Source: a virus. From it: a stretch of DNA of 37,001 bases. The position numbers and the translations under genes are program-made. Positions 1 to 37,001 of the stretch are shown here, piece after piece; the stretch's first letter is position 1, and every line of letters begins with the position of its first letter. Location: positions 1 to 37,001 of the IMG/VR virus record IMGVR_UViG_3300044624_000832. The stretch is one strand, 5' to 3'. Below the pieces are notes generated by a model that did no database searches, was not told the origin of the DNA, and was given only the letters and a program-made list of their open reading frames with translations.

Positions 1-1700
1 CCGTGGGCTGCAGCAGTTGTAAGAGTAGCAACATTTGAAGTTAAAGCTTTGTTTGTAATGCTTGCAAATTGCTGTGCATCACGACGGCAAAGGACGTTAA
101 ACTGAGAGTAATCAACTCCTGGAACGTTTGCGATAATTCTCATTAAATATTGCAAAGTGATACGGTCTGAAAACAACACATTGTCAAAAGTTAAGATTTC
201 CGCTAAAGCTGCCAAAGCCGCGCTCTTAACGTTAAGCTGACGATATTGAGGAAGGACTGTTAGGTCTAAGGTGATATCAACAGGAACATAAGAAGGTGGG
301 GCAATAGTTAGCGAGGTGTTTGCTGGCGCTTTACCTTGCAGATAAGACGCAACAATTTTTTTAATAACGTTAAAAGTATACGTAGGGGTTACGTTGTCTG
401 CTTCAACGCCTCGATTTCCAAACAGGGCCATGTATAAAACAACGCTGCTATAAGTCTCAGCTTTTGAGTTTGCCTTTGCAACTCCAGAAACTTGCAAGGC
501 TAAAGAAGAGTAGTCGTTTAGAGAAACCGCCCTGTTTAATGACTTAAGGCTGATAGGAGCGTTAACTTTTATAGAGTCTGTTGTCTCAGCGCTTGCTCCA
601 CCGCCCGCAGCTGCTGGGTTTGTAACGCTAAGGCCAGATTCGTTTATGTTTAGTAACTCTGTGAGGGCACCGGCGGTAACGTTACCTTCTTCGCCACCAC
701 CTACTCTATACGTAGCTCTAATAACTTTTCCTAAAGGAGGTATTTTTCCACCGATGTTATCGCCAAATTGAATAAAAGATATGTCATCGGCGTCAGTAAA
801 TACTGTAAACGCTGGAGTGCTACCTGGAAAATCAATCAGGTATTGAGTTCTTTCATACGCAACGTAATCAACTGTTACTTCAACTGTCGATTCAATTACT
901 GGATAGTTTTTTAGTTGGTAAACTTGATTAGGTTCTCCCGTAGAGCTGTAAGTAACAACCTCTTCGGTGATTGTCACTCCTTGAGTTGCCGTTACATCAG
1001 CTTGGCCAGGCGTAGCTCCGCCAAGACCTGTAATAGTTCCTGTAGTTGTTGCACTAGCTACGGTTGATGAACCAATTAGAACTGTTAAAGTAGTTGCGCT
1101 TGGTACTGTCAAAACGGTTGCAGTTCCGGTTACGGCCGCAAATGGTGCAACAGTACCTGTAAAGGTAACAGTTTGCCCTACGTAAAAAATATGAGCGGCT
1201 GAAGTAGTTACAGTTACAGTTCCGCTAGAAATAGCTAAGTTTGAAATTGCGGAGCTTGTTGTAGAGGCTGGCACTGTAATTGGGCTGTCCGTTTCAAAAA
1301 CAACTTGAGTTGAGACGCCGTTAACAGAGGCTGTAGCGCTAACTTCTGTTCGTGCTGGTACTTCAATAGGTGCGGCAGAAGTATTACTAAAGGTAAGTGT
1401 TACGTACGAAGGGCTACTTTGAGTAGGTTGGTAGTCCAAAAGAGCGGCCTGACGCAAAATACTAGAGCGTTTTGTAGCCGTTGAGATAAACGCTTCATTT
1501 GCGCTTCGGTCAATATAGTATGACTGCAAGTCTCCAAGGTACGCTTGAAGTTGGATTAAGGCGTTACCAAAATCGGTAGAGTCTCTAAAGCTCTTCCATT
1601 GAGGGGCATAGGTAGGTACCAGTAGGTATAGGTCATCGCGGATAGACAAGAAGTCTCGTGAGGTGTAATCCACTTGCGGTACATAGTTTTGGTCAGCCAC
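1..1700 (-). CDS. Baseplate wedge protein, gp6/gpJ-like (partial, 3' end outside window)
   Basis: Open in one frame from a GTG at 1700 to the left edge (about 566 codons), so the C-terminus is missing. The N-terminus reads VADQNYVPQVDYTSRDF, and the DYTSRDF-type opening followed by a helical segment with FGNALIQLQAYLGDLQSYY is typical of the gpJ/T4 gp6 baseplate wedge family, which links the baseplate ring around the hub. Near the left edge NVPGVDYSQFNVLCR also fits the family. A GAGG lies 6 nt before the GTG, and the start overlaps the gp25-like stop by 8 nt. A beta-rich insertion (about residues 135-220, with SSGTVTVTTSAAH and VGQTVTFTG) resembles one in the tail sheath of this phage. Family assignment is confident; the exact extent is unknown. 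Confidence 0.85.
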   Translation of the reverse strand, partial: MADQNYVPQVDYTSRDFLSIRDDLYLLVPTYAPQWKSFRDSTDFGNALIQLQAYLGDLQSYYIDRSANEAFISTATKRSSILRQAALLDYQPTQSSPSYVTLTFSNTSAAPIEVPARTEVSATASVNGVSTQVVFETDSPITVPASTTSSAISNLAISSGTVTVTTSAAHIFYVGQTVTFTGTVAPFAAVTGTATVLTVPSATTLTVLIGSSTVASATTTGTITGLGGATPGQADVTATQGVTITEEVVTYSSTGEPNQVYQLKNYPVIESTVEVTVDYVAYERTQYLIDFPGSTPAFTVFTDADDISFIQFGDNIGGKIPPLGKVIRATYRVGGGEEGNVTAGALTELLNINESGLSVTNPAAAGGGASAETTDSIKVNAPISLKSLNRAVSLNDYSSLALQVSGVAKANSKAETYSSVVLYMALFGNRGVEADNVTPTYTFNVIKKIVASYLQGKAPANTSLTIAPPSYVPVDITLDLTVLPQYRQLNVKSAALAALAEILTFDNVLFSDRITLQYLMRIIANVPGVDYSQFNVLCRRDAQQFASITNKALTSNVATLTTAAAH

Positions 1701-2100
1701 TGGTTACCTCGTTAATAATATCGCCAAATCGGGTGAAAGTTGCAGTTCTTATTCTAACGGAATCTTGGACCCCAGTAACGTCAGCGTAGTAGATTTCTAG
1801 GTCAAAATAGCCGGTGTTGTTGTCTAAAATGCCTGTCAAGTCATTAAACATCAACGTAGGGAACCATTTTGAAAACGCCTCAGATATAGTCGTTCGGCAC
1901 ATTTCTAGTGCGGCTTGTTCGTTTTCAAAAACTGCTTTTGGGACGAGGGTTCCGTAATTAGGAAGCATTACCCGTTCCCCTAAGCTGGTGAGAACTACCA
2001 AAATAATTCGGTCTCTCCACATTTTTCTTTGGTCGTAGGTATGCTCAATAAACCCCGTAGCGTTAAATTTAAACGGCCAAACTATTGCTGATTCTGCCAT
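1693..2100 (-). CDS. Baseplate wedge protein, gp25/gpW-like
   Basis: This 135-residue protein has the size and the hallmark GERVMLPNYG motif (about residues 41-50) of the gpW/gp25 family, a lysozyme-like-named but structural baseplate wedge component that joins sheath and wedge. The C-terminal part is beta-rich. The ATG at 2100 overlaps the stop of the preceding OB-fold gene by one base (TAATG), which indicates translational coupling, and its own stop overlaps the following gpJ-like gene. The order OB-spike, gp25, gp6/gpJ matches other contractile tail modules. Confidence 0.88.
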   Translation of the reverse strand: MAESAIVWPFKFNATGFIEHTYDQRKMWRDRIILVVLTSLGERVMLPNYGTLVPKAVFENEQAALEMCRTTISEAFSKWFPTLMFNDLTGILDNNTGYFDLEIYYADVTGVQDSVRIRTATFTRFGDIINEVTSG

Positions 2101-2384
2101 TACAACACTCCCATCCAGACTGGAAAATTAGGGTCTCCGCCTACAAACATTACCCAAACAACGGCGTTTCTAGCGGGTACGCTTTCATTTGCGGCTACAG
2201 GAGTTCCGTTTGAAACCCCAGGTGCTCGGCATGGTAAAGCCCAATTAGATACAGCTTCCCCAGTTATTTGCGGAACAGTTAATTTAATGCGGCTTCTGCG
2301 CTCTGGGTCGTCAATATCTACGCATTTTCCAGGGTAAATGCCATAAAAACGTCGGTCGTAATCTTCAGAGGACACCCAAAGCAC
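2100..2384 (-). CDS. Minimal tail spike / baseplate OB-fold protein (gp5/gpV N-domain-like)
   Basis: This 94-residue protein consists almost entirely of the OB-fold found at the N-terminus of gp5/gpV spikes. GIYPGKCVDIDDPERRSRIK opens the fold, and VWVMFVGGDPNFPVWMG is the classic closing signature. No beta-helix or needle domain follows. The fold caps the hub trimer and would mount a membrane-piercing tip. The start is a GTG at 2384, overlapping the hub gene by 20 nt; a second GTG four codons in is an alternative. Position between hub and gp25-like genes supports the call. The tip must be supplied by another protein or be absent. Confidence 0.8.
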   Translation of the reverse strand: MLWVSSEDYDRRFYGIYPGKCVDIDDPERRSRIKLTVPQITGEAVSNWALPCRAPGVSNGTPVAANESVPARNAVVWVMFVGGDPNFPVWMGVL

Positions 2385-3699
2385 CTAACCTTTCGCTTGC
2401 CGCCTGCGTTCTATACCGTTCTTCGTTCCGCTCTTTACGCCGTAAATCTCTGTTACCTCTAGCCACCCACTTTACAATAGTAGTTTCTTCAGAGGTTAAC
2501 GGAGCCCGGTTTACTGTTTTTGAAATAGAGCGAGGAGATGAGGACAGTTTACCTACGTTAGAGACGGATAACCCCGTAAACCCTTTTAACTTGTCTTGGC
2601 TTTGGCCAATAATAATCTTACGAACTTCTGGGGTTGGGCGTGCTAGTAAAGTGGTTCCGTCTTTCCATCGGTTTCCTTTACCTAAAGAATCAAGGCCAAG
2701 TATAAGTTTAGTTGTGTATCGTAAACTTTCAATTACGTGTTCGGTTTCTAAAATTATCCAATACCCTTCGTAAGACTCTCCAATACCAGACAAATAAATC
2801 GGCATTCCTGGGCGTAAAGAGGCGTTTCCTAGCACTTCAGCGGTTGCTCTGTAAGGAAACATAGTCAAAATGTCTGCAGACTCAGCCTCATAGCTAGCTG
2901 AGGCGTAGTCTAGAGCTACAACACTAGTATTAAACCGGTCAAAAAATTCTTCTGTTCTGTTTTGTCGAACAGTTACATCTCTAATTTGTTTAGTTATTGC
3001 AAAGTTTGTGTTGGCGTTTGTAGTTAAATCAACTCCAGAAATAGCTGTTGCGGATTTAGAGCCGTCTTCCCAATGTAAAGTTTCTCCAATAAGTGGGTTA
3101 AAAGAGTAAAGTGTACTTCCTTCTGGGTCGTTAGCATTACGCATTTCAAAAATATTTGCTTGAGCTTTATAGGTTGTAAAGTCTTCATCTAATGGCTCAA
3201 AATAAATTGAAGTGTTTTCAGTACGTAAAGAATAACCGCACTGTTTAGCTAAACGAACCATCAATAACCAGTCACTAATTCCTGTTTGAGCAATTTGTGG
3301 GTACACTCTTGGGTGGTCAACAACTGAGTAAGAAAACTCGTTTCTTTCAGCAATCTCTCTAACTACAGCAGAAGCAGTCATATTTTTGTATATTCTTTGA
3401 GAAGACTGTTTTAAAACGTAAGACGCCCCAATTAAAACTACTTTTACGTGGTCAGCTCCAGGAGTTTTTACAGGCTCAAGGTGGTGAACATACCCATAAA
3501 ATGTTCTTTCACTATTTGGTTCTTGGTACAAAACATCTACAGGAATTCCTGGCTTTACTAAATCAAAAACAGGTTCCCACTCGTTAAAGGTAAGATAAGC
3601 AATCTCATGTTTATACTTTTCTTGAACAAGACGAAAAGAACTGAGTCTAGAAGGCGCCTCGTCAATCCCGTTAAATTTAATACTAATAAATTTAAGCAC
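2365..3699 (-). CDS. Baseplate hub protein, gpD/gp27-like
   Basis: This 444-residue protein resembles the late-control D/gp27 hub family. It has an N-terminal beta-barrel region with VFDLVKPGIPVDVLY and TFYGYVHHLEP, a helical insert (TASAVVREIAERNEF, typical of the LysM-like segment in gpD), then DWLLMVRLAKQCGYSLRTE, a strong family feature. Hub trimers close the tail tube and hold the spike. Translation starts at a GTG (3699) that overlaps the LysM gene by 8 nt, so coupling is likely. The C-terminal 80 residues are basic and poorly conserved-looking. The neighbouring LysM and OB-spike genes fit the P2/T4 order. Confidence 0.82.
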   Translation of the reverse strand: MLKFISIKFNGIDEAPSRLSSFRLVQEKYKHEIAYLTFNEWEPVFDLVKPGIPVDVLYQEPNSERTFYGYVHHLEPVKTPGADHVKVVLIGASYVLKQSSQRIYKNMTASAVVREIAERNEFSYSVVDHPRVYPQIAQTGISDWLLMVRLAKQCGYSLRTENTSIYFEPLDEDFTTYKAQANIFEMRNANDPEGSTLYSFNPLIGETLHWEDGSKSATAISGVDLTTNANTNFAITKQIRDVTVRQNRTEEFFDRFNTSVVALDYASASYEAESADILTMFPYRATAEVLGNASLRPGMPIYLSGIGESYEGYWIILETEHVIESLRYTTKLILGLDSLGKGNRWKDGTTLLARPTPEVRKIIIGQSQDKLKGFTGLSVSNVGKLSSSPRSISKTVNRAPLTSEETTIVKWVARGNRDLRRKERNEERYRTQAASERLGALGVL

Positions 3700-3976
3700 G
3701 GCGAGGTACCCTAATAACTGTTCCAGGAGTAATGTTTAAAATGTCTTCAATTTCTGGGTTTGCTTCAGCTATAACCCACCAAGAGTAAGGACTTCTATAG
3801 TTACTTTGAGCAATATTATCTAGCCTATCCCCGTCTTGCCAAACGTAGTCTGACCAGTTTAAGGTACCAAGTTCGCCAAAATCATAGGTCACTACAGAAG
3901 TTATGTTGCCGTCTTCTACAACAGAAATGTAGTAAATGTATGAGTCGTTGTATCTTGAGTTTCTTAGAATAGTCAT
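3692..3976 (-). CDS. LysM-type baseplate protein (tail protein X / gp53-like)
   Basis: A 94-residue protein whose second half is a LysM-like fold: WQDGDRLDNIAQ, then WWVIAEANPEI, then ITPGTVIRVP. In contractile tails this small domain sits between tape measure and hub, and staples baseplate parts or contacts peptidoglycan. The first 45 residues are polar and beta-like. The start at 3976 overlaps the stop of the upstream 466-residue baseplate gene by one base. The assignment rests on the motif order and gene position. Confidence 0.82.
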   Translation of the reverse strand: MTILRNSRYNDSYIYYISVVEDGNITSVVTYDFGELGTLNWSDYVWQDGDRLDNIAQSNYRSPYSWWVIAEANPEIEDILNITPGTVIRVPRRA

Positions 3977-5376
3977 TATGAACCTTCTGCCAATCCAACG
4001 GAAGCCATAAGGTTTGCTGTAATTTGAACTTGGCTTCTAATCGGTTTCATATCAGTAGTAAATTGTAGATGGTTTACAGAAATGCCGTTAATGTACCCAA
4101 GGTAGTTTAACGGGCCAATTTCAATTTTTACTAGGGTTGCAGACAAAAATCCAATATCCGAAGTAACACGGCCAAGAGAGTTTTTCCATCCGCCGGACAT
4201 GTAATTAGCGTTTGGACCATTGATAGTCTGATATAAAAATTCAATATCGTGCAGGGTACCTAATTCGTATAGCTCTCTAAGTTGCTTTGTCATTATCTCT
4301 GGGGTTGCTTTACCTAACTTGTGCGGAGTGTAAAACTTAGAAAAGTTTTCTCTCCATTGTTTTTCTCTATCTTTTCTTTGGTTAGGGTCCCATTGTTTTG
4401 GCCCTTTATGGGCAAAACATGCAAAATCGTTAATTCGATTAATCTCAAGATTAAGCATGATTGTTTCTTGACCAGGAAACGCGCCAGCAACTCCAACAAA
4501 TCGGTCTTGCATAGAGGGGGTTACATCTGGGTTTAGGCTAACTGATGTTCCAAAAGAATCCGGGTTCCATAGGAATTGAAATCCCATTTGACGGGCAGCA
4601 GCACTTGGCGTAGACCCGTTTCCAGTATATTTAGTGTCAGATGCAGTGGCGTACCAAACAATTCTTCCGCGACGCATTGCATTCTTTGGACTAGTATTTG
4701 GGTTAGTTCCAACTACGTTTGCTTTTGTAGAAGAATTTCCTTTGTCTTGAGCGCTGCCAGGAGAGACAATGTGCCTTTTAAAATCCCTGTGGTCTACAGT
4801 AGAAGGCGCGATAGGCAAGCTCCATTCATGTGGCGATAAATTAAACGTGTAGTTAGCTAAATCAATAGGAGGAGAAAATTGGTCTTTACTTGACCGGGCT
4901 AGCTTTTCAGTAATATTAAAAGGCGTATTTTTATCAAAAAATTTTCCAACGCTGTCTATTAAAGAAACGCCAACACCACCACCGACTGCCCCAGCTGCAG
5001 CTTTTGGATTAAAAGTTACTGCTGAAGCAACAGCTCCTCCAATTCTGGAGGTAAAATAGTTAGAAGCAAATAAAGCGCCACCTGCTGTAGAAAGAACAGC
5101 TCCCGAAGCTAATGTAGAGGCTCCTCCAGCAGCTACTGCCGCAGGAACTTGTACTACAGCGGCTCCCATACCAAGAACAGGGTCAACTACCGCCGGTCTT
5201 GGCTTTAAACTTCCTGTACTAGCTGCGTTTAGTGAGGACCCTAGTCCTTGAAGCGGCTTAGTACTTGGTGGTACAGAAACAACCTGTTGAACGTCTACTC
5301 TGCGAACAGCTCTGGTTGTTGTTGTAATTGGGTAAGAAAGGTTATAGGTCGTCCCGTTTGTTGGTAAGTCGCTCAT
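3976..5376 (-). CDS. Baseplate-associated protein with Gly/Ala-rich hydrophobic segment
   Basis: This 466-residue protein lies directly between tape measure and LysM genes and overlaps the former by one base. The N-terminal 60 residues are Thr/Val/Pro-rich. Residues about 68-145 are strongly Gly/Ala/Val-rich and hydrophobic with few charges. The C-terminal half contains QFLWNPDSFGTS and closing strands (GYINGISVNHLQFTTDM) that recall the domain fused to LysM proteins in contractile systems (gp53/Afp7-like). A baseplate or tube-end role is likely. Whether the Gly/Ala segment enters a membrane or packs inside the tail is not decided by sequence. I do not recognise a named family for the whole protein. 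Confidence 0.6.
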   Translation of the reverse strand: MSDLPTNGTTYNLSYPITTTTRAVRRVDVQQVVSVPPSTKPLQGLGSSLNAASTGSLKPRPAVVDPVLGMGAAVVQVPAAVAAGGASTLASGAVLSTAGGALFASNYFTSRIGGAVASAVTFNPKAAAGAVGGGVGVSLIDSVGKFFDKNTPFNITEKLARSSKDQFSPPIDLANYTFNLSPHEWSLPIAPSTVDHRDFKRHIVSPGSAQDKGNSSTKANVVGTNPNTSPKNAMRRGRIVWYATASDTKYTGNGSTPSAAARQMGFQFLWNPDSFGTSVSLNPDVTPSMQDRFVGVAGAFPGQETIMLNLEINRINDFACFAHKGPKQWDPNQRKDREKQWRENFSKFYTPHKLGKATPEIMTKQLRELYELGTLHDIEFLYQTINGPNANYMSGGWKNSLGRVTSDIGFLSATLVKIEIGPLNYLGYINGISVNHLQFTTDMKPIRSQVQITANLMASVGLAEGS

Positions 5377-7850
5377 TAGTGTGAGACCGCCTTTCTAATT
5401 AAGTTGTCGTAATCAAGAGCCTTTTTAATTTCTGAAGCAAGCTTGTTTTCATCCCAGTTTGCAGAGCCCTCAACCTTGATAGTTATGCCACCATAGTTGA
5501 TGTTATAGCCGCCGTTTCCTGAAGCACCTGACGCTGATACAGGTCCACCTTCAGCACGAGCCCCTAGAACGTCGTTCTTAAGTCCTTTACCCAGCTCAGC
5601 AACTAGCCTTGCAAAGTCAGCTGCGCCTCCCGCGCCACCTTTAAGCGCATTAATAATTCCTTTAAGTCCACCTAATGGGCCAACGTCTGTAACAGCGTTA
5701 AAGACATCACCTGCAATGTCTGCAGCTTTATTTACTACCGTTCCAGCAGCTCTAGAAATCCCTTGCCCTGCCGCCCAAAGTTTTCCTCGCACACTGTCGT
5801 ACCATGGGTCATCAGTTCTAGGATGCCCGTAGTGTTTACCAGCAAGACCAGCAGCTGATGCAGTAGACCATGCTTTATAAAATGTACGGCCTTGACTTGA
5901 TATGTCCCAAGCAATTCTTGCGTTAATTTCTGGGTCATATAAATCCCAGTCATTTTTAAGCCCGTATTTAGCATAGTTGGCTCTACGACGGTCGCCTTGC
6001 CCTGGGTTTCCAGGAATGTCATTTTTCATATTAATTTGGAATAGGCCGTAAGACATGTCTGCGCCCAAGAGGTTTTCACGAACGGGTTGACGACCTGACT
6101 CTTTAGCAATAATTCGTATTCCATTTTCAACATCTTCTGGAGTTTTCCAACCCGCTCTTTTAAGAATATTCCTTAGCTCATCGTGAGGAATCTGGTCCCC
6201 AGCTCTGTACTTTCCTTTGTAATCTTTTTCGTGCATGTGGCGAGTTGGTTTGCCCTTATTATTATCAACGTTTTCGTGTGTCTCTGACCCGTCAGAAAAT
6301 TTCTTAGTTACAGTGCCGCCTTCATGCATAAAGCCTGCAAAATTAAGTTTATGATTTGGGATAACTTGGCCGTCTTGCTCAGGAGCAAAAAATTCAGGTC
6401 CGTTTACGCCAATCATTCTTTGTGCGCCACCACCATGAGGAACAAAGAGCTCTGGTCCCTTTTCACCAACAATGTATGTATTTCTAGCTTCTGTTGGCCC
6501 ACCCTCTGCCAAGAACGGGATACCAGTAAGCATGTCAAGCAGTTCTGCGCCTACGCCATTGCCAACTCCCACGGCTGTGTCAGCAAACCCTTTGCCTCCA
6601 GCAAAAAGATACGATAATTGTTTAACCGCAGGTAGCCCAGCTATTTTTACCATTAAATCGCTAAAGCTTCCAGCCATTTTATTTGCTGTTTCAAACCCCT
6701 GCACAATTGAGTCAGTAAACTGACCAATCATATTGCTTGAAGACCTGTCTCTTTTGGCTTTAGACTTAATAGCATCAGGAATAACTCCGGCTGCAGATAA
6801 CTGCTCTTGATTTCCTAAGTCAACTACTCCAGAAGCTTTTGCTAAAAGACCATCTTCAATAATTTTTCTGGTCATTGGGTCGTTGCCAAAATACTGCTCT
6901 AACAAAGAGTCTAGGGCGTTTCCTGGTTGCAATGACATATGTAAATCGTGCTTAGTGATAGCTGAGCCACCACGCTTTTGTTTATTTAATGTTGACCATA
7001 GGTCTTCAATAATTAACTTTAATTCACGCATTGTGCCTGTAGAAGCGTCTCTAATATTTACGCCAATAACCTTAAGATAGTTGACGTTACGTGCGGCGTT
7101 TAAACCAGTAAGAGCACTAGCTGCGCCAGTAAATCCAATACCAGGAGTTAAGTTAGATGCTGTAGCTAAACTGTTTCCAATTCCTGGAATGTCTGTTCCT
7201 AAAGCACGGGAGCTGTTTAAAGCCTCAATTACATCGGTAGCAGAAGTTTGAACGCCCTTGTTTCCAAGATTAGTTCCCATTTGACGAATAGCATTTTGCT
7301 GGTCCTTAAGAGCGCCACCTCCGCCCATGCCTGCAAATGCTGCACGGTTACGGTTGTATTCGTAGTCAAAGCTTTGTTGAACAGTAGGAAGCCCCATGTA
7401 CGCCATTTTTAAAGGCTTAACTGCCTTTTCAAACAAGTTTCCAAGAACAGGTATTTGCCCTACATCTGCAAACGGACCTCGTTCCCAACCTTTGTTGGGG
7501 TCTGTCTCAACAACGCCAGGGTTGATTTTAGGTTGGCTAGGCATCCCATTTGCGCCCTTAGCGCCTGGGTTAACTACTTGCGGGGCTGCAGCAGGCCCAC
7601 CAGCATGTGGCTGAGTAGGCATTCCATTTGCGCCAATAACAGGAGGAATGCCTGGGCTAGACATAACAGAGCTACCAGCTCCGTCAGTTGACCCCTCTTT
7701 TCCTATGATAGCCGCAGCATGCTTGGCCTGCCCCTGCATAAATTTTTCAGTGGCTTTTGCGGAGGCCTCAATACCGTCACCGTGTTTATCAAGCTTGGCG
7801 TAGATATCTACAACAGACTGTAGGTTTTTTAACTTGTCTGTAAATGCCAC
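5376..7850 (-). CDS. Tape measure protein with lytic transglycosylase domain
   Basis: At 824 residues this is the longest gene of the tail module and directly follows the tail-assembly chaperone, the usual tape-measure position. It sets tail length and leaves the tube at infection. The repeated motif VGEKGPELFVP (and the related VNGPEFFAP) near residues 455-490 is a common tape-measure feature. Residues about 555-670 form a lysozyme-like transglycosylase domain: IIAKESG supplies the probable catalytic Glu, and SYGLFQIN is the family's second motif. This would open peptidoglycan locally during DNA entry. The start is GTG with AAGGAGG 7 nt upstream. The C-terminus has Gly-rich and coiled segments. 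Confidence 0.9.
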   Translation of the reverse strand: MAFTDKLKNLQSVVDIYAKLDKHGDGIEASAKATEKFMQGQAKHAAAIIGKEGSTDGAGSSVMSSPGIPPVIGANGMPTQPHAGGPAAAPQVVNPGAKGANGMPSQPKINPGVVETDPNKGWERGPFADVGQIPVLGNLFEKAVKPLKMAYMGLPTVQQSFDYEYNRNRAAFAGMGGGGALKDQQNAIRQMGTNLGNKGVQTSATDVIEALNSSRALGTDIPGIGNSLATASNLTPGIGFTGAASALTGLNAARNVNYLKVIGVNIRDASTGTMRELKLIIEDLWSTLNKQKRGGSAITKHDLHMSLQPGNALDSLLEQYFGNDPMTRKIIEDGLLAKASGVVDLGNQEQLSAAGVIPDAIKSKAKRDRSSSNMIGQFTDSIVQGFETANKMAGSFSDLMVKIAGLPAVKQLSYLFAGGKGFADTAVGVGNGVGAELLDMLTGIPFLAEGGPTEARNTYIVGEKGPELFVPHGGGAQRMIGVNGPEFFAPEQDGQVIPNHKLNFAGFMHEGGTVTKKFSDGSETHENVDNNKGKPTRHMHEKDYKGKYRAGDQIPHDELRNILKRAGWKTPEDVENGIRIIAKESGRQPVRENLLGADMSYGLFQINMKNDIPGNPGQGDRRRANYAKYGLKNDWDLYDPEINARIAWDISSQGRTFYKAWSTASAAGLAGKHYGHPRTDDPWYDSVRGKLWAAGQGISRAAGTVVNKAADIAGDVFNAVTDVGPLGGLKGIINALKGGAGGAADFARLVAELGKGLKNDVLGARAEGGPVSASGASGNGGYNINYGGITIKVEGSANWDENKLASEIKKALDYDNLIRKAVSH

Positions 7851-7862
7851 GTTGATGCCTCC

Positions 7863-7979
7863 TTACCTTCTATTTATGGCTCGTGAAAGCCAGTTGTTTC
7901 GCTCTCTAAATGAAAGCGCACGAATATCAGACAATGTCCACCCAGTAAATACTCGAGATAGTAGTTCGTATTGGTCCAT
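7863..7979 (-). CDS. Small tail-assembly chaperone extension (possible frameshift product)
   Basis: A 38-codon frame beginning MDQYELLSRVFTGWTLSDI and ending before the tape-measure RBS. The pattern GWTLSDIRALSFRERNNWL looks like the short second product of tail-assembly chaperone pairs. No Shine-Dalgarno sequence precedes the ATG at 7979. The frame is open upstream for 13 more codons, back to a TAA at 8019-8021, and overlaps the end of the 266-residue gene. It may therefore be made as a C-terminal extension of that protein by a +1 shift rather than alone. A non-translated or coupled small gene is the alternative. Confidence 0.5.
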   Translation of the reverse strand: MDQYELLSRVFTGWTLSDIRALSFRERNNWLSRAINRR

Positions 7980-7992
7980 TAAATCTGTGTAG

Positions 7993-8793
7993 TTAGAAAC
8001 GAAACAAAGCGCCAATGCTTAGTGGGGTTGGTACAGATTCCCCACATGCCTGACAAGCCTTGCTCACCTCCGAAAGGCGAGGACCCGGGTTGCGGGTACT
8101 GATATCGGAGACAAGTTTTTCTCTATCTGAAATGCTTAGTTTTAACGCAGTATTTGGCTTAGCGGGAACTCCGTTAATAGCGTTAATTGCTGCAGATAAC
8201 AACATGGTTGTTAGCTCTGAAGAAGTAGTTGACTCAGGGGCCTCTGTAATACGACGTTGAGTTTTACCTGTAGGTAAAGAAACATTTGCAACATCGCCAT
8301 TTTTTAGCGTAACGTTCCAAGTTCTGTCTCTAATAGGGTCTTCAAGCGTTACGTATCGAACGTCTTCTTTTAAATTAATTGGAAGTATTTGGTCCCGAGA
8401 ACAGCTTGGACAAGTAGCAGCGTACTCGATGTCCTCGCCAAAAGTTAAACATCTAATTCCAATTAAAATACTGTCTCGGTCTCCCGATAGTAGCTTGTCA
8501 AAATCTTCGGTTTCTGGCTCATAGTCACCAATGCTGACAGTTCCTCTAACTAACAACGCAGTTAAAGCCTTTGACCCAGTAGATGATTTAGCAATAATTT
8601 CCTCATCCTCCCCTGTCAATTCTCGGACTTCTGCGGTTGTCAATAACTCACCATCTGCAGTGATAAACCCACCAGGTAGTTCTACAAGGGGGTTTGACGG
8701 AACCACAGTTTCTACTGTTTTCTGTGGCTCCGCCATCGCCGCTTGTGCAATACGGTTGAGTTCGTCTTGGTTTACGATTTGTTCTGTTGTCAC
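7993..8793 (-). CDS. Tail assembly chaperone / T4 gp26-like baseplate hub assembly protein
   Basis: A 266-residue protein between tail tube and tape measure. It carries a probable zinc-binding pair of CxxC motifs: ATCPSCSRD near residue 130 and ACQACGES near residue 249. T4-like phages use similar Cys-motif proteins here for hub or tail assembly, and most tailed phages place a tape-measure chaperone at this locus. The N-terminal 60 residues are acidic and probably flexible. The stop TAA at 7993-7995 is preceded by a TTTC that could allow +1 slippage into the following small frame. The specific family is inferred from motif and position. Confidence 0.65.
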   Translation of the reverse strand: MTTEQIVNQDELNRIAQAAMAEPQKTVETVVPSNPLVELPGGFITADGELLTTAEVRELTGEDEEIIAKSSTGSKALTALLVRGTVSIGDYEPETEDFDKLLSGDRDSILIGIRCLTFGEDIEYAATCPSCSRDQILPINLKEDVRYVTLEDPIRDRTWNVTLKNGDVANVSLPTGKTQRRITEAPESTTSSELTTMLLSAAINAINGVPAKPNTALKLSISDREKLVSDISTRNPGPRLSEVSKACQACGESVPTPLSIGALFRF

Positions 8794-8817
8794 GATAAAT
8801 GCTCCTTTAGTTAAGTG

Positions 8818-9423
8818 TTATCCCTTTGGACCTGTTGATACAGGCTTGCGGGTTGTGGTTGCTGTAGTTGGGTCAATGTGGAACACAGTCAAACCTTCGT
8901 GGACAAGTGTCATTGTTTCAAAAAGCAATGAGTTATCTCCAGCGTTAAGGTCTGTAAATGAAAGCTGGTTAATCCACGCGTTGTGAATCTTGAAGCCCAT
9001 TTTAGCAGTTGCAATATCTGATGGGTTTGTGTCGGGATGGTCCATCACATAGATGATTACATCGCAACGGAAATCCTTACCAGTTGTTGAAAGGCCGTCT
9101 CCAGCCGCCGCTGCAAAAAGACCACGCATCCACTCAATAGCGTTATCGCTACCGAATAATGCGCCGTGCTGCATTGCAATTGGCTGGAAGTTAGTCATAC
9201 CAGGAATCTGGTGCGTGGTGGTGTTGTAGCCACCCTCACGATATTGAATGTTTTGGGTCGTAATTGACAAGCCAGAGATTGTATTAAAACCTCCGCTAAA
9301 CCCAAGGATTTTGTCCGTGAATACGGAACCATTGTTTGATGACGTCAGGAACTCTGCTTGGAACCGAAATCCGCGTAACGGGTCGGTAGCATGGGTTGAC
9401 CAACGCTCTATTTTTTTAGGCAT
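8818..9423 (-). CDS. Tail tube protein
   Basis: This 201-residue protein directly follows the sheath gene. It has the gp19-like tube signature: DPLRGFRFQAEF at the N-terminus, FSGGFNTISGL, a Thr/Gly-rich loop before IPGMTNFQPIAMQHG, and the FKIHNAWINQLSFTDLNAG strand pair. Tube proteins form stacked hexamer rings that carry the DNA out of the head. Size and order (sheath, tube, chaperone, tape measure) are standard for contractile tails. A good RBS (GGAG) precedes the ATG. Confidence 0.93.
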   Translation of the reverse strand: MPKKIERWSTHATDPLRGFRFQAEFLTSSNNGSVFTDKILGFSGGFNTISGLSITTQNIQYREGGYNTTTHQIPGMTNFQPIAMQHGALFGSDNAIEWMRGLFAAAAGDGLSTTGKDFRCDVIIYVMDHPDTNPSDIATAKMGFKIHNAWINQLSFTDLNAGDNSLLFETMTLVHEGLTVFHIDPTTATTTRKPVSTGPKG

Positions 9424-9437
9424 TTTTATTTATCTCC

Positions 9438-11201
9438 TTAGGCTGTCACAGTAACGGTGGCTCCACCGTCAAACTGACCGATTTTGATTACAACGAATTC
9501 AGCTGGACGCTGTAGAGCCACGCCAACTTCGATGATTACTTTACCCTCGTCAATTACGGACAGAGTGTTTAGCTCCCCGTCGCACTTAACGAAGTATGCG
9601 CTTCCTGGAGTATCTCCACGAAGTCCGCCTTGTGTCCAGAAATCTGATAGGAAAGCTGAGACAGTTGCGTTAAGGCTACGCCATAGAACAGCGTCGTTAG
9701 GCTCAAAGATTGCATACTGAGTAAGGTCGGTAAGAGCCTTACGAAGGTAAATAAGAGTACGACGAACTGGTACGTAACGGTCTACATAACCAGCCTTAGT
9801 TGTGCGAGCACCCATAACAACAAAACCAGAACCCGGAATATAACGAATAGGGTTAACAGGAACTGCTGCAGAGTTTAGCGAATCAAGCTCTGCGTTTGTA
9901 AGGGGCTCTACTGCAACTACATCTGCTAAACGAGCAGATAGTCCTGCAGGTGCCTTAAAGACTCCTCGAGAAGAGTCTGTTGTAGCAAACAGGCCAGCAA
10001 TTGCTCCACCAGGATGCGCTAGTACTCTAGCTCCTGAAGTTGAAACCGTTGGGTCACCGATAGTAACGTGTGGGTAGTACACAGCACCAAGAGAGGTTGG
10101 TGAGTAGGTTAATGAAAGCGCTAACTGTTCAGTAGCGGTTAAAGGGGTTCGTGTAGCTCCACCAGTAGTAACGTAACCTGGGTCAATAATAACAAACACA
10201 TCATCACGCGATTCTGCATAACTAAGCAGAGTTGCAACATCTGTGTTTGTAAAAACTCCAGGAGCGTTTAGAACAAGTGAGTTTAGTACCGTGTCAAATG
10301 AAGAAACGGCCGAAACAATGTTTGTTGAAGTTGGTGATGTTCCGATTGAACCGCTAACTAGCTGTTGAATTGATACGTTAGATGGTTCGGCGGCTGTCGA
10401 TACTGAGGTTGCAACAACATAGTTTGAGCGAGAGTTGATGAAGTTAATTGCGTATCTAGCATCAGTTGGGTTTGTAAAAGTAACATCTGTAAATGTTTCT
10501 ACAACAGTTTCAATATCTGGGTACGCAATAACAACGTCTTTACGAGACGTAATAGCAGAGGAAACAATTGTTACATACATGCTATTTCCCCATTGACCTG
10601 GATTTTTAGCTGTAATAGTAGCAATTGGAGCTTGACGAGTCCAAGTTGCTGTTGAGGTTGTTCCAGTAGATGTGCTTGAAACCGAAAAGCTAACTCCTGC
10701 AGAAATTGCAGTAATTACAGCAGAGACTAGGTTGTAGCCTACTGATGTAGCCCCTGTAATTGTGACGACGTCACCAACTGCAAGACCAGTTGTGCTTGAC
10801 GTAGTGTAGGTCACAGTTCCTGATGAGGCAGCAATTGCTGTAATACTTCCTGTTGTAGTACTTGGTGCTGTGAAAGTACGAGTAGCAGAAACTGGTGTTC
10901 CAGCAGTTACTCGCTTGATATAGCAGTTTGCGCCACCGTTATCAAAGAACAATCGAACAGCAGTTGGAAGCAGGTTGTTGTTAGTTGTTGTGTCAACACC
11001 GTCATTTAACTTAGTTGTTGTATTCCAAGTTCCGTACTTAGATGCGTAATCGCTCCAAGAGGTAACAAGGGTTGGGGTAAGAGGGCCACGGTCAGATGCG
11101 CCAATAAACGCAGCGACAGTTGTTGAGTTTGGCCCTACGGATGGAGCTAATGCATTGAGGGATTCCTCAACATACACTCCAGGACGAAGGTAAGTTGCCA
11201 T
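9438..11201 (-). CDS. Tail sheath protein
   Basis: A 587-residue protein opening with MATYLRPGVYVEE, the universal sheath N-terminus, followed by GASDRGPLTPTLV. The C-terminal domain (LRKALTDLTQYAIFEPND, LRGDTPGSAYFVKCD, RPAEFVVIKIGQF) forms the contractile core that binds neighbouring subunits and the tube. Residues about 110-190 are a Thr/Ser/Gly-rich beta insertion (SSGTVTYTTSST, VGDVVTITG), probably a surface domain, and match a similar module in the gpJ-like wedge protein. The RBS is AAGGAG at normal spacing. The start is ATG. Confidence 0.96.
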   Translation of the reverse strand: MATYLRPGVYVEESLNALAPSVGPNSTTVAAFIGASDRGPLTPTLVTSWSDYASKYGTWNTTTKLNDGVDTTTNNNLLPTAVRLFFDNGGANCYIKRVTAGTPVSATRTFTAPSTTTGSITAIAASSGTVTYTTSSTTGLAVGDVVTITGATSVGYNLVSAVITAISAGVSFSVSSTSTGTTSTATWTRQAPIATITAKNPGQWGNSMYVTIVSSAITSRKDVVIAYPDIETVVETFTDVTFTNPTDARYAINFINSRSNYVVATSVSTAAEPSNVSIQQLVSGSIGTSPTSTNIVSAVSSFDTVLNSLVLNAPGVFTNTDVATLLSYAESRDDVFVIIDPGYVTTGGATRTPLTATEQLALSLTYSPTSLGAVYYPHVTIGDPTVSTSGARVLAHPGGAIAGLFATTDSSRGVFKAPAGLSARLADVVAVEPLTNAELDSLNSAAVPVNPIRYIPGSGFVVMGARTTKAGYVDRYVPVRRTLIYLRKALTDLTQYAIFEPNDAVLWRSLNATVSAFLSDFWTQGGLRGDTPGSAYFVKCDGELNTLSVIDEGKVIIEVGVALQRPAEFVVIKIGQFDGGATVTVTA

Positions 11202-11240
11202 TTGTATATCTCCTTAGGTTGTTTGGGTGTGGGCCGAATA

Positions 11241-11867
11241 TTAGATAGGTCGTAGGTCAGATGGGATGTGGGTTGTTGTTGGGTTTATATTTACTTGCTG
11301 TACAAGCTTGGTTGCTTGTGTAGCGTCATAATGGGTTAGTTCACTCACAACACGCACAATAAAGATATTGTGAAGTAGGCGCCTTCCCTCCTCAACGGAG
11401 TCTCTTTTTAGAAACTCGTCAAGAAACATATGGCGATAGGTTGTTTCAACACCTGAATCGCTAACAATGCCAAGCTTTCCGTACTTGCTTGGTAAACGTC
11501 GTTGAATTAACTGAGTCATAAGCGCCCTGTCATGACGTGGGTGACGGGCAAAAGTACTAATTTGATAAACTAAATCGTAAGTCATTGGGTACTCGTAGCT
11601 GTACACAGTAGTGTTATTACCCACTACTGTACCTGCGTTGTCCCTGTCGTATATAACTCCTGACATTTGACGTTCTGGAGCAAGGCGAATATCCATCAAG
11701 TCAATAGTTATAAACGGAAACTTCTGGTCTCTTAACTCTACGTCAGGAGTTCCAAACCACACCTGTACTGGGCGAGGGGTAGAAGGGCCACCCGCTTTTT
11801 CGTCGGTGACTGTAAGCCCGCTTAGTAGGGCCTTAAGTGCAGCGTCTTCAGCAAGAATAAAGCTCAT
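11241..11867 (-). CDS. Tail completion / tail terminator-like protein
   Basis: A 208-residue protein located just before the sheath and overlapping the HK97-gp10-like gene by four bases (ATGA). It is mixed alpha/beta with PFITIDLMDIRLAPERQM and YEYPMTYDLVYQISTFARH. This pattern (a small-molecule-free beta sheet with a Tyr-Asp-Leu strand) fits tail terminator or tail-completion proteins that cap the tube and join it to the neck. The C-terminus is an extended Thr/Asn-rich tail. Assignment is mostly from position. Confidence 0.5.
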   Translation of the reverse strand: MSFILAEDAALKALLSGLTVTDEKAGGPSTPRPVQVWFGTPDVELRDQKFPFITIDLMDIRLAPERQMSGVIYDRDNAGTVVGNNTTVYSYEYPMTYDLVYQISTFARHPRHDRALMTQLIQRRLPSKYGKLGIVSDSGVETTYRHMFLDEFLKRDSVEEGRRLLHNIFIVRVVSELTHYDATQATKLVQQVNINPTTTHIPSDLRPI

Positions 11868-12184
11868 CCTGGTAACCCCCTAGTTAGCATAAAGTCAACT
11901 GTAATGTCAGACAAGGCTCCAGAGATTTCATTGTCAATCATTGCTTCTACTTTTTTAATAAAATGAGACGGAGACTTGCCTAGGGTTCCGTACTCTAGGT
12001 CTTGTACTGCTTTTTCAAGGTCTGTAGGCCATACAACTTCAATGTACTCAGGGGTTACGTTAAGGGTGACTTTGTCACGAACATTGGAAGGCCACCCAGA
12101 AAGAGGCAGCATTGCGTCAAACTTTTTACGCACAATAGGTTCTGCTTTAGTTACAGCAGCTTTAAAATCTAACGGGTGCGCCAT
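11864..12184 (-). CDS. Neck / tail-completion protein, HK97 gp10-like
   Basis: I place the start at the ATG at 12184 (MAHPLDFKAAV), two bases after the preceding stop, giving 106 residues; a longer reading to 12214 would run into the upstream gene. The motif LEYGTLGKSPSHFI near residues 71-84 is the typical gp10-like signature, in which a loop is followed by a Pro and an amphipathic helix. These proteins sit at the head-tail joint or tail end. The gene is translationally coupled to its neighbours. Family assignment is moderate. Confidence 0.5.
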   Translation of the reverse strand: MAHPLDFKAAVTKAEPIVRKKFDAMLPLSGWPSNVRDKVTLNVTPEYIEVVWPTDLEKAVQDLEYGTLGKSPSHFIKKVEAMIDNEISGALSDITVDFMLTRGLPG

Positions 12185-12185
12185 A

Positions 12186-12362
12186 TTAGCGGCCCCGGAT
12201 AAAACGCGACGCAAGAATTGCGTTAGCGGCGTCTAAAAACCCCTTAATATTGCTATCTACTTTATTGGATGCCCCAGGGATGTTTTGCACAATAACAGTA
12301 TAAAACTGATTGGCCTGGGCCTTATCAACCTTTTGAGGGCTGAGAGGTTGGAAATTAGACAT
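12186..12362 (-). CDS. Small hypothetical neck-region protein (58 aa)
   Basis: A 58-codon gene beginning MSNFQPLSPQKVDKAQ and ending FIRGR. It has a perfect AAGGAG seven bases before the ATG. Its stop TAA at 12186-12188 is one base from the following ATG, so it is in the same operon as the gp10-like gene. The predicted protein is mostly helical with a basic end. I recognise no family. It is the first gene after the strong terminator at 12.45 kb. Confidence 0.65.
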   Translation of the reverse strand: MSNFQPLSPQKVDKAQANQFYTVIVQNIPGASNKVDSNIKGFLDAANAILASRFIRGR

Positions 12363-12440
12363 ACTAATTCTCCTTAAAATAAACGCAGAACTACTAGCAA
12401 GGGTGGAGCTTTAATTCCCGCATGGAATTCCTTCAATGAT

Positions 12441-12467
12441 AAAGCAAAAGGCCCCCTTTCGGGGGCC
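12441..12467 (-). terminator. Intrinsic terminator after Lys-rich gene trio
   Basis: On the minus strand GGCCCCC and GGGGGCC form a seven-pair GC stem with a GAAA tetraloop, followed by TTTTGCTTT. It lies seven bases after the stop of the third lysine-rich gene and is a textbook rho-independent terminator. Confidence 0.9.
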
Positions 12468-12473
12468 TAAGCT

Positions 12474-12647
12474 CTACTTCTTTTTAATCTTTTTTACAAT
12501 CTTCTTGTCTAAAGCTGTGTCTTCTTCTTGGGATTTAGGCTTCTTGTGCTTCTTATCCATAGCCTCAAACTTCTTCTTTTGGTCCTTATCTAGGCCCTTA
12601 GTAGTTTTGGCATCTTGCTTTTTATCGGACTTTGCTGTGTATTTCAT
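12474..12647 (-). CDS. Tiny Lys-rich protein c (57 aa)
   Basis: This frame (MKYTAKSDKKQDAKTT at the start, KKIVKKIKKK at the end) has 22 lysines in 57 residues plus an acidic patch, and is predicted helical and disordered. The ATG overlaps the stop of gene b by one base (TAATG). No known domain is visible. Possible roles are nucleic-acid binding, charge neutralisation of packaged DNA, or a host-directed factor; none is shown by sequence. The dense coupling and clean stop before a terminator argue it is real. Confidence 0.65.
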   Translation of the reverse strand: MKYTAKSDKKQDAKTTKGLDKDQKKKFEAMDKKHKKPKSQEEDTALDKKIVKKIKKK

Positions 12648-12781
12648 TACTTCTTTTTTCCCATCTTCTTAGGGGCAGATTTGCTTTTTGCGGTTTTCTT
12701 GCCAAACTTCTTATTAGCAGCAGCCAAGGTCTTCTCACCATGCTTGTTTTTTGGGGCCCCACATCCACAGGTAGCACACAT
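12647..12781 (-). CDS. Tiny Cys/Lys-rich protein b (44 aa)
   Basis: A 44-residue protein starting MCATCGCGAPKNKHGEK and then Lys/Ala-rich (14 lysines) to KKMGKKK. The CxxCxC cluster plus a nearby His could bind one zinc. The ATG shares one base with the stop of gene a (TAATG) and its own stop overlaps gene c. The C-terminal half resembles a basic DNA-binding tail. No function is assigned. Confidence 0.7.
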   Translation of the reverse strand: MCATCGCGAPKNKHGEKTLAAANKKFGKKTAKSKSAPKKMGKKK

Positions 12782-12930
12782 TATTTTTTACCAGCTTTCT
12801 TTGTAGTAGGTTTTGCGACTTTCTTCTTGCCGGAGCCTGCAGGAACGCAGTTTGGAACTTTTTTGCCGCCCTTCATCTTCATGCCTACTTGAACGTAGCC
12901 ATCCCAACAAGGGTTTGCATCTTTAGCCAT
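12781..12930 (-). CDS. Tiny Lys-rich protein a with PNCVP motif (49 aa)
   Basis: A 49-residue protein: MAKDANPCWDGYVQVGMK, then GGKKVPNCVPAGSG and a basic tail (13 lysines). The CWDGY ... KKVPNCVP pattern recurs in many phage proteins, often as a short stand-alone gene or as the C-terminus of head-related proteins; its role is unknown to me. AGGAG precedes the ATG, and the gene is the first of a three-gene coupled set. The two Cys are placed as in those other copies. Confidence 0.75.
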   Translation of the reverse strand: MAKDANPCWDGYVQVGMKMKGGKKVPNCVPAGSGKKKVAKPTTKKAGKK

Positions 12931-12938
12931 TATTACTC

Positions 12939-13472
12939 CTAAGCTTGTGCGTACGCCAAGAACTGAACATCATTGACAAGCTCGTCTGGCATTAATTGTA
13001 TCAAGTCTAGCGAAATAATTGTATGGCGTTCGGCTATCTGCCCGTGTTGTTGGGTGCGAACTGGGCGGTATACCTGGCCTTGCCAAACAAGGCGGTACTT
13101 GTTGGCTATGTCTAGGCTGGTCTTAACCTCTCCTCTGGCATTAAAAAGGGTTGGGCTAGCTATCCTTAGGTCATCAATATTGAGGGTAATGTGCAAAGAG
13201 TCGGCGTTGTAGAAACCGCGGTCATTTATGGCTGAAGTTCCCTGGGTTATCTTTGCGCTAATAATATTAAGGATAGCTGGGCCAGTCCACACACGACCAA
13301 CACCTAGAGGCTCTACATCGTAAATAGGGTCTTTAACAGAAGCCGCAGCGTTATACGCCCACCATTGTCCGGTAGTACCCTTAGGATTAGTTGAGTCGGC
13401 GGTTATGCCATCGGCAATTTCATTTAGCTCAAAATCTGTGCTAAATCTTCCGCCCGGGGTATATGCTCTCAT
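12939..13472 (-). CDS. Putative head-closure / neck protein
   Basis: A 177-residue protein just upstream of the neck and tail genes. It contains DPIYDVEPLGVGRVWTGPA and a C-terminal beta-rich segment (RLVWQGQVYRPVRTQQHG ... ERHTIISLDLIQLMPDEL). Such small beta-barrel proteins between head and tail genes are usually head-closure or stopper proteins, but I cannot assign a family by motif. There is no Shine-Dalgarno sequence; a perfect TATAAT lies six bases before the ATG, so the mRNA may be leaderless. This gene probably restarts transcription after the oxygenase cassette. Confidence 0.5.
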   Translation of the reverse strand: MRAYTPGGRFSTDFELNEIADGITADSTNPKGTTGQWWAYNAAASVKDPIYDVEPLGVGRVWTGPAILNIISAKITQGTSAINDRGFYNADSLHITLNIDDLRIASPTLFNARGEVKTSLDIANKYRLVWQGQVYRPVRTQQHGQIAERHTIISLDLIQLMPDELVNDVQFLAYAQA

Positions 13473-13484
13473 TTTTATATTATA
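13473..13484 (-). promoter_or_regulatory. Leaderless-type promoter before the neck gene
   Basis: Minus-strand TATAAT (13484-13479) is followed by ATAAAA and then the ATG at 13472. With a start site about seven bases after the box, the first transcribed base would be the A of the ATG. No convincing -35 hexamer is seen and no Shine-Dalgarno sequence exists. The arrangement is nearly identical to that before the gene at 18193. Confidence 0.6.
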
Positions 13485-13990
13485 GGGCTAAATTTAGTAG
13501 ATTCATCGCCAAAAACAAAGGTAGTTATTGAGTACCGTTCTCCCCCTAAAACTGGAAACACTTGATGCTTAAGGTGAGCACTATGGATAACCATGCTTCC
13601 TGGCCTTGGGGTAACGCTTAGTCCAAGGTCTGGATATATCAGCTCTCCCCCAGTAAAGGTGTCATTTAAATAAATAGCAATACCAAAAACTATTGTTCTT
13701 GGGTCATCGGGGTTTCCGCCGTCTGTGTGCGGCCACATAAACTCTGAATCTTTTAGTTTTCGTAAATCACGAGAATAGACTATTGACTCTATATTAGTAA
13801 AAAATGTTTCAATATTTTTATACAGATTGTTCATTTTAACAAGTGACTCATCACTCATAGCTTTAACTGTATTTCCTACGTGCGTAGTATCCCAATCAAT
13901 ATCTAGTTGAGCCTCAGATACAAGGGTACTTCTCAGCTCTTCATCTAAAAACCCCTCAATTTCGTACACACCTTCTCCGTGCTTTATCAT
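13475..13990 (-). CDS. 2OG-Fe(II) oxygenase 7 (prolyl-4-hydroxylase-like)
   Basis: This is the shortest oxygenase of the cassette (171 residues). The Fe(II)-binding facial triad is visible: His88 and Asp90 in MWPHTDGG, and distal His142 in HLKHQVFP. Arg152 in GGERYSITTF is placed to bind the 2-oxoglutarate carboxylate. Between them IAIYLNDTFTGGELIYP is the typical P4H-like core strand. The family couples 2OG decarboxylation to hydroxylation, most often of prolyl residues. The substrate is unknown. It sits at the downstream end of the cassette, next to the SDR gene. Confidence 0.88.
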   Translation of the reverse strand: MIKHGEGVYEIEGFLDEELRSTLVSEAQLDIDWDTTHVGNTVKAMSDESLVKMNNLYKNIETFFTNIESIVYSRDLRKLKDSEFMWPHTDGGNPDDPRTIVFGIAIYLNDTFTGGELIYPDLGLSVTPRPGSMVIHSAHLKHQVFPVLGGERYSITTFVFGDESTKFSPII

Positions 13991-13992
13991 GA

Positions 13993-14661
13993 TTAGTTAT
14001 ACTTGCTACTGTTGATGTGGCAAATTTCAATTTCATTTATATTAACATGGCTTGGTAACGACCCTACCCAGTAGATAGCTTCTGCTAAATCCTCTGCAGT
14101 TAAGGCGTAGTCTCGTTTTTGCTCTTGGGTATCAATGGTTGCTGGACAAATTTCTGTAATTTTAATGCCAAATTGAGGAAACTCAAGCCTCATTGTGTCA
14201 ATTAGACCGCGCTCACCCCGCTTGGCATTTGTGTAATTCCCCCCACCGCGATACGGCACCTTACCGCCAAAAGAGGTAATAAAGACAATTGTTGGGGAGT
14301 CTGACCTCTCCATGCAGGGAACAAAAAGTTGAGAAAGATACATAGGGCCAGACACGTTTATATCGTAGGCTCGTCTAAAGTTATCCATGGTTTCATTGAT
14401 AATGTTAGTTGGGCTAGAGCCGCCACCAGCATTATTAACCAAAAGGTCTAGTGTTATATCTTTGTACTGCTCATAAAATCTCTCTATTGCTTTAGCGTCT
14501 GTTACGTCTAGGCTATATACCTCAACGTTGTCAGATACAAGCTCAGATACTTTGGAAAGGTTTCTTGAAACAGCAATAACTTTGTAACCATTTTCAGACA
14601 GGCGTTTTACTGTAGCTAACCCTACGCCTTTACTTGCTCCAGTAACAATTGCTGTTTTCAA
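13993..14661 (-). CDS. Short-chain dehydrogenase/reductase
   Basis: A 222-residue classical SDR with all landmarks: TGASKGVG (residues 7-14, NAD(P)-binding Gly loop), NNAG (76-79), Ser130 in VFITSFGG, and the catalytic YxxxK as Tyr143-Lys147 (NYTNAK). Arg33 in AVSRN suggests NADP(H) preference. The start is a TTG, since the Gly-rich loop begins six residues later and no ATG lies upstream in frame. The gene begins two bases after an oxygenase stop and ends two bases before another. The substrate is not deducible; oxidation or reduction of a sugar, alcohol or ketone is possible. Confidence 0.9.
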   Translation of the reverse strand: MKTAIVTGASKGVGLATVKRLSENGYKVIAVSRNLSKVSELVSDNVEVYSLDVTDAKAIERFYEQYKDITLDLLVNNAGGGSSPTNIINETMDNFRRAYDINVSGPMYLSQLFVPCMERSDSPTIVFITSFGGKVPYRGGGNYTNAKRGERGLIDTMRLEFPQFGIKITEICPATIDTQEQKRDYALTAEDLAEAIYWVGSLPSHVNINEIEICHINSSKYN

Positions 14662-14663
14662 CG

Positions 14664-15290
14664 TTAATGAATCCAGTGCTGAGGCACCATTATCTTTTCG
14701 CCACTCTTCACTAAGTGTGCTGTGTGATGGTATGGCGGAGATGGTGGGAAAACAATAATGCTTCCAGCTTTTGGTTTGATAGCAAAAGTGTAGCTTCCTT
14801 CTTGTTTTGCGATTTCAAAATCTGGGTTTGGACTAGCGTTTTGTAATACGCCATCTGGAGAAGCAATCGTAAAAGATAGCTCTCCGCCCTCATAATCATC
14901 GTTTAAGTACATAACAAAAGATACTTTAAGACGGCCATCGCCCTCTTGTTGGTCAAAGTGAGCACCCATATATGTGCCTGCCTTATACTTTTTAATTGGA
15001 TACATTGGAAACAGTTTAGGCTCATCTGTGATGCCGTGGGCTACCGCGTAATCTCTTGCTACATCATCAAAAGCCTTTTGTAATGTAGAGTAGATATAGG
15101 TCTTCTGAATGTCTGACGGGTCCGCAAAGATACTCTTATCTGTTCCATAGACATACGCCTCACCACTACACGCCATCCATTCGCCCCAAGGGTTTTCATT
15201 GTCCTGGTCAATTGCAGCAACAAGTTTCTTTGGGTCGTCAATTACGTTTGTGTAGTAGTAAACTTTTTCTTCAAGTATCTCTCTGTCCAT
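14664..15290 (-). CDS. 2OG-Fe(II) oxygenase 6 (prolyl-4-hydroxylase-like)
   Basis: A 208-residue protein with His111 and Asp113 in MGAHFDQQ, the core VMYLNDDYEGGELSF, and a distal His cluster (PYHHTAH, with His192 the likely ligand) followed by KSGEKIMV, where Lys199 replaces the usual Arg for 2OG. About 25 residues are inserted after ELSF compared with the other cassette oxygenases. A good Shine-Dalgarno (GGAG) precedes the ATG. It shares the fold and core motif with its neighbours but is clearly diverged, suggesting a different substrate. Confidence 0.88.
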   Translation of the reverse strand: MDREILEEKVYYYTNVIDDPKKLVAAIDQDNENPWGEWMACSGEAYVYGTDKSIFADPSDIQKTYIYSTLQKAFDDVARDYAVAHGITDEPKLFPMYPIKKYKAGTYMGAHFDQQEGDGRLKVSFVMYLNDDYEGGELSFTIASPDGVLQNASPNPDFEIAKQEGSYTFAIKPKAGSIIVFPPSPPYHHTAHLVKSGEKIMVPQHWIH

Positions 15291-15301
15291 TTTGTGTCTC
15301 C

Positions 15302-15961
15302 TTAGTACTTATTTTTTTTATAGTGGTCTTTTTCTTTAATGAACCCAACAAGAACATACCTTATTGGTCCATCCCCTACGTGCTTGACCCCGTGCTCATA
15401 CTCTTCGTTCCCTGGAAAAAATAACATAGTTCCTGGCTTGGGCTTTAGCTGGATGTCAAGGTTTGGAAAAAATAATTCGCCATCTGCGTAGTCATCATTA
15501 ATATACACAATCGTAGCGTATTTTATAGACGGGTCTGTTCTTTGGTCAGTATGCGCTTTTAACTCTACTCCTGGTTGCATTCTTTGAATTGTTGCAAAAC
15601 CACTTAAAATTAATTCTGGGTCGGCTTTTACCACCATTGAGTTTAAACCATCGTATAGTGGTCTATATATCTCATGATGTAATATGTTAAAGTTTTTATC
15701 TTTCCAATTTTGAGTGATTTCAAACTTGCCTTCAGCAACTAAATTATCAACGTCGTCTCTGCCAAATTTTTCCATGCAAAAACTTGCTAAGTTTGAGTAG
15801 TACTCTACTTCCCAATCTTTTTGAGATGTACCATTTATAATGTCCCAAAAGGTAGTTATTTGGTCTTCTGATAAAAAGTTTTCAACAGAGAACAGCTCTG
15901 GAGTAATATCCTTAACTACATACCCGCTATCTATTAACTGTTGTTTAAATGGCTCAATCAT
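15302..15961 (-). CDS. 2OG-Fe(II) oxygenase 5 (prolyl-4-hydroxylase-like)
   Basis: A 219-residue protein. The triad is His137 and Asp139 in LKAHTDQR and His190 in EYEHGVKHV; Arg201 in PIRYVLVGF fits the 2OG site. YINDDYADGELFFP is the central core. Substrate recognition probably lies in the N-terminal helical 120 residues, which are not alike among the cassette members. The ATG follows the previous gene's TAA with no gap, so expression is coupled. The Lys-rich C-terminus (DHYKKNKY) is short. Confidence 0.88.
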   Translation of the reverse strand: MIEPFKQQLIDSGYVVKDITPELFSVENFLSEDQITTFWDIINGTSQKDWEVEYYSNLASFCMEKFGRDDVDNLVAEGKFEITQNWKDKNFNILHHEIYRPLYDGLNSMVVKADPELILSGFATIQRMQPGVELKAHTDQRTDPSIKYATIVYINDDYADGELFFPNLDIQLKPKPGTMLFFPGNEEYEHGVKHVGDGPIRYVLVGFIKEKDHYKKNKY

Positions 15962-16708
15962 TTACAGCTCGTCTGCTTTGTACTTATTTCCAGCCGCGTC
16001 CAGCTTCCAACCCTGCTTAAGCAGCTCTTGCCACTCTGCTCTTTCAATTTCTTGTTGCGCTCTAGTGGCCTTCATCTCTTCAGCCCACGCATCTCTTAAT
16101 TCCTGTGGGTAATCCGACTCTTCTCTATCATCCCAGAAAGACCCAATGGTGTATCTGACCCCGCCTGTTATAAGAGATACTTCGTGCATATTGTTAAACC
16201 CGCCGTCAAATACAGCAAGCATTCCAACTTCTGGTTTAATCTCTATGTTTTGTGCTGGGAACCGTAAAAGTCCCCCATCAAAATCATCGTTAAGGTATAG
16301 AAAGCCTGCGTAGCGGCTTCTTGTAAAAGCGCCTGAGTTACCTTCAGCGTCTGTATTGTCAGAGTGAACTCTTGCGTACGCTCCTGGCTCCCACTTTTGT
16401 GTGTGGTATCCAATTTTACAAATTGTTTTTGGGTCAAGGTCATGTACGGAAGCAATTGCTTCAGGCATTGCCTTTTCAATATCTGAAAATATGGTTGGAG
16501 ATAGGCCAGCGTCAATGACCTCTTGGTCGTTGTCTTGTGGCAAAACTGAAGAATAGGACTCGTAAAATGAGATTGGCATCCAAGAAATTGCTCCACTGGC
16601 TGCTTGAGCATCTAATGCTTGAATCATCTTTGTGCAGTCGTCTTTGTTTATAAAGTTTTCATAAACAACTATGTCTTTTGTTATTCGTCGTTTGTTTGCT
16701 AGGTTCAT
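15962..16708 (-). CDS. 2OG-Fe(II) oxygenase 4 with helical C-terminal tail
   Basis: This 248-residue protein has His115 and Asp117 in YARVHSDNTD, the core AGFLYLNDDFDGGLLRFP, distal His175 in NNMHEVS, and Arg185 in GGVRYTIGSFW. After the catalytic domain there is a roughly 50-residue helical, charged tail (EMKATRAQQEIERAEW) not seen in the other cassette oxygenases, which could mediate oligomerisation or partner binding. GGAG precedes the ATG. All catalytic residues are intact, so activity is expected. Confidence 0.9.
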   Translation of the reverse strand: MNLANKRRITKDIVVYENFINKDDCTKMIQALDAQAASGAISWMPISFYESYSSVLPQDNDQEVIDAGLSPTIFSDIEKAMPEAIASVHDLDPKTICKIGYHTQKWEPGAYARVHSDNTDAEGNSGAFTRSRYAGFLYLNDDFDGGLLRFPAQNIEIKPEVGMLAVFDGGFNNMHEVSLITGGVRYTIGSFWDDREESDYPQELRDAWAEEMKATRAQQEIERAEWQELLKQGWKLDAAGNKYKADEL

Positions 16709-16723
16709 TGTGCTTTACTCCGT

Positions 16724-17497
16724 CTAGTTATTTATAAGGGATTTATCTCCAGCAATAAGCTTTTCTATTTCCTGTTGAACAAGGGCGTACTCTTCATCAA
16801 ACACTTCTGGAGTTCTGCCCTCTCCCATAGCGGCAGGAGTTCCTTTAGCTATTAAATCTTCTTTTAGTGTCTTTTCAATATCGTAGTTTAATACTGTGCA
16901 TTGAAACCAGTTGGCAACATACCCATCTCTATCAATAAGGTACTTTTCAAAGTTTCCGCCCTGCATTGCTCCATTAGCTACAGGTTGGTTTAGCCAAGGT
17001 GACAAGTACCCATCTCTATCTGGAATACCAAGCTCTTTTTGCTTTGCAGCGTACGCAAGCATTTGGTTTGATATCTCATTATATAGTTCGTGAGTTTCTT
17101 TTCGTGGTTGACCTAGGCCGTTTACAGAGCTATCTCCCTTGTGTGGACTTAGCTCAGTGGCACTCTTATTTGGGTTTGACGACACCATCTCTGAGAACTT
17201 AAATGTGGTTCCATAAACTTCTTGGCCATATTCTTGTGAGTCTAGGCCACAGGTAATGCCTTCAGACCACTTACCCTTAGTGACTCCAGGGCCACAGAAG
17301 TCATTGGTAGGGATAGCAATAACTTGGAAATCATCTCCACCGTATTTATCTTGAAGCCATTGGAGAACTTCCATTTGATTAGCGTTACCACAGCCTACGG
17401 TTGTATTAGCCAATAGGGTGACTTTACCCTTAAATTGACTTAAGAAATCAGGGGTGCCCTCAGCCGAGTTAAGCGGGATATCGTAAATTGATTTCAT
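16724..17497 (-). CDS. Glutathione-peroxidase-like protein
   Basis: The N-terminal 70 residues match the glutathione peroxidase fold: FKGKVTLLANTTVGCGNANQ with peroxidatic Cys36, then QVIAIPTNDFCGP. The closing GNFEKYLIDRDGYVANWF equals the family WNF-K-LIDRDG motif. Two of the four classical catalytic-site residues differ: Gln becomes Asp66 and Trp becomes Gly181, while Asn182 remains. The protein (257 residues) is longer than the usual 160-180 because of an insert of about 90 residues, so it may use another reductant or act as a peroxiredoxin-like enzyme. There is no Shine-Dalgarno; a TACAAT box lies seven bases before the ATG. Confidence 0.85.
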   Translation of the reverse strand: MKSIYDIPLNSAEGTPDFLSQFKGKVTLLANTTVGCGNANQMEVLQWLQDKYGGDDFQVIAIPTNDFCGPGVTKGKWSEGITCGLDSQEYGQEVYGTTFKFSEMVSSNPNKSATELSPHKGDSSVNGLGQPRKETHELYNEISNQMLAYAAKQKELGIPDRDGYLSPWLNQPVANGAMQGGNFEKYLIDRDGYVANWFQCTVLNYDIEKTLKEDLIAKGTPAAMGEGRTPEVFDEEYALVQQEIEKLIAGDKSLINN

Positions 17498-17510
17498 ATG
17501 TTTTATTGTA
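17498..17510 (-). promoter_or_regulatory. Leaderless-type promoter before the peroxidase gene
   Basis: Minus-strand TACAAT (17510-17505) is followed by AAAACAT and the ATG at 17497. Spacing of seven bases and lack of any purine-rich RBS suggest transcription from or next to the start codon. Confidence 0.5.
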
Positions 17511-17518
17511 CCCCGTCA

Positions 17519-18193
17519 TTACGGCTTTCTATCCCCTGTATGCGCTGTAATTTCCCAAAAGAAAGGGCACGTAAATCTTAAGCCGCTTTTGATTTCAGTA
17601 ACCCCATGGATATAGTTTTTATCCCCAGGGAAGAAGTAAGCGGCACCTTTTTTAGGTTTAAACTGCACGCCTTGTAGGGGGAAGTAGAGTTCTCCGCCCT
17701 CATAATCATCGTTTAAGTAAAACAAACTTGATAGGTCATAGTTTGGGAAGTCGTTGGGTGTTCCAGCGTCAGGGCCTTCATGAAGCTCTTTATCAGCATG
17801 GGGGTTTTGAAATTGTCCAGGAAGCCATTTAACAATGGTCGTACCCGTTGGGATAACCTCTACCTTATAAAACTCTTCAATAATTGGCCTTAGTCTTTGA
17901 AATAGGCCTGCAATTATTGGGGATATCTTTGGGTCATTTTTATCCAGGGTGGGCTGAGTAGCAACTCTATCTTTCCAATAGTCTGAGTCATATGTAACGG
18001 TACCGTTCTCATTCGTATGGCTTTCGGTAACATCCCAAATGGTTAAAGATTTGGCGGCTTTTTCTAAAAACTCTATTTCCTCTTGAGTCATAAAGTTTTC
18101 AAGCTCAACAATCATGTCCTTGCTATCCCCAAACCAGCCTGATGGGGTTATAGATGGTGTTCTTTGAACTACCTTGTATGAGCTTTTATCCAT
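17519..18193 (-). CDS. 2OG-Fe(II) oxygenase 3 (prolyl-4-hydroxylase-like)
   Basis: A 224-residue enzyme with His132 and Asp134 in QNPHADKE, the core SLFYLNDDYEGGELYFP, His196 in NYIHGVTE and Arg206 in GLRFTCPFFW. VKWLPGQFQNPHAD is the typical strand before the first ligand. The N-terminal 50 residues include the usual IVELENFMTQEEIEFL opening of P4H-like phage enzymes. It is the last member of the alternating oxygenase/DUF6065-like series. No Shine-Dalgarno is seen; TACAATATAAAA runs directly into the ATG. Confidence 0.9.
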   Translation of the reverse strand: MDKSSYKVVQRTPSITPSGWFGDSKDMIVELENFMTQEEIEFLEKAAKSLTIWDVTESHTNENGTVTYDSDYWKDRVATQPTLDKNDPKISPIIAGLFQRLRPIIEEFYKVEVIPTGTTIVKWLPGQFQNPHADKELHEGPDAGTPNDFPNYDLSSLFYLNDDYEGGELYFPLQGVQFKPKKGAAYFFPGDKNYIHGVTEIKSGLRFTCPFFWEITAHTGDRKP

Positions 18194-18205
18194 TTTTATA
18201 TTGTA
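18194..18205 (-). promoter_or_regulatory. Leaderless-type promoter before oxygenase 3
   Basis: Minus-strand TACAAT (18205-18200) is followed by ATAAAA and then the ATG at 18193, identical in spacing and nearly identical in sequence to the site before the neck gene at 13472 (14 of 15 bases through the ATG). No RBS is present. Confidence 0.6.
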
Positions 18206-18912
18206 TCCCTTTTCGTCTTATCTATGACCCCTAATTTTAGTGCCTTTACCTCATGAGAACCTAAGGGCTCTTCTTTTTCATTTACAGCGTCTCTGTACCA
18301 GTCTGTCCATTTTCCAGCAGAGTTTATCTTTTGTGCAGCCTCCCCATAGGACATATTTGCGTTTAATCTTTTGCTGCCTGGGTCTTGGTACTCAACAATT
18401 TCAATATTTGTTCCGTTTAAACTTGACAAAGATATAGGGATAATTGTGGCAACGGGAGTTCCTGCTTTAATTACGACTCGTTTATTTGCAACCTTGGCTT
18501 TAATAGCTAAAGGCAAGGGGTTGTCATAAAAAGAAGTACTAATTAAAGACGACATTGTCTCAAACTCATCGCTAAAATAATTTACGGGATTAATGGTAAA
18601 AATACTGACCGCTTCATCTGTTCTAAAGACTAGCCCGGTGTTTAAACTTATAGAGGATTGACCCCTACCAGAATAAGCACCTTCTGGACTAAACACTTGA
18701 ACACGGTCTGGTGTTTGGTCGTTTACCCCATCCCAAATAAACTCAATATCTTCTACACAAGACAAACTCCAGCCAATTACATTTGACTGGGTTACTGGAA
18801 AGCATCTATAGGCATGATTCTCTGATGTTGCGTCCATCCAGTCTCTTTTAATTGACATAGGCTGAACATCAAATAAAGCCCCATGTGTTTTTTCAACTGA
18901 TATATTAAACAT
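18196..18912 (-). CDS. DUF6065-like protein B
   Basis: A 238-residue protein whose parts recall DUF6065: SNVIGWSLSCVEDIEFIWDG near the N-terminus, FRTDEAVSIFTINPVNYF in the middle, then VVIKAGTPVATIIPISL. The fold looks beta-rich, possibly cupin- or jelly-roll-like. It has the same layout as the 255-residue gene at 19579 and lies between two oxygenases, with its start overlapping the upstream stop by one base. The family's biochemical function is unknown to me. The assignment is from remembered family pattern, not alignment. Confidence 0.55.
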   Translation of the reverse strand: MFNISVEKTHGALFDVQPMSIKRDWMDATSENHAYRCFPVTQSNVIGWSLSCVEDIEFIWDGVNDQTPDRVQVFSPEGAYSGRGQSSISLNTGLVFRTDEAVSIFTINPVNYFSDEFETMSSLISTSFYDNPLPLAIKAKVANKRVVIKAGTPVATIIPISLSSLNGTNIEIVEYQDPGSKRLNANMSYGEAAQKINSAGKWTDWYRDAVNEKEEPLGSHEVKALKLGVIDKTKRDTI

Positions 18913-19568
18913 TAATCTGCGTCTGCACTATACATTTCTGGCGTGTGAAACTTTTTGCTGTAATCAAGCATTGTAACAATAGAGTACTTAGTTCCAGAAG
19001 TTACTGGCATTGCTTGATGCGGGTACATAAAGTTTGATGGAAAAATAAACAGGTCTCCAGCCTCTGGCTTAACCTTTAAGCCTTGTAATCTAAAATAAAG
19101 CTCTCCACCCTCGTAGTCATCATTGACGTATGAAACTAAAGACACAGTACAGTTGTAGGAAAACCCGTGGTCGTGGTGCTCCATAAAGTGTTGGCCAGGG
19201 CCGTATTTAATAAAGTTAAACGCTTCCCAGTACTTTAAGTTATTAATGTTATACATTCTTGAATAATCTTGAACTGCAGGCAGCTTAACATCGTATAGGT
19301 CTTGCCACAAAGCCTGTAGGTTTAAACTAACCTGACTCTTGTCATGTTCAATGTCTGTTTTTTTAAACTTAAAGTCGTTGCAGTCTCTATACTCTGGCAT
19401 AAGTTGTTTATAGCCAACATACGCAGGTTGCCACGCGTACCCAGTCGTATCTCCCTCTGGCTTAAGGTTTGCCTCAATTCTATTTACAACATCAATCTCT
19501 TTATTAATTACGCCCTTATAACGGAATATCCCATTACCTAGGTCTTCTTTACCCGTCCATGTAGACAT
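18912..19568 (-). CDS. 2OG-Fe(II) oxygenase 2 (paralogue of oxygenase 1)
   Basis: I start at the ATG at 19568 (MSTWTGKED), which has GGGAG six bases upstream, giving 218 residues; a start at 19670 would overlap the preceding gene by 90 bases. Ligands are His131 and Asp133 in MEHHDHGF, and His184 in YPHQAMP; Lys194 (GTKYSIV) takes the usual Arg place. The stretch EAFNFIKYGPGQHF and YNCTVS are nearly the same as in oxygenase 1, so the two are close paralogues. Both neighbours are DUF6065-like genes. Confidence 0.9.
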   Translation of the reverse strand: MSTWTGKEDLGNGIFRYKGVINKEIDVVNRIEANLKPEGDTTGYAWQPAYVGYKQLMPEYRDCNDFKFKKTDIEHDKSQVSLNLQALWQDLYDVKLPAVQDYSRMYNINNLKYWEAFNFIKYGPGQHFMEHHDHGFSYNCTVSLVSYVNDDYEGGELYFRLQGLKVKPEAGDLFIFPSNFMYPHQAMPVTSGTKYSIVTMLDYSKKFHTPEMYSADAD

Positions 19569-19578
19569 TATATTCTCC

Positions 19579-20346
19579 CTATTTGTACTCTCGTCTGGAC
19601 CAAACTTTATTTTGATATACCCCGCCATCAGGCTGTCGGTAAAACTGCATGTTATTAACCATTTTATCATACATCGTGGATTGGTCTAAAATTTCTACCT
19701 TGTGTTCCCAGTTTTCTCGTTTAAAAGGAAGAACCTGCATGCAGGGAGTTCCCGCCGGTAATGTGCCTTCCCAACCTTCCGAAATAAAAAATGGAAAGGT
19801 TCCAAGTAAGTGCACCTTATCAGCGTCTACAACCCCAGTGGTATTTAAAAATGGTAAATCAAATCTATTCATTGGAGTCATAAACAACGCGCTGTACCCA
19901 TCTGGAAGTTCTAACCCCCAGGGAATACTCCAAGCAAAATGATTTTGATAGTACCCGTTCGGATGCTCAAATTGAGGCATAGGAGGGCGCGGAGTACAAA
20001 AATCTTTATAATTAGGGTCATCAATCTTTACATCTATGATTCCCTGGCTATTTTTATAAAAAACTAAATCGCACGGTGTTTTAAATACGTATCCAGTTGT
20101 AAAAGCGTCCATAATTGCGGGACACGCTTTCCATGTAGGAATCTTTCCGTAGTCATCTGTTGTGCCTTCTTTAGGGAACGGGCAAACCTCTTTTGGCGCT
20201 TTGTAGTACTCCCCGTTTGGCATTTTTGCAAATCTATCTGCGTTTTTATACCAGTCTGGGATTTCTGTTTGTGTTGGGGCAGGAGAAGAAATGTCTCCTT
20301 TTTTTATCCAAGGTCTAAAGGGTCTAAATATGGCAGTCAAAGGCAT
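19579..20346 (-). CDS. DUF6065-like protein A
   Basis: A 255-residue protein with FAWSIPWGLELPDGYSALF, MNRFDLPFLNTTGVVD and LPAGTPCMQVLPFKRENW. This order (a polar-strand start, a Pro/Asn loop, then Gly-Thr-Pro before a Pro-Phe strand) matches the DUF6065 pattern and gene B in this cassette. The N-terminus has a cluster of Pro, Phe and Arg residues. Oxygenase 1 stops at its start codon, so the genes are coupled. Function is unknown; pairing with oxygenases suggests a shared pathway. Confidence 0.55.
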   Translation of the reverse strand: MPLTAIFRPFRPWIKKGDISSPAPTQTEIPDWYKNADRFAKMPNGEYYKAPKEVCPFPKEGTTDDYGKIPTWKACPAIMDAFTTGYVFKTPCDLVFYKNSQGIIDVKIDDPNYKDFCTPRPPMPQFEHPNGYYQNHFAWSIPWGLELPDGYSALFMTPMNRFDLPFLNTTGVVDADKVHLLGTFPFFISEGWEGTLPAGTPCMQVLPFKRENWEHKVEILDQSTMYDKMVNNMQFYRQPDGGVYQNKVWSRREYK

Positions 20347-21053
20347 TATTTGTGCCCTAACTCGTTAATATCTGTCATAACAACGACGCAATACTTTGTC
20401 CCTGACACCATTGGAAGGGAGGCATGCTCGTAGATGTAATTTGAGGGGAAGACCGCAATGTCTCCTACTTTTGGCTTATAAACTAAGTTATCAAGCCTTG
20501 GGAACTTTATATCCCCGCCCTCGTAGTCGTCGTTAATGTAAATAACAGCAGACACTGTGCAGTTATACGCTGGGCCGTGGTCTGCATGAATATTAAAGTG
20601 GGTGCCGCTTCCCTCGTACTTTACAAAGTTAAAGGCCTCGTAATATACAACATTAATACCCCAGTATCTAGCGTAGTCGTCTATGCAGTATTTAAGCTTT
20701 TGGTATATCTCCTCATGCAGGTCTATAAGTTCAGCGTTTGATTCATCTTTAGGGCCAAGGTTTTCCTGCTTATACTTAAAATCTACGCAGTCTCTTGCCC
20801 GCTTAACTGGGACATCAGACTGCGTAACTTGCGCCTCTGACCACTTGTATTTGTTGCCTGGTGATAGGTTGGATTCAAGAGTGTTAATGTATCTTGCAGC
20901 ATCTTCACTGGAAAAAGTGTTTTGGTAAACGTGTAGTCCCAAACCTAAATTTTTAACACTTACCTTATCGTTTAGAGCTCTCTCAGGAACTCTATTTGAC
21001 GCGGTCTCTGACCTATCTTTTGTAAACCAATGGTTTTCGTTTTCGTTATGCAT
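20346..21053 (-). CDS. 2OG-Fe(II) oxygenase 1 (prolyl-4-hydroxylase-like)
   Basis: The first oxygenase of the cassette, 235 residues. Ligands are His156 and Asp158 (NIHADHG) and His210 (YEHASLP); Lys220 in GTKYCVV stands where most relatives use Arg. YINDDYEGGDIKFPRL is the core. EAFNFVKYEGSGTHF and AYNCTVS are shared with oxygenase 2. A 40-residue polar N-terminal extension precedes the domain. Lys in place of Arg occurs in some active 2OG enzymes, so activity is still plausible. The gene follows the DUF6171-like gene by 18 bases. Confidence 0.9.
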   Translation of the reverse strand: MHNENENHWFTKDRSETASNRVPERALNDKVSVKNLGLGLHVYQNTFSSEDAARYINTLESNLSPGNKYKWSEAQVTQSDVPVKRARDCVDFKYKQENLGPKDESNAELIDLHEEIYQKLKYCIDDYARYWGINVVYYEAFNFVKYEGSGTHFNIHADHGPAYNCTVSAVIYINDDYEGGDIKFPRLDNLVYKPKVGDIAVFPSNYIYEHASLPMVSGTKYCVVVMTDINELGHK

Positions 21054-21071
21054 TTTTTACCGTCCTATAAA

Positions 21072-21317
21072 CTAATTAAGTGGCTGTCTTTTCCATTTTC
21101 CAATAGGGCATTCTGCATCTGCAAGCGTTGTTTTTAACGGCATAATGCACCCGCATAGTTTACAGCTTTTTGTAATTTTAATGAGGTTTTCACAAGACAT
21201 GCATTCATCAAGTCTTTTTTTAATAATCTCCTGGTCATCAAGCTTTTTACCAGAATCAATCAAGTGCCACGGCCTTGAGTCTCCAAGAGAGGCCTTCCAG
21301 TCATTCCATTTAGACAT
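21072..21317 (-). CDS. DUF6171-like small zinc protein
   Basis: An 81-residue protein with CMSCENLIKITKSCKLCGC followed by KTTLADAECPIGKW. The CxxC...CxxCxC...CPIGKW pattern is that of DUF6171, common in aquatic phages, and the six Cys could bind one or two zinc ions. Its function is unknown. It stands at the head of the oxygenase cassette, three bases after the WDG-motif gene, so it may be expressed with it. Confidence 0.75.
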   Translation of the reverse strand: MSKWNDWKASLGDSRPWHLIDSGKKLDDQEIIKKRLDECMSCENLIKITKSCKLCGCIMPLKTTLADAECPIGKWKRQPLN

Positions 21318-21320
21318 GGG

Positions 21321-21752
21321 CTACTCTGGGGCAGTAAACGTTGTGCCATCCCAAATAGAGCCACGAACAACGGTTTGACCCTCGGGCACTCTAAGAATAA
21401 TAACTTCTTCTTCAAAAGCCGCAGCGTTCATCAAATCTGTGTGACTATTTTTTGGAGATACCGTCGTTAAGAAAATTGCGTTGTCTACTAGGAAAGAGTA
21501 CCTACCCCAATCAGGAGTATCGTTGTGTCTTTCAGGTACTTCTCCTCCAGTAAACGACTCGCCGTCCCAAACTGCTCCAGGGTATACGTTTGCAATGTCT
21601 GTAGTAACCATTGTTGTTATTGGAAGCCCGCTATCTAGCGCACTTTCAATACGCTGAATTAAAAGGTCTGCTTTAGGGCTCTCAAGGTGTAGCATATTAA
21701 AAACTTCGTAAGAGTCTTCAGATATTTTTGTTGCATACGCATACGTACTCAT
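21321..21752 (-). CDS. WDG-motif phage protein (143 aa, function unknown)
   Basis: A 143-residue protein with two similar motifs, GAVWDGESFTGG (about residue 60) and GSIWDGTTFTAPE at the very C-terminus. WDG-x-F tails occur in phage tail-fibre-related proteins and may mediate assembly. The rest is mixed alpha/beta (ESPKADLLIQRIESAL). AAGGAG precedes the ATG. Position after the fibre cluster favours a virion or fibre-assembly role, but this is inference. Confidence 0.5.
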   Translation of the reverse strand: MSTYAYATKISEDSYEVFNMLHLESPKADLLIQRIESALDSGLPITTMVTTDIANVYPGAVWDGESFTGGEVPERHNDTPDWGRYSFLVDNAIFLTTVSPKNSHTDLMNAAAFEEEVIILRVPEGQTVVRGSIWDGTTFTAPE

Positions 21753-21793
21753 TAAGTTCTCCTTTTGTAGTTACTTAATAAATATACCATATC

Positions 21794-22687
21794 TTAGAAA
21801 GCGCACGAACAACCGCACCCTGCACCGAAGTCATACAAACAGAAATAGCAATCTGACCCACATCCACCAAAGGACGGGAAAGATGGCGGGAAGAACGGCG
21901 GGAAGAACGGCGGGAAGAATGGGAAGAATGGTGGGAAGAAAGGAGGAAAGAAAGGAAAGAACGGGAAGAACGGCGGGAAGAATGGCGGAAAGAATGGGAA
22001 GAATGGGAAGAACGGTGGGAAAAACGGCGGGAAGAATGGGAAAAACGGAGGAAAGAATGGTGGGAAGAACGGAGCAGTAGTATTAACGGTGCCTGTCACG
22101 GCTGCATCTGAGGTACCTACCGAAGTAATAGCCACAATAGTGTAGGTCTGTGAGCCTGGGGAGGTAGCGGAAGGGGTGTTATCTGTAGCGTCATAGGATA
22201 CCGCTGAGCCCGAAATACCAGAGTAAGTCGTTCCGTCAGAACCAGTAATTGTATAAGAGGTAATTGCGCTACCGCCGTTGGCTCCAGCAGTCCAACTAAT
22301 TCTGTTAACGTTTGCAGAAAGTGCAGCGCCAGAAACTGATTGTGGTGCTTGTGGCCTTGTTGTAATAGCAATTGCAGAAGAGGCAGTAGAGGCCGCAGAA
22401 GTTCCTGCAGCATTTGTAGCCGTTACTGTAAATGTTACAGATGCGCTAACAGGAATGCCAGTAACTGTAATTGGAGATGATGACCCGCTTGCTGTTTGGC
22501 CTGAACTTGCTGTTACTGTAAAAGAGGTGGCTGCAGGAGAAAGTGCTGGTAAAGAAAATGAAACAACCGCTGCTCCATTGTTATAGGCTCTGCCTGTTCC
22601 AACGTTTGAAGCGGATACGCCTGTAGGAGCTAATGGCTCTAAAAAGTCGTTTGAAGCCTGTGACTTTTTTCCAACTCTTTTACCCAT
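21794..22687 (-). CDS. Fibronectin-III protein with Phe/Pro repeat tail
   Basis: A 297-residue protein in three parts. Residues about 15-110 and 110-205 are two fibronectin type III-like domains (APTGVSASNVGTGRAYN ... and QAPQSVSGAALS ... ISWTAGANGGSAITSYTIT). Residues 206-268 consist only of Pro and Phe, with 17 Phe-Phe pairs separated by one or two Pro. The last 29 residues are Gly/Cys-rich with six Cys (GCGSDCYFCLYDFGAGC). FN3 domains are common on phage surfaces, and the gene follows the fibre genes, so a virion appendage is likely. The repeat region is beyond any domain I know. RBS AGGAAAATAA-ATG is acceptable. Confidence 0.75.
   Translation of the reverse strand: MGKRVGKKSQASNDFLEPLAPTGVSASNVGTGRAYNNGAAVVSFSLPALSPAATSFTVTASSGQTASGSSSPITVTGIPVSASVTFTVTATNAAGTSAASTASSAIAITTRPQAPQSVSGAALSANVNRISWTAGANGGSAITSYTITGSDGTTYSGISGSAVSYDATDNTPSATSPGSQTYTIVAITSVGTSDAAVTGTVNTTAPFFPPFFPPFFPFFPPFFPPFFPFFPFFPPFFPPFFPFFPFFPPFFPPFFPFFPPFFPPFFPPSFPSFGGCGSDCYFCLYDFGAGCGCSCAF
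21884..22072 (-). repeat. Tandem FF-P/PP coding repeat
   Basis: The DNA is an irregular tandem array of purine-rich units on the plus strand (AACGGCGGGAAG and AATGGGAAG type) that translates on the minus strand into 63 residues of FFPP and FFP units. Third-position changes occur between units while the protein stays purely Pro/Phe, indicating selection on the amino-acid sequence. Such arrays can change length by slippage. Confidence 0.9.
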
Positions 22688-22708
22688 TTTATTTTCCTAT
22701 ATATTTTC

Positions 22709-24841
22709 TTAAGCCGTCAAGTCGCCAAAGACAACCCAGGTATTTTCTGCTCTTTTGAAAAGGGTGCACGAAGACCATTGGGTTCTCAGTTTTAATCCTG
22801 GTGTTGCGTTTACTGTTACTCCAGCAGCTCCAGCAATTGTTACCTGTCCTGTAGAAGTTTGAAGGATATCAATTGATGTTCCTACTGGGAAAGCTACTGC
22901 TGAGTTTAATGGGATAGTAATTGTTGTAGCACTTGCATTGGCAACTTCAATTAAGTCATCTCTCTCAGTTAGAGAAGAAAGTGTGTATGAAGCTGTCTTT
23001 TGAATAATAGGGGTACGTGATGGAACACCTTCAAGGGCCTGTGTTCCATCTGAAAACACAATTCCTGCGGCAGGAAGCGTTACAGTTCCTGTAAATGTTG
23101 GTGAGGCTAGAGGCGCCTTATCTCCTAGAGCAGCGGTAAGGCCTGAAATCTTAGACTGGGCAATTTCTGCTGATGCATTAATATCCCCGTCAACAATTGT
23201 TCCATCTGCAATCTTTGCTGATGTAATTGCCCCATCTGCAATAGAGAATGTATTACCAGTTAGTGTAAGTGCGCTACCTGCTAAGTATGTTCCAGCACCT
23301 GAGAACTGAACGAACTCTATAGCATCGGTTCCAATAGTTGCAGGGGTATTAATTTGTACCCACCCACTATTAGCCTGAGTGGTACCTTGGTCTACGAATA
23401 CGAAGTCACCAGAATCAACTTCTGCTGCTGTATCAAAATCTGTAGCACGAGTTGGTGCTCCATTTGGCTGAACAATGTAAATACCATTTTGAGATGCTGT
23501 ACTTTGATTCTTTACAAGAATTCTGTCGTTATGTGCAAGAGTTACTCCATCAAGAATATCGCCTGCCTCAACTTGACTGCTAAGGTTTACATTTTCAGTT
23601 GTTGCTGCTTTTACAGATGGATGAACATGAAGCCCTTCTACTGCAGAATCTACATATGCCTTAGTTGCTGCATGAAGAGATTCTGTTGGTGCACCTGATA
23701 GTGTAATTGCCCCTGTCATTGTTCCGCCAGCTAAAGCAAGTTTTGCTGCAAGGTCGGTAGTAAGGTCTGCAACCTTGGACTGGGCAATCGCGGCTGAGGC
23801 GTTAATGTCAGCATTTACAATTGTTCCATCTGCAATCTTTGCAGAAGTTACAGCGCTATCTGCAATTTTTCCTTCGGTGACTGCTAAATCTGCAATTTTC
23901 CCAGTAGTAACTGCAAGTCCACCAATTTCGTTAGTTCCAACTGAGTCATCACCCATCATTGACTGTGAAATTGTGTTTGCAGGAAGGACAACTGTTCCTG
24001 TGAAAGTCGGGCTAGCCAATGGTGCGTAAGTTGTAGCAGCAGTTGCAGAGGCAAGTTTGTTGTCTAAAGCTGTTTGTGTTGCTGTAGAGATGGGCTTGTT
24101 TGCATCTGAGGTGTTATCTACGTTTCCTAGTCCTACATCTGATTTAACTAGTCCAGCGGGGGTAGTAATTGTTTTATTTGTAAGAGTTTGAGTTCCAGTT
24201 GTTGTTACAAGAAGACTGGTATCTACTATCCCGTGTACATCTAAAGTGTCTGTACTGTGTGTACCAAGTGATGTAGAGACTGCGTTAGCGGCTGCTGTAT
24301 CAGCATATGATTTAGTTGCAAGGTCTGCTGTATCTGCAATTCCATGCACAGAAGTTGTGTCTGAGTTATGTGTTGAAACTGAGGTATCTGCATATGTCTT
24401 TGTAGCAAGTGTTGAAGTGTCTTCAATTCCATGCACTGAGGTTGTGTCTGAGTTATGCGTTCCTATTTCAGTTGTTACGTGCCCTTGTGTAGCTAGTGTT
24501 CCTGTTGCATCTGGAAGAGTCAGTGTTCTATCTGCTGTAGGGTCTGCTACTACAAGAGTAGTTTCAAAATCATTTGCGGTTGCGCCTTCAAATATAAGGT
24601 TGACACCAGTACCCAAAGACACTGTGCCAGTAAAACTAGGGTTAGCAATCGTAGCGTAGAGGCTTGCTGCAGCTGTTGGAGTTAGGGTGATATAAGGTAG
24701 AGAAGCCCAAGCTGTAAGACTGTCTCCAACTTTAAGCTTCTTACTGTCAGTTTCTACACCAACTTCACCTTCAAGAAGAATTGGGTTTGAAGCAGTCCAC
24801 TCAGCCGCAGTTCCTCTGCGTAGTAGGATATTAACTGCCAT
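22709..24841 (-). CDS. Long tail fibre / tropism protein
   Basis: A 710-residue fibre-like protein. Residues 1-52 (ILLRRGTAAEWTASNPILLE, then KLKVGDSLTAWASLPYI) match the N-terminal domain seen in many fibre and major-tropism-determinant-like proteins. The shaft has tandem repeats: four THNSDTTSVHGI-type units (about residues 125-205), paired GAITSAKIADGTIV/DGDINASA units, and a globular module with DRILVKNQSTASQNGIYIV (about residues 400-520). The C-terminus is a beta-rich head. A GTVTLPA-type repeat occurs three times. It would bind host receptors. The 94-residue gene before it overlaps by one base. Confidence 0.85.
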   Translation of the reverse strand: MAVNILLRRGTAAEWTASNPILLEGEVGVETDSKKLKVGDSLTAWASLPYITLTPTAAASLYATIANPSFTGTVSLGTGVNLIFEGATANDFETTLVVADPTADRTLTLPDATGTLATQGHVTTEIGTHNSDTTSVHGIEDTSTLATKTYADTSVSTHNSDTTSVHGIADTADLATKSYADTAAANAVSTSLGTHSTDTLDVHGIVDTSLLVTTTGTQTLTNKTITTPAGLVKSDVGLGNVDNTSDANKPISTATQTALDNKLASATAATTYAPLASPTFTGTVVLPANTISQSMMGDDSVGTNEIGGLAVTTGKIADLAVTEGKIADSAVTSAKIADGTIVNADINASAAIAQSKVADLTTDLAAKLALAGGTMTGAITLSGAPTESLHAATKAYVDSAVEGLHVHPSVKAATTENVNLSSQVEAGDILDGVTLAHNDRILVKNQSTASQNGIYIVQPNGAPTRATDFDTAAEVDSGDFVFVDQGTTQANSGWVQINTPATIGTDAIEFVQFSGAGTYLAGSALTLTGNTFSIADGAITSAKIADGTIVDGDINASAEIAQSKISGLTAALGDKAPLASPTFTGTVTLPAAGIVFSDGTQALEGVPSRTPIIQKTASYTLSSLTERDDLIEVANASATTITIPLNSAVAFPVGTSIDILQTSTGQVTIAGAAGVTVNATPGLKLRTQWSSCTLFKRAENTWVVFGDLTA

Positions 24842-25125
24842 TATGAAACCCCTCCGTCATAAGAACCTGTGTACTCCCCTGTAAATGTAGAATCTGGAGA
24901 CCCACCAAATACATTCGGCGTTCCTCCGTAGAACGACGCTGGTCTTCCACCATCTACTTGAAGCTGAGATGACCCACCAGTACCGACAATATCAATCCAA
25001 AGTGTACCATCATAGATTCTTAGTTTTAATGTGGTTGTATCAAAGTATAGGTCACCCGCTCGTTGGCCAACAGGCTCGCTGCCTTTAGCCAGTACGTTTA
25101 GAGGTACTAATGCCTTTGTACTCAT
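24841..25125 (-). CDS. Small fibre-associated protein (94 aa)
   Basis: A 94-residue protein with GDLYFDTTTLKLRIYDGTLW, which has the same Y-T-R-Y-GT-W pattern as the N-terminus of the 454-residue fibre (VYYNTASNEMRVYNGTIW). The C-terminal third is Gly/Ser/Tyr/Pro-rich with repeated FGG/YGG/GSP units and is probably disordered. It lies between two fibre genes and shares a base with the next. It may be a fibre-tip or joining segment. Confidence 0.55.
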   Translation of the reverse strand: MSTKALVPLNVLAKGSEPVGQRAGDLYFDTTTLKLRIYDGTLWIDIVGTGGSSQLQVDGGRPASFYGGTPNVFGGSPDSTFTGEYTGSYDGGVS

Positions 25126-25130
25126 TTATA

Positions 25131-26495
25131 TTACCCGATTACAACTACTCTGTAGGCGTTAGATGTTGGTGCAGATGCAAAGCCAAGTGTTACAGTGGAT
25201 GTTGTTGCTCGCACGTTATCTACAATAACTTCTTCTCCAGTAGCCACTTCATAAACTTGAACGTGAACATCTAGTGTTCCTAGGTTGTGAGTGACTGTGT
25301 ATGAAGTAGCTGAAGTTGAAAGTGTGGTTGAGTACTTTCGGGCTACTACGGTTGCATCAACAGAGATGGTGTTGGTTCCAACGACGATACCGTTACCAGC
25401 ACCAATTGCAAAACCGTTAGCGTCTGTAGCAGCACCTGAGTTGGCAGCAAGCTTGATAGAACCGCCACCAGCAGCTGTTTGAAGACCACCTGTAGAAAGT
25501 GGGGCAAACGTGAAGTTAGTTCCTGTAAGAAGAACGCCGTTAGAGGCTGTGTAAGTTCCAGCTCCTGAGAACTGTGCAAAAGTAAGAGCAGTAGTTCCTA
25601 GCGTAATAGCGTCGTCAGTAGTTAATACCCATCCGCTATTTCCGTTTACTGTACCTTCGCTAACAAAAGCGAACATTCCAGCAGTTACGTCTGCGCTTAC
25701 GTTGGCGTCTAGCGCACGGTCTGGAGCTCCAGAGGCTTTAACTACATAGATACCGTTTTCAGAGCCAGTAGACTGGTTCTTAACAAGAATTCGGTCACCA
25801 GTAGCAAGAGTTACCCCATCAAGAGTATCTCCATTTTCAAGGTCTGTAGATAAAGTTACTGCTGCAGTTGTAGCTGCACGAACAGAGGCCTTAACATCAA
25901 GGCCCTGGGCAACAGAATCAACGTAGTTCTTAGTTGCAGCATCTTGTGCGCTTACTGGGTCTGCTACGTTGGTGATTAGCTGGCTGTTCATTGAGAACGA
26001 GCTGGTTGGAGCTGTTAAATCTGTAACCTTGTTGGTTGTAAGGATTACTGTTCCGCTAGCGTCAGGAAGAGTGATTGTGCGGTCAGCGGTTGGGTCAGTT
26101 GCAGTAAGTGTGGTTTCGTTACCGTCTGCTGTAGAACCTTCAAATACAATTGAAGAGTCTAGAGAGACAACACCTGTGAAGACAGGGTTAGCAAGAGGAG
26201 CCTTTAGGTCAAGTTGACCTTGAATACCTGAGGTAACACCATCTACATAGTTAAGCTCTGTAGTGGTAAGGGTTGCGCCATCAAGGATGTTGATTTCTGC
26301 AGCATCTGCGGTTACGCCGTTAAGTCCAACAGCTTCCCAGATAGTGCCGTTATAAACACGCATTTCATTAGAAGCGGTGTTGTAGTAAACCTGGCCTGTT
26401 ACAGGACTTGCTGGGTCTGTTGCTAGATTTTGAATACGAGCATTTTGAAGCTCGTTCTTCGTCAAATCAAGTGACGTTAAAAATTTACGTGCCAT
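25131..26495 (-). CDS. Tail fibre protein (454 aa)
   Basis: A fibre protein with an N-terminal attachment segment (MARKFLTSLDLTKNELQNAR), a beta-strand shaft (DPTADRTITLPDASGTVIL and LTTTELNYVDGV units), the shared DRILVKNQSTGSENGIYVV module (about residues 200-310), and a C-terminal THNLGTLDVHVQVY domain of the type found in the neighbouring 100-residue protein. It shares modules with the 710-residue fibre, so the two probably arose by duplication. The RBS is AAGGAGAAAAG. Confidence 0.82.
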   Translation of the reverse strand: MARKFLTSLDLTKNELQNARIQNLATDPASPVTGQVYYNTASNEMRVYNGTIWEAVGLNGVTADAAEINILDGATLTTTELNYVDGVTSGIQGQLDLKAPLANPVFTGVVSLDSSIVFEGSTADGNETTLTATDPTADRTITLPDASGTVILTTNKVTDLTAPTSSFSMNSQLITNVADPVSAQDAATKNYVDSVAQGLDVKASVRAATTAAVTLSTDLENGDTLDGVTLATGDRILVKNQSTGSENGIYVVKASGAPDRALDANVSADVTAGMFAFVSEGTVNGNSGWVLTTDDAITLGTTALTFAQFSGAGTYTASNGVLLTGTNFTFAPLSTGGLQTAAGGGSIKLAANSGAATDANGFAIGAGNGIVVGTNTISVDATVVARKYSTTLSTSATSYTVTHNLGTLDVHVQVYEVATGEEVIVDNVRATTSTVTLGFASAPTSNAYRVVVIG

Positions 26496-26508
26496 TTATC
26501 TTTTCTCC

Positions 26509-26811
26509 TTAGGAAAGGTACGCTCTGCCGCTGAATGCCCCGGTGAAAGTTATCGTAAGGGACATGGTGCTCGTGTAGGCTATTTCACCTTCAACGATTG
26601 ACCCGCCCGAGTCCTGAACAGTTACGTTTGGATACCAACCAAGGTTGTGAGTTATAACCCACACAGCCGAAGATGTTCCCTGAGTATGATGATACGCCAC
26701 CGAGGGTTGATTTATGCCCCCAACTGTAATTTGGTTTAAGGTGACCGCAGGCGATGCTGGTGGGGTTACCTGCACAACTACTTGGCCGTTTACTGGGATA
26801 AGTCCGCTCAT
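26509..26811 (-). CDS. Small fibre-tip-like protein (HNLG domain)
   Basis: A 100-residue beta-rich protein. Its second half (WVITHNLGWYPNVTVQD ... FSGRAYLS) is a domain often at the C-terminus of fibre proteins, with the HNLG turn and a final Gly-Ala-Tyr strand. The first half is a Val/Pro/Thr-rich extended arm. It starts one base after the connector-like gene stops. It may be a short fibre or adaptor. Confidence 0.6.
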   Translation of the reverse strand: MSGLIPVNGQVVVQVTPPASPAVTLNQITVGGINQPSVAYHHTQGTSSAVWVITHNLGWYPNVTVQDSGGSIVEGEIAYTSTMSLTITFTGAFSGRAYLS

Positions 26812-26812
26812 A

Positions 26813-27871
26813 TTAATCCAATGTCACTTGTTGGGTTACAAATACTTGCCCGCGAATATAGGTCTGTTCGAAGGTTGCATCTGTTGTACTTGTGGCCTGA
26901 AGGTCCCAGAAGGCTCGTGCTGGTAAATACTTAGTAGCCGACGGAGGCATCGTCAAACGAATACGGCCGTTAGCCGCGTCAACTTTATCAATCGTAAATG
27001 TGGCGTAAAGTGCAGGGGCGTTTGGATAAGTTCTAACTTGAGCTTTAAAAGTAAGCGCTGTGACATCAAAGGGGAAGTCAAATTCGCCAGACCATGAGTC
27101 GCCCTGATAAAGCGCAATATCGTAAACACCCGCGTAAGTAGGCATTGGCTTACGTCCCTTGAGGTCGTTCTGAATAAAGACGCGCTCTGGTCTACGGGAG
27201 TCATCAATCTCTTGAGCCAAGTACATAGGTACGAGCTTGTTAGTAAGGCGAGAAACACGGCGAAGTGTTCCCATCTCAATACGCCAAATTCCAATGTTAA
27301 GCGCAGAGGAAAGCTGCTTGTACTGGTCAGTTCTAGATTGAATCATCTGAGTAAGCTGTCGGTATCTATCGGAGCGAGGAATCATAACCCCGTCTGGTGA
27401 AGATATATTAATATCAAATGCAGAGTCTGTAGCAAGCGCCCATAGAGCTTCAATTGTTGACAGAATTGCAAGTGGGTACTCTTCAACTGGCGGAAGCATG
27501 GCAATCGTCATCTGGCTTCCGTAGCCGTCTGTTCTTTCAAAGGTATGCTGTTCAACCGCAGTATTAACGAACCGTGTGATATCTGAGTCTGTAAAGTATC
27601 GGTAATGGGTTCCAACTACCGAGATTGCAGCGTTAAGGGCTGGGGCAGTTACAAAAGTAATAATGCCTAAATCTTGCTGAACTGTGTACCCGGCAGGGGT
27701 AGCTACTGGGCTACCAGCTACTGTAACTAAAAGAGTTGTGTTTTCAACAGGCTTCTTTTTTAAGTCAAAAACTTTAGTAGTTCCGTCGCCTGTTGCGGTG
27801 TAGGTAAACTGAGTTGGCAGGTCGCCTAGCTCAAGCCTTACTCTAGACACTAGGTCTGCTAATACAGCCAC
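26813..27871 (-). CDS. Head-tail connector-like protein with Ig-like C-terminal domain
   Basis: A 352-residue protein. The N-terminal 215 residues start VLADLVSRVRLELGDLPTQF and contain helices with FTDSDITRFVNTAVEQHTF and EALWALATDSA, the pattern of head-completion adaptor proteins. The C-terminal 115 residues (YQGDSWSGEFDFPFDVTAL ... RAFWDLQAT) look like a beta-sandwich domain found in phage structural proteins. Such fusions are unusual but plausible for a neck or whisker attachment. The gene follows a hairpin terminator and lies before the fibre genes. Confidence 0.6.
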   Translation of the reverse strand: MAVLADLVSRVRLELGDLPTQFTYTATGDGTTKVFDLKKKPVENTTLLVTVAGSPVATPAGYTVQQDLGIITFVTAPALNAAISVVGTHYRYFTDSDITRFVNTAVEQHTFERTDGYGSQMTIAMLPPVEEYPLAILSTIEALWALATDSAFDINISSPDGVMIPRSDRYRQLTQMIQSRTDQYKQLSSALNIGIWRIEMGTLRRVSRLTNKLVPMYLAQEIDDSRRPERVFIQNDLKGRKPMPTYAGVYDIALYQGDSWSGEFDFPFDVTALTFKAQVRTYPNAPALYATFTIDKVDAANGRIRLTMPPSATKYLPARAFWDLQATSTTDATFEQTYIRGQVFVTQQVTLD

Positions 27872-27915
27872 TAACCACTCCTAACGTAACTAATCTAATG
27901 GTAGCGGTTACGGCC

Positions 27916-27963
27916 AAAAAAACTTGATAAACGAAACAGCGGGGGGAAGACCGCTGCTTCGTT
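27916..27963 (-). terminator. Hairpin terminator after capsid-associated gene
   Basis: Minus-strand arms at 27963-27951 and 27942-27930 form 13 pairs with one mismatch and an eight-base loop. Seven T residues follow after about seven bases (27922-27916). It lies just downstream of the gene ending at 27970, and the next gene begins 45 bases on. Confidence 0.75.
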
Positions 27964-27969
27964 AACCAA

Positions 27970-28335
27970 TTAAATATTGGCTGCTAAGTAGCCTTTTTCT
28001 TTTAAATGTTCAGCTACTGAACGTGTAACTTCGTACTTCTGACCTGGCTTAAAGCTAAAGTTGTTTCCAGCTCCAAGAGTCATGTTTTCAATGTTTTCTA
28101 CAACACGGATAATTACTGTGTCGTCTTGCTTACCTACCCGGTCTACTGTGTCAACGATAACTGTTTGACGGTCAGGCTTGGTAGCGTCAATAACTTGTGT
28201 TTCTGCTTGAATAGCAGCAGTTGCTGTTGCTAGTGACATTTCTTCGGCTCTCTTAGCTGTTTCATCTGAGAACTGGTCTGCTAGCTCATCACGGCTACGG
28301 CCTGTGACGTCTGTTGGTGATTTCTTTGTTGCCAT
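27970..28335 (-). CDS. Small capsid-associated protein (121 aa)
   Basis: The start is the ATG at 28335 (MATKKSPTDVTGRS) because GGAGG stands seven bases upstream; a longer reading to 28407 crosses a hairpin. Residues 1-60 are helical and charged, and the C-terminal half is a small beta domain (TVIIRVVENIENMTL ... KPGQKYEVTRSVAEHL) as in short head-decoration or capsid-associated proteins. It directly follows the capsid gene, so a virion role is likely. Exact family unknown. Confidence 0.6.
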   Translation of the reverse strand: MATKKSPTDVTGRSRDELADQFSDETAKRAEEMSLATATAAIQAETQVIDATKPDRQTVIVDTVDRVGKQDDTVIIRVVENIENMTLGAGNNFSFKPGQKYEVTRSVAEHLKEKGYLAANI

Positions 28336-28372
28336 TTGTATCCTCCGGTTTAGTAAATGAGTTTGTGTTGGA

Positions 28373-28396
28373 GCGGGGAGTTTTAAGGCTCCCCGC
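28373..28396 (-). other. GC-rich hairpin after the capsid gene
   Basis: GCGGGGAG and CTCCCCGC form a perfect eight-pair stem with an eight-base loop between capsid gene and next gene. No T-run follows on either strand, so it is not a standard terminator. It may protect the 3' end of capsid mRNA or be an RNA-processing site. Confidence 0.65.
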
Positions 28397-28422
28397 CCAA
28401 CCTTCAAGATATTAAGTTGTGA

Positions 28423-29493
28423 TTAGTTGGTTTCTGCAATAACTACAGCCTGGTCAGTGATTAGACCAAGTCCGAAGATTGAGTACCAAGCAAGTGCATG
28501 CTCACGACCGAAGTCAAGAATACCGCCATCGCGGAGTTCGACTGGAAGAGAGATTGCGTGACCGAATGCGTTATCTCCAATGAAGATAGATGCATAGCGG
28601 TCTGAACCACCGTTACCTGTCTTTGTAGCAGGTGTGATGTATCCACCACCAGCAGCAACTGTTGGGTTAGCAACTGTTGTGTCTGTTGTGTAAGAAGTAC
28701 CAGCACCACCAGCGACCTTTAGGACCTGTGTGGTTTCGATGAATACGCAGTCGTACAAACGACCGATTTCACCGAGCATGAAGTTACCAGGTGCTGCGTA
28801 CTTGGTTACTTCGATGAACTCTGGATTGTCGCGTAGCTTACGTGACTGGTGTGGGTGAACGAATGCAACATATGTCTCACCAAGGCGAGGAATATTCTTT
28901 GTTGCAAGGCTCTCTACTGCGTCCTTCACAGTGTGAGGTGTCATGAAGTATGAACCTGTCATTGCAGCACGGTTTGCTGCGGTTGTTCCGTCTGCGTACC
29001 AGCTGTTAACAGCTGTTAGTGCTGAGCGGTCTTCACCGTAGATTACTGATGTTGCTGCATAGAGTGTGTCGCGTGACAACTGGTCAAGATAGATTGCCAT
29101 GTTACGACCAAGAAGGCGTGAGGCTGAAGCCATTACGTCATCGAATGAAGCATTGAGCAATAGCTCAGATACAGCAAGAGCATAACCATGCTCAGTTACT
29201 GTGATTGAGAACTGCTGTGCTGTAAGTGCGTTTGTCTGCATACGTACACCTTCGACAAGTGCTGAAGCAAAGCCGAGGTTGTTGTAACGCATGAAGTTGA
29301 TTTGAAGACCTGGTGCAACACCAAGTTCTGTCTTCTTTACTGCAAACTGCTCAAAGCGCAAGATTGGCATGGCCTGGAAAAGAATTTCCTTTGACCAAAT
29401 AGTCTGAATTGCTTGAGTCAGCTGTGTATTAGTACCTGAATAGGCGGTTGGGGACGCAGCGAGATTGCCGGTACCCGTAATACCAGATGCCAT
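28423..29493 (-). CDS. Major capsid protein (N4-gp56-like, HK97 fold)
   Basis: A 356-residue protein right after the scaffold gene. It has LTQAIQTIWSKEILFQAMP, INFMRYNNLGFASALVEG, TVTEHGYALAVSELLL and FVHPHQSRKLRDNPEF, which together are the signature of the N4-gp56 major capsid family. The C-terminal LRDGGILDFGREHALAWYSIFG is also typical. AAGGAG precedes the ATG. No protease gene lies between portal and capsid, and the N-terminus shows no long cleavable region, so processing may not occur. Confidence 0.92.
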   Translation of the reverse strand: MASGITGTGNLAASPTAYSGTNTQLTQAIQTIWSKEILFQAMPILRFEQFAVKKTELGVAPGLQINFMRYNNLGFASALVEGVRMQTNALTAQQFSITVTEHGYALAVSELLLNASFDDVMASASRLLGRNMAIYLDQLSRDTLYAATSVIYGEDRSALTAVNSWYADGTTAANRAAMTGSYFMTPHTVKDAVESLATKNIPRLGETYVAFVHPHQSRKLRDNPEFIEVTKYAAPGNFMLGEIGRLYDCVFIETTQVLKVAGGAGTSYTTDTTVANPTVAAGGGYITPATKTGNGGSDRYASIFIGDNAFGHAISLPVELRDGGILDFGREHALAWYSIFGLGLITDQAVVIAETN

Positions 29494-29527
29494 TTATTTA
29501 ACTCCTTAGTTGGATTTGGATTTGGGG

Positions 29528-30310
29528 TTACCCGAACAGTCCCTTTGTCTTCCCTTGTGCACTTGGGCTCAAGAGTCGACCACGATATTTAGCGTATTCA
29601 TCCATTGACATTGACGCAATATCTTGCGCCGTTAAGTTTTTTTGCTCCGAATTGGTGTCCAAAGGTCCGGCTCCAGGAGGCAAGGTTGCCCTTGTTCCTG
29701 TCATTTCCCGGCGTGCATTCTGCATTGCAGACTGCGCCGACTCGAGAATTCTAGTTGAGCGCTCTTTCAAGCTCTCTATGCTTGCATCAACTTCTTCAAT
29801 AGTGTTTCCACTAATCAAGTCAACAAGCTCTGGCATGATGTTGTCACGCTCAGCTTCGAGCTTCTGTGCTCGGTAGTTCTGAAGTTCTGCGTATGTGCGT
29901 TCACGTTCTAGAAGTGCAAAAGCAGTTTCGCGTTCTTGACGCTCATGCTCTAGCTGTTCTTGCCATTCTTTTTCTTTCTTAGCTAGTAGGTCACGAACTT
30001 CTAGTTCGGACTCTTCCTTAGCTTTTTGCTCCTGAGCAATACGAGCTTGACGCTCTGCTTCTTCATTTGCAATTCGATTGGCTTCTTCTTCTCGACTGCG
30101 CTTCAATACATCAACTTCTTCCTTAAGCTTTTCAATCTGAGGATAAAGTTTTTCTTTTTCCTGAGAGCGAACCTTAGCAAGGTCGTCTTCTGTATAAAAT
30201 TTTGTAGTTTGCGTGTTAACAACTGATGCGTCAGCATCAGAGATATTCATAACTGGGGTTACTCCTGCTTCGGCCGCGAAAGCCTCTGCGTTTACTTCTG
30301 CAGTATCCAT
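29528..30310 (-). CDS. Capsid scaffold protein
   Basis: About 260 residues with a long coiled coil: residues about 40-170 are Glu/Lys/Arg-rich with regular heptads (IEKLKEEVDVLKRSREEEAN ... EKEWQEQLEHERQERETAF). Scaffolds with this composition lie between portal and capsid. The short C-terminal segment (SMDEYAKYRGRLL) resembles a capsid-binding helix. I favour the second Met (30310), with AAAGGA eight bases upstream, over the Met at 30319, which has no spacing to the RBS. Confidence 0.85.
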   Translation of the reverse strand: MDTAEVNAEAFAAEAGVTPVMNISDADASVVNTQTTKFYTEDDLAKVRSQEKEKLYPQIEKLKEEVDVLKRSREEEANRIANEEAERQARIAQEQKAKEESELEVRDLLAKKEKEWQEQLEHERQERETAFALLERERTYAELQNYRAQKLEAERDNIMPELVDLISGNTIEEVDASIESLKERSTRILESAQSAMQNARREMTGTRATLPPGAGPLDTNSEQKNLTAQDIASMSMDEYAKYRGRLLSPSAQGKTKGLFG

Positions 30311-30378
30311 TCCATACATCCTTTTATCCTAGGGGTCGTTGTCCGATTTAAATCACATATGACCAAACGTTGTCTTTC

Positions 30379-30430
30379 AGTAAACAATTTTTGCTTGTTT
30401 AGCCAGACTTGTCAGCCTAAACTGTTTACT
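30379..30430 (-). other. Competing inverted repeats between portal and scaffold
   Basis: Arms TAAACAA (30381-30387) and TTGTTTA (30395-30401) form one hairpin. AGTAAACA (30379-30386) and TGTTTACT (30423-30430) form a larger one, and GTTTAG with CTAAAC a third. They cannot all form together. The outer arm overlaps the portal stop codon. No T-run follows. This may regulate portal-scaffold ratio or be an RNA-processing site. Confidence 0.5.
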
Positions 30431-32147
30431 TTTCATACTCTTCCGGCACTCTCCGTTGTGGAATTTTTGTACCGTAAGCTTCTGTTACAAGGCGCTGTCT
30501 TATTCCTTGCTCACCCATTTGTGCAAACATTTGAGCTTCATCAAGGATAGGGCTAGCCGCTCCAGGATTTCCTGGCATAGGTTGACCTTCTGGACCCTGC
30601 ATTGGTTGAGGCGGCGCTCCGTCTGGGCCTGGAAGCATTCCAGTTAACTGAGCAATTTCTTGTTGAATCTGACCCTTAACAAGGTTAAGAGCACCGTCGG
30701 CCTTAGCGTCATCAATAAGCTCTTGACGAATTTCCATAAGTTTTTCATCAGGGAATTCTTCGCCTAGTGAACGAAGTGCGCCTTCCTTAGACTCTAGGCC
30801 AAGAGAAAGCATTGTTTGAACTTCGTTAAGAGCGATTAGCTTGTCAAGGGGTAGCGGAGGCGGGAAGTGTACGTATGAACGGAAGCTGATTGGGTCGTTC
30901 AAATCTAAAACTTCAACTTGCCCTTCTTTAAGGGGAGCAAAACGTGTGCCTGGGTTAGCCCGCATACTGTCAGGCTCTTTAACCGCAAGGCTGATAAGGA
31001 TAAGCTCGTTGACGCGCTCTAGCCCGTGTGCGTATTGAATGATTTTTTGATGGTAACGATTCATCAAAGGCTGGAACATAATTGCTAGTGCTACACCTGA
31101 GGTATTAGATACAGGCATTGCTTGACCAAGCGCAGTCTCAGGAACACCAACCATTTCGTGCATTGACTTCTTCATCATTGCAAGGAAATCCATAGCGCCC
31201 TTAAGTCCCTGTGCTCCACCTTCAAGGTTTTCTACACGAGCATCTTTAGGTAATCCACCCCATACTTTATTAGCGCCTTTTTCTAACTGCGACGCTTTAG
31301 CACCGATAATAACCGTAACTGGCGCTGCGTGGTAGTTAACGATGTCGGCAATATCTGTAGCCGTTTCATTATACGTACGGTTAATTGGAATGATGTCGTT
31401 GCAATCAGATAAGCCCCAAGGGCTACCAGAAATACGAACATTAGGAATATGAATAATGGGAATGACGCCAAGCGGGTTAGGGCGAGAGTCAATGAGTTCA
31501 TCGTTAATGTACTCCTCAATAGAGTCATCAGTTAAAATTTCTGTGTAGGTAAACACTTGACGTGTTCCTTCAAGCGATGTGCCCCAGAAACGATACTTAA
31601 GCTTAAAACGAATTAAACGTTCACGGTCGTGAGGGTGAAATTCTGGAAACGCAAATGATGAGTTAAGAGGCAAGATACGAACACGGCCTGGGTGAACTCG
31701 ACCAGCTGGGTCTTGATAAGCCTCTTCGTAAGCAACTTTAATAAAACAATCGCCTGAGACTCCGCCTTGCTGTCCCATTTCCCAAAGTACTGTTGCTTTG
31801 TTGTTATCTACTTCCCAAACTCTTTCTAGCAAGTCGGGAACAATAGCTTCTGTCTGCTTAGGGCTACGGAACTGAACGCCCTTACCAAATGTAAAGTTAA
31901 GAATAAAATCTGTAAACGCACGGTAGTAGTTAAGAACCATCTGTGATTCGCCTACTTGACGACGGTATGAATAGTGATGGCCAAGATACATGGCCCAGTT
32001 AAGGGAATAACGGTTTAGTCGTGGACCGTGTACTTCAAACTCTTCGTCCGCTAGTTCTACAAGACCTAGTGGAGAAATAGAGATAGTTAAATCAGAAGAC
32101 GCAGCTCTATACGATGGAGGTGAGAAATCTAGACCGCTACCACTCAC
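30426..32147 (-). CDS. Portal protein
   Basis: A 573-residue protein upstream of the scaffold. It has the portal core: NYYRAFTDFILNFTFGKGVQF, a beta-rich wing, and the crown helix region with MVGVPETALGQAMPVSNTSGVALAI and RYHQKIIQYAHGLERVNELIL. The C-terminal 70 residues are Pro/Gly/Gln-rich and flexible. Portals form the 12-subunit ring through which DNA enters. It starts at a GTG (32147) with AAAGGA eight bases upstream, shortly downstream of the palindromic promoter-like element. Confidence 0.92.
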   Translation of the reverse strand: MSGSGLDFSPPSYRAASSDLTISISPLGLVELADEEFEVHGPRLNRYSLNWAMYLGHHYSYRRQVGESQMVLNYYRAFTDFILNFTFGKGVQFRSPKQTEAIVPDLLERVWEVDNNKATVLWEMGQQGGVSGDCFIKVAYEEAYQDPAGRVHPGRVRILPLNSSFAFPEFHPHDRERLIRFKLKYRFWGTSLEGTRQVFTYTEILTDDSIEEYINDELIDSRPNPLGVIPIIHIPNVRISGSPWGLSDCNDIIPINRTYNETATDIADIVNYHAAPVTVIIGAKASQLEKGANKVWGGLPKDARVENLEGGAQGLKGAMDFLAMMKKSMHEMVGVPETALGQAMPVSNTSGVALAIMFQPLMNRYHQKIIQYAHGLERVNELILISLAVKEPDSMRANPGTRFAPLKEGQVEVLDLNDPISFRSYVHFPPPLPLDKLIALNEVQTMLSLGLESKEGALRSLGEEFPDEKLMEIRQELIDDAKADGALNLVKGQIQQEIAQLTGMLPGPDGAPPQPMQGPEGQPMPGNPGAASPILDEAQMFAQMGEQGIRQRLVTEAYGTKIPQRRVPEEYEK

Positions 32148-32178
32148 CGATAAATCCTTTCGTTAAACTCACAACTAA

Positions 32179-32204
32179 ATACTAGCACTAATATCGACAT
32201 GTCG
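32179..32204 (-). promoter_or_regulatory. Palindrome-containing promoter-like element before portal
   Basis: On the minus strand CGACATGTCGA is followed ten bases later by TAGTAT, 31 bases before the portal GTG. The same palindrome with the same spacing to a -10-like box occurs before the terminase gene (34729-34754). Identity is 11 of 11 in the core and most bases between. Confidence 0.65.
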
Positions 32205-32206
32205 CT

Positions 32207-32518
32207 TTAACGCTTAAAAGATTCGCCCTTAATAACGCCATGACCAACAGGTTTTGTAACCTTCTTCTTTTGGTCTTTTTCTTCTTTGTCTCTTTTTTCT
32301 TGTACGTAATCTCGGTTACGTGGGTCAATATCTTTTTTAGAATCTACAAATTTTCCGCCCATTTGCACATATTTAGTGTGCACCCAGTGAGCGGCTGCTG
32401 GTGAAGGATACTTAGGAAAACGTGACTTAGCCTGAACAGTAACTGTATTCCAGAGGCGTGGATTAGCAGGTAACTGCTTTGGAGCATTAGTTACGGAACG
32501 ACCAGAAATGAGTGCCAT
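32207..32518 (-). CDS. Small basic protein between terminase and portal (103 aa)
   Basis: A 103-residue protein. Residues about 30-58 (SRFPKYPSPAAAHWVHTKY, VQMGGKFV) form a compact conserved-looking motif. The C-terminal 40 residues are Lys/Asp/Glu-rich and probably disordered. It starts after a terminator hairpin and stops two bases before the palindromic element. I do not recognise a family; nucleic-acid binding is possible from the charge. Confidence 0.6.
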   Translation of the reverse strand: MALISGRSVTNAPKQLPANPRLWNTVTVQAKSRFPKYPSPAAAHWVHTKYVQMGGKFVDSKKDIDPRNRDYVQEKRDKEEKDQKKKVTKPVGHGVIKGESFKR

Positions 32519-32531
32519 AGTTAATCCTTAG

Positions 32532-32567
32532 AAAAGCCCCACCAGTCCCGTTGCCAGGACGGTGGGG
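32532..32567 (-). terminator. Hairpin terminator before the 103-aa gene
   Basis: Minus-strand CCCCACC/GGTGGGG plus GTCC/GGAC arms form an eleven-pair stem with one bulge and an eight-base loop, followed by CTTTTC. The stem is very stable and the T-run short. It lies between the 132-residue gene and the next. Confidence 0.7.
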
Positions 32568-32581
32568 AGCTACTTCTTCTA

Positions 32582-32980
32582 TTAGTCCTGCACTACTGCA
32601 GGGTTAAGGCGCTGTTGGTGTGAGCCATTGCGGAATGTTTCTTCAATGACGTTTGAACCATAATCGCCAAAGCCAGCAGAAGCAAACTCTTGAAGAGTGT
32701 TTGGTGCTTCTACCCATGCTGCAGAACCTACGTGAGCACGCTCACGCATTGTTTCTTCAGCTGGCTTAGTGTGAACTGCTGCATTTCGGTTTGTACGGCC
32801 TGCTGCAGGGATATAGCCCTGTGCAGCTCCGTTTGAAAATTCTTGCGGAACATCTGTATCAGTTGCAATTCCCTCTTCAAAGCGAAGTGGTCCGCGCTGT
32901 CCTGGCACTGCGCCAGCCATCTTGCGGTCGTAAACTGAACCCGGACGTTCTGGGAAACTTGGTGCTGGTGAGATTGTCAT
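32582..32980 (-). CDS. Small hypothetical head-region protein (132 aa)
   Basis: A 132-residue, Gly/Ala/Pro-rich, low-complexity-like protein (GAVPGQRGPLRFEEGIAT, AAQGYIPAAGRTNRNA) with a more ordered C-terminal third (FASAGFGDYGSNVIEETFR). It lies in the packaging/head operon after terminase. GGAG stands before the ATG. No family is recognised; a minor virion protein is a fair guess. Confidence 0.55.
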   Translation of the reverse strand: MTISPAPSFPERPGSVYDRKMAGAVPGQRGPLRFEEGIATDTDVPQEFSNGAAQGYIPAAGRTNRNAAVHTKPAEETMRERAHVGSAAWVEAPNTLQEFASAGFGDYGSNVIEETFRNGSHQQRLNPAVVQD

Positions 32981-33060
32981 AGTTATAACTCCTTGTAAAG
33001 GTTGAGGCCTCAGGTAAAAGTGTGCTACTTATTTAAGGTAAATACTGCCTAAAGTAATAA

Positions 33061-34635
33061 TTATCTATAAAAAGGTGAAGAAGATACTTCTACCGAAGGC
33101 ATAGTTAAATCCATAGTTAAACAGACAGCGATGGCCAAGCTATCCGCGTAGTCGTCGTGGGCGTGAGCTTCAGCGGGGGCGTGGGCTAAGAAATTTGGGC
33201 CTTGAAACTTTGTCTCAAGGTCGGTCATTTGTTGGTAAAAACGCTTCCAAGTTCTAAGGCGTCTGGTCTTAGCGTGTGCAGGCCAACCAACCATCCGTCG
33301 GTCAATCAAAGCCTTAAGGTGCTTCCAGCGCTTTGACTGCTCTTGTTGGCTACTGCCAATTGAGTGAACTTCTGCCCCTGGAAGTAGAAGTTTAAGGCGC
33401 TGGGCTACTGCATCACCAACTCCGTTAGCATCTACACCTACCGCTAAAACATCGTAAGAGCCAAGAAAGTTTACAATTTGAAAATATTGGTCTTCCCAAT
33501 CGTCGCCTTGAATTTCTAACCAATTAAGTACTCGGTGGTCGTAATAGCCAAACTCATCTGGTCTATCCCAGTCAACCCAAACTACAGTGACGACAGTTGA
33601 GTCCATTTTACGTGCAGGGTCAATTCCAACTACAACTGGAGTACGGTGCCAAGCCTTGACAACCTCTTGAGATGTATCTCCAAGCTCATCCATAATTGTG
33701 GACGTAACGAACATCCCGCGTTCTAGTAGCCACTTACAGTTGTACGACATTTGGAACTCATCAGAGTCCTCGCCAACACGAAGCATTTCTTTTTTGATGA
33801 ACTTGCCGTAATTAAGGTTTACTTTTGATACGTCTTTATAATCCCATTGAAAGTGGTTCTGCCTAGATGCTCTACCTGTTTGTCTACGCTTGTTTAATTG
33901 AATAGAGCGATAAAAGTTATTCTTGTGGGTAGTCGGAGTGCCGGTCTTAACCATAGTCCCTGAGTAGTACGCAAGCATCGGAGAAATTGATTTAGATACT
34001 ACGAAGTCATCTGCCTCTTGACACTCGTCAATAACAATAAGATGAAACGACTTAGATTCAATCTTTGCGCGAGGGTTAGCTGTCATCATCATTAGGCTAC
34101 TGCCTGAGTTTTTAAGTTTAATTTGTCGTGTTACTCCTGGCACTTTACCGAGAGAGTCATCAATCTCTGGGTCACCTAAAATTTCTAATGCACGCTCAGA
34201 AGTTAGACGATTTACTGTGCGACCAAAGAGCGTTTCAACCTGCCCCTCTACTGGAGCAAACATTCCAATCCAGATGCCGTCTTTAAACTGACCAAGTAAA
34301 TCTGGGTACATTTTTGCAAGTCTAGGCAACAACACCATTAACGTAGCTACTGTATTAGCAATTGTTTCTGACTTACCAGACTGGCGTGCAGCAAGTGCAG
34401 TGATTTCTTCGCCGTCGTTAATGACCACAGACTCAATGATGCGACGAGCAAGGGGTAGTTGATACGCGTGTAACTCGTGCCCAACTAGCGCGTTCATAAA
34501 CTGAATTGTTTTGTCTACAATTTTACGAACAAATTCTTTAGAGAGCTCGTCTAGCTCTTCTTCCTCTTCTTCAATGAGTTCTTCTTCATCGTCTAAGAGT
34601 TCTTCGTCTTCTTCTAAAAATTCTAACTCGCTCAT
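33061..34635 (-). CDS. Terminase large subunit
   Basis: A 524-residue ATPase-nuclease that drives DNA into the head. Walker A is ARQSGKSE (residues 83-90), and Walker B is LIVIDE (199-204) with catalytic Glu204. The nuclease domain has Asp339 (VGIDPARK), Asp402 (VGVDANG) and Asp494/498 (HDDYADS). The first 30 residues are almost only Glu, Asp and Leu, a striking acidic arm ahead of the ATPase, possibly for binding a small subunit or portal. AGGAAC precedes the ATG. A hairpin and the palindromic promoter-like element lie upstream. Confidence 0.96.
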   Translation of the reverse strand: MSELEFLEEDEELLDDEEELIEEEEEELDELSKEFVRKIVDKTIQFMNALVGHELHAYQLPLARRIIESVVINDGEEITALAARQSGKSETIANTVATLMVLLPRLAKMYPDLLGQFKDGIWIGMFAPVEGQVETLFGRTVNRLTSERALEILGDPEIDDSLGKVPGVTRQIKLKNSGSSLMMMTANPRAKIESKSFHLIVIDECQEADDFVVSKSISPMLAYYSGTMVKTGTPTTHKNNFYRSIQLNKRRQTGRASRQNHFQWDYKDVSKVNLNYGKFIKKEMLRVGEDSDEFQMSYNCKWLLERGMFVTSTIMDELGDTSQEVVKAWHRTPVVVGIDPARKMDSTVVTVVWVDWDRPDEFGYYDHRVLNWLEIQGDDWEDQYFQIVNFLGSYDVLAVGVDANGVGDAVAQRLKLLLPGAEVHSIGSSQQEQSKRWKHLKALIDRRMVGWPAHAKTRRLRTWKRFYQQMTDLETKFQGPNFLAHAPAEAHAHDDYADSLAIAVCLTMDLTMPSVEVSSSPFYR

Positions 34636-34652
34636 ATGTTCCTTAGTCTAGT

Positions 34653-34687
34653 AAAAAACATGAAACCCTGGTAGGTATACCAGGGTT
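34653..34687 (-). terminator. Hairpin with T-run in the terminase leader
   Basis: Minus-strand AACCCTGGTA and TACCAGGGTT form a perfect ten-pair stem with a four-base loop, followed after a short gap by TTTTTT. It looks like an intrinsic terminator but lies between the promoter-like element (34729-34754) and the terminase ATG, so it may attenuate that transcript or end upstream transcription. Confidence 0.8.
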
Positions 34688-34728
34688 CACGCTGCCACAC
34701 ACGGGAGAGAAGGAAGAGAGGCAAGATA

Positions 34729-34754
34729 ATTGTAGCGCAAATGTCGACATGTCG
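34729..34754 (-). promoter_or_regulatory. Palindrome-containing promoter-like element before terminase
   Basis: Minus-strand CGACATGTCGA followed ten bases later by TACAAT. It begins two bases after the stop of the 85-residue gene. A second copy with equal spacing stands before the portal. The palindrome occupies the place where -35 contacts would be, so it may bind a phage or host regulator. Confidence 0.65.
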
Positions 34755-34756
34755 TT

Positions 34757-35014
34757 TTATCCGAGTTTTGCGGTAGTTCTGGTGTGCAACTCGTGCACAA
34801 CAGCATGAAGGGCCTCTGCCCCGGTTAAAGCCTCTTCTAGAACTGCGACATCACGGGTCCTAGAGTAAACGCTCATACAGCGACCTATTTCGTACGTAGC
34901 CTGTTCAATCCACATTTCAAGTTCTGTTGTGTGGATTCTTCTTACGCGTTTTAAAACTTTTTCTGAGAAAGGCTTATCCCAAGGACTTTTCTTTTTAAAC
35001 ACGCCAGTCACCAA
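34757..35014 (-). CDS. Small helical protein upstream of terminase (85 aa)
   Basis: An 85-residue, almost all-helical protein with a basic N-terminus (FKKKSPWDKPFSEKVLKRVR) and a helical hairpin (EMWIEQATYEIGRCMSVYSR). Its place immediately before the large terminase would suit a small terminase subunit, but it is short and lacks a clear helix-turn-helix. It overlaps the previous gene by 20 bases. Function unknown. Confidence 0.55.
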   Translation of the reverse strand: MVTGVFKKKSPWDKPFSEKVLKRVRRIHTTELEMWIEQATYEIGRCMSVYSRTRDVAVLEEALTGAEALHAVVHELHTRTTAKLG

Positions 35015-35282
35015 TTTCTTCCGTATTAAGTTCCATATCTCTGAGGCCTAACGCCTTAGCAATCATATCATCGGCATCTTCATCAAAAACAAAGCCTTCA
35101 GAACGCTTCCATAGCCCCAACACAAACCCAGGCTTAGTAAAGGGAAAACGAAATACTAGGCATATTTTGCTTTGTCTAAAAGGGTGCTCTGTCTCTTGAG
35201 TCCAGCCTTTTTCTACCACAGGTAACAAATTACGGTGGTAGTACTGAAGTACGTCTACGTATAGTGGTCCAATTGATTTCAT
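34995..35282 (-). CDS. Hypothetical protein (95 aa)
   Basis: The likely start is the ATG at 35282 (MKSIGPLYVDVLQYY), one base after the upstream stop; longer readings would overlap the KTSC-like gene. It is mixed alpha/beta with KICLVFRFPFTKPGFVLGLW and an acidic helical end. No family is recognised. It is coupled to both neighbours in a run of small pre-terminase genes. Confidence 0.5.
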   Translation of the reverse strand: MKSIGPLYVDVLQYYHRNLLPVVEKGWTQETEHPFRQSKICLVFRFPFTKPGFVLGLWKRSEGFVFDEDADDMIAKALGLRDMELNTEEIGDWRV

Positions 35283-35283
35283 A

Positions 35284-35784
35284 TCAGTTTGCTGCGAAGC
35301 CTCCGCCATCTCCGTACATATAACTAGCAAATGTTTTAATGTCGTTAAGCTGAACTCTCTGGTCTCTTGGCATTCCAGCTGGGTCAGCTAATCCCATTTT
35401 AGGCCATCTATTGAGGCCAGAACTTTCTAAGTATTGACCCTTTGACTCTGAAAGAACAAAACCATCCCACAGGTACTGTGGAACATCGTAGTAGTTCCAC
35501 CAAGTGCCATCCCTAAAAACTACAGTTAAAGTTTGAGTATTTGCGTCGTATCCAGCTTTTAGTGTTCTTGGTTTTTTAGGGTTCGAGGTTGTTGTTGCCC
35601 TTAAGTTATACGCAGATATAACTTGATACTTTGAAGTTATTTCTGCTTTTTTTACTTTTGATGACGGGTTAAATAGATACTCATCAAGGGTTGGAAGGTT
35701 AGAGGCTCCAGAAGGTTGACCTATTTGATATCCGCCAAGTAGCACGTCAATACTAGGTACTTGGGCTCTTTTTCTTGGGGTCAT
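35284..35784 (-). CDS. KTSC-like domain protein (166 aa)
   Basis: Residues about 78-122 match the small KTSC domain: LTVVFRDGTWWNYYDVP, then a helix, then SESKGQYLES, the S-x-G-x-Y part. This domain is common in phage and plasmid proteins and may bind nucleic acid or a protein partner. The N-terminal 70 residues are flexible and the C-terminus is a Gly-rich tail. The ATG overlaps the previous stop by one base. Confidence 0.6.
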   Translation of the reverse strand: MTPRKRAQVPSIDVLLGGYQIGQPSGASNLPTLDEYLFNPSSKVKKAEITSKYQVISAYNLRATTTSNPKKPRTLKAGYDANTQTLTVVFRDGTWWNYYDVPQYLWDGFVLSESKGQYLESSGLNRWPKMGLADPAGMPRDQRVQLNDIKTFASYMYGDGGGFAAN

Positions 35785-36050
35785 TAATCTTCCTTACAGG
35801 TATGGTCGCCTGTCTTATGCTCTAGAACTCGCTCGTTACACTCTGAGCATGTTAGAACGCGGGCGCCCTTGAAGTTATTTTGAGCCGTTGACCCAATAGG
35901 AAAGTTACTTCCGTCTTCAGGTATCTCTGACTCATACTCAGTATTAATTTTAGACTCTCTAAATAACTCTTGTGGAAACGGTCCAGAAGGGCTTGTAACC
36001 CTAGAAGGTATTGGGTGAGCCTGGGCCGCTTTCACGCGGGTTACTTTCAT
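35784..36050 (-). CDS. Small protein with C-terminal zinc-ribbon-like motif (88 aa)
   Basis: An 88-residue protein ending LTCSECNERVLEHKTGDHTC, a CxxC ... HxC arrangement able to bind zinc. The first 60 residues are Pro/Ser-rich and probably unfolded. The start overlaps the upstream stop by four bases (ATGA), and its stop shares a base with the following start. Role unknown. Confidence 0.6.
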   Translation of the reverse strand: MKVTRVKAAQAHPIPSRVTSPSGPFPQELFRESKINTEYESEIPEDGSNFPIGSTAQNNFKGARVLTCSECNERVLEHKTGDHTCKED

Positions 36051-36277
36051 TCTGTTGGTTCTTCAGTAACTTCTTCTACAACTGGGTCTTCAGTTTTTTT
36101 CTTAGAAGACTTCTTAGGTGTTGTCTCTTCTGCTGAAACAAAAGCTAATGGAAAGTGACCAGCAGTCGCACGTTCACGAAGGTGCTTTGGTAGGCACTGG
36201 GTGCAATAGTCGACAGGGTTTACCCCAGCATCGGCTACTGTATAGATTGCATGGTTGTCGCAGTTAACGCATTTCAT
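36047..36277 (-). CDS. Small CxxC zinc-finger-like protein (76 aa)
   Basis: I choose the ATG at 36277 (MKCVNCDNHAIYTV) since AGGAGG is seven bases upstream; the longer reading to 36325 would include the terminator stem. CVNC and YCTQC form a four-Cys zinc ribbon in the first 40 residues, followed by LPKHLRER and a Lys-then-Glu/Thr-rich disordered tail. Similar short ribbons are frequent in phage genomes, with unknown role. Confidence 0.7.
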   Translation of the reverse strand: MKCVNCDNHAIYTVADAGVNPVDYCTQCLPKHLRERATAGHFPLAFVSAEETTPKKSSKKKTEDPVVEEVTEEPTE

Positions 36278-36304
36278 AGTAATTCCTCCTTCTTTAAGTG
36301 TACA

Positions 36305-36337
36305 ACAAAAAAGGGAGCAGCACATAGCTGCTCCCTT
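36305..36337 (-). terminator. Strong intrinsic terminator after holin-like genes
   Basis: Minus-strand AAGGGAGCAGC and GCTGCTCCCTT form an eleven-pair perfect stem with a five-base loop, followed by six T. It lies thirteen bases after the 96-residue gene's stop, and the next gene's RBS is about 20 bases beyond. Confidence 0.92.
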
Positions 36338-36349
36338 AGTTGTAGGTAT

Positions 36350-36640
36350 TTATTTCTTTTTTGGAGCCTTTTTAGCCACAGAGGCTTCTACTGCAAGTTT
36401 CTTAGTAATTTCCGCAAGGCCAATTGCTGCTACTCGGCCAAACGCTGGGTCCTTCTTATTGATATAGCGAAGGGCTGTTGGGACCAAAGATGCCCACAGA
36501 GCGTTAGCTACTAGTAGCCACTCACCTGAACCGAAATCCAAAGGTGTTGCTGCTCCGCTTGTTTGCATGACAATCATTACTGCGCCAATAACCTGACCAA
36601 GCAAGTTACGTGCGTAGGATTCAATCATTGCTTTATTCAT
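36350..36640 (-). CDS. Holin-like membrane protein (96 aa)
   Basis: A 96-residue protein with two candidate membrane segments, about residues 13-30 (LLGQVIGAVMIVMQTSG) and 43-58 (LLVANALWASLVPTALRY), and a very basic C-terminus (KKAPKKK). This is the layout of small class II-type holins, which open the inner membrane at lysis. No endolysin lies in this window, which weakens the call. GGAG precedes the ATG; the start overlaps the upstream stop by four bases. Confidence 0.55.
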   Translation of the reverse strand: MNKAMIESYARNLLGQVIGAVMIVMQTSGAATPLDFGSGEWLLVANALWASLVPTALRYINKKDPAFGRVAAIGLAEITKKLAVEASVAKKAPKKK

Positions 36641-36885
36641 TTTTCTCCTTCTTCTACGTGCTGGTCGAAACGACCCTCAAGTCTTGCTAATGATACACGA
36701 ACCTCTGTCATGTCCGTAGCAATTCGATTAATCGCATCTTTTAGCGATGAGCCCCCATTAGGCTTAAGCTCTGACAGGTAGTGTTTAATTGTCCAACGGA
36801 TACCTACAATTACCGCGGCGCCTACGCCTAATACAGTAGAAGATAAAGCCGCCCAGTCTTGTACGCTCAAGGTGTATCCGTTCAA
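36637..36885 (-). CDS. Single-span membrane protein with coiled-coil tail (82 aa)
   Basis: An 82-residue protein with one strong membrane helix (about residues 10-30, ALSSTVLGVGAAVIVGIRW) and a C-terminal amphipathic coiled coil (LKDAINRIATDMTEVRVSL). Similar membrane-plus-coil proteins sit next to holins in actinobacterial phages and may act in lysis. The start is a TTG (36885) without a good RBS; another TTG five codons on is possible. It is the first gene read in the window, downstream of AT-rich DNA. Confidence 0.5.
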   Translation of the reverse strand: MNGYTLSVQDWAALSSTVLGVGAAVIVGIRWTIKHYLSELKPNGGSSLKDAINRIATDMTEVRVSLARLEGRFDQHVEEGEK

Positions 36886-37001
36886 TAGGTGTGACGTATA
36901 TCATAGAACGGTAACAATAATAATACCGCTTTTAATTAAAATATTATTAAATATTTGTGCTTAAACTTGCATTTAAATGTATTTATGAATAAAAATTATT
37001 G
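36886..37001. other. AT-rich region at right edge
   Basis: About 115 bases of AT-rich sequence with runs of ATTAAATATT type and no gene. On the minus strand a TATGAT lies about 15 bases before the TTG start of the membrane protein, but no -35 box is convincing. A promoter or the end of an upstream intergenic region is likely; the window ends before this can be judged. Confidence 0.4.

Follow-up and report, generated by a model that had tools for sequence, protein, structure and literature searches.

2OG oxygenases are common "auxiliary" genes in aquatic phages, and the locus described here raises the question of what seven of them, collected in one cassette, could act upon. The window (the whole stretch of 37,001 nucleotides of IMGVR_UViG_3300044624_000832 that we analysed) belongs to a bacterial virus from a lake. 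Based on our results, the best explanation is a tail adhesin whose Phe/Pro stalk would be hydroxylated by an enzyme cassette of the phage itself, a reading to which we give a probability of about 0.55.

Seven oxygenases in a tail module

The first-pass annotation had described seven separate 2OG-Fe(II) oxygenase genes with intact HxD...H triads, lying among phage structural genes together with an SDR, a peroxidase and two DUF6065-like genes, and all of this was borne out by profile searches and alignment (Table 1). The seven proteins score 34.7-55.1 bits against PF13640 (2OG-FeII_Oxy_3, gathering score 27 bits) and match PHROG 61; the iron triad (HxD and a distal His) and a downstream Arg or Lys, the basic 2OG ligand, align in 7/7; and the profile matches of window proteins (terminase, portal, MCP, sheath, tube and baseplate) are those of a contractile-tailed phage. 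Residues H165, D167, H218 and K228 of ox6 are invariant across 39 relatives, as are H132, D134, H196 and R206 of ox5 across 32.

Pairwise identity among the seven is 18-29%, with the exception of ox6 and ox7 (41%). The phylogeny and the survey of related phages, both proposed in the same annotation, place the seven in old separate lineages of which ox6/ox7 are the sole sister pair, and find the set conserved in the same order in relatives; tandem duplication as the origin of the seven was rejected on the basis of these lineages. The listed ox6 shares 92 bp with its upstream neighbour, the gene of DUF6065-like protein b, and the model has low confidence over the first 28 residues of ox6; the ATG at 19568 is therefore the probable true start. 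The remark that phages often carry one or two such genes was too low: each of nine marine myophages holds 3-13 PF13640 genes, and 24 2OG oxygenases have been reported in cyanophage S-SCSM1 alone (PMC9602691). Counts of 4-13 PF13640 genes occur in cyanophages, so that seven in one phage is not without precedent.

Table 1. Genes and protein regions of the cassette and its upstream neighbours, in window coordinates.
Feature	Position	Strand	Evidence
ox1, short 2OG-Fe(II) oxygenase	13475..13990	-	PF13640 34.7 bits
Short-chain dehydrogenase/reductase (SDR)	13993..14661	-	PF00106 139.6 bits, 1e-40
ox2, 2OG-Fe(II) oxygenase	14664..15290	-	PF13640 46.7 bits
ox3, 2OG-Fe(II) oxygenase	15302..15961	-	PF13640 42.8 bits
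ox4, 2OG-Fe(II) oxygenase	15962..16708	-	PF13640 34.7 bits
Glutathione-peroxidase-like (GPx-like) protein	16724..17497	-	PF00255 35.8 bits vs 27, 6e-9
ox5, 2OG-Fe(II) oxygenase, core member	17519..18193	-	PF13640 36.4 bits
DUF6065 protein a, predicted dUTPase-like fold	18196..18912	-	PF19541 90.4 bits, 2e-25; model; Foldseek
ox6, 2OG-Fe(II) oxygenase, core member	18912..19670 as listed	-	PF13640 55.1 bits
DUF6065-like protein b	19579..20346	-	phrog_7084 match; profile comparison with DUF6065 protein a
ox7, 2OG-Fe(II) oxygenase, sister of ox6	20346..21053	-	PF13640 40.2 bits
Small CxxC protein	21072..21317	-	phrog_13558; often between array gene and cassette
FFP-array protein, 297 aa, proposed substrate	21794..22687	-	Translation; weak FN3 match; array and tip statistics
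Cys-rich C-terminal tip of FFP-array protein, six Cys	21797..21868	-	Translation, tip statistics
68-residue Pro/Phe array of FFP-array protein	21869..22072	-	Pro codons CCG/CCA/CCT mixed
Tail-fibre-like virion protein	22709..24841	-	Homologue directly upstream of array gene in 126/149 cases

Enzyme type and accompanying proteins

The model of ox6, the one oxygenase modelled (pLDDT 85.7), has a double-stranded beta-helix fold, and Foldseek matches it to prolyl hydroxylases at E 1e-10. Almost all of its top 50 PDB matches are prolyl hydroxylases; the first is the EF-Tu-bound P4H of a Pseudomonas, and the others include vCPH of PBCV-1 and an algal P4H that carries a (Ser-Pro)5 peptide. By profile, the best match of ox6 is a bacterial P4H, followed by LH3, and that of ox5 is collagen prolyl 3-hydroxylase 1 (8k0e, 1.6e-8). 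The two profiles and the ox6 model support the prediction that the cassette oxygenases are of the peptidyl prolyl-hydroxylase type. The earlier idea of a dedicated modification pathway gains from this enzyme type and from the retention of the cassette in many relatives, with the exception of its peroxidase part: because homologues at 66-73% stand alone, outside the cassette, in other phages, the GPx-like protein was rejected as a cassette marker. This protein scores above the PF00255 cut-off and has a Cys in a VGCGNA segment, read by eye.

DUF6065 protein a exceeds the PF19541 cut-off of 26.6 bits, and its homologue b (profile comparison, probability 97.7) matches phrog_7084 at 2e-35. The model of protein a (pLDDT 90.2) matches dUTPase-like folds moderately (Foldseek, best E 4e-5, TM 0.3-0.4 by query), and at the position of the dUTPase GVxD motif the profile alignment has GVVD in b and LIST in a. 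The fold predicted for protein a is dUTPase-like, and we do not claim the protein as a dUTPase. DUF6065 was rejected as a general oxygenase partner, as a phrog_7084-like gene occurs in halovirus HF2, which lacks PF13640 genes; our literature search found no mention of DUF6065. A cassette of this composition could be read as one for the synthesis or decoration of a nucleotide, sugar or small molecule (e.g. a DNA base or a glycan) by the SDR and the dUTPase-like proteins, given the fold predicted for protein a, the presence of SDR and peroxidase-like enzymes, and the Tet_JBP matches of ox1 and ox5, weak and below threshold, in the Pfam scan. We consider this improbable, as in that scan the cassette genes gave no match to a glycosyltransferase, a kinase or a nucleotide-modifying enzyme, the dUTPase similarity is only moderate, and the best structural relatives of ox6 are prolyl hydroxylases.

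The FFP-array protein and its link to the oxygenases

For the target of the pathway, the first-pass annotation had named options only and overlooked the likely one, an FFP-repeat protein encoded a few genes upstream. This protein consists of an N-terminal part, a strict (FFP/FFPP)n array and a Cys-rich tip. We term the N-terminal part FN3-like because the window copy (22.6 bits) falls below the PF00041 cut-off of 25 bits, which some relatives reach (L162, 37.4; L093, 28.1; L099, 25.0). The repeat units number 3470 for FFP, 286 for YFP, 4 for FYP and 1 for YYP, and 99.9% of them have FF or YF before the Pro; since the Pro codons vary while FF or YF before Pro stays, the arrays are conserved at the protein level. 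The tips are hypervariable, and their number of Cys is even in 30/30 of the clusters that bear any, which implies disulfides and extracellular display. To our knowledge, the array is unlike the known P4H motifs (X-Pro-Gly, Ser-Pro, PAPK), and a literature search found no mention of FFP arrays in phages. The GxY repeat of collagen was also considered as a substrate and rejected: among 29 window proteins checked, its only counterpart is a three-triplet run in the portal.

IMG/VR was scanned for the FFPPFFPPFFP DNA pattern only, blind to oxygenases. An oxygenase lies within 3 kb of 57 of the 70 array ORFs that have at least 3 kb downstream; it is on the downstream side in 57/57 and on the same strand in 52, at a median distance of 290 bp, as compared with 0/813 ORFs in MCP-related loci without the array and 44/478 ORFs in other loci. 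Among 50 long records, at least four PF13640 genes are present in 34/42 with the array vs 0/8 without it, and on the MCP tree array and oxygenases are both absent from 25 loci and both present in 8, with no discordant locus. The link persists to about 35% identity, through rearranged gene order or strand, and the pairing is found in related and unrelated viruses. The remaining 13/70 array ORFs have no oxygenase within 3 kb, and four array-bearing records (G005, G032, G033 and G047; 31-62 kb, possibly fragments) have no PF13640 gene. As the pair was gained or lost only about three times on the MCP tree, co-transfer of array and oxygenases as neighbours could explain much of their co-occurrence; an independent-pairs test on this tree gave one supported pair, with little power. 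In bacteria, the pattern matched 17 times in 84,980 genomes. Four matches with adjoining oxygenase or fibre genes (L359, L363, L370, L371) resemble phage contigs in MAGs, the others are probably chance, and bacterial FFP systems were rejected.

Two other readings bear on this linkage. The oxygenases could be peptidyl hydroxylases with other targets, either the neighbouring tail fibres or host EF-Tu and ribosomal proteins, the array protein being a mere neighbour. Tail-fibre genes do adjoin the array gene, some array genes have no oxygenase nearby, and the first structural match of ox6 is the EF-Tu-bound enzyme; however, the cassette stays on one side of the array, in a fixed order, also in loci whose other neighbours differ, and host-directed enzymes would have no need to stand behind a fibre gene, which makes this unlikely in our view. 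The oxygenases could also be auxiliary genes of metabolism that shift the host's 2-oxoglutarate levels, its nitrogen response or its energy metabolism. Cyanophages rich in 2OG oxygenases have been interpreted in this way in print (PMC3037559; PMC9602691), those of S-SCSM1 in terms of host metabolic reprogramming (PMC9602691). A set of seven diverged lineages whose active sites are conserved, placed in a tail module and linked to one structural gene, is ill-suited to a bulk 2OG sink, and the closest structures act on proteins; we regard a metabolic role as very improbable here.

Proposed adhesin maturation and known systems

As the enzyme set stands directly behind the FFP-repeat gene across many viruses, the FFP-repeat protein is likely its target. 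We propose that the cassette serves to modify a virion protein. The upstream gene, which in 126/149 cases adjoins a tail-fibre gene, would encode a tail-tip or fibre-associated adhesin, with a base that resembles FN3, a long stalk of (Phe-Phe-Pro/Phe-Phe-Pro-Pro)n and a disulfide-held hypervariable tip, and the downstream same-direction oxygenases would hydroxylate the stalk Pro, possibly also flanking aromatics, during virion assembly. Hydroxylation may give this strongly hydrophobic repeat solubility and stiffness, an effect it has on collagen and extensins, while the SDR, peroxidase-like and DUF6065 proteins may serve in auxiliary oxidation, disulfide chemistry or as scaffold. Against this explanation, a single simple repeat would seem to need fewer than seven enzymes, the array differs from the known P4H motifs, some arrays have no oxygenase nearby, and co-transfer may account for much of the pairing.

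More tentatively, and at somewhat less than even odds, this would be an undescribed adhesin type of diverse aquatic phages, disulfide-tipped and hypervariable, with a Phe/Pro stalk hydroxylated on Pro and aromatics by a dedicated set of diverged prolyl-hydroxylase-like enzymes, about nine at most, and it would give viral prolyl hydroxylases a concrete substrate. PMC9301287 terms viral use of prolyl 4-hydroxylase cryptic and cites 4-hydroxyproline as documented in viral proteins (Eriksson 1999); nothing in our literature search connected prolyl hydroxylases to the tail fibres of phages. Naming a candidate substrate makes the question testable with one repeat protein and a few enzymes and, if true, many genes filed as metabolic would be adhesin-maturation enzymes.

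Among known systems, S-SCSM1 (MK867354.2) is likewise tailed and rich in diverged 2OG oxygenases; a region of 9 kb around its tail-fibre genes has seven annotated, and a short tail fibre near them carries a low-complexity array too, though a different one (RQPRNFRQPR type). In contrast, the stretch of S-SCSM1 that was read has no FFP array and no DUF6065/SDR/GPx set, and 18 sampled cyanophage oxygenases mostly branch apart from those of this cassette. RQP-type arrays, considered as a second test in cyanophages, are present in S-SCSM1 and absent from the fibres of S-H9-1 and so are only a lead. Streptomyces phage BRock (Borockvirus, 112 kb) has a 70% identical MCP and a similar head-tail gene order but, unlike this phage, neither a PF13640 gene nor an FFP array. 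Bacterial P4Hs (B. anthracis 3itq/5hv0; P. putida 4iw3, which acts on EF-Tu) are the best profile and fold relatives of ox6, at only about 17-18% identity, and the closest solved collagen-modifying relatives by profile are collagen prolyl 3-hydroxylase 1 for ox5 and LH3 lysyl hydroxylase (8zgc) for ox6. The vCPH of PBCV-1 (5c5t) is, like the cassette's enzymes, a viral enzyme of P4H type, and the 4-hydroxyproline of viral proteins belongs to the same system. PBCV-1, however, is a eukaryotic giant virus with a single enzyme and other repeats, of the PAPK type, whereas here a multi-enzyme cassette is found in a tailed phage.

An FFP-array gene at the oxygenase cassette

The first-pass annotation described seven distinct 2OG-Fe(II) oxygenases (ox1 to ox7) in one phage cassette, hinting at a dedicated modification pathway; the oxygenase set holds, but the annotation overlooked an array gene that lies upstream of ox7, at a distance of two small genes. 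Its 297-residue product comprises an FN3-like part, a 68-residue FFP/FFPP run and a tip with six cysteines. The gene was found in nearly every related locus covering the site, with 5-40 repeats and a median of 25 prolines per array (165 distinct arrays). The repeat units number FFP 3470, YFP 286, FYP 4 and YYP 1, and the proline codons are mixed (CCA 2677, CCG 1149, CCT 596, CCC 87); the amino-acid pattern is thus preserved while the DNA drifts, and the array is conserved at the protein level. Directly upstream lies a tail-fibre gene homologue in 126 of 149 cases. FFP arrays also occur within fibre-like proteins of 900-1100 residues in other phages (L244, L246, L265, L339), some on contigs without oxygenases.

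The window, an IMG/VR virus record of 37,001 bases, is apparently a fragment of a larger genome. Read along the minus strand, terminase, portal, scaffold, major capsid protein and virion and fibre-like proteins precede the cassette region, and sheath, tube, tape-measure-like and baseplate proteins follow it. The major capsid protein is 70-71% identical to those of Streptomyces phage BRock and its kin, close relatives are IMG/VR contigs, nearly all relatives compared being metagenomic fragments, and we infer a freshwater actinobacterium as host.

Coordinates of the features discussed, in the window unless another locus is named
Feature	Position	Strand
ox1-ox7	13475-21053	minus
DUF6065a	18196-18912	
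ox6, as called	18912-19670	minus
DUF6065-like b	19579-20346	
ox7	20346-21053	minus
FFP-array gene	21794-22687	minus
Array protein, Hint/intein-like tip	L162:3068-4387	
Array protein, Hint/intein-like tip	L093:632-1936	
Array protein, Hint/intein-like tip	L265:1-3294	
phrog_7084 (DUF6065-like) gene, HF2 halovirus	L374:11872-12756	
Short tail fibre, S-SCSM1	L376:4081-5346	

Association of the array with the oxygenases

We scanned the viral collection for an FFPPFFPPFFP DNA pattern, blind to oxygenases, and the counts describe a sample. Among the matches listed, 70 array ORFs are followed by 3 kb or more of sequence; 57 of these have an oxygenase within 3 kb, and 13 have none near; the near oxygenases are on the downstream side in 57/57, on the same strand in 52, at a median distance of 290 bp. 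As nulls, the corresponding figure was 0/813 ORFs in capsid-related loci without the array and 44/478 in another phage group, and background rates therefore vary between phages. Among 50 long records, at least four PF13640 genes occur in 34/42 with the array versus 0/8 without, a descriptive comparison, since many of the 42 were picked for array or cassette; four array-bearing records lack PF13640 genes altogether. On a capsid tree of 33 loci, array and cassette are concordant in 33/33 (25 neither, 8 both), with only about three changes of state. Stronger evidence is that array and oxygenase stay adjacent even in highly diverged loci where gene order has changed or the oxygenase lies on the opposite strand. 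Co-transfer could account for part of the adjacency. Array/oxygenase or array/fibre loci also lie on contigs, probably phage, in Verrucomicrobiales, Gammaproteobacteria and Chitinophagaceae MAGs (L359, L363, L370, L371), which are possible host hints.

Enzymes, accessory proteins and a possible mechanism

All seven oxygenases match PF13640 above cut-off, as well as PHROG 61, and in alignment all keep the HxD, the distal H and the following R/K, bearing out the intact metal triad first reported. Pairwise identity is 18-29%, except for ox6/ox7 (41%). A tree that also took in relatives and cyanophage proteins, built by a quick method and with many long branches that leave the deep order unsure, shows the seven as separate old lineages, not a fresh tandem array. 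Among relatives as distant as about 35% identity, 32 of ox5 and 39 of ox6, the metal ligands and the R/K are invariant. The cassette recurs in many contigs with gene order unchanged; the first set of loci held 507 oxygenase ORFs, 6-8 in most cassette-bearing loci, as found with a profile built from the window's own proteins that may miss far relatives. Because the most diverged loci retain mainly ox5, ox6 and DUF6065, we take these as the core of the cassette. As called, ox6 shares 92 bp with its neighbour and its first 28 residues are of low confidence; its real start is probably 19568.

Structure was predicted for ox6 alone among the oxygenases, and the PDB matches of this model (pLDDT 85.7) are almost exclusively prolyl hydroxylases, among them P. 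putida P4H, algal P4H with (Ser-Pro)5, PHD2, PBCV-1 vCPH and human C-P4H-II. In sequence-profile comparison, ox6 comes closest to B. anthracis P4H and LH3, and ox5 to collagen prolyl 3-hydroxylase 1. The DUF6065a model (pLDDT 90) has a predicted dUTPase-like beta fold; since the GVVD motif is kept in its paralogue DUF6065b and absent from DUF6065a, we call neither a dUTPase. In the HF2 halovirus, a DUF6065-like gene lies near tail genes in a genome without PF13640 genes. Homologues of the glutathione-peroxidase-like protein (66-73%) stand alone in other phages (L199-L236), and on some contigs, such as that behind L208 and L262, one lies away from a cassette that itself lacks it.

The sequences following the array are hypervariable. 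Cysteines occur in 30 of 39 tip clusters (60% identity), in even number in 30/30 (2, 4, 6, 8 or 10), a parity expected about once in 10^9 by coin flip, for clusters that are not fully independent. These even counts point to disulfides, and hence to a tip exposed outside the cell. Three array proteins carry a Hint/intein-like tip in place of the Cys-rich one (a sub-threshold PF13403 match in L162, judged by eye in L093 and L265) and could be self-processing.

Most likely, the array gene encodes a fibre-tip adhesin whose long Phe/Pro stalk would be hydroxylated by the oxygenases encoded downstream, most simply at proline and perhaps at the flanking aromatics too; the latter could be why several enzymes are retained. 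Hydroxylation would make the stalk more soluble and more rigid, and the stalk would bear the variable, disulfide-held tip to the host. What the data show is the class of the enzymes, their intact active sites, an adjacency that recurs on one side, an array conserved in the protein and even cysteine counts; the substrate, the residue modified, the place on the virion and the physical effect are inferred, as is any role of the SDR, peroxidase-like and DUF6065 proteins.

Comparison with cyanophages

Seven oxygenases are less exceptional than first held: each of nine marine myophages has 3-13 PF13640 matches, and cyanophage S-SCSM1 was published with 24 2OG oxygenases (PMC9602691), seven annotated ones lying inside 9 kb around tail-fibre genes. 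Explanations put forward in the literature for cyanophage 2OG oxygenases invoke host metabolism, the nitrogen response or DNA repair (PMC9602691, PMC3037559). In cyanophage S-T4 (L380), a tail-fibre C-terminus has His/Asn-rich repeats (NHGHPVGGGGAHGHN), with 2OG oxygenases a few genes off. Midway through the seven-oxygenase cluster of S-SCSM1 (MK867354.2), a short tail fibre carries a low-complexity insert of about 230 residues of RQPRNFRQPR type, which may parallel the FFP array with a different repeat.
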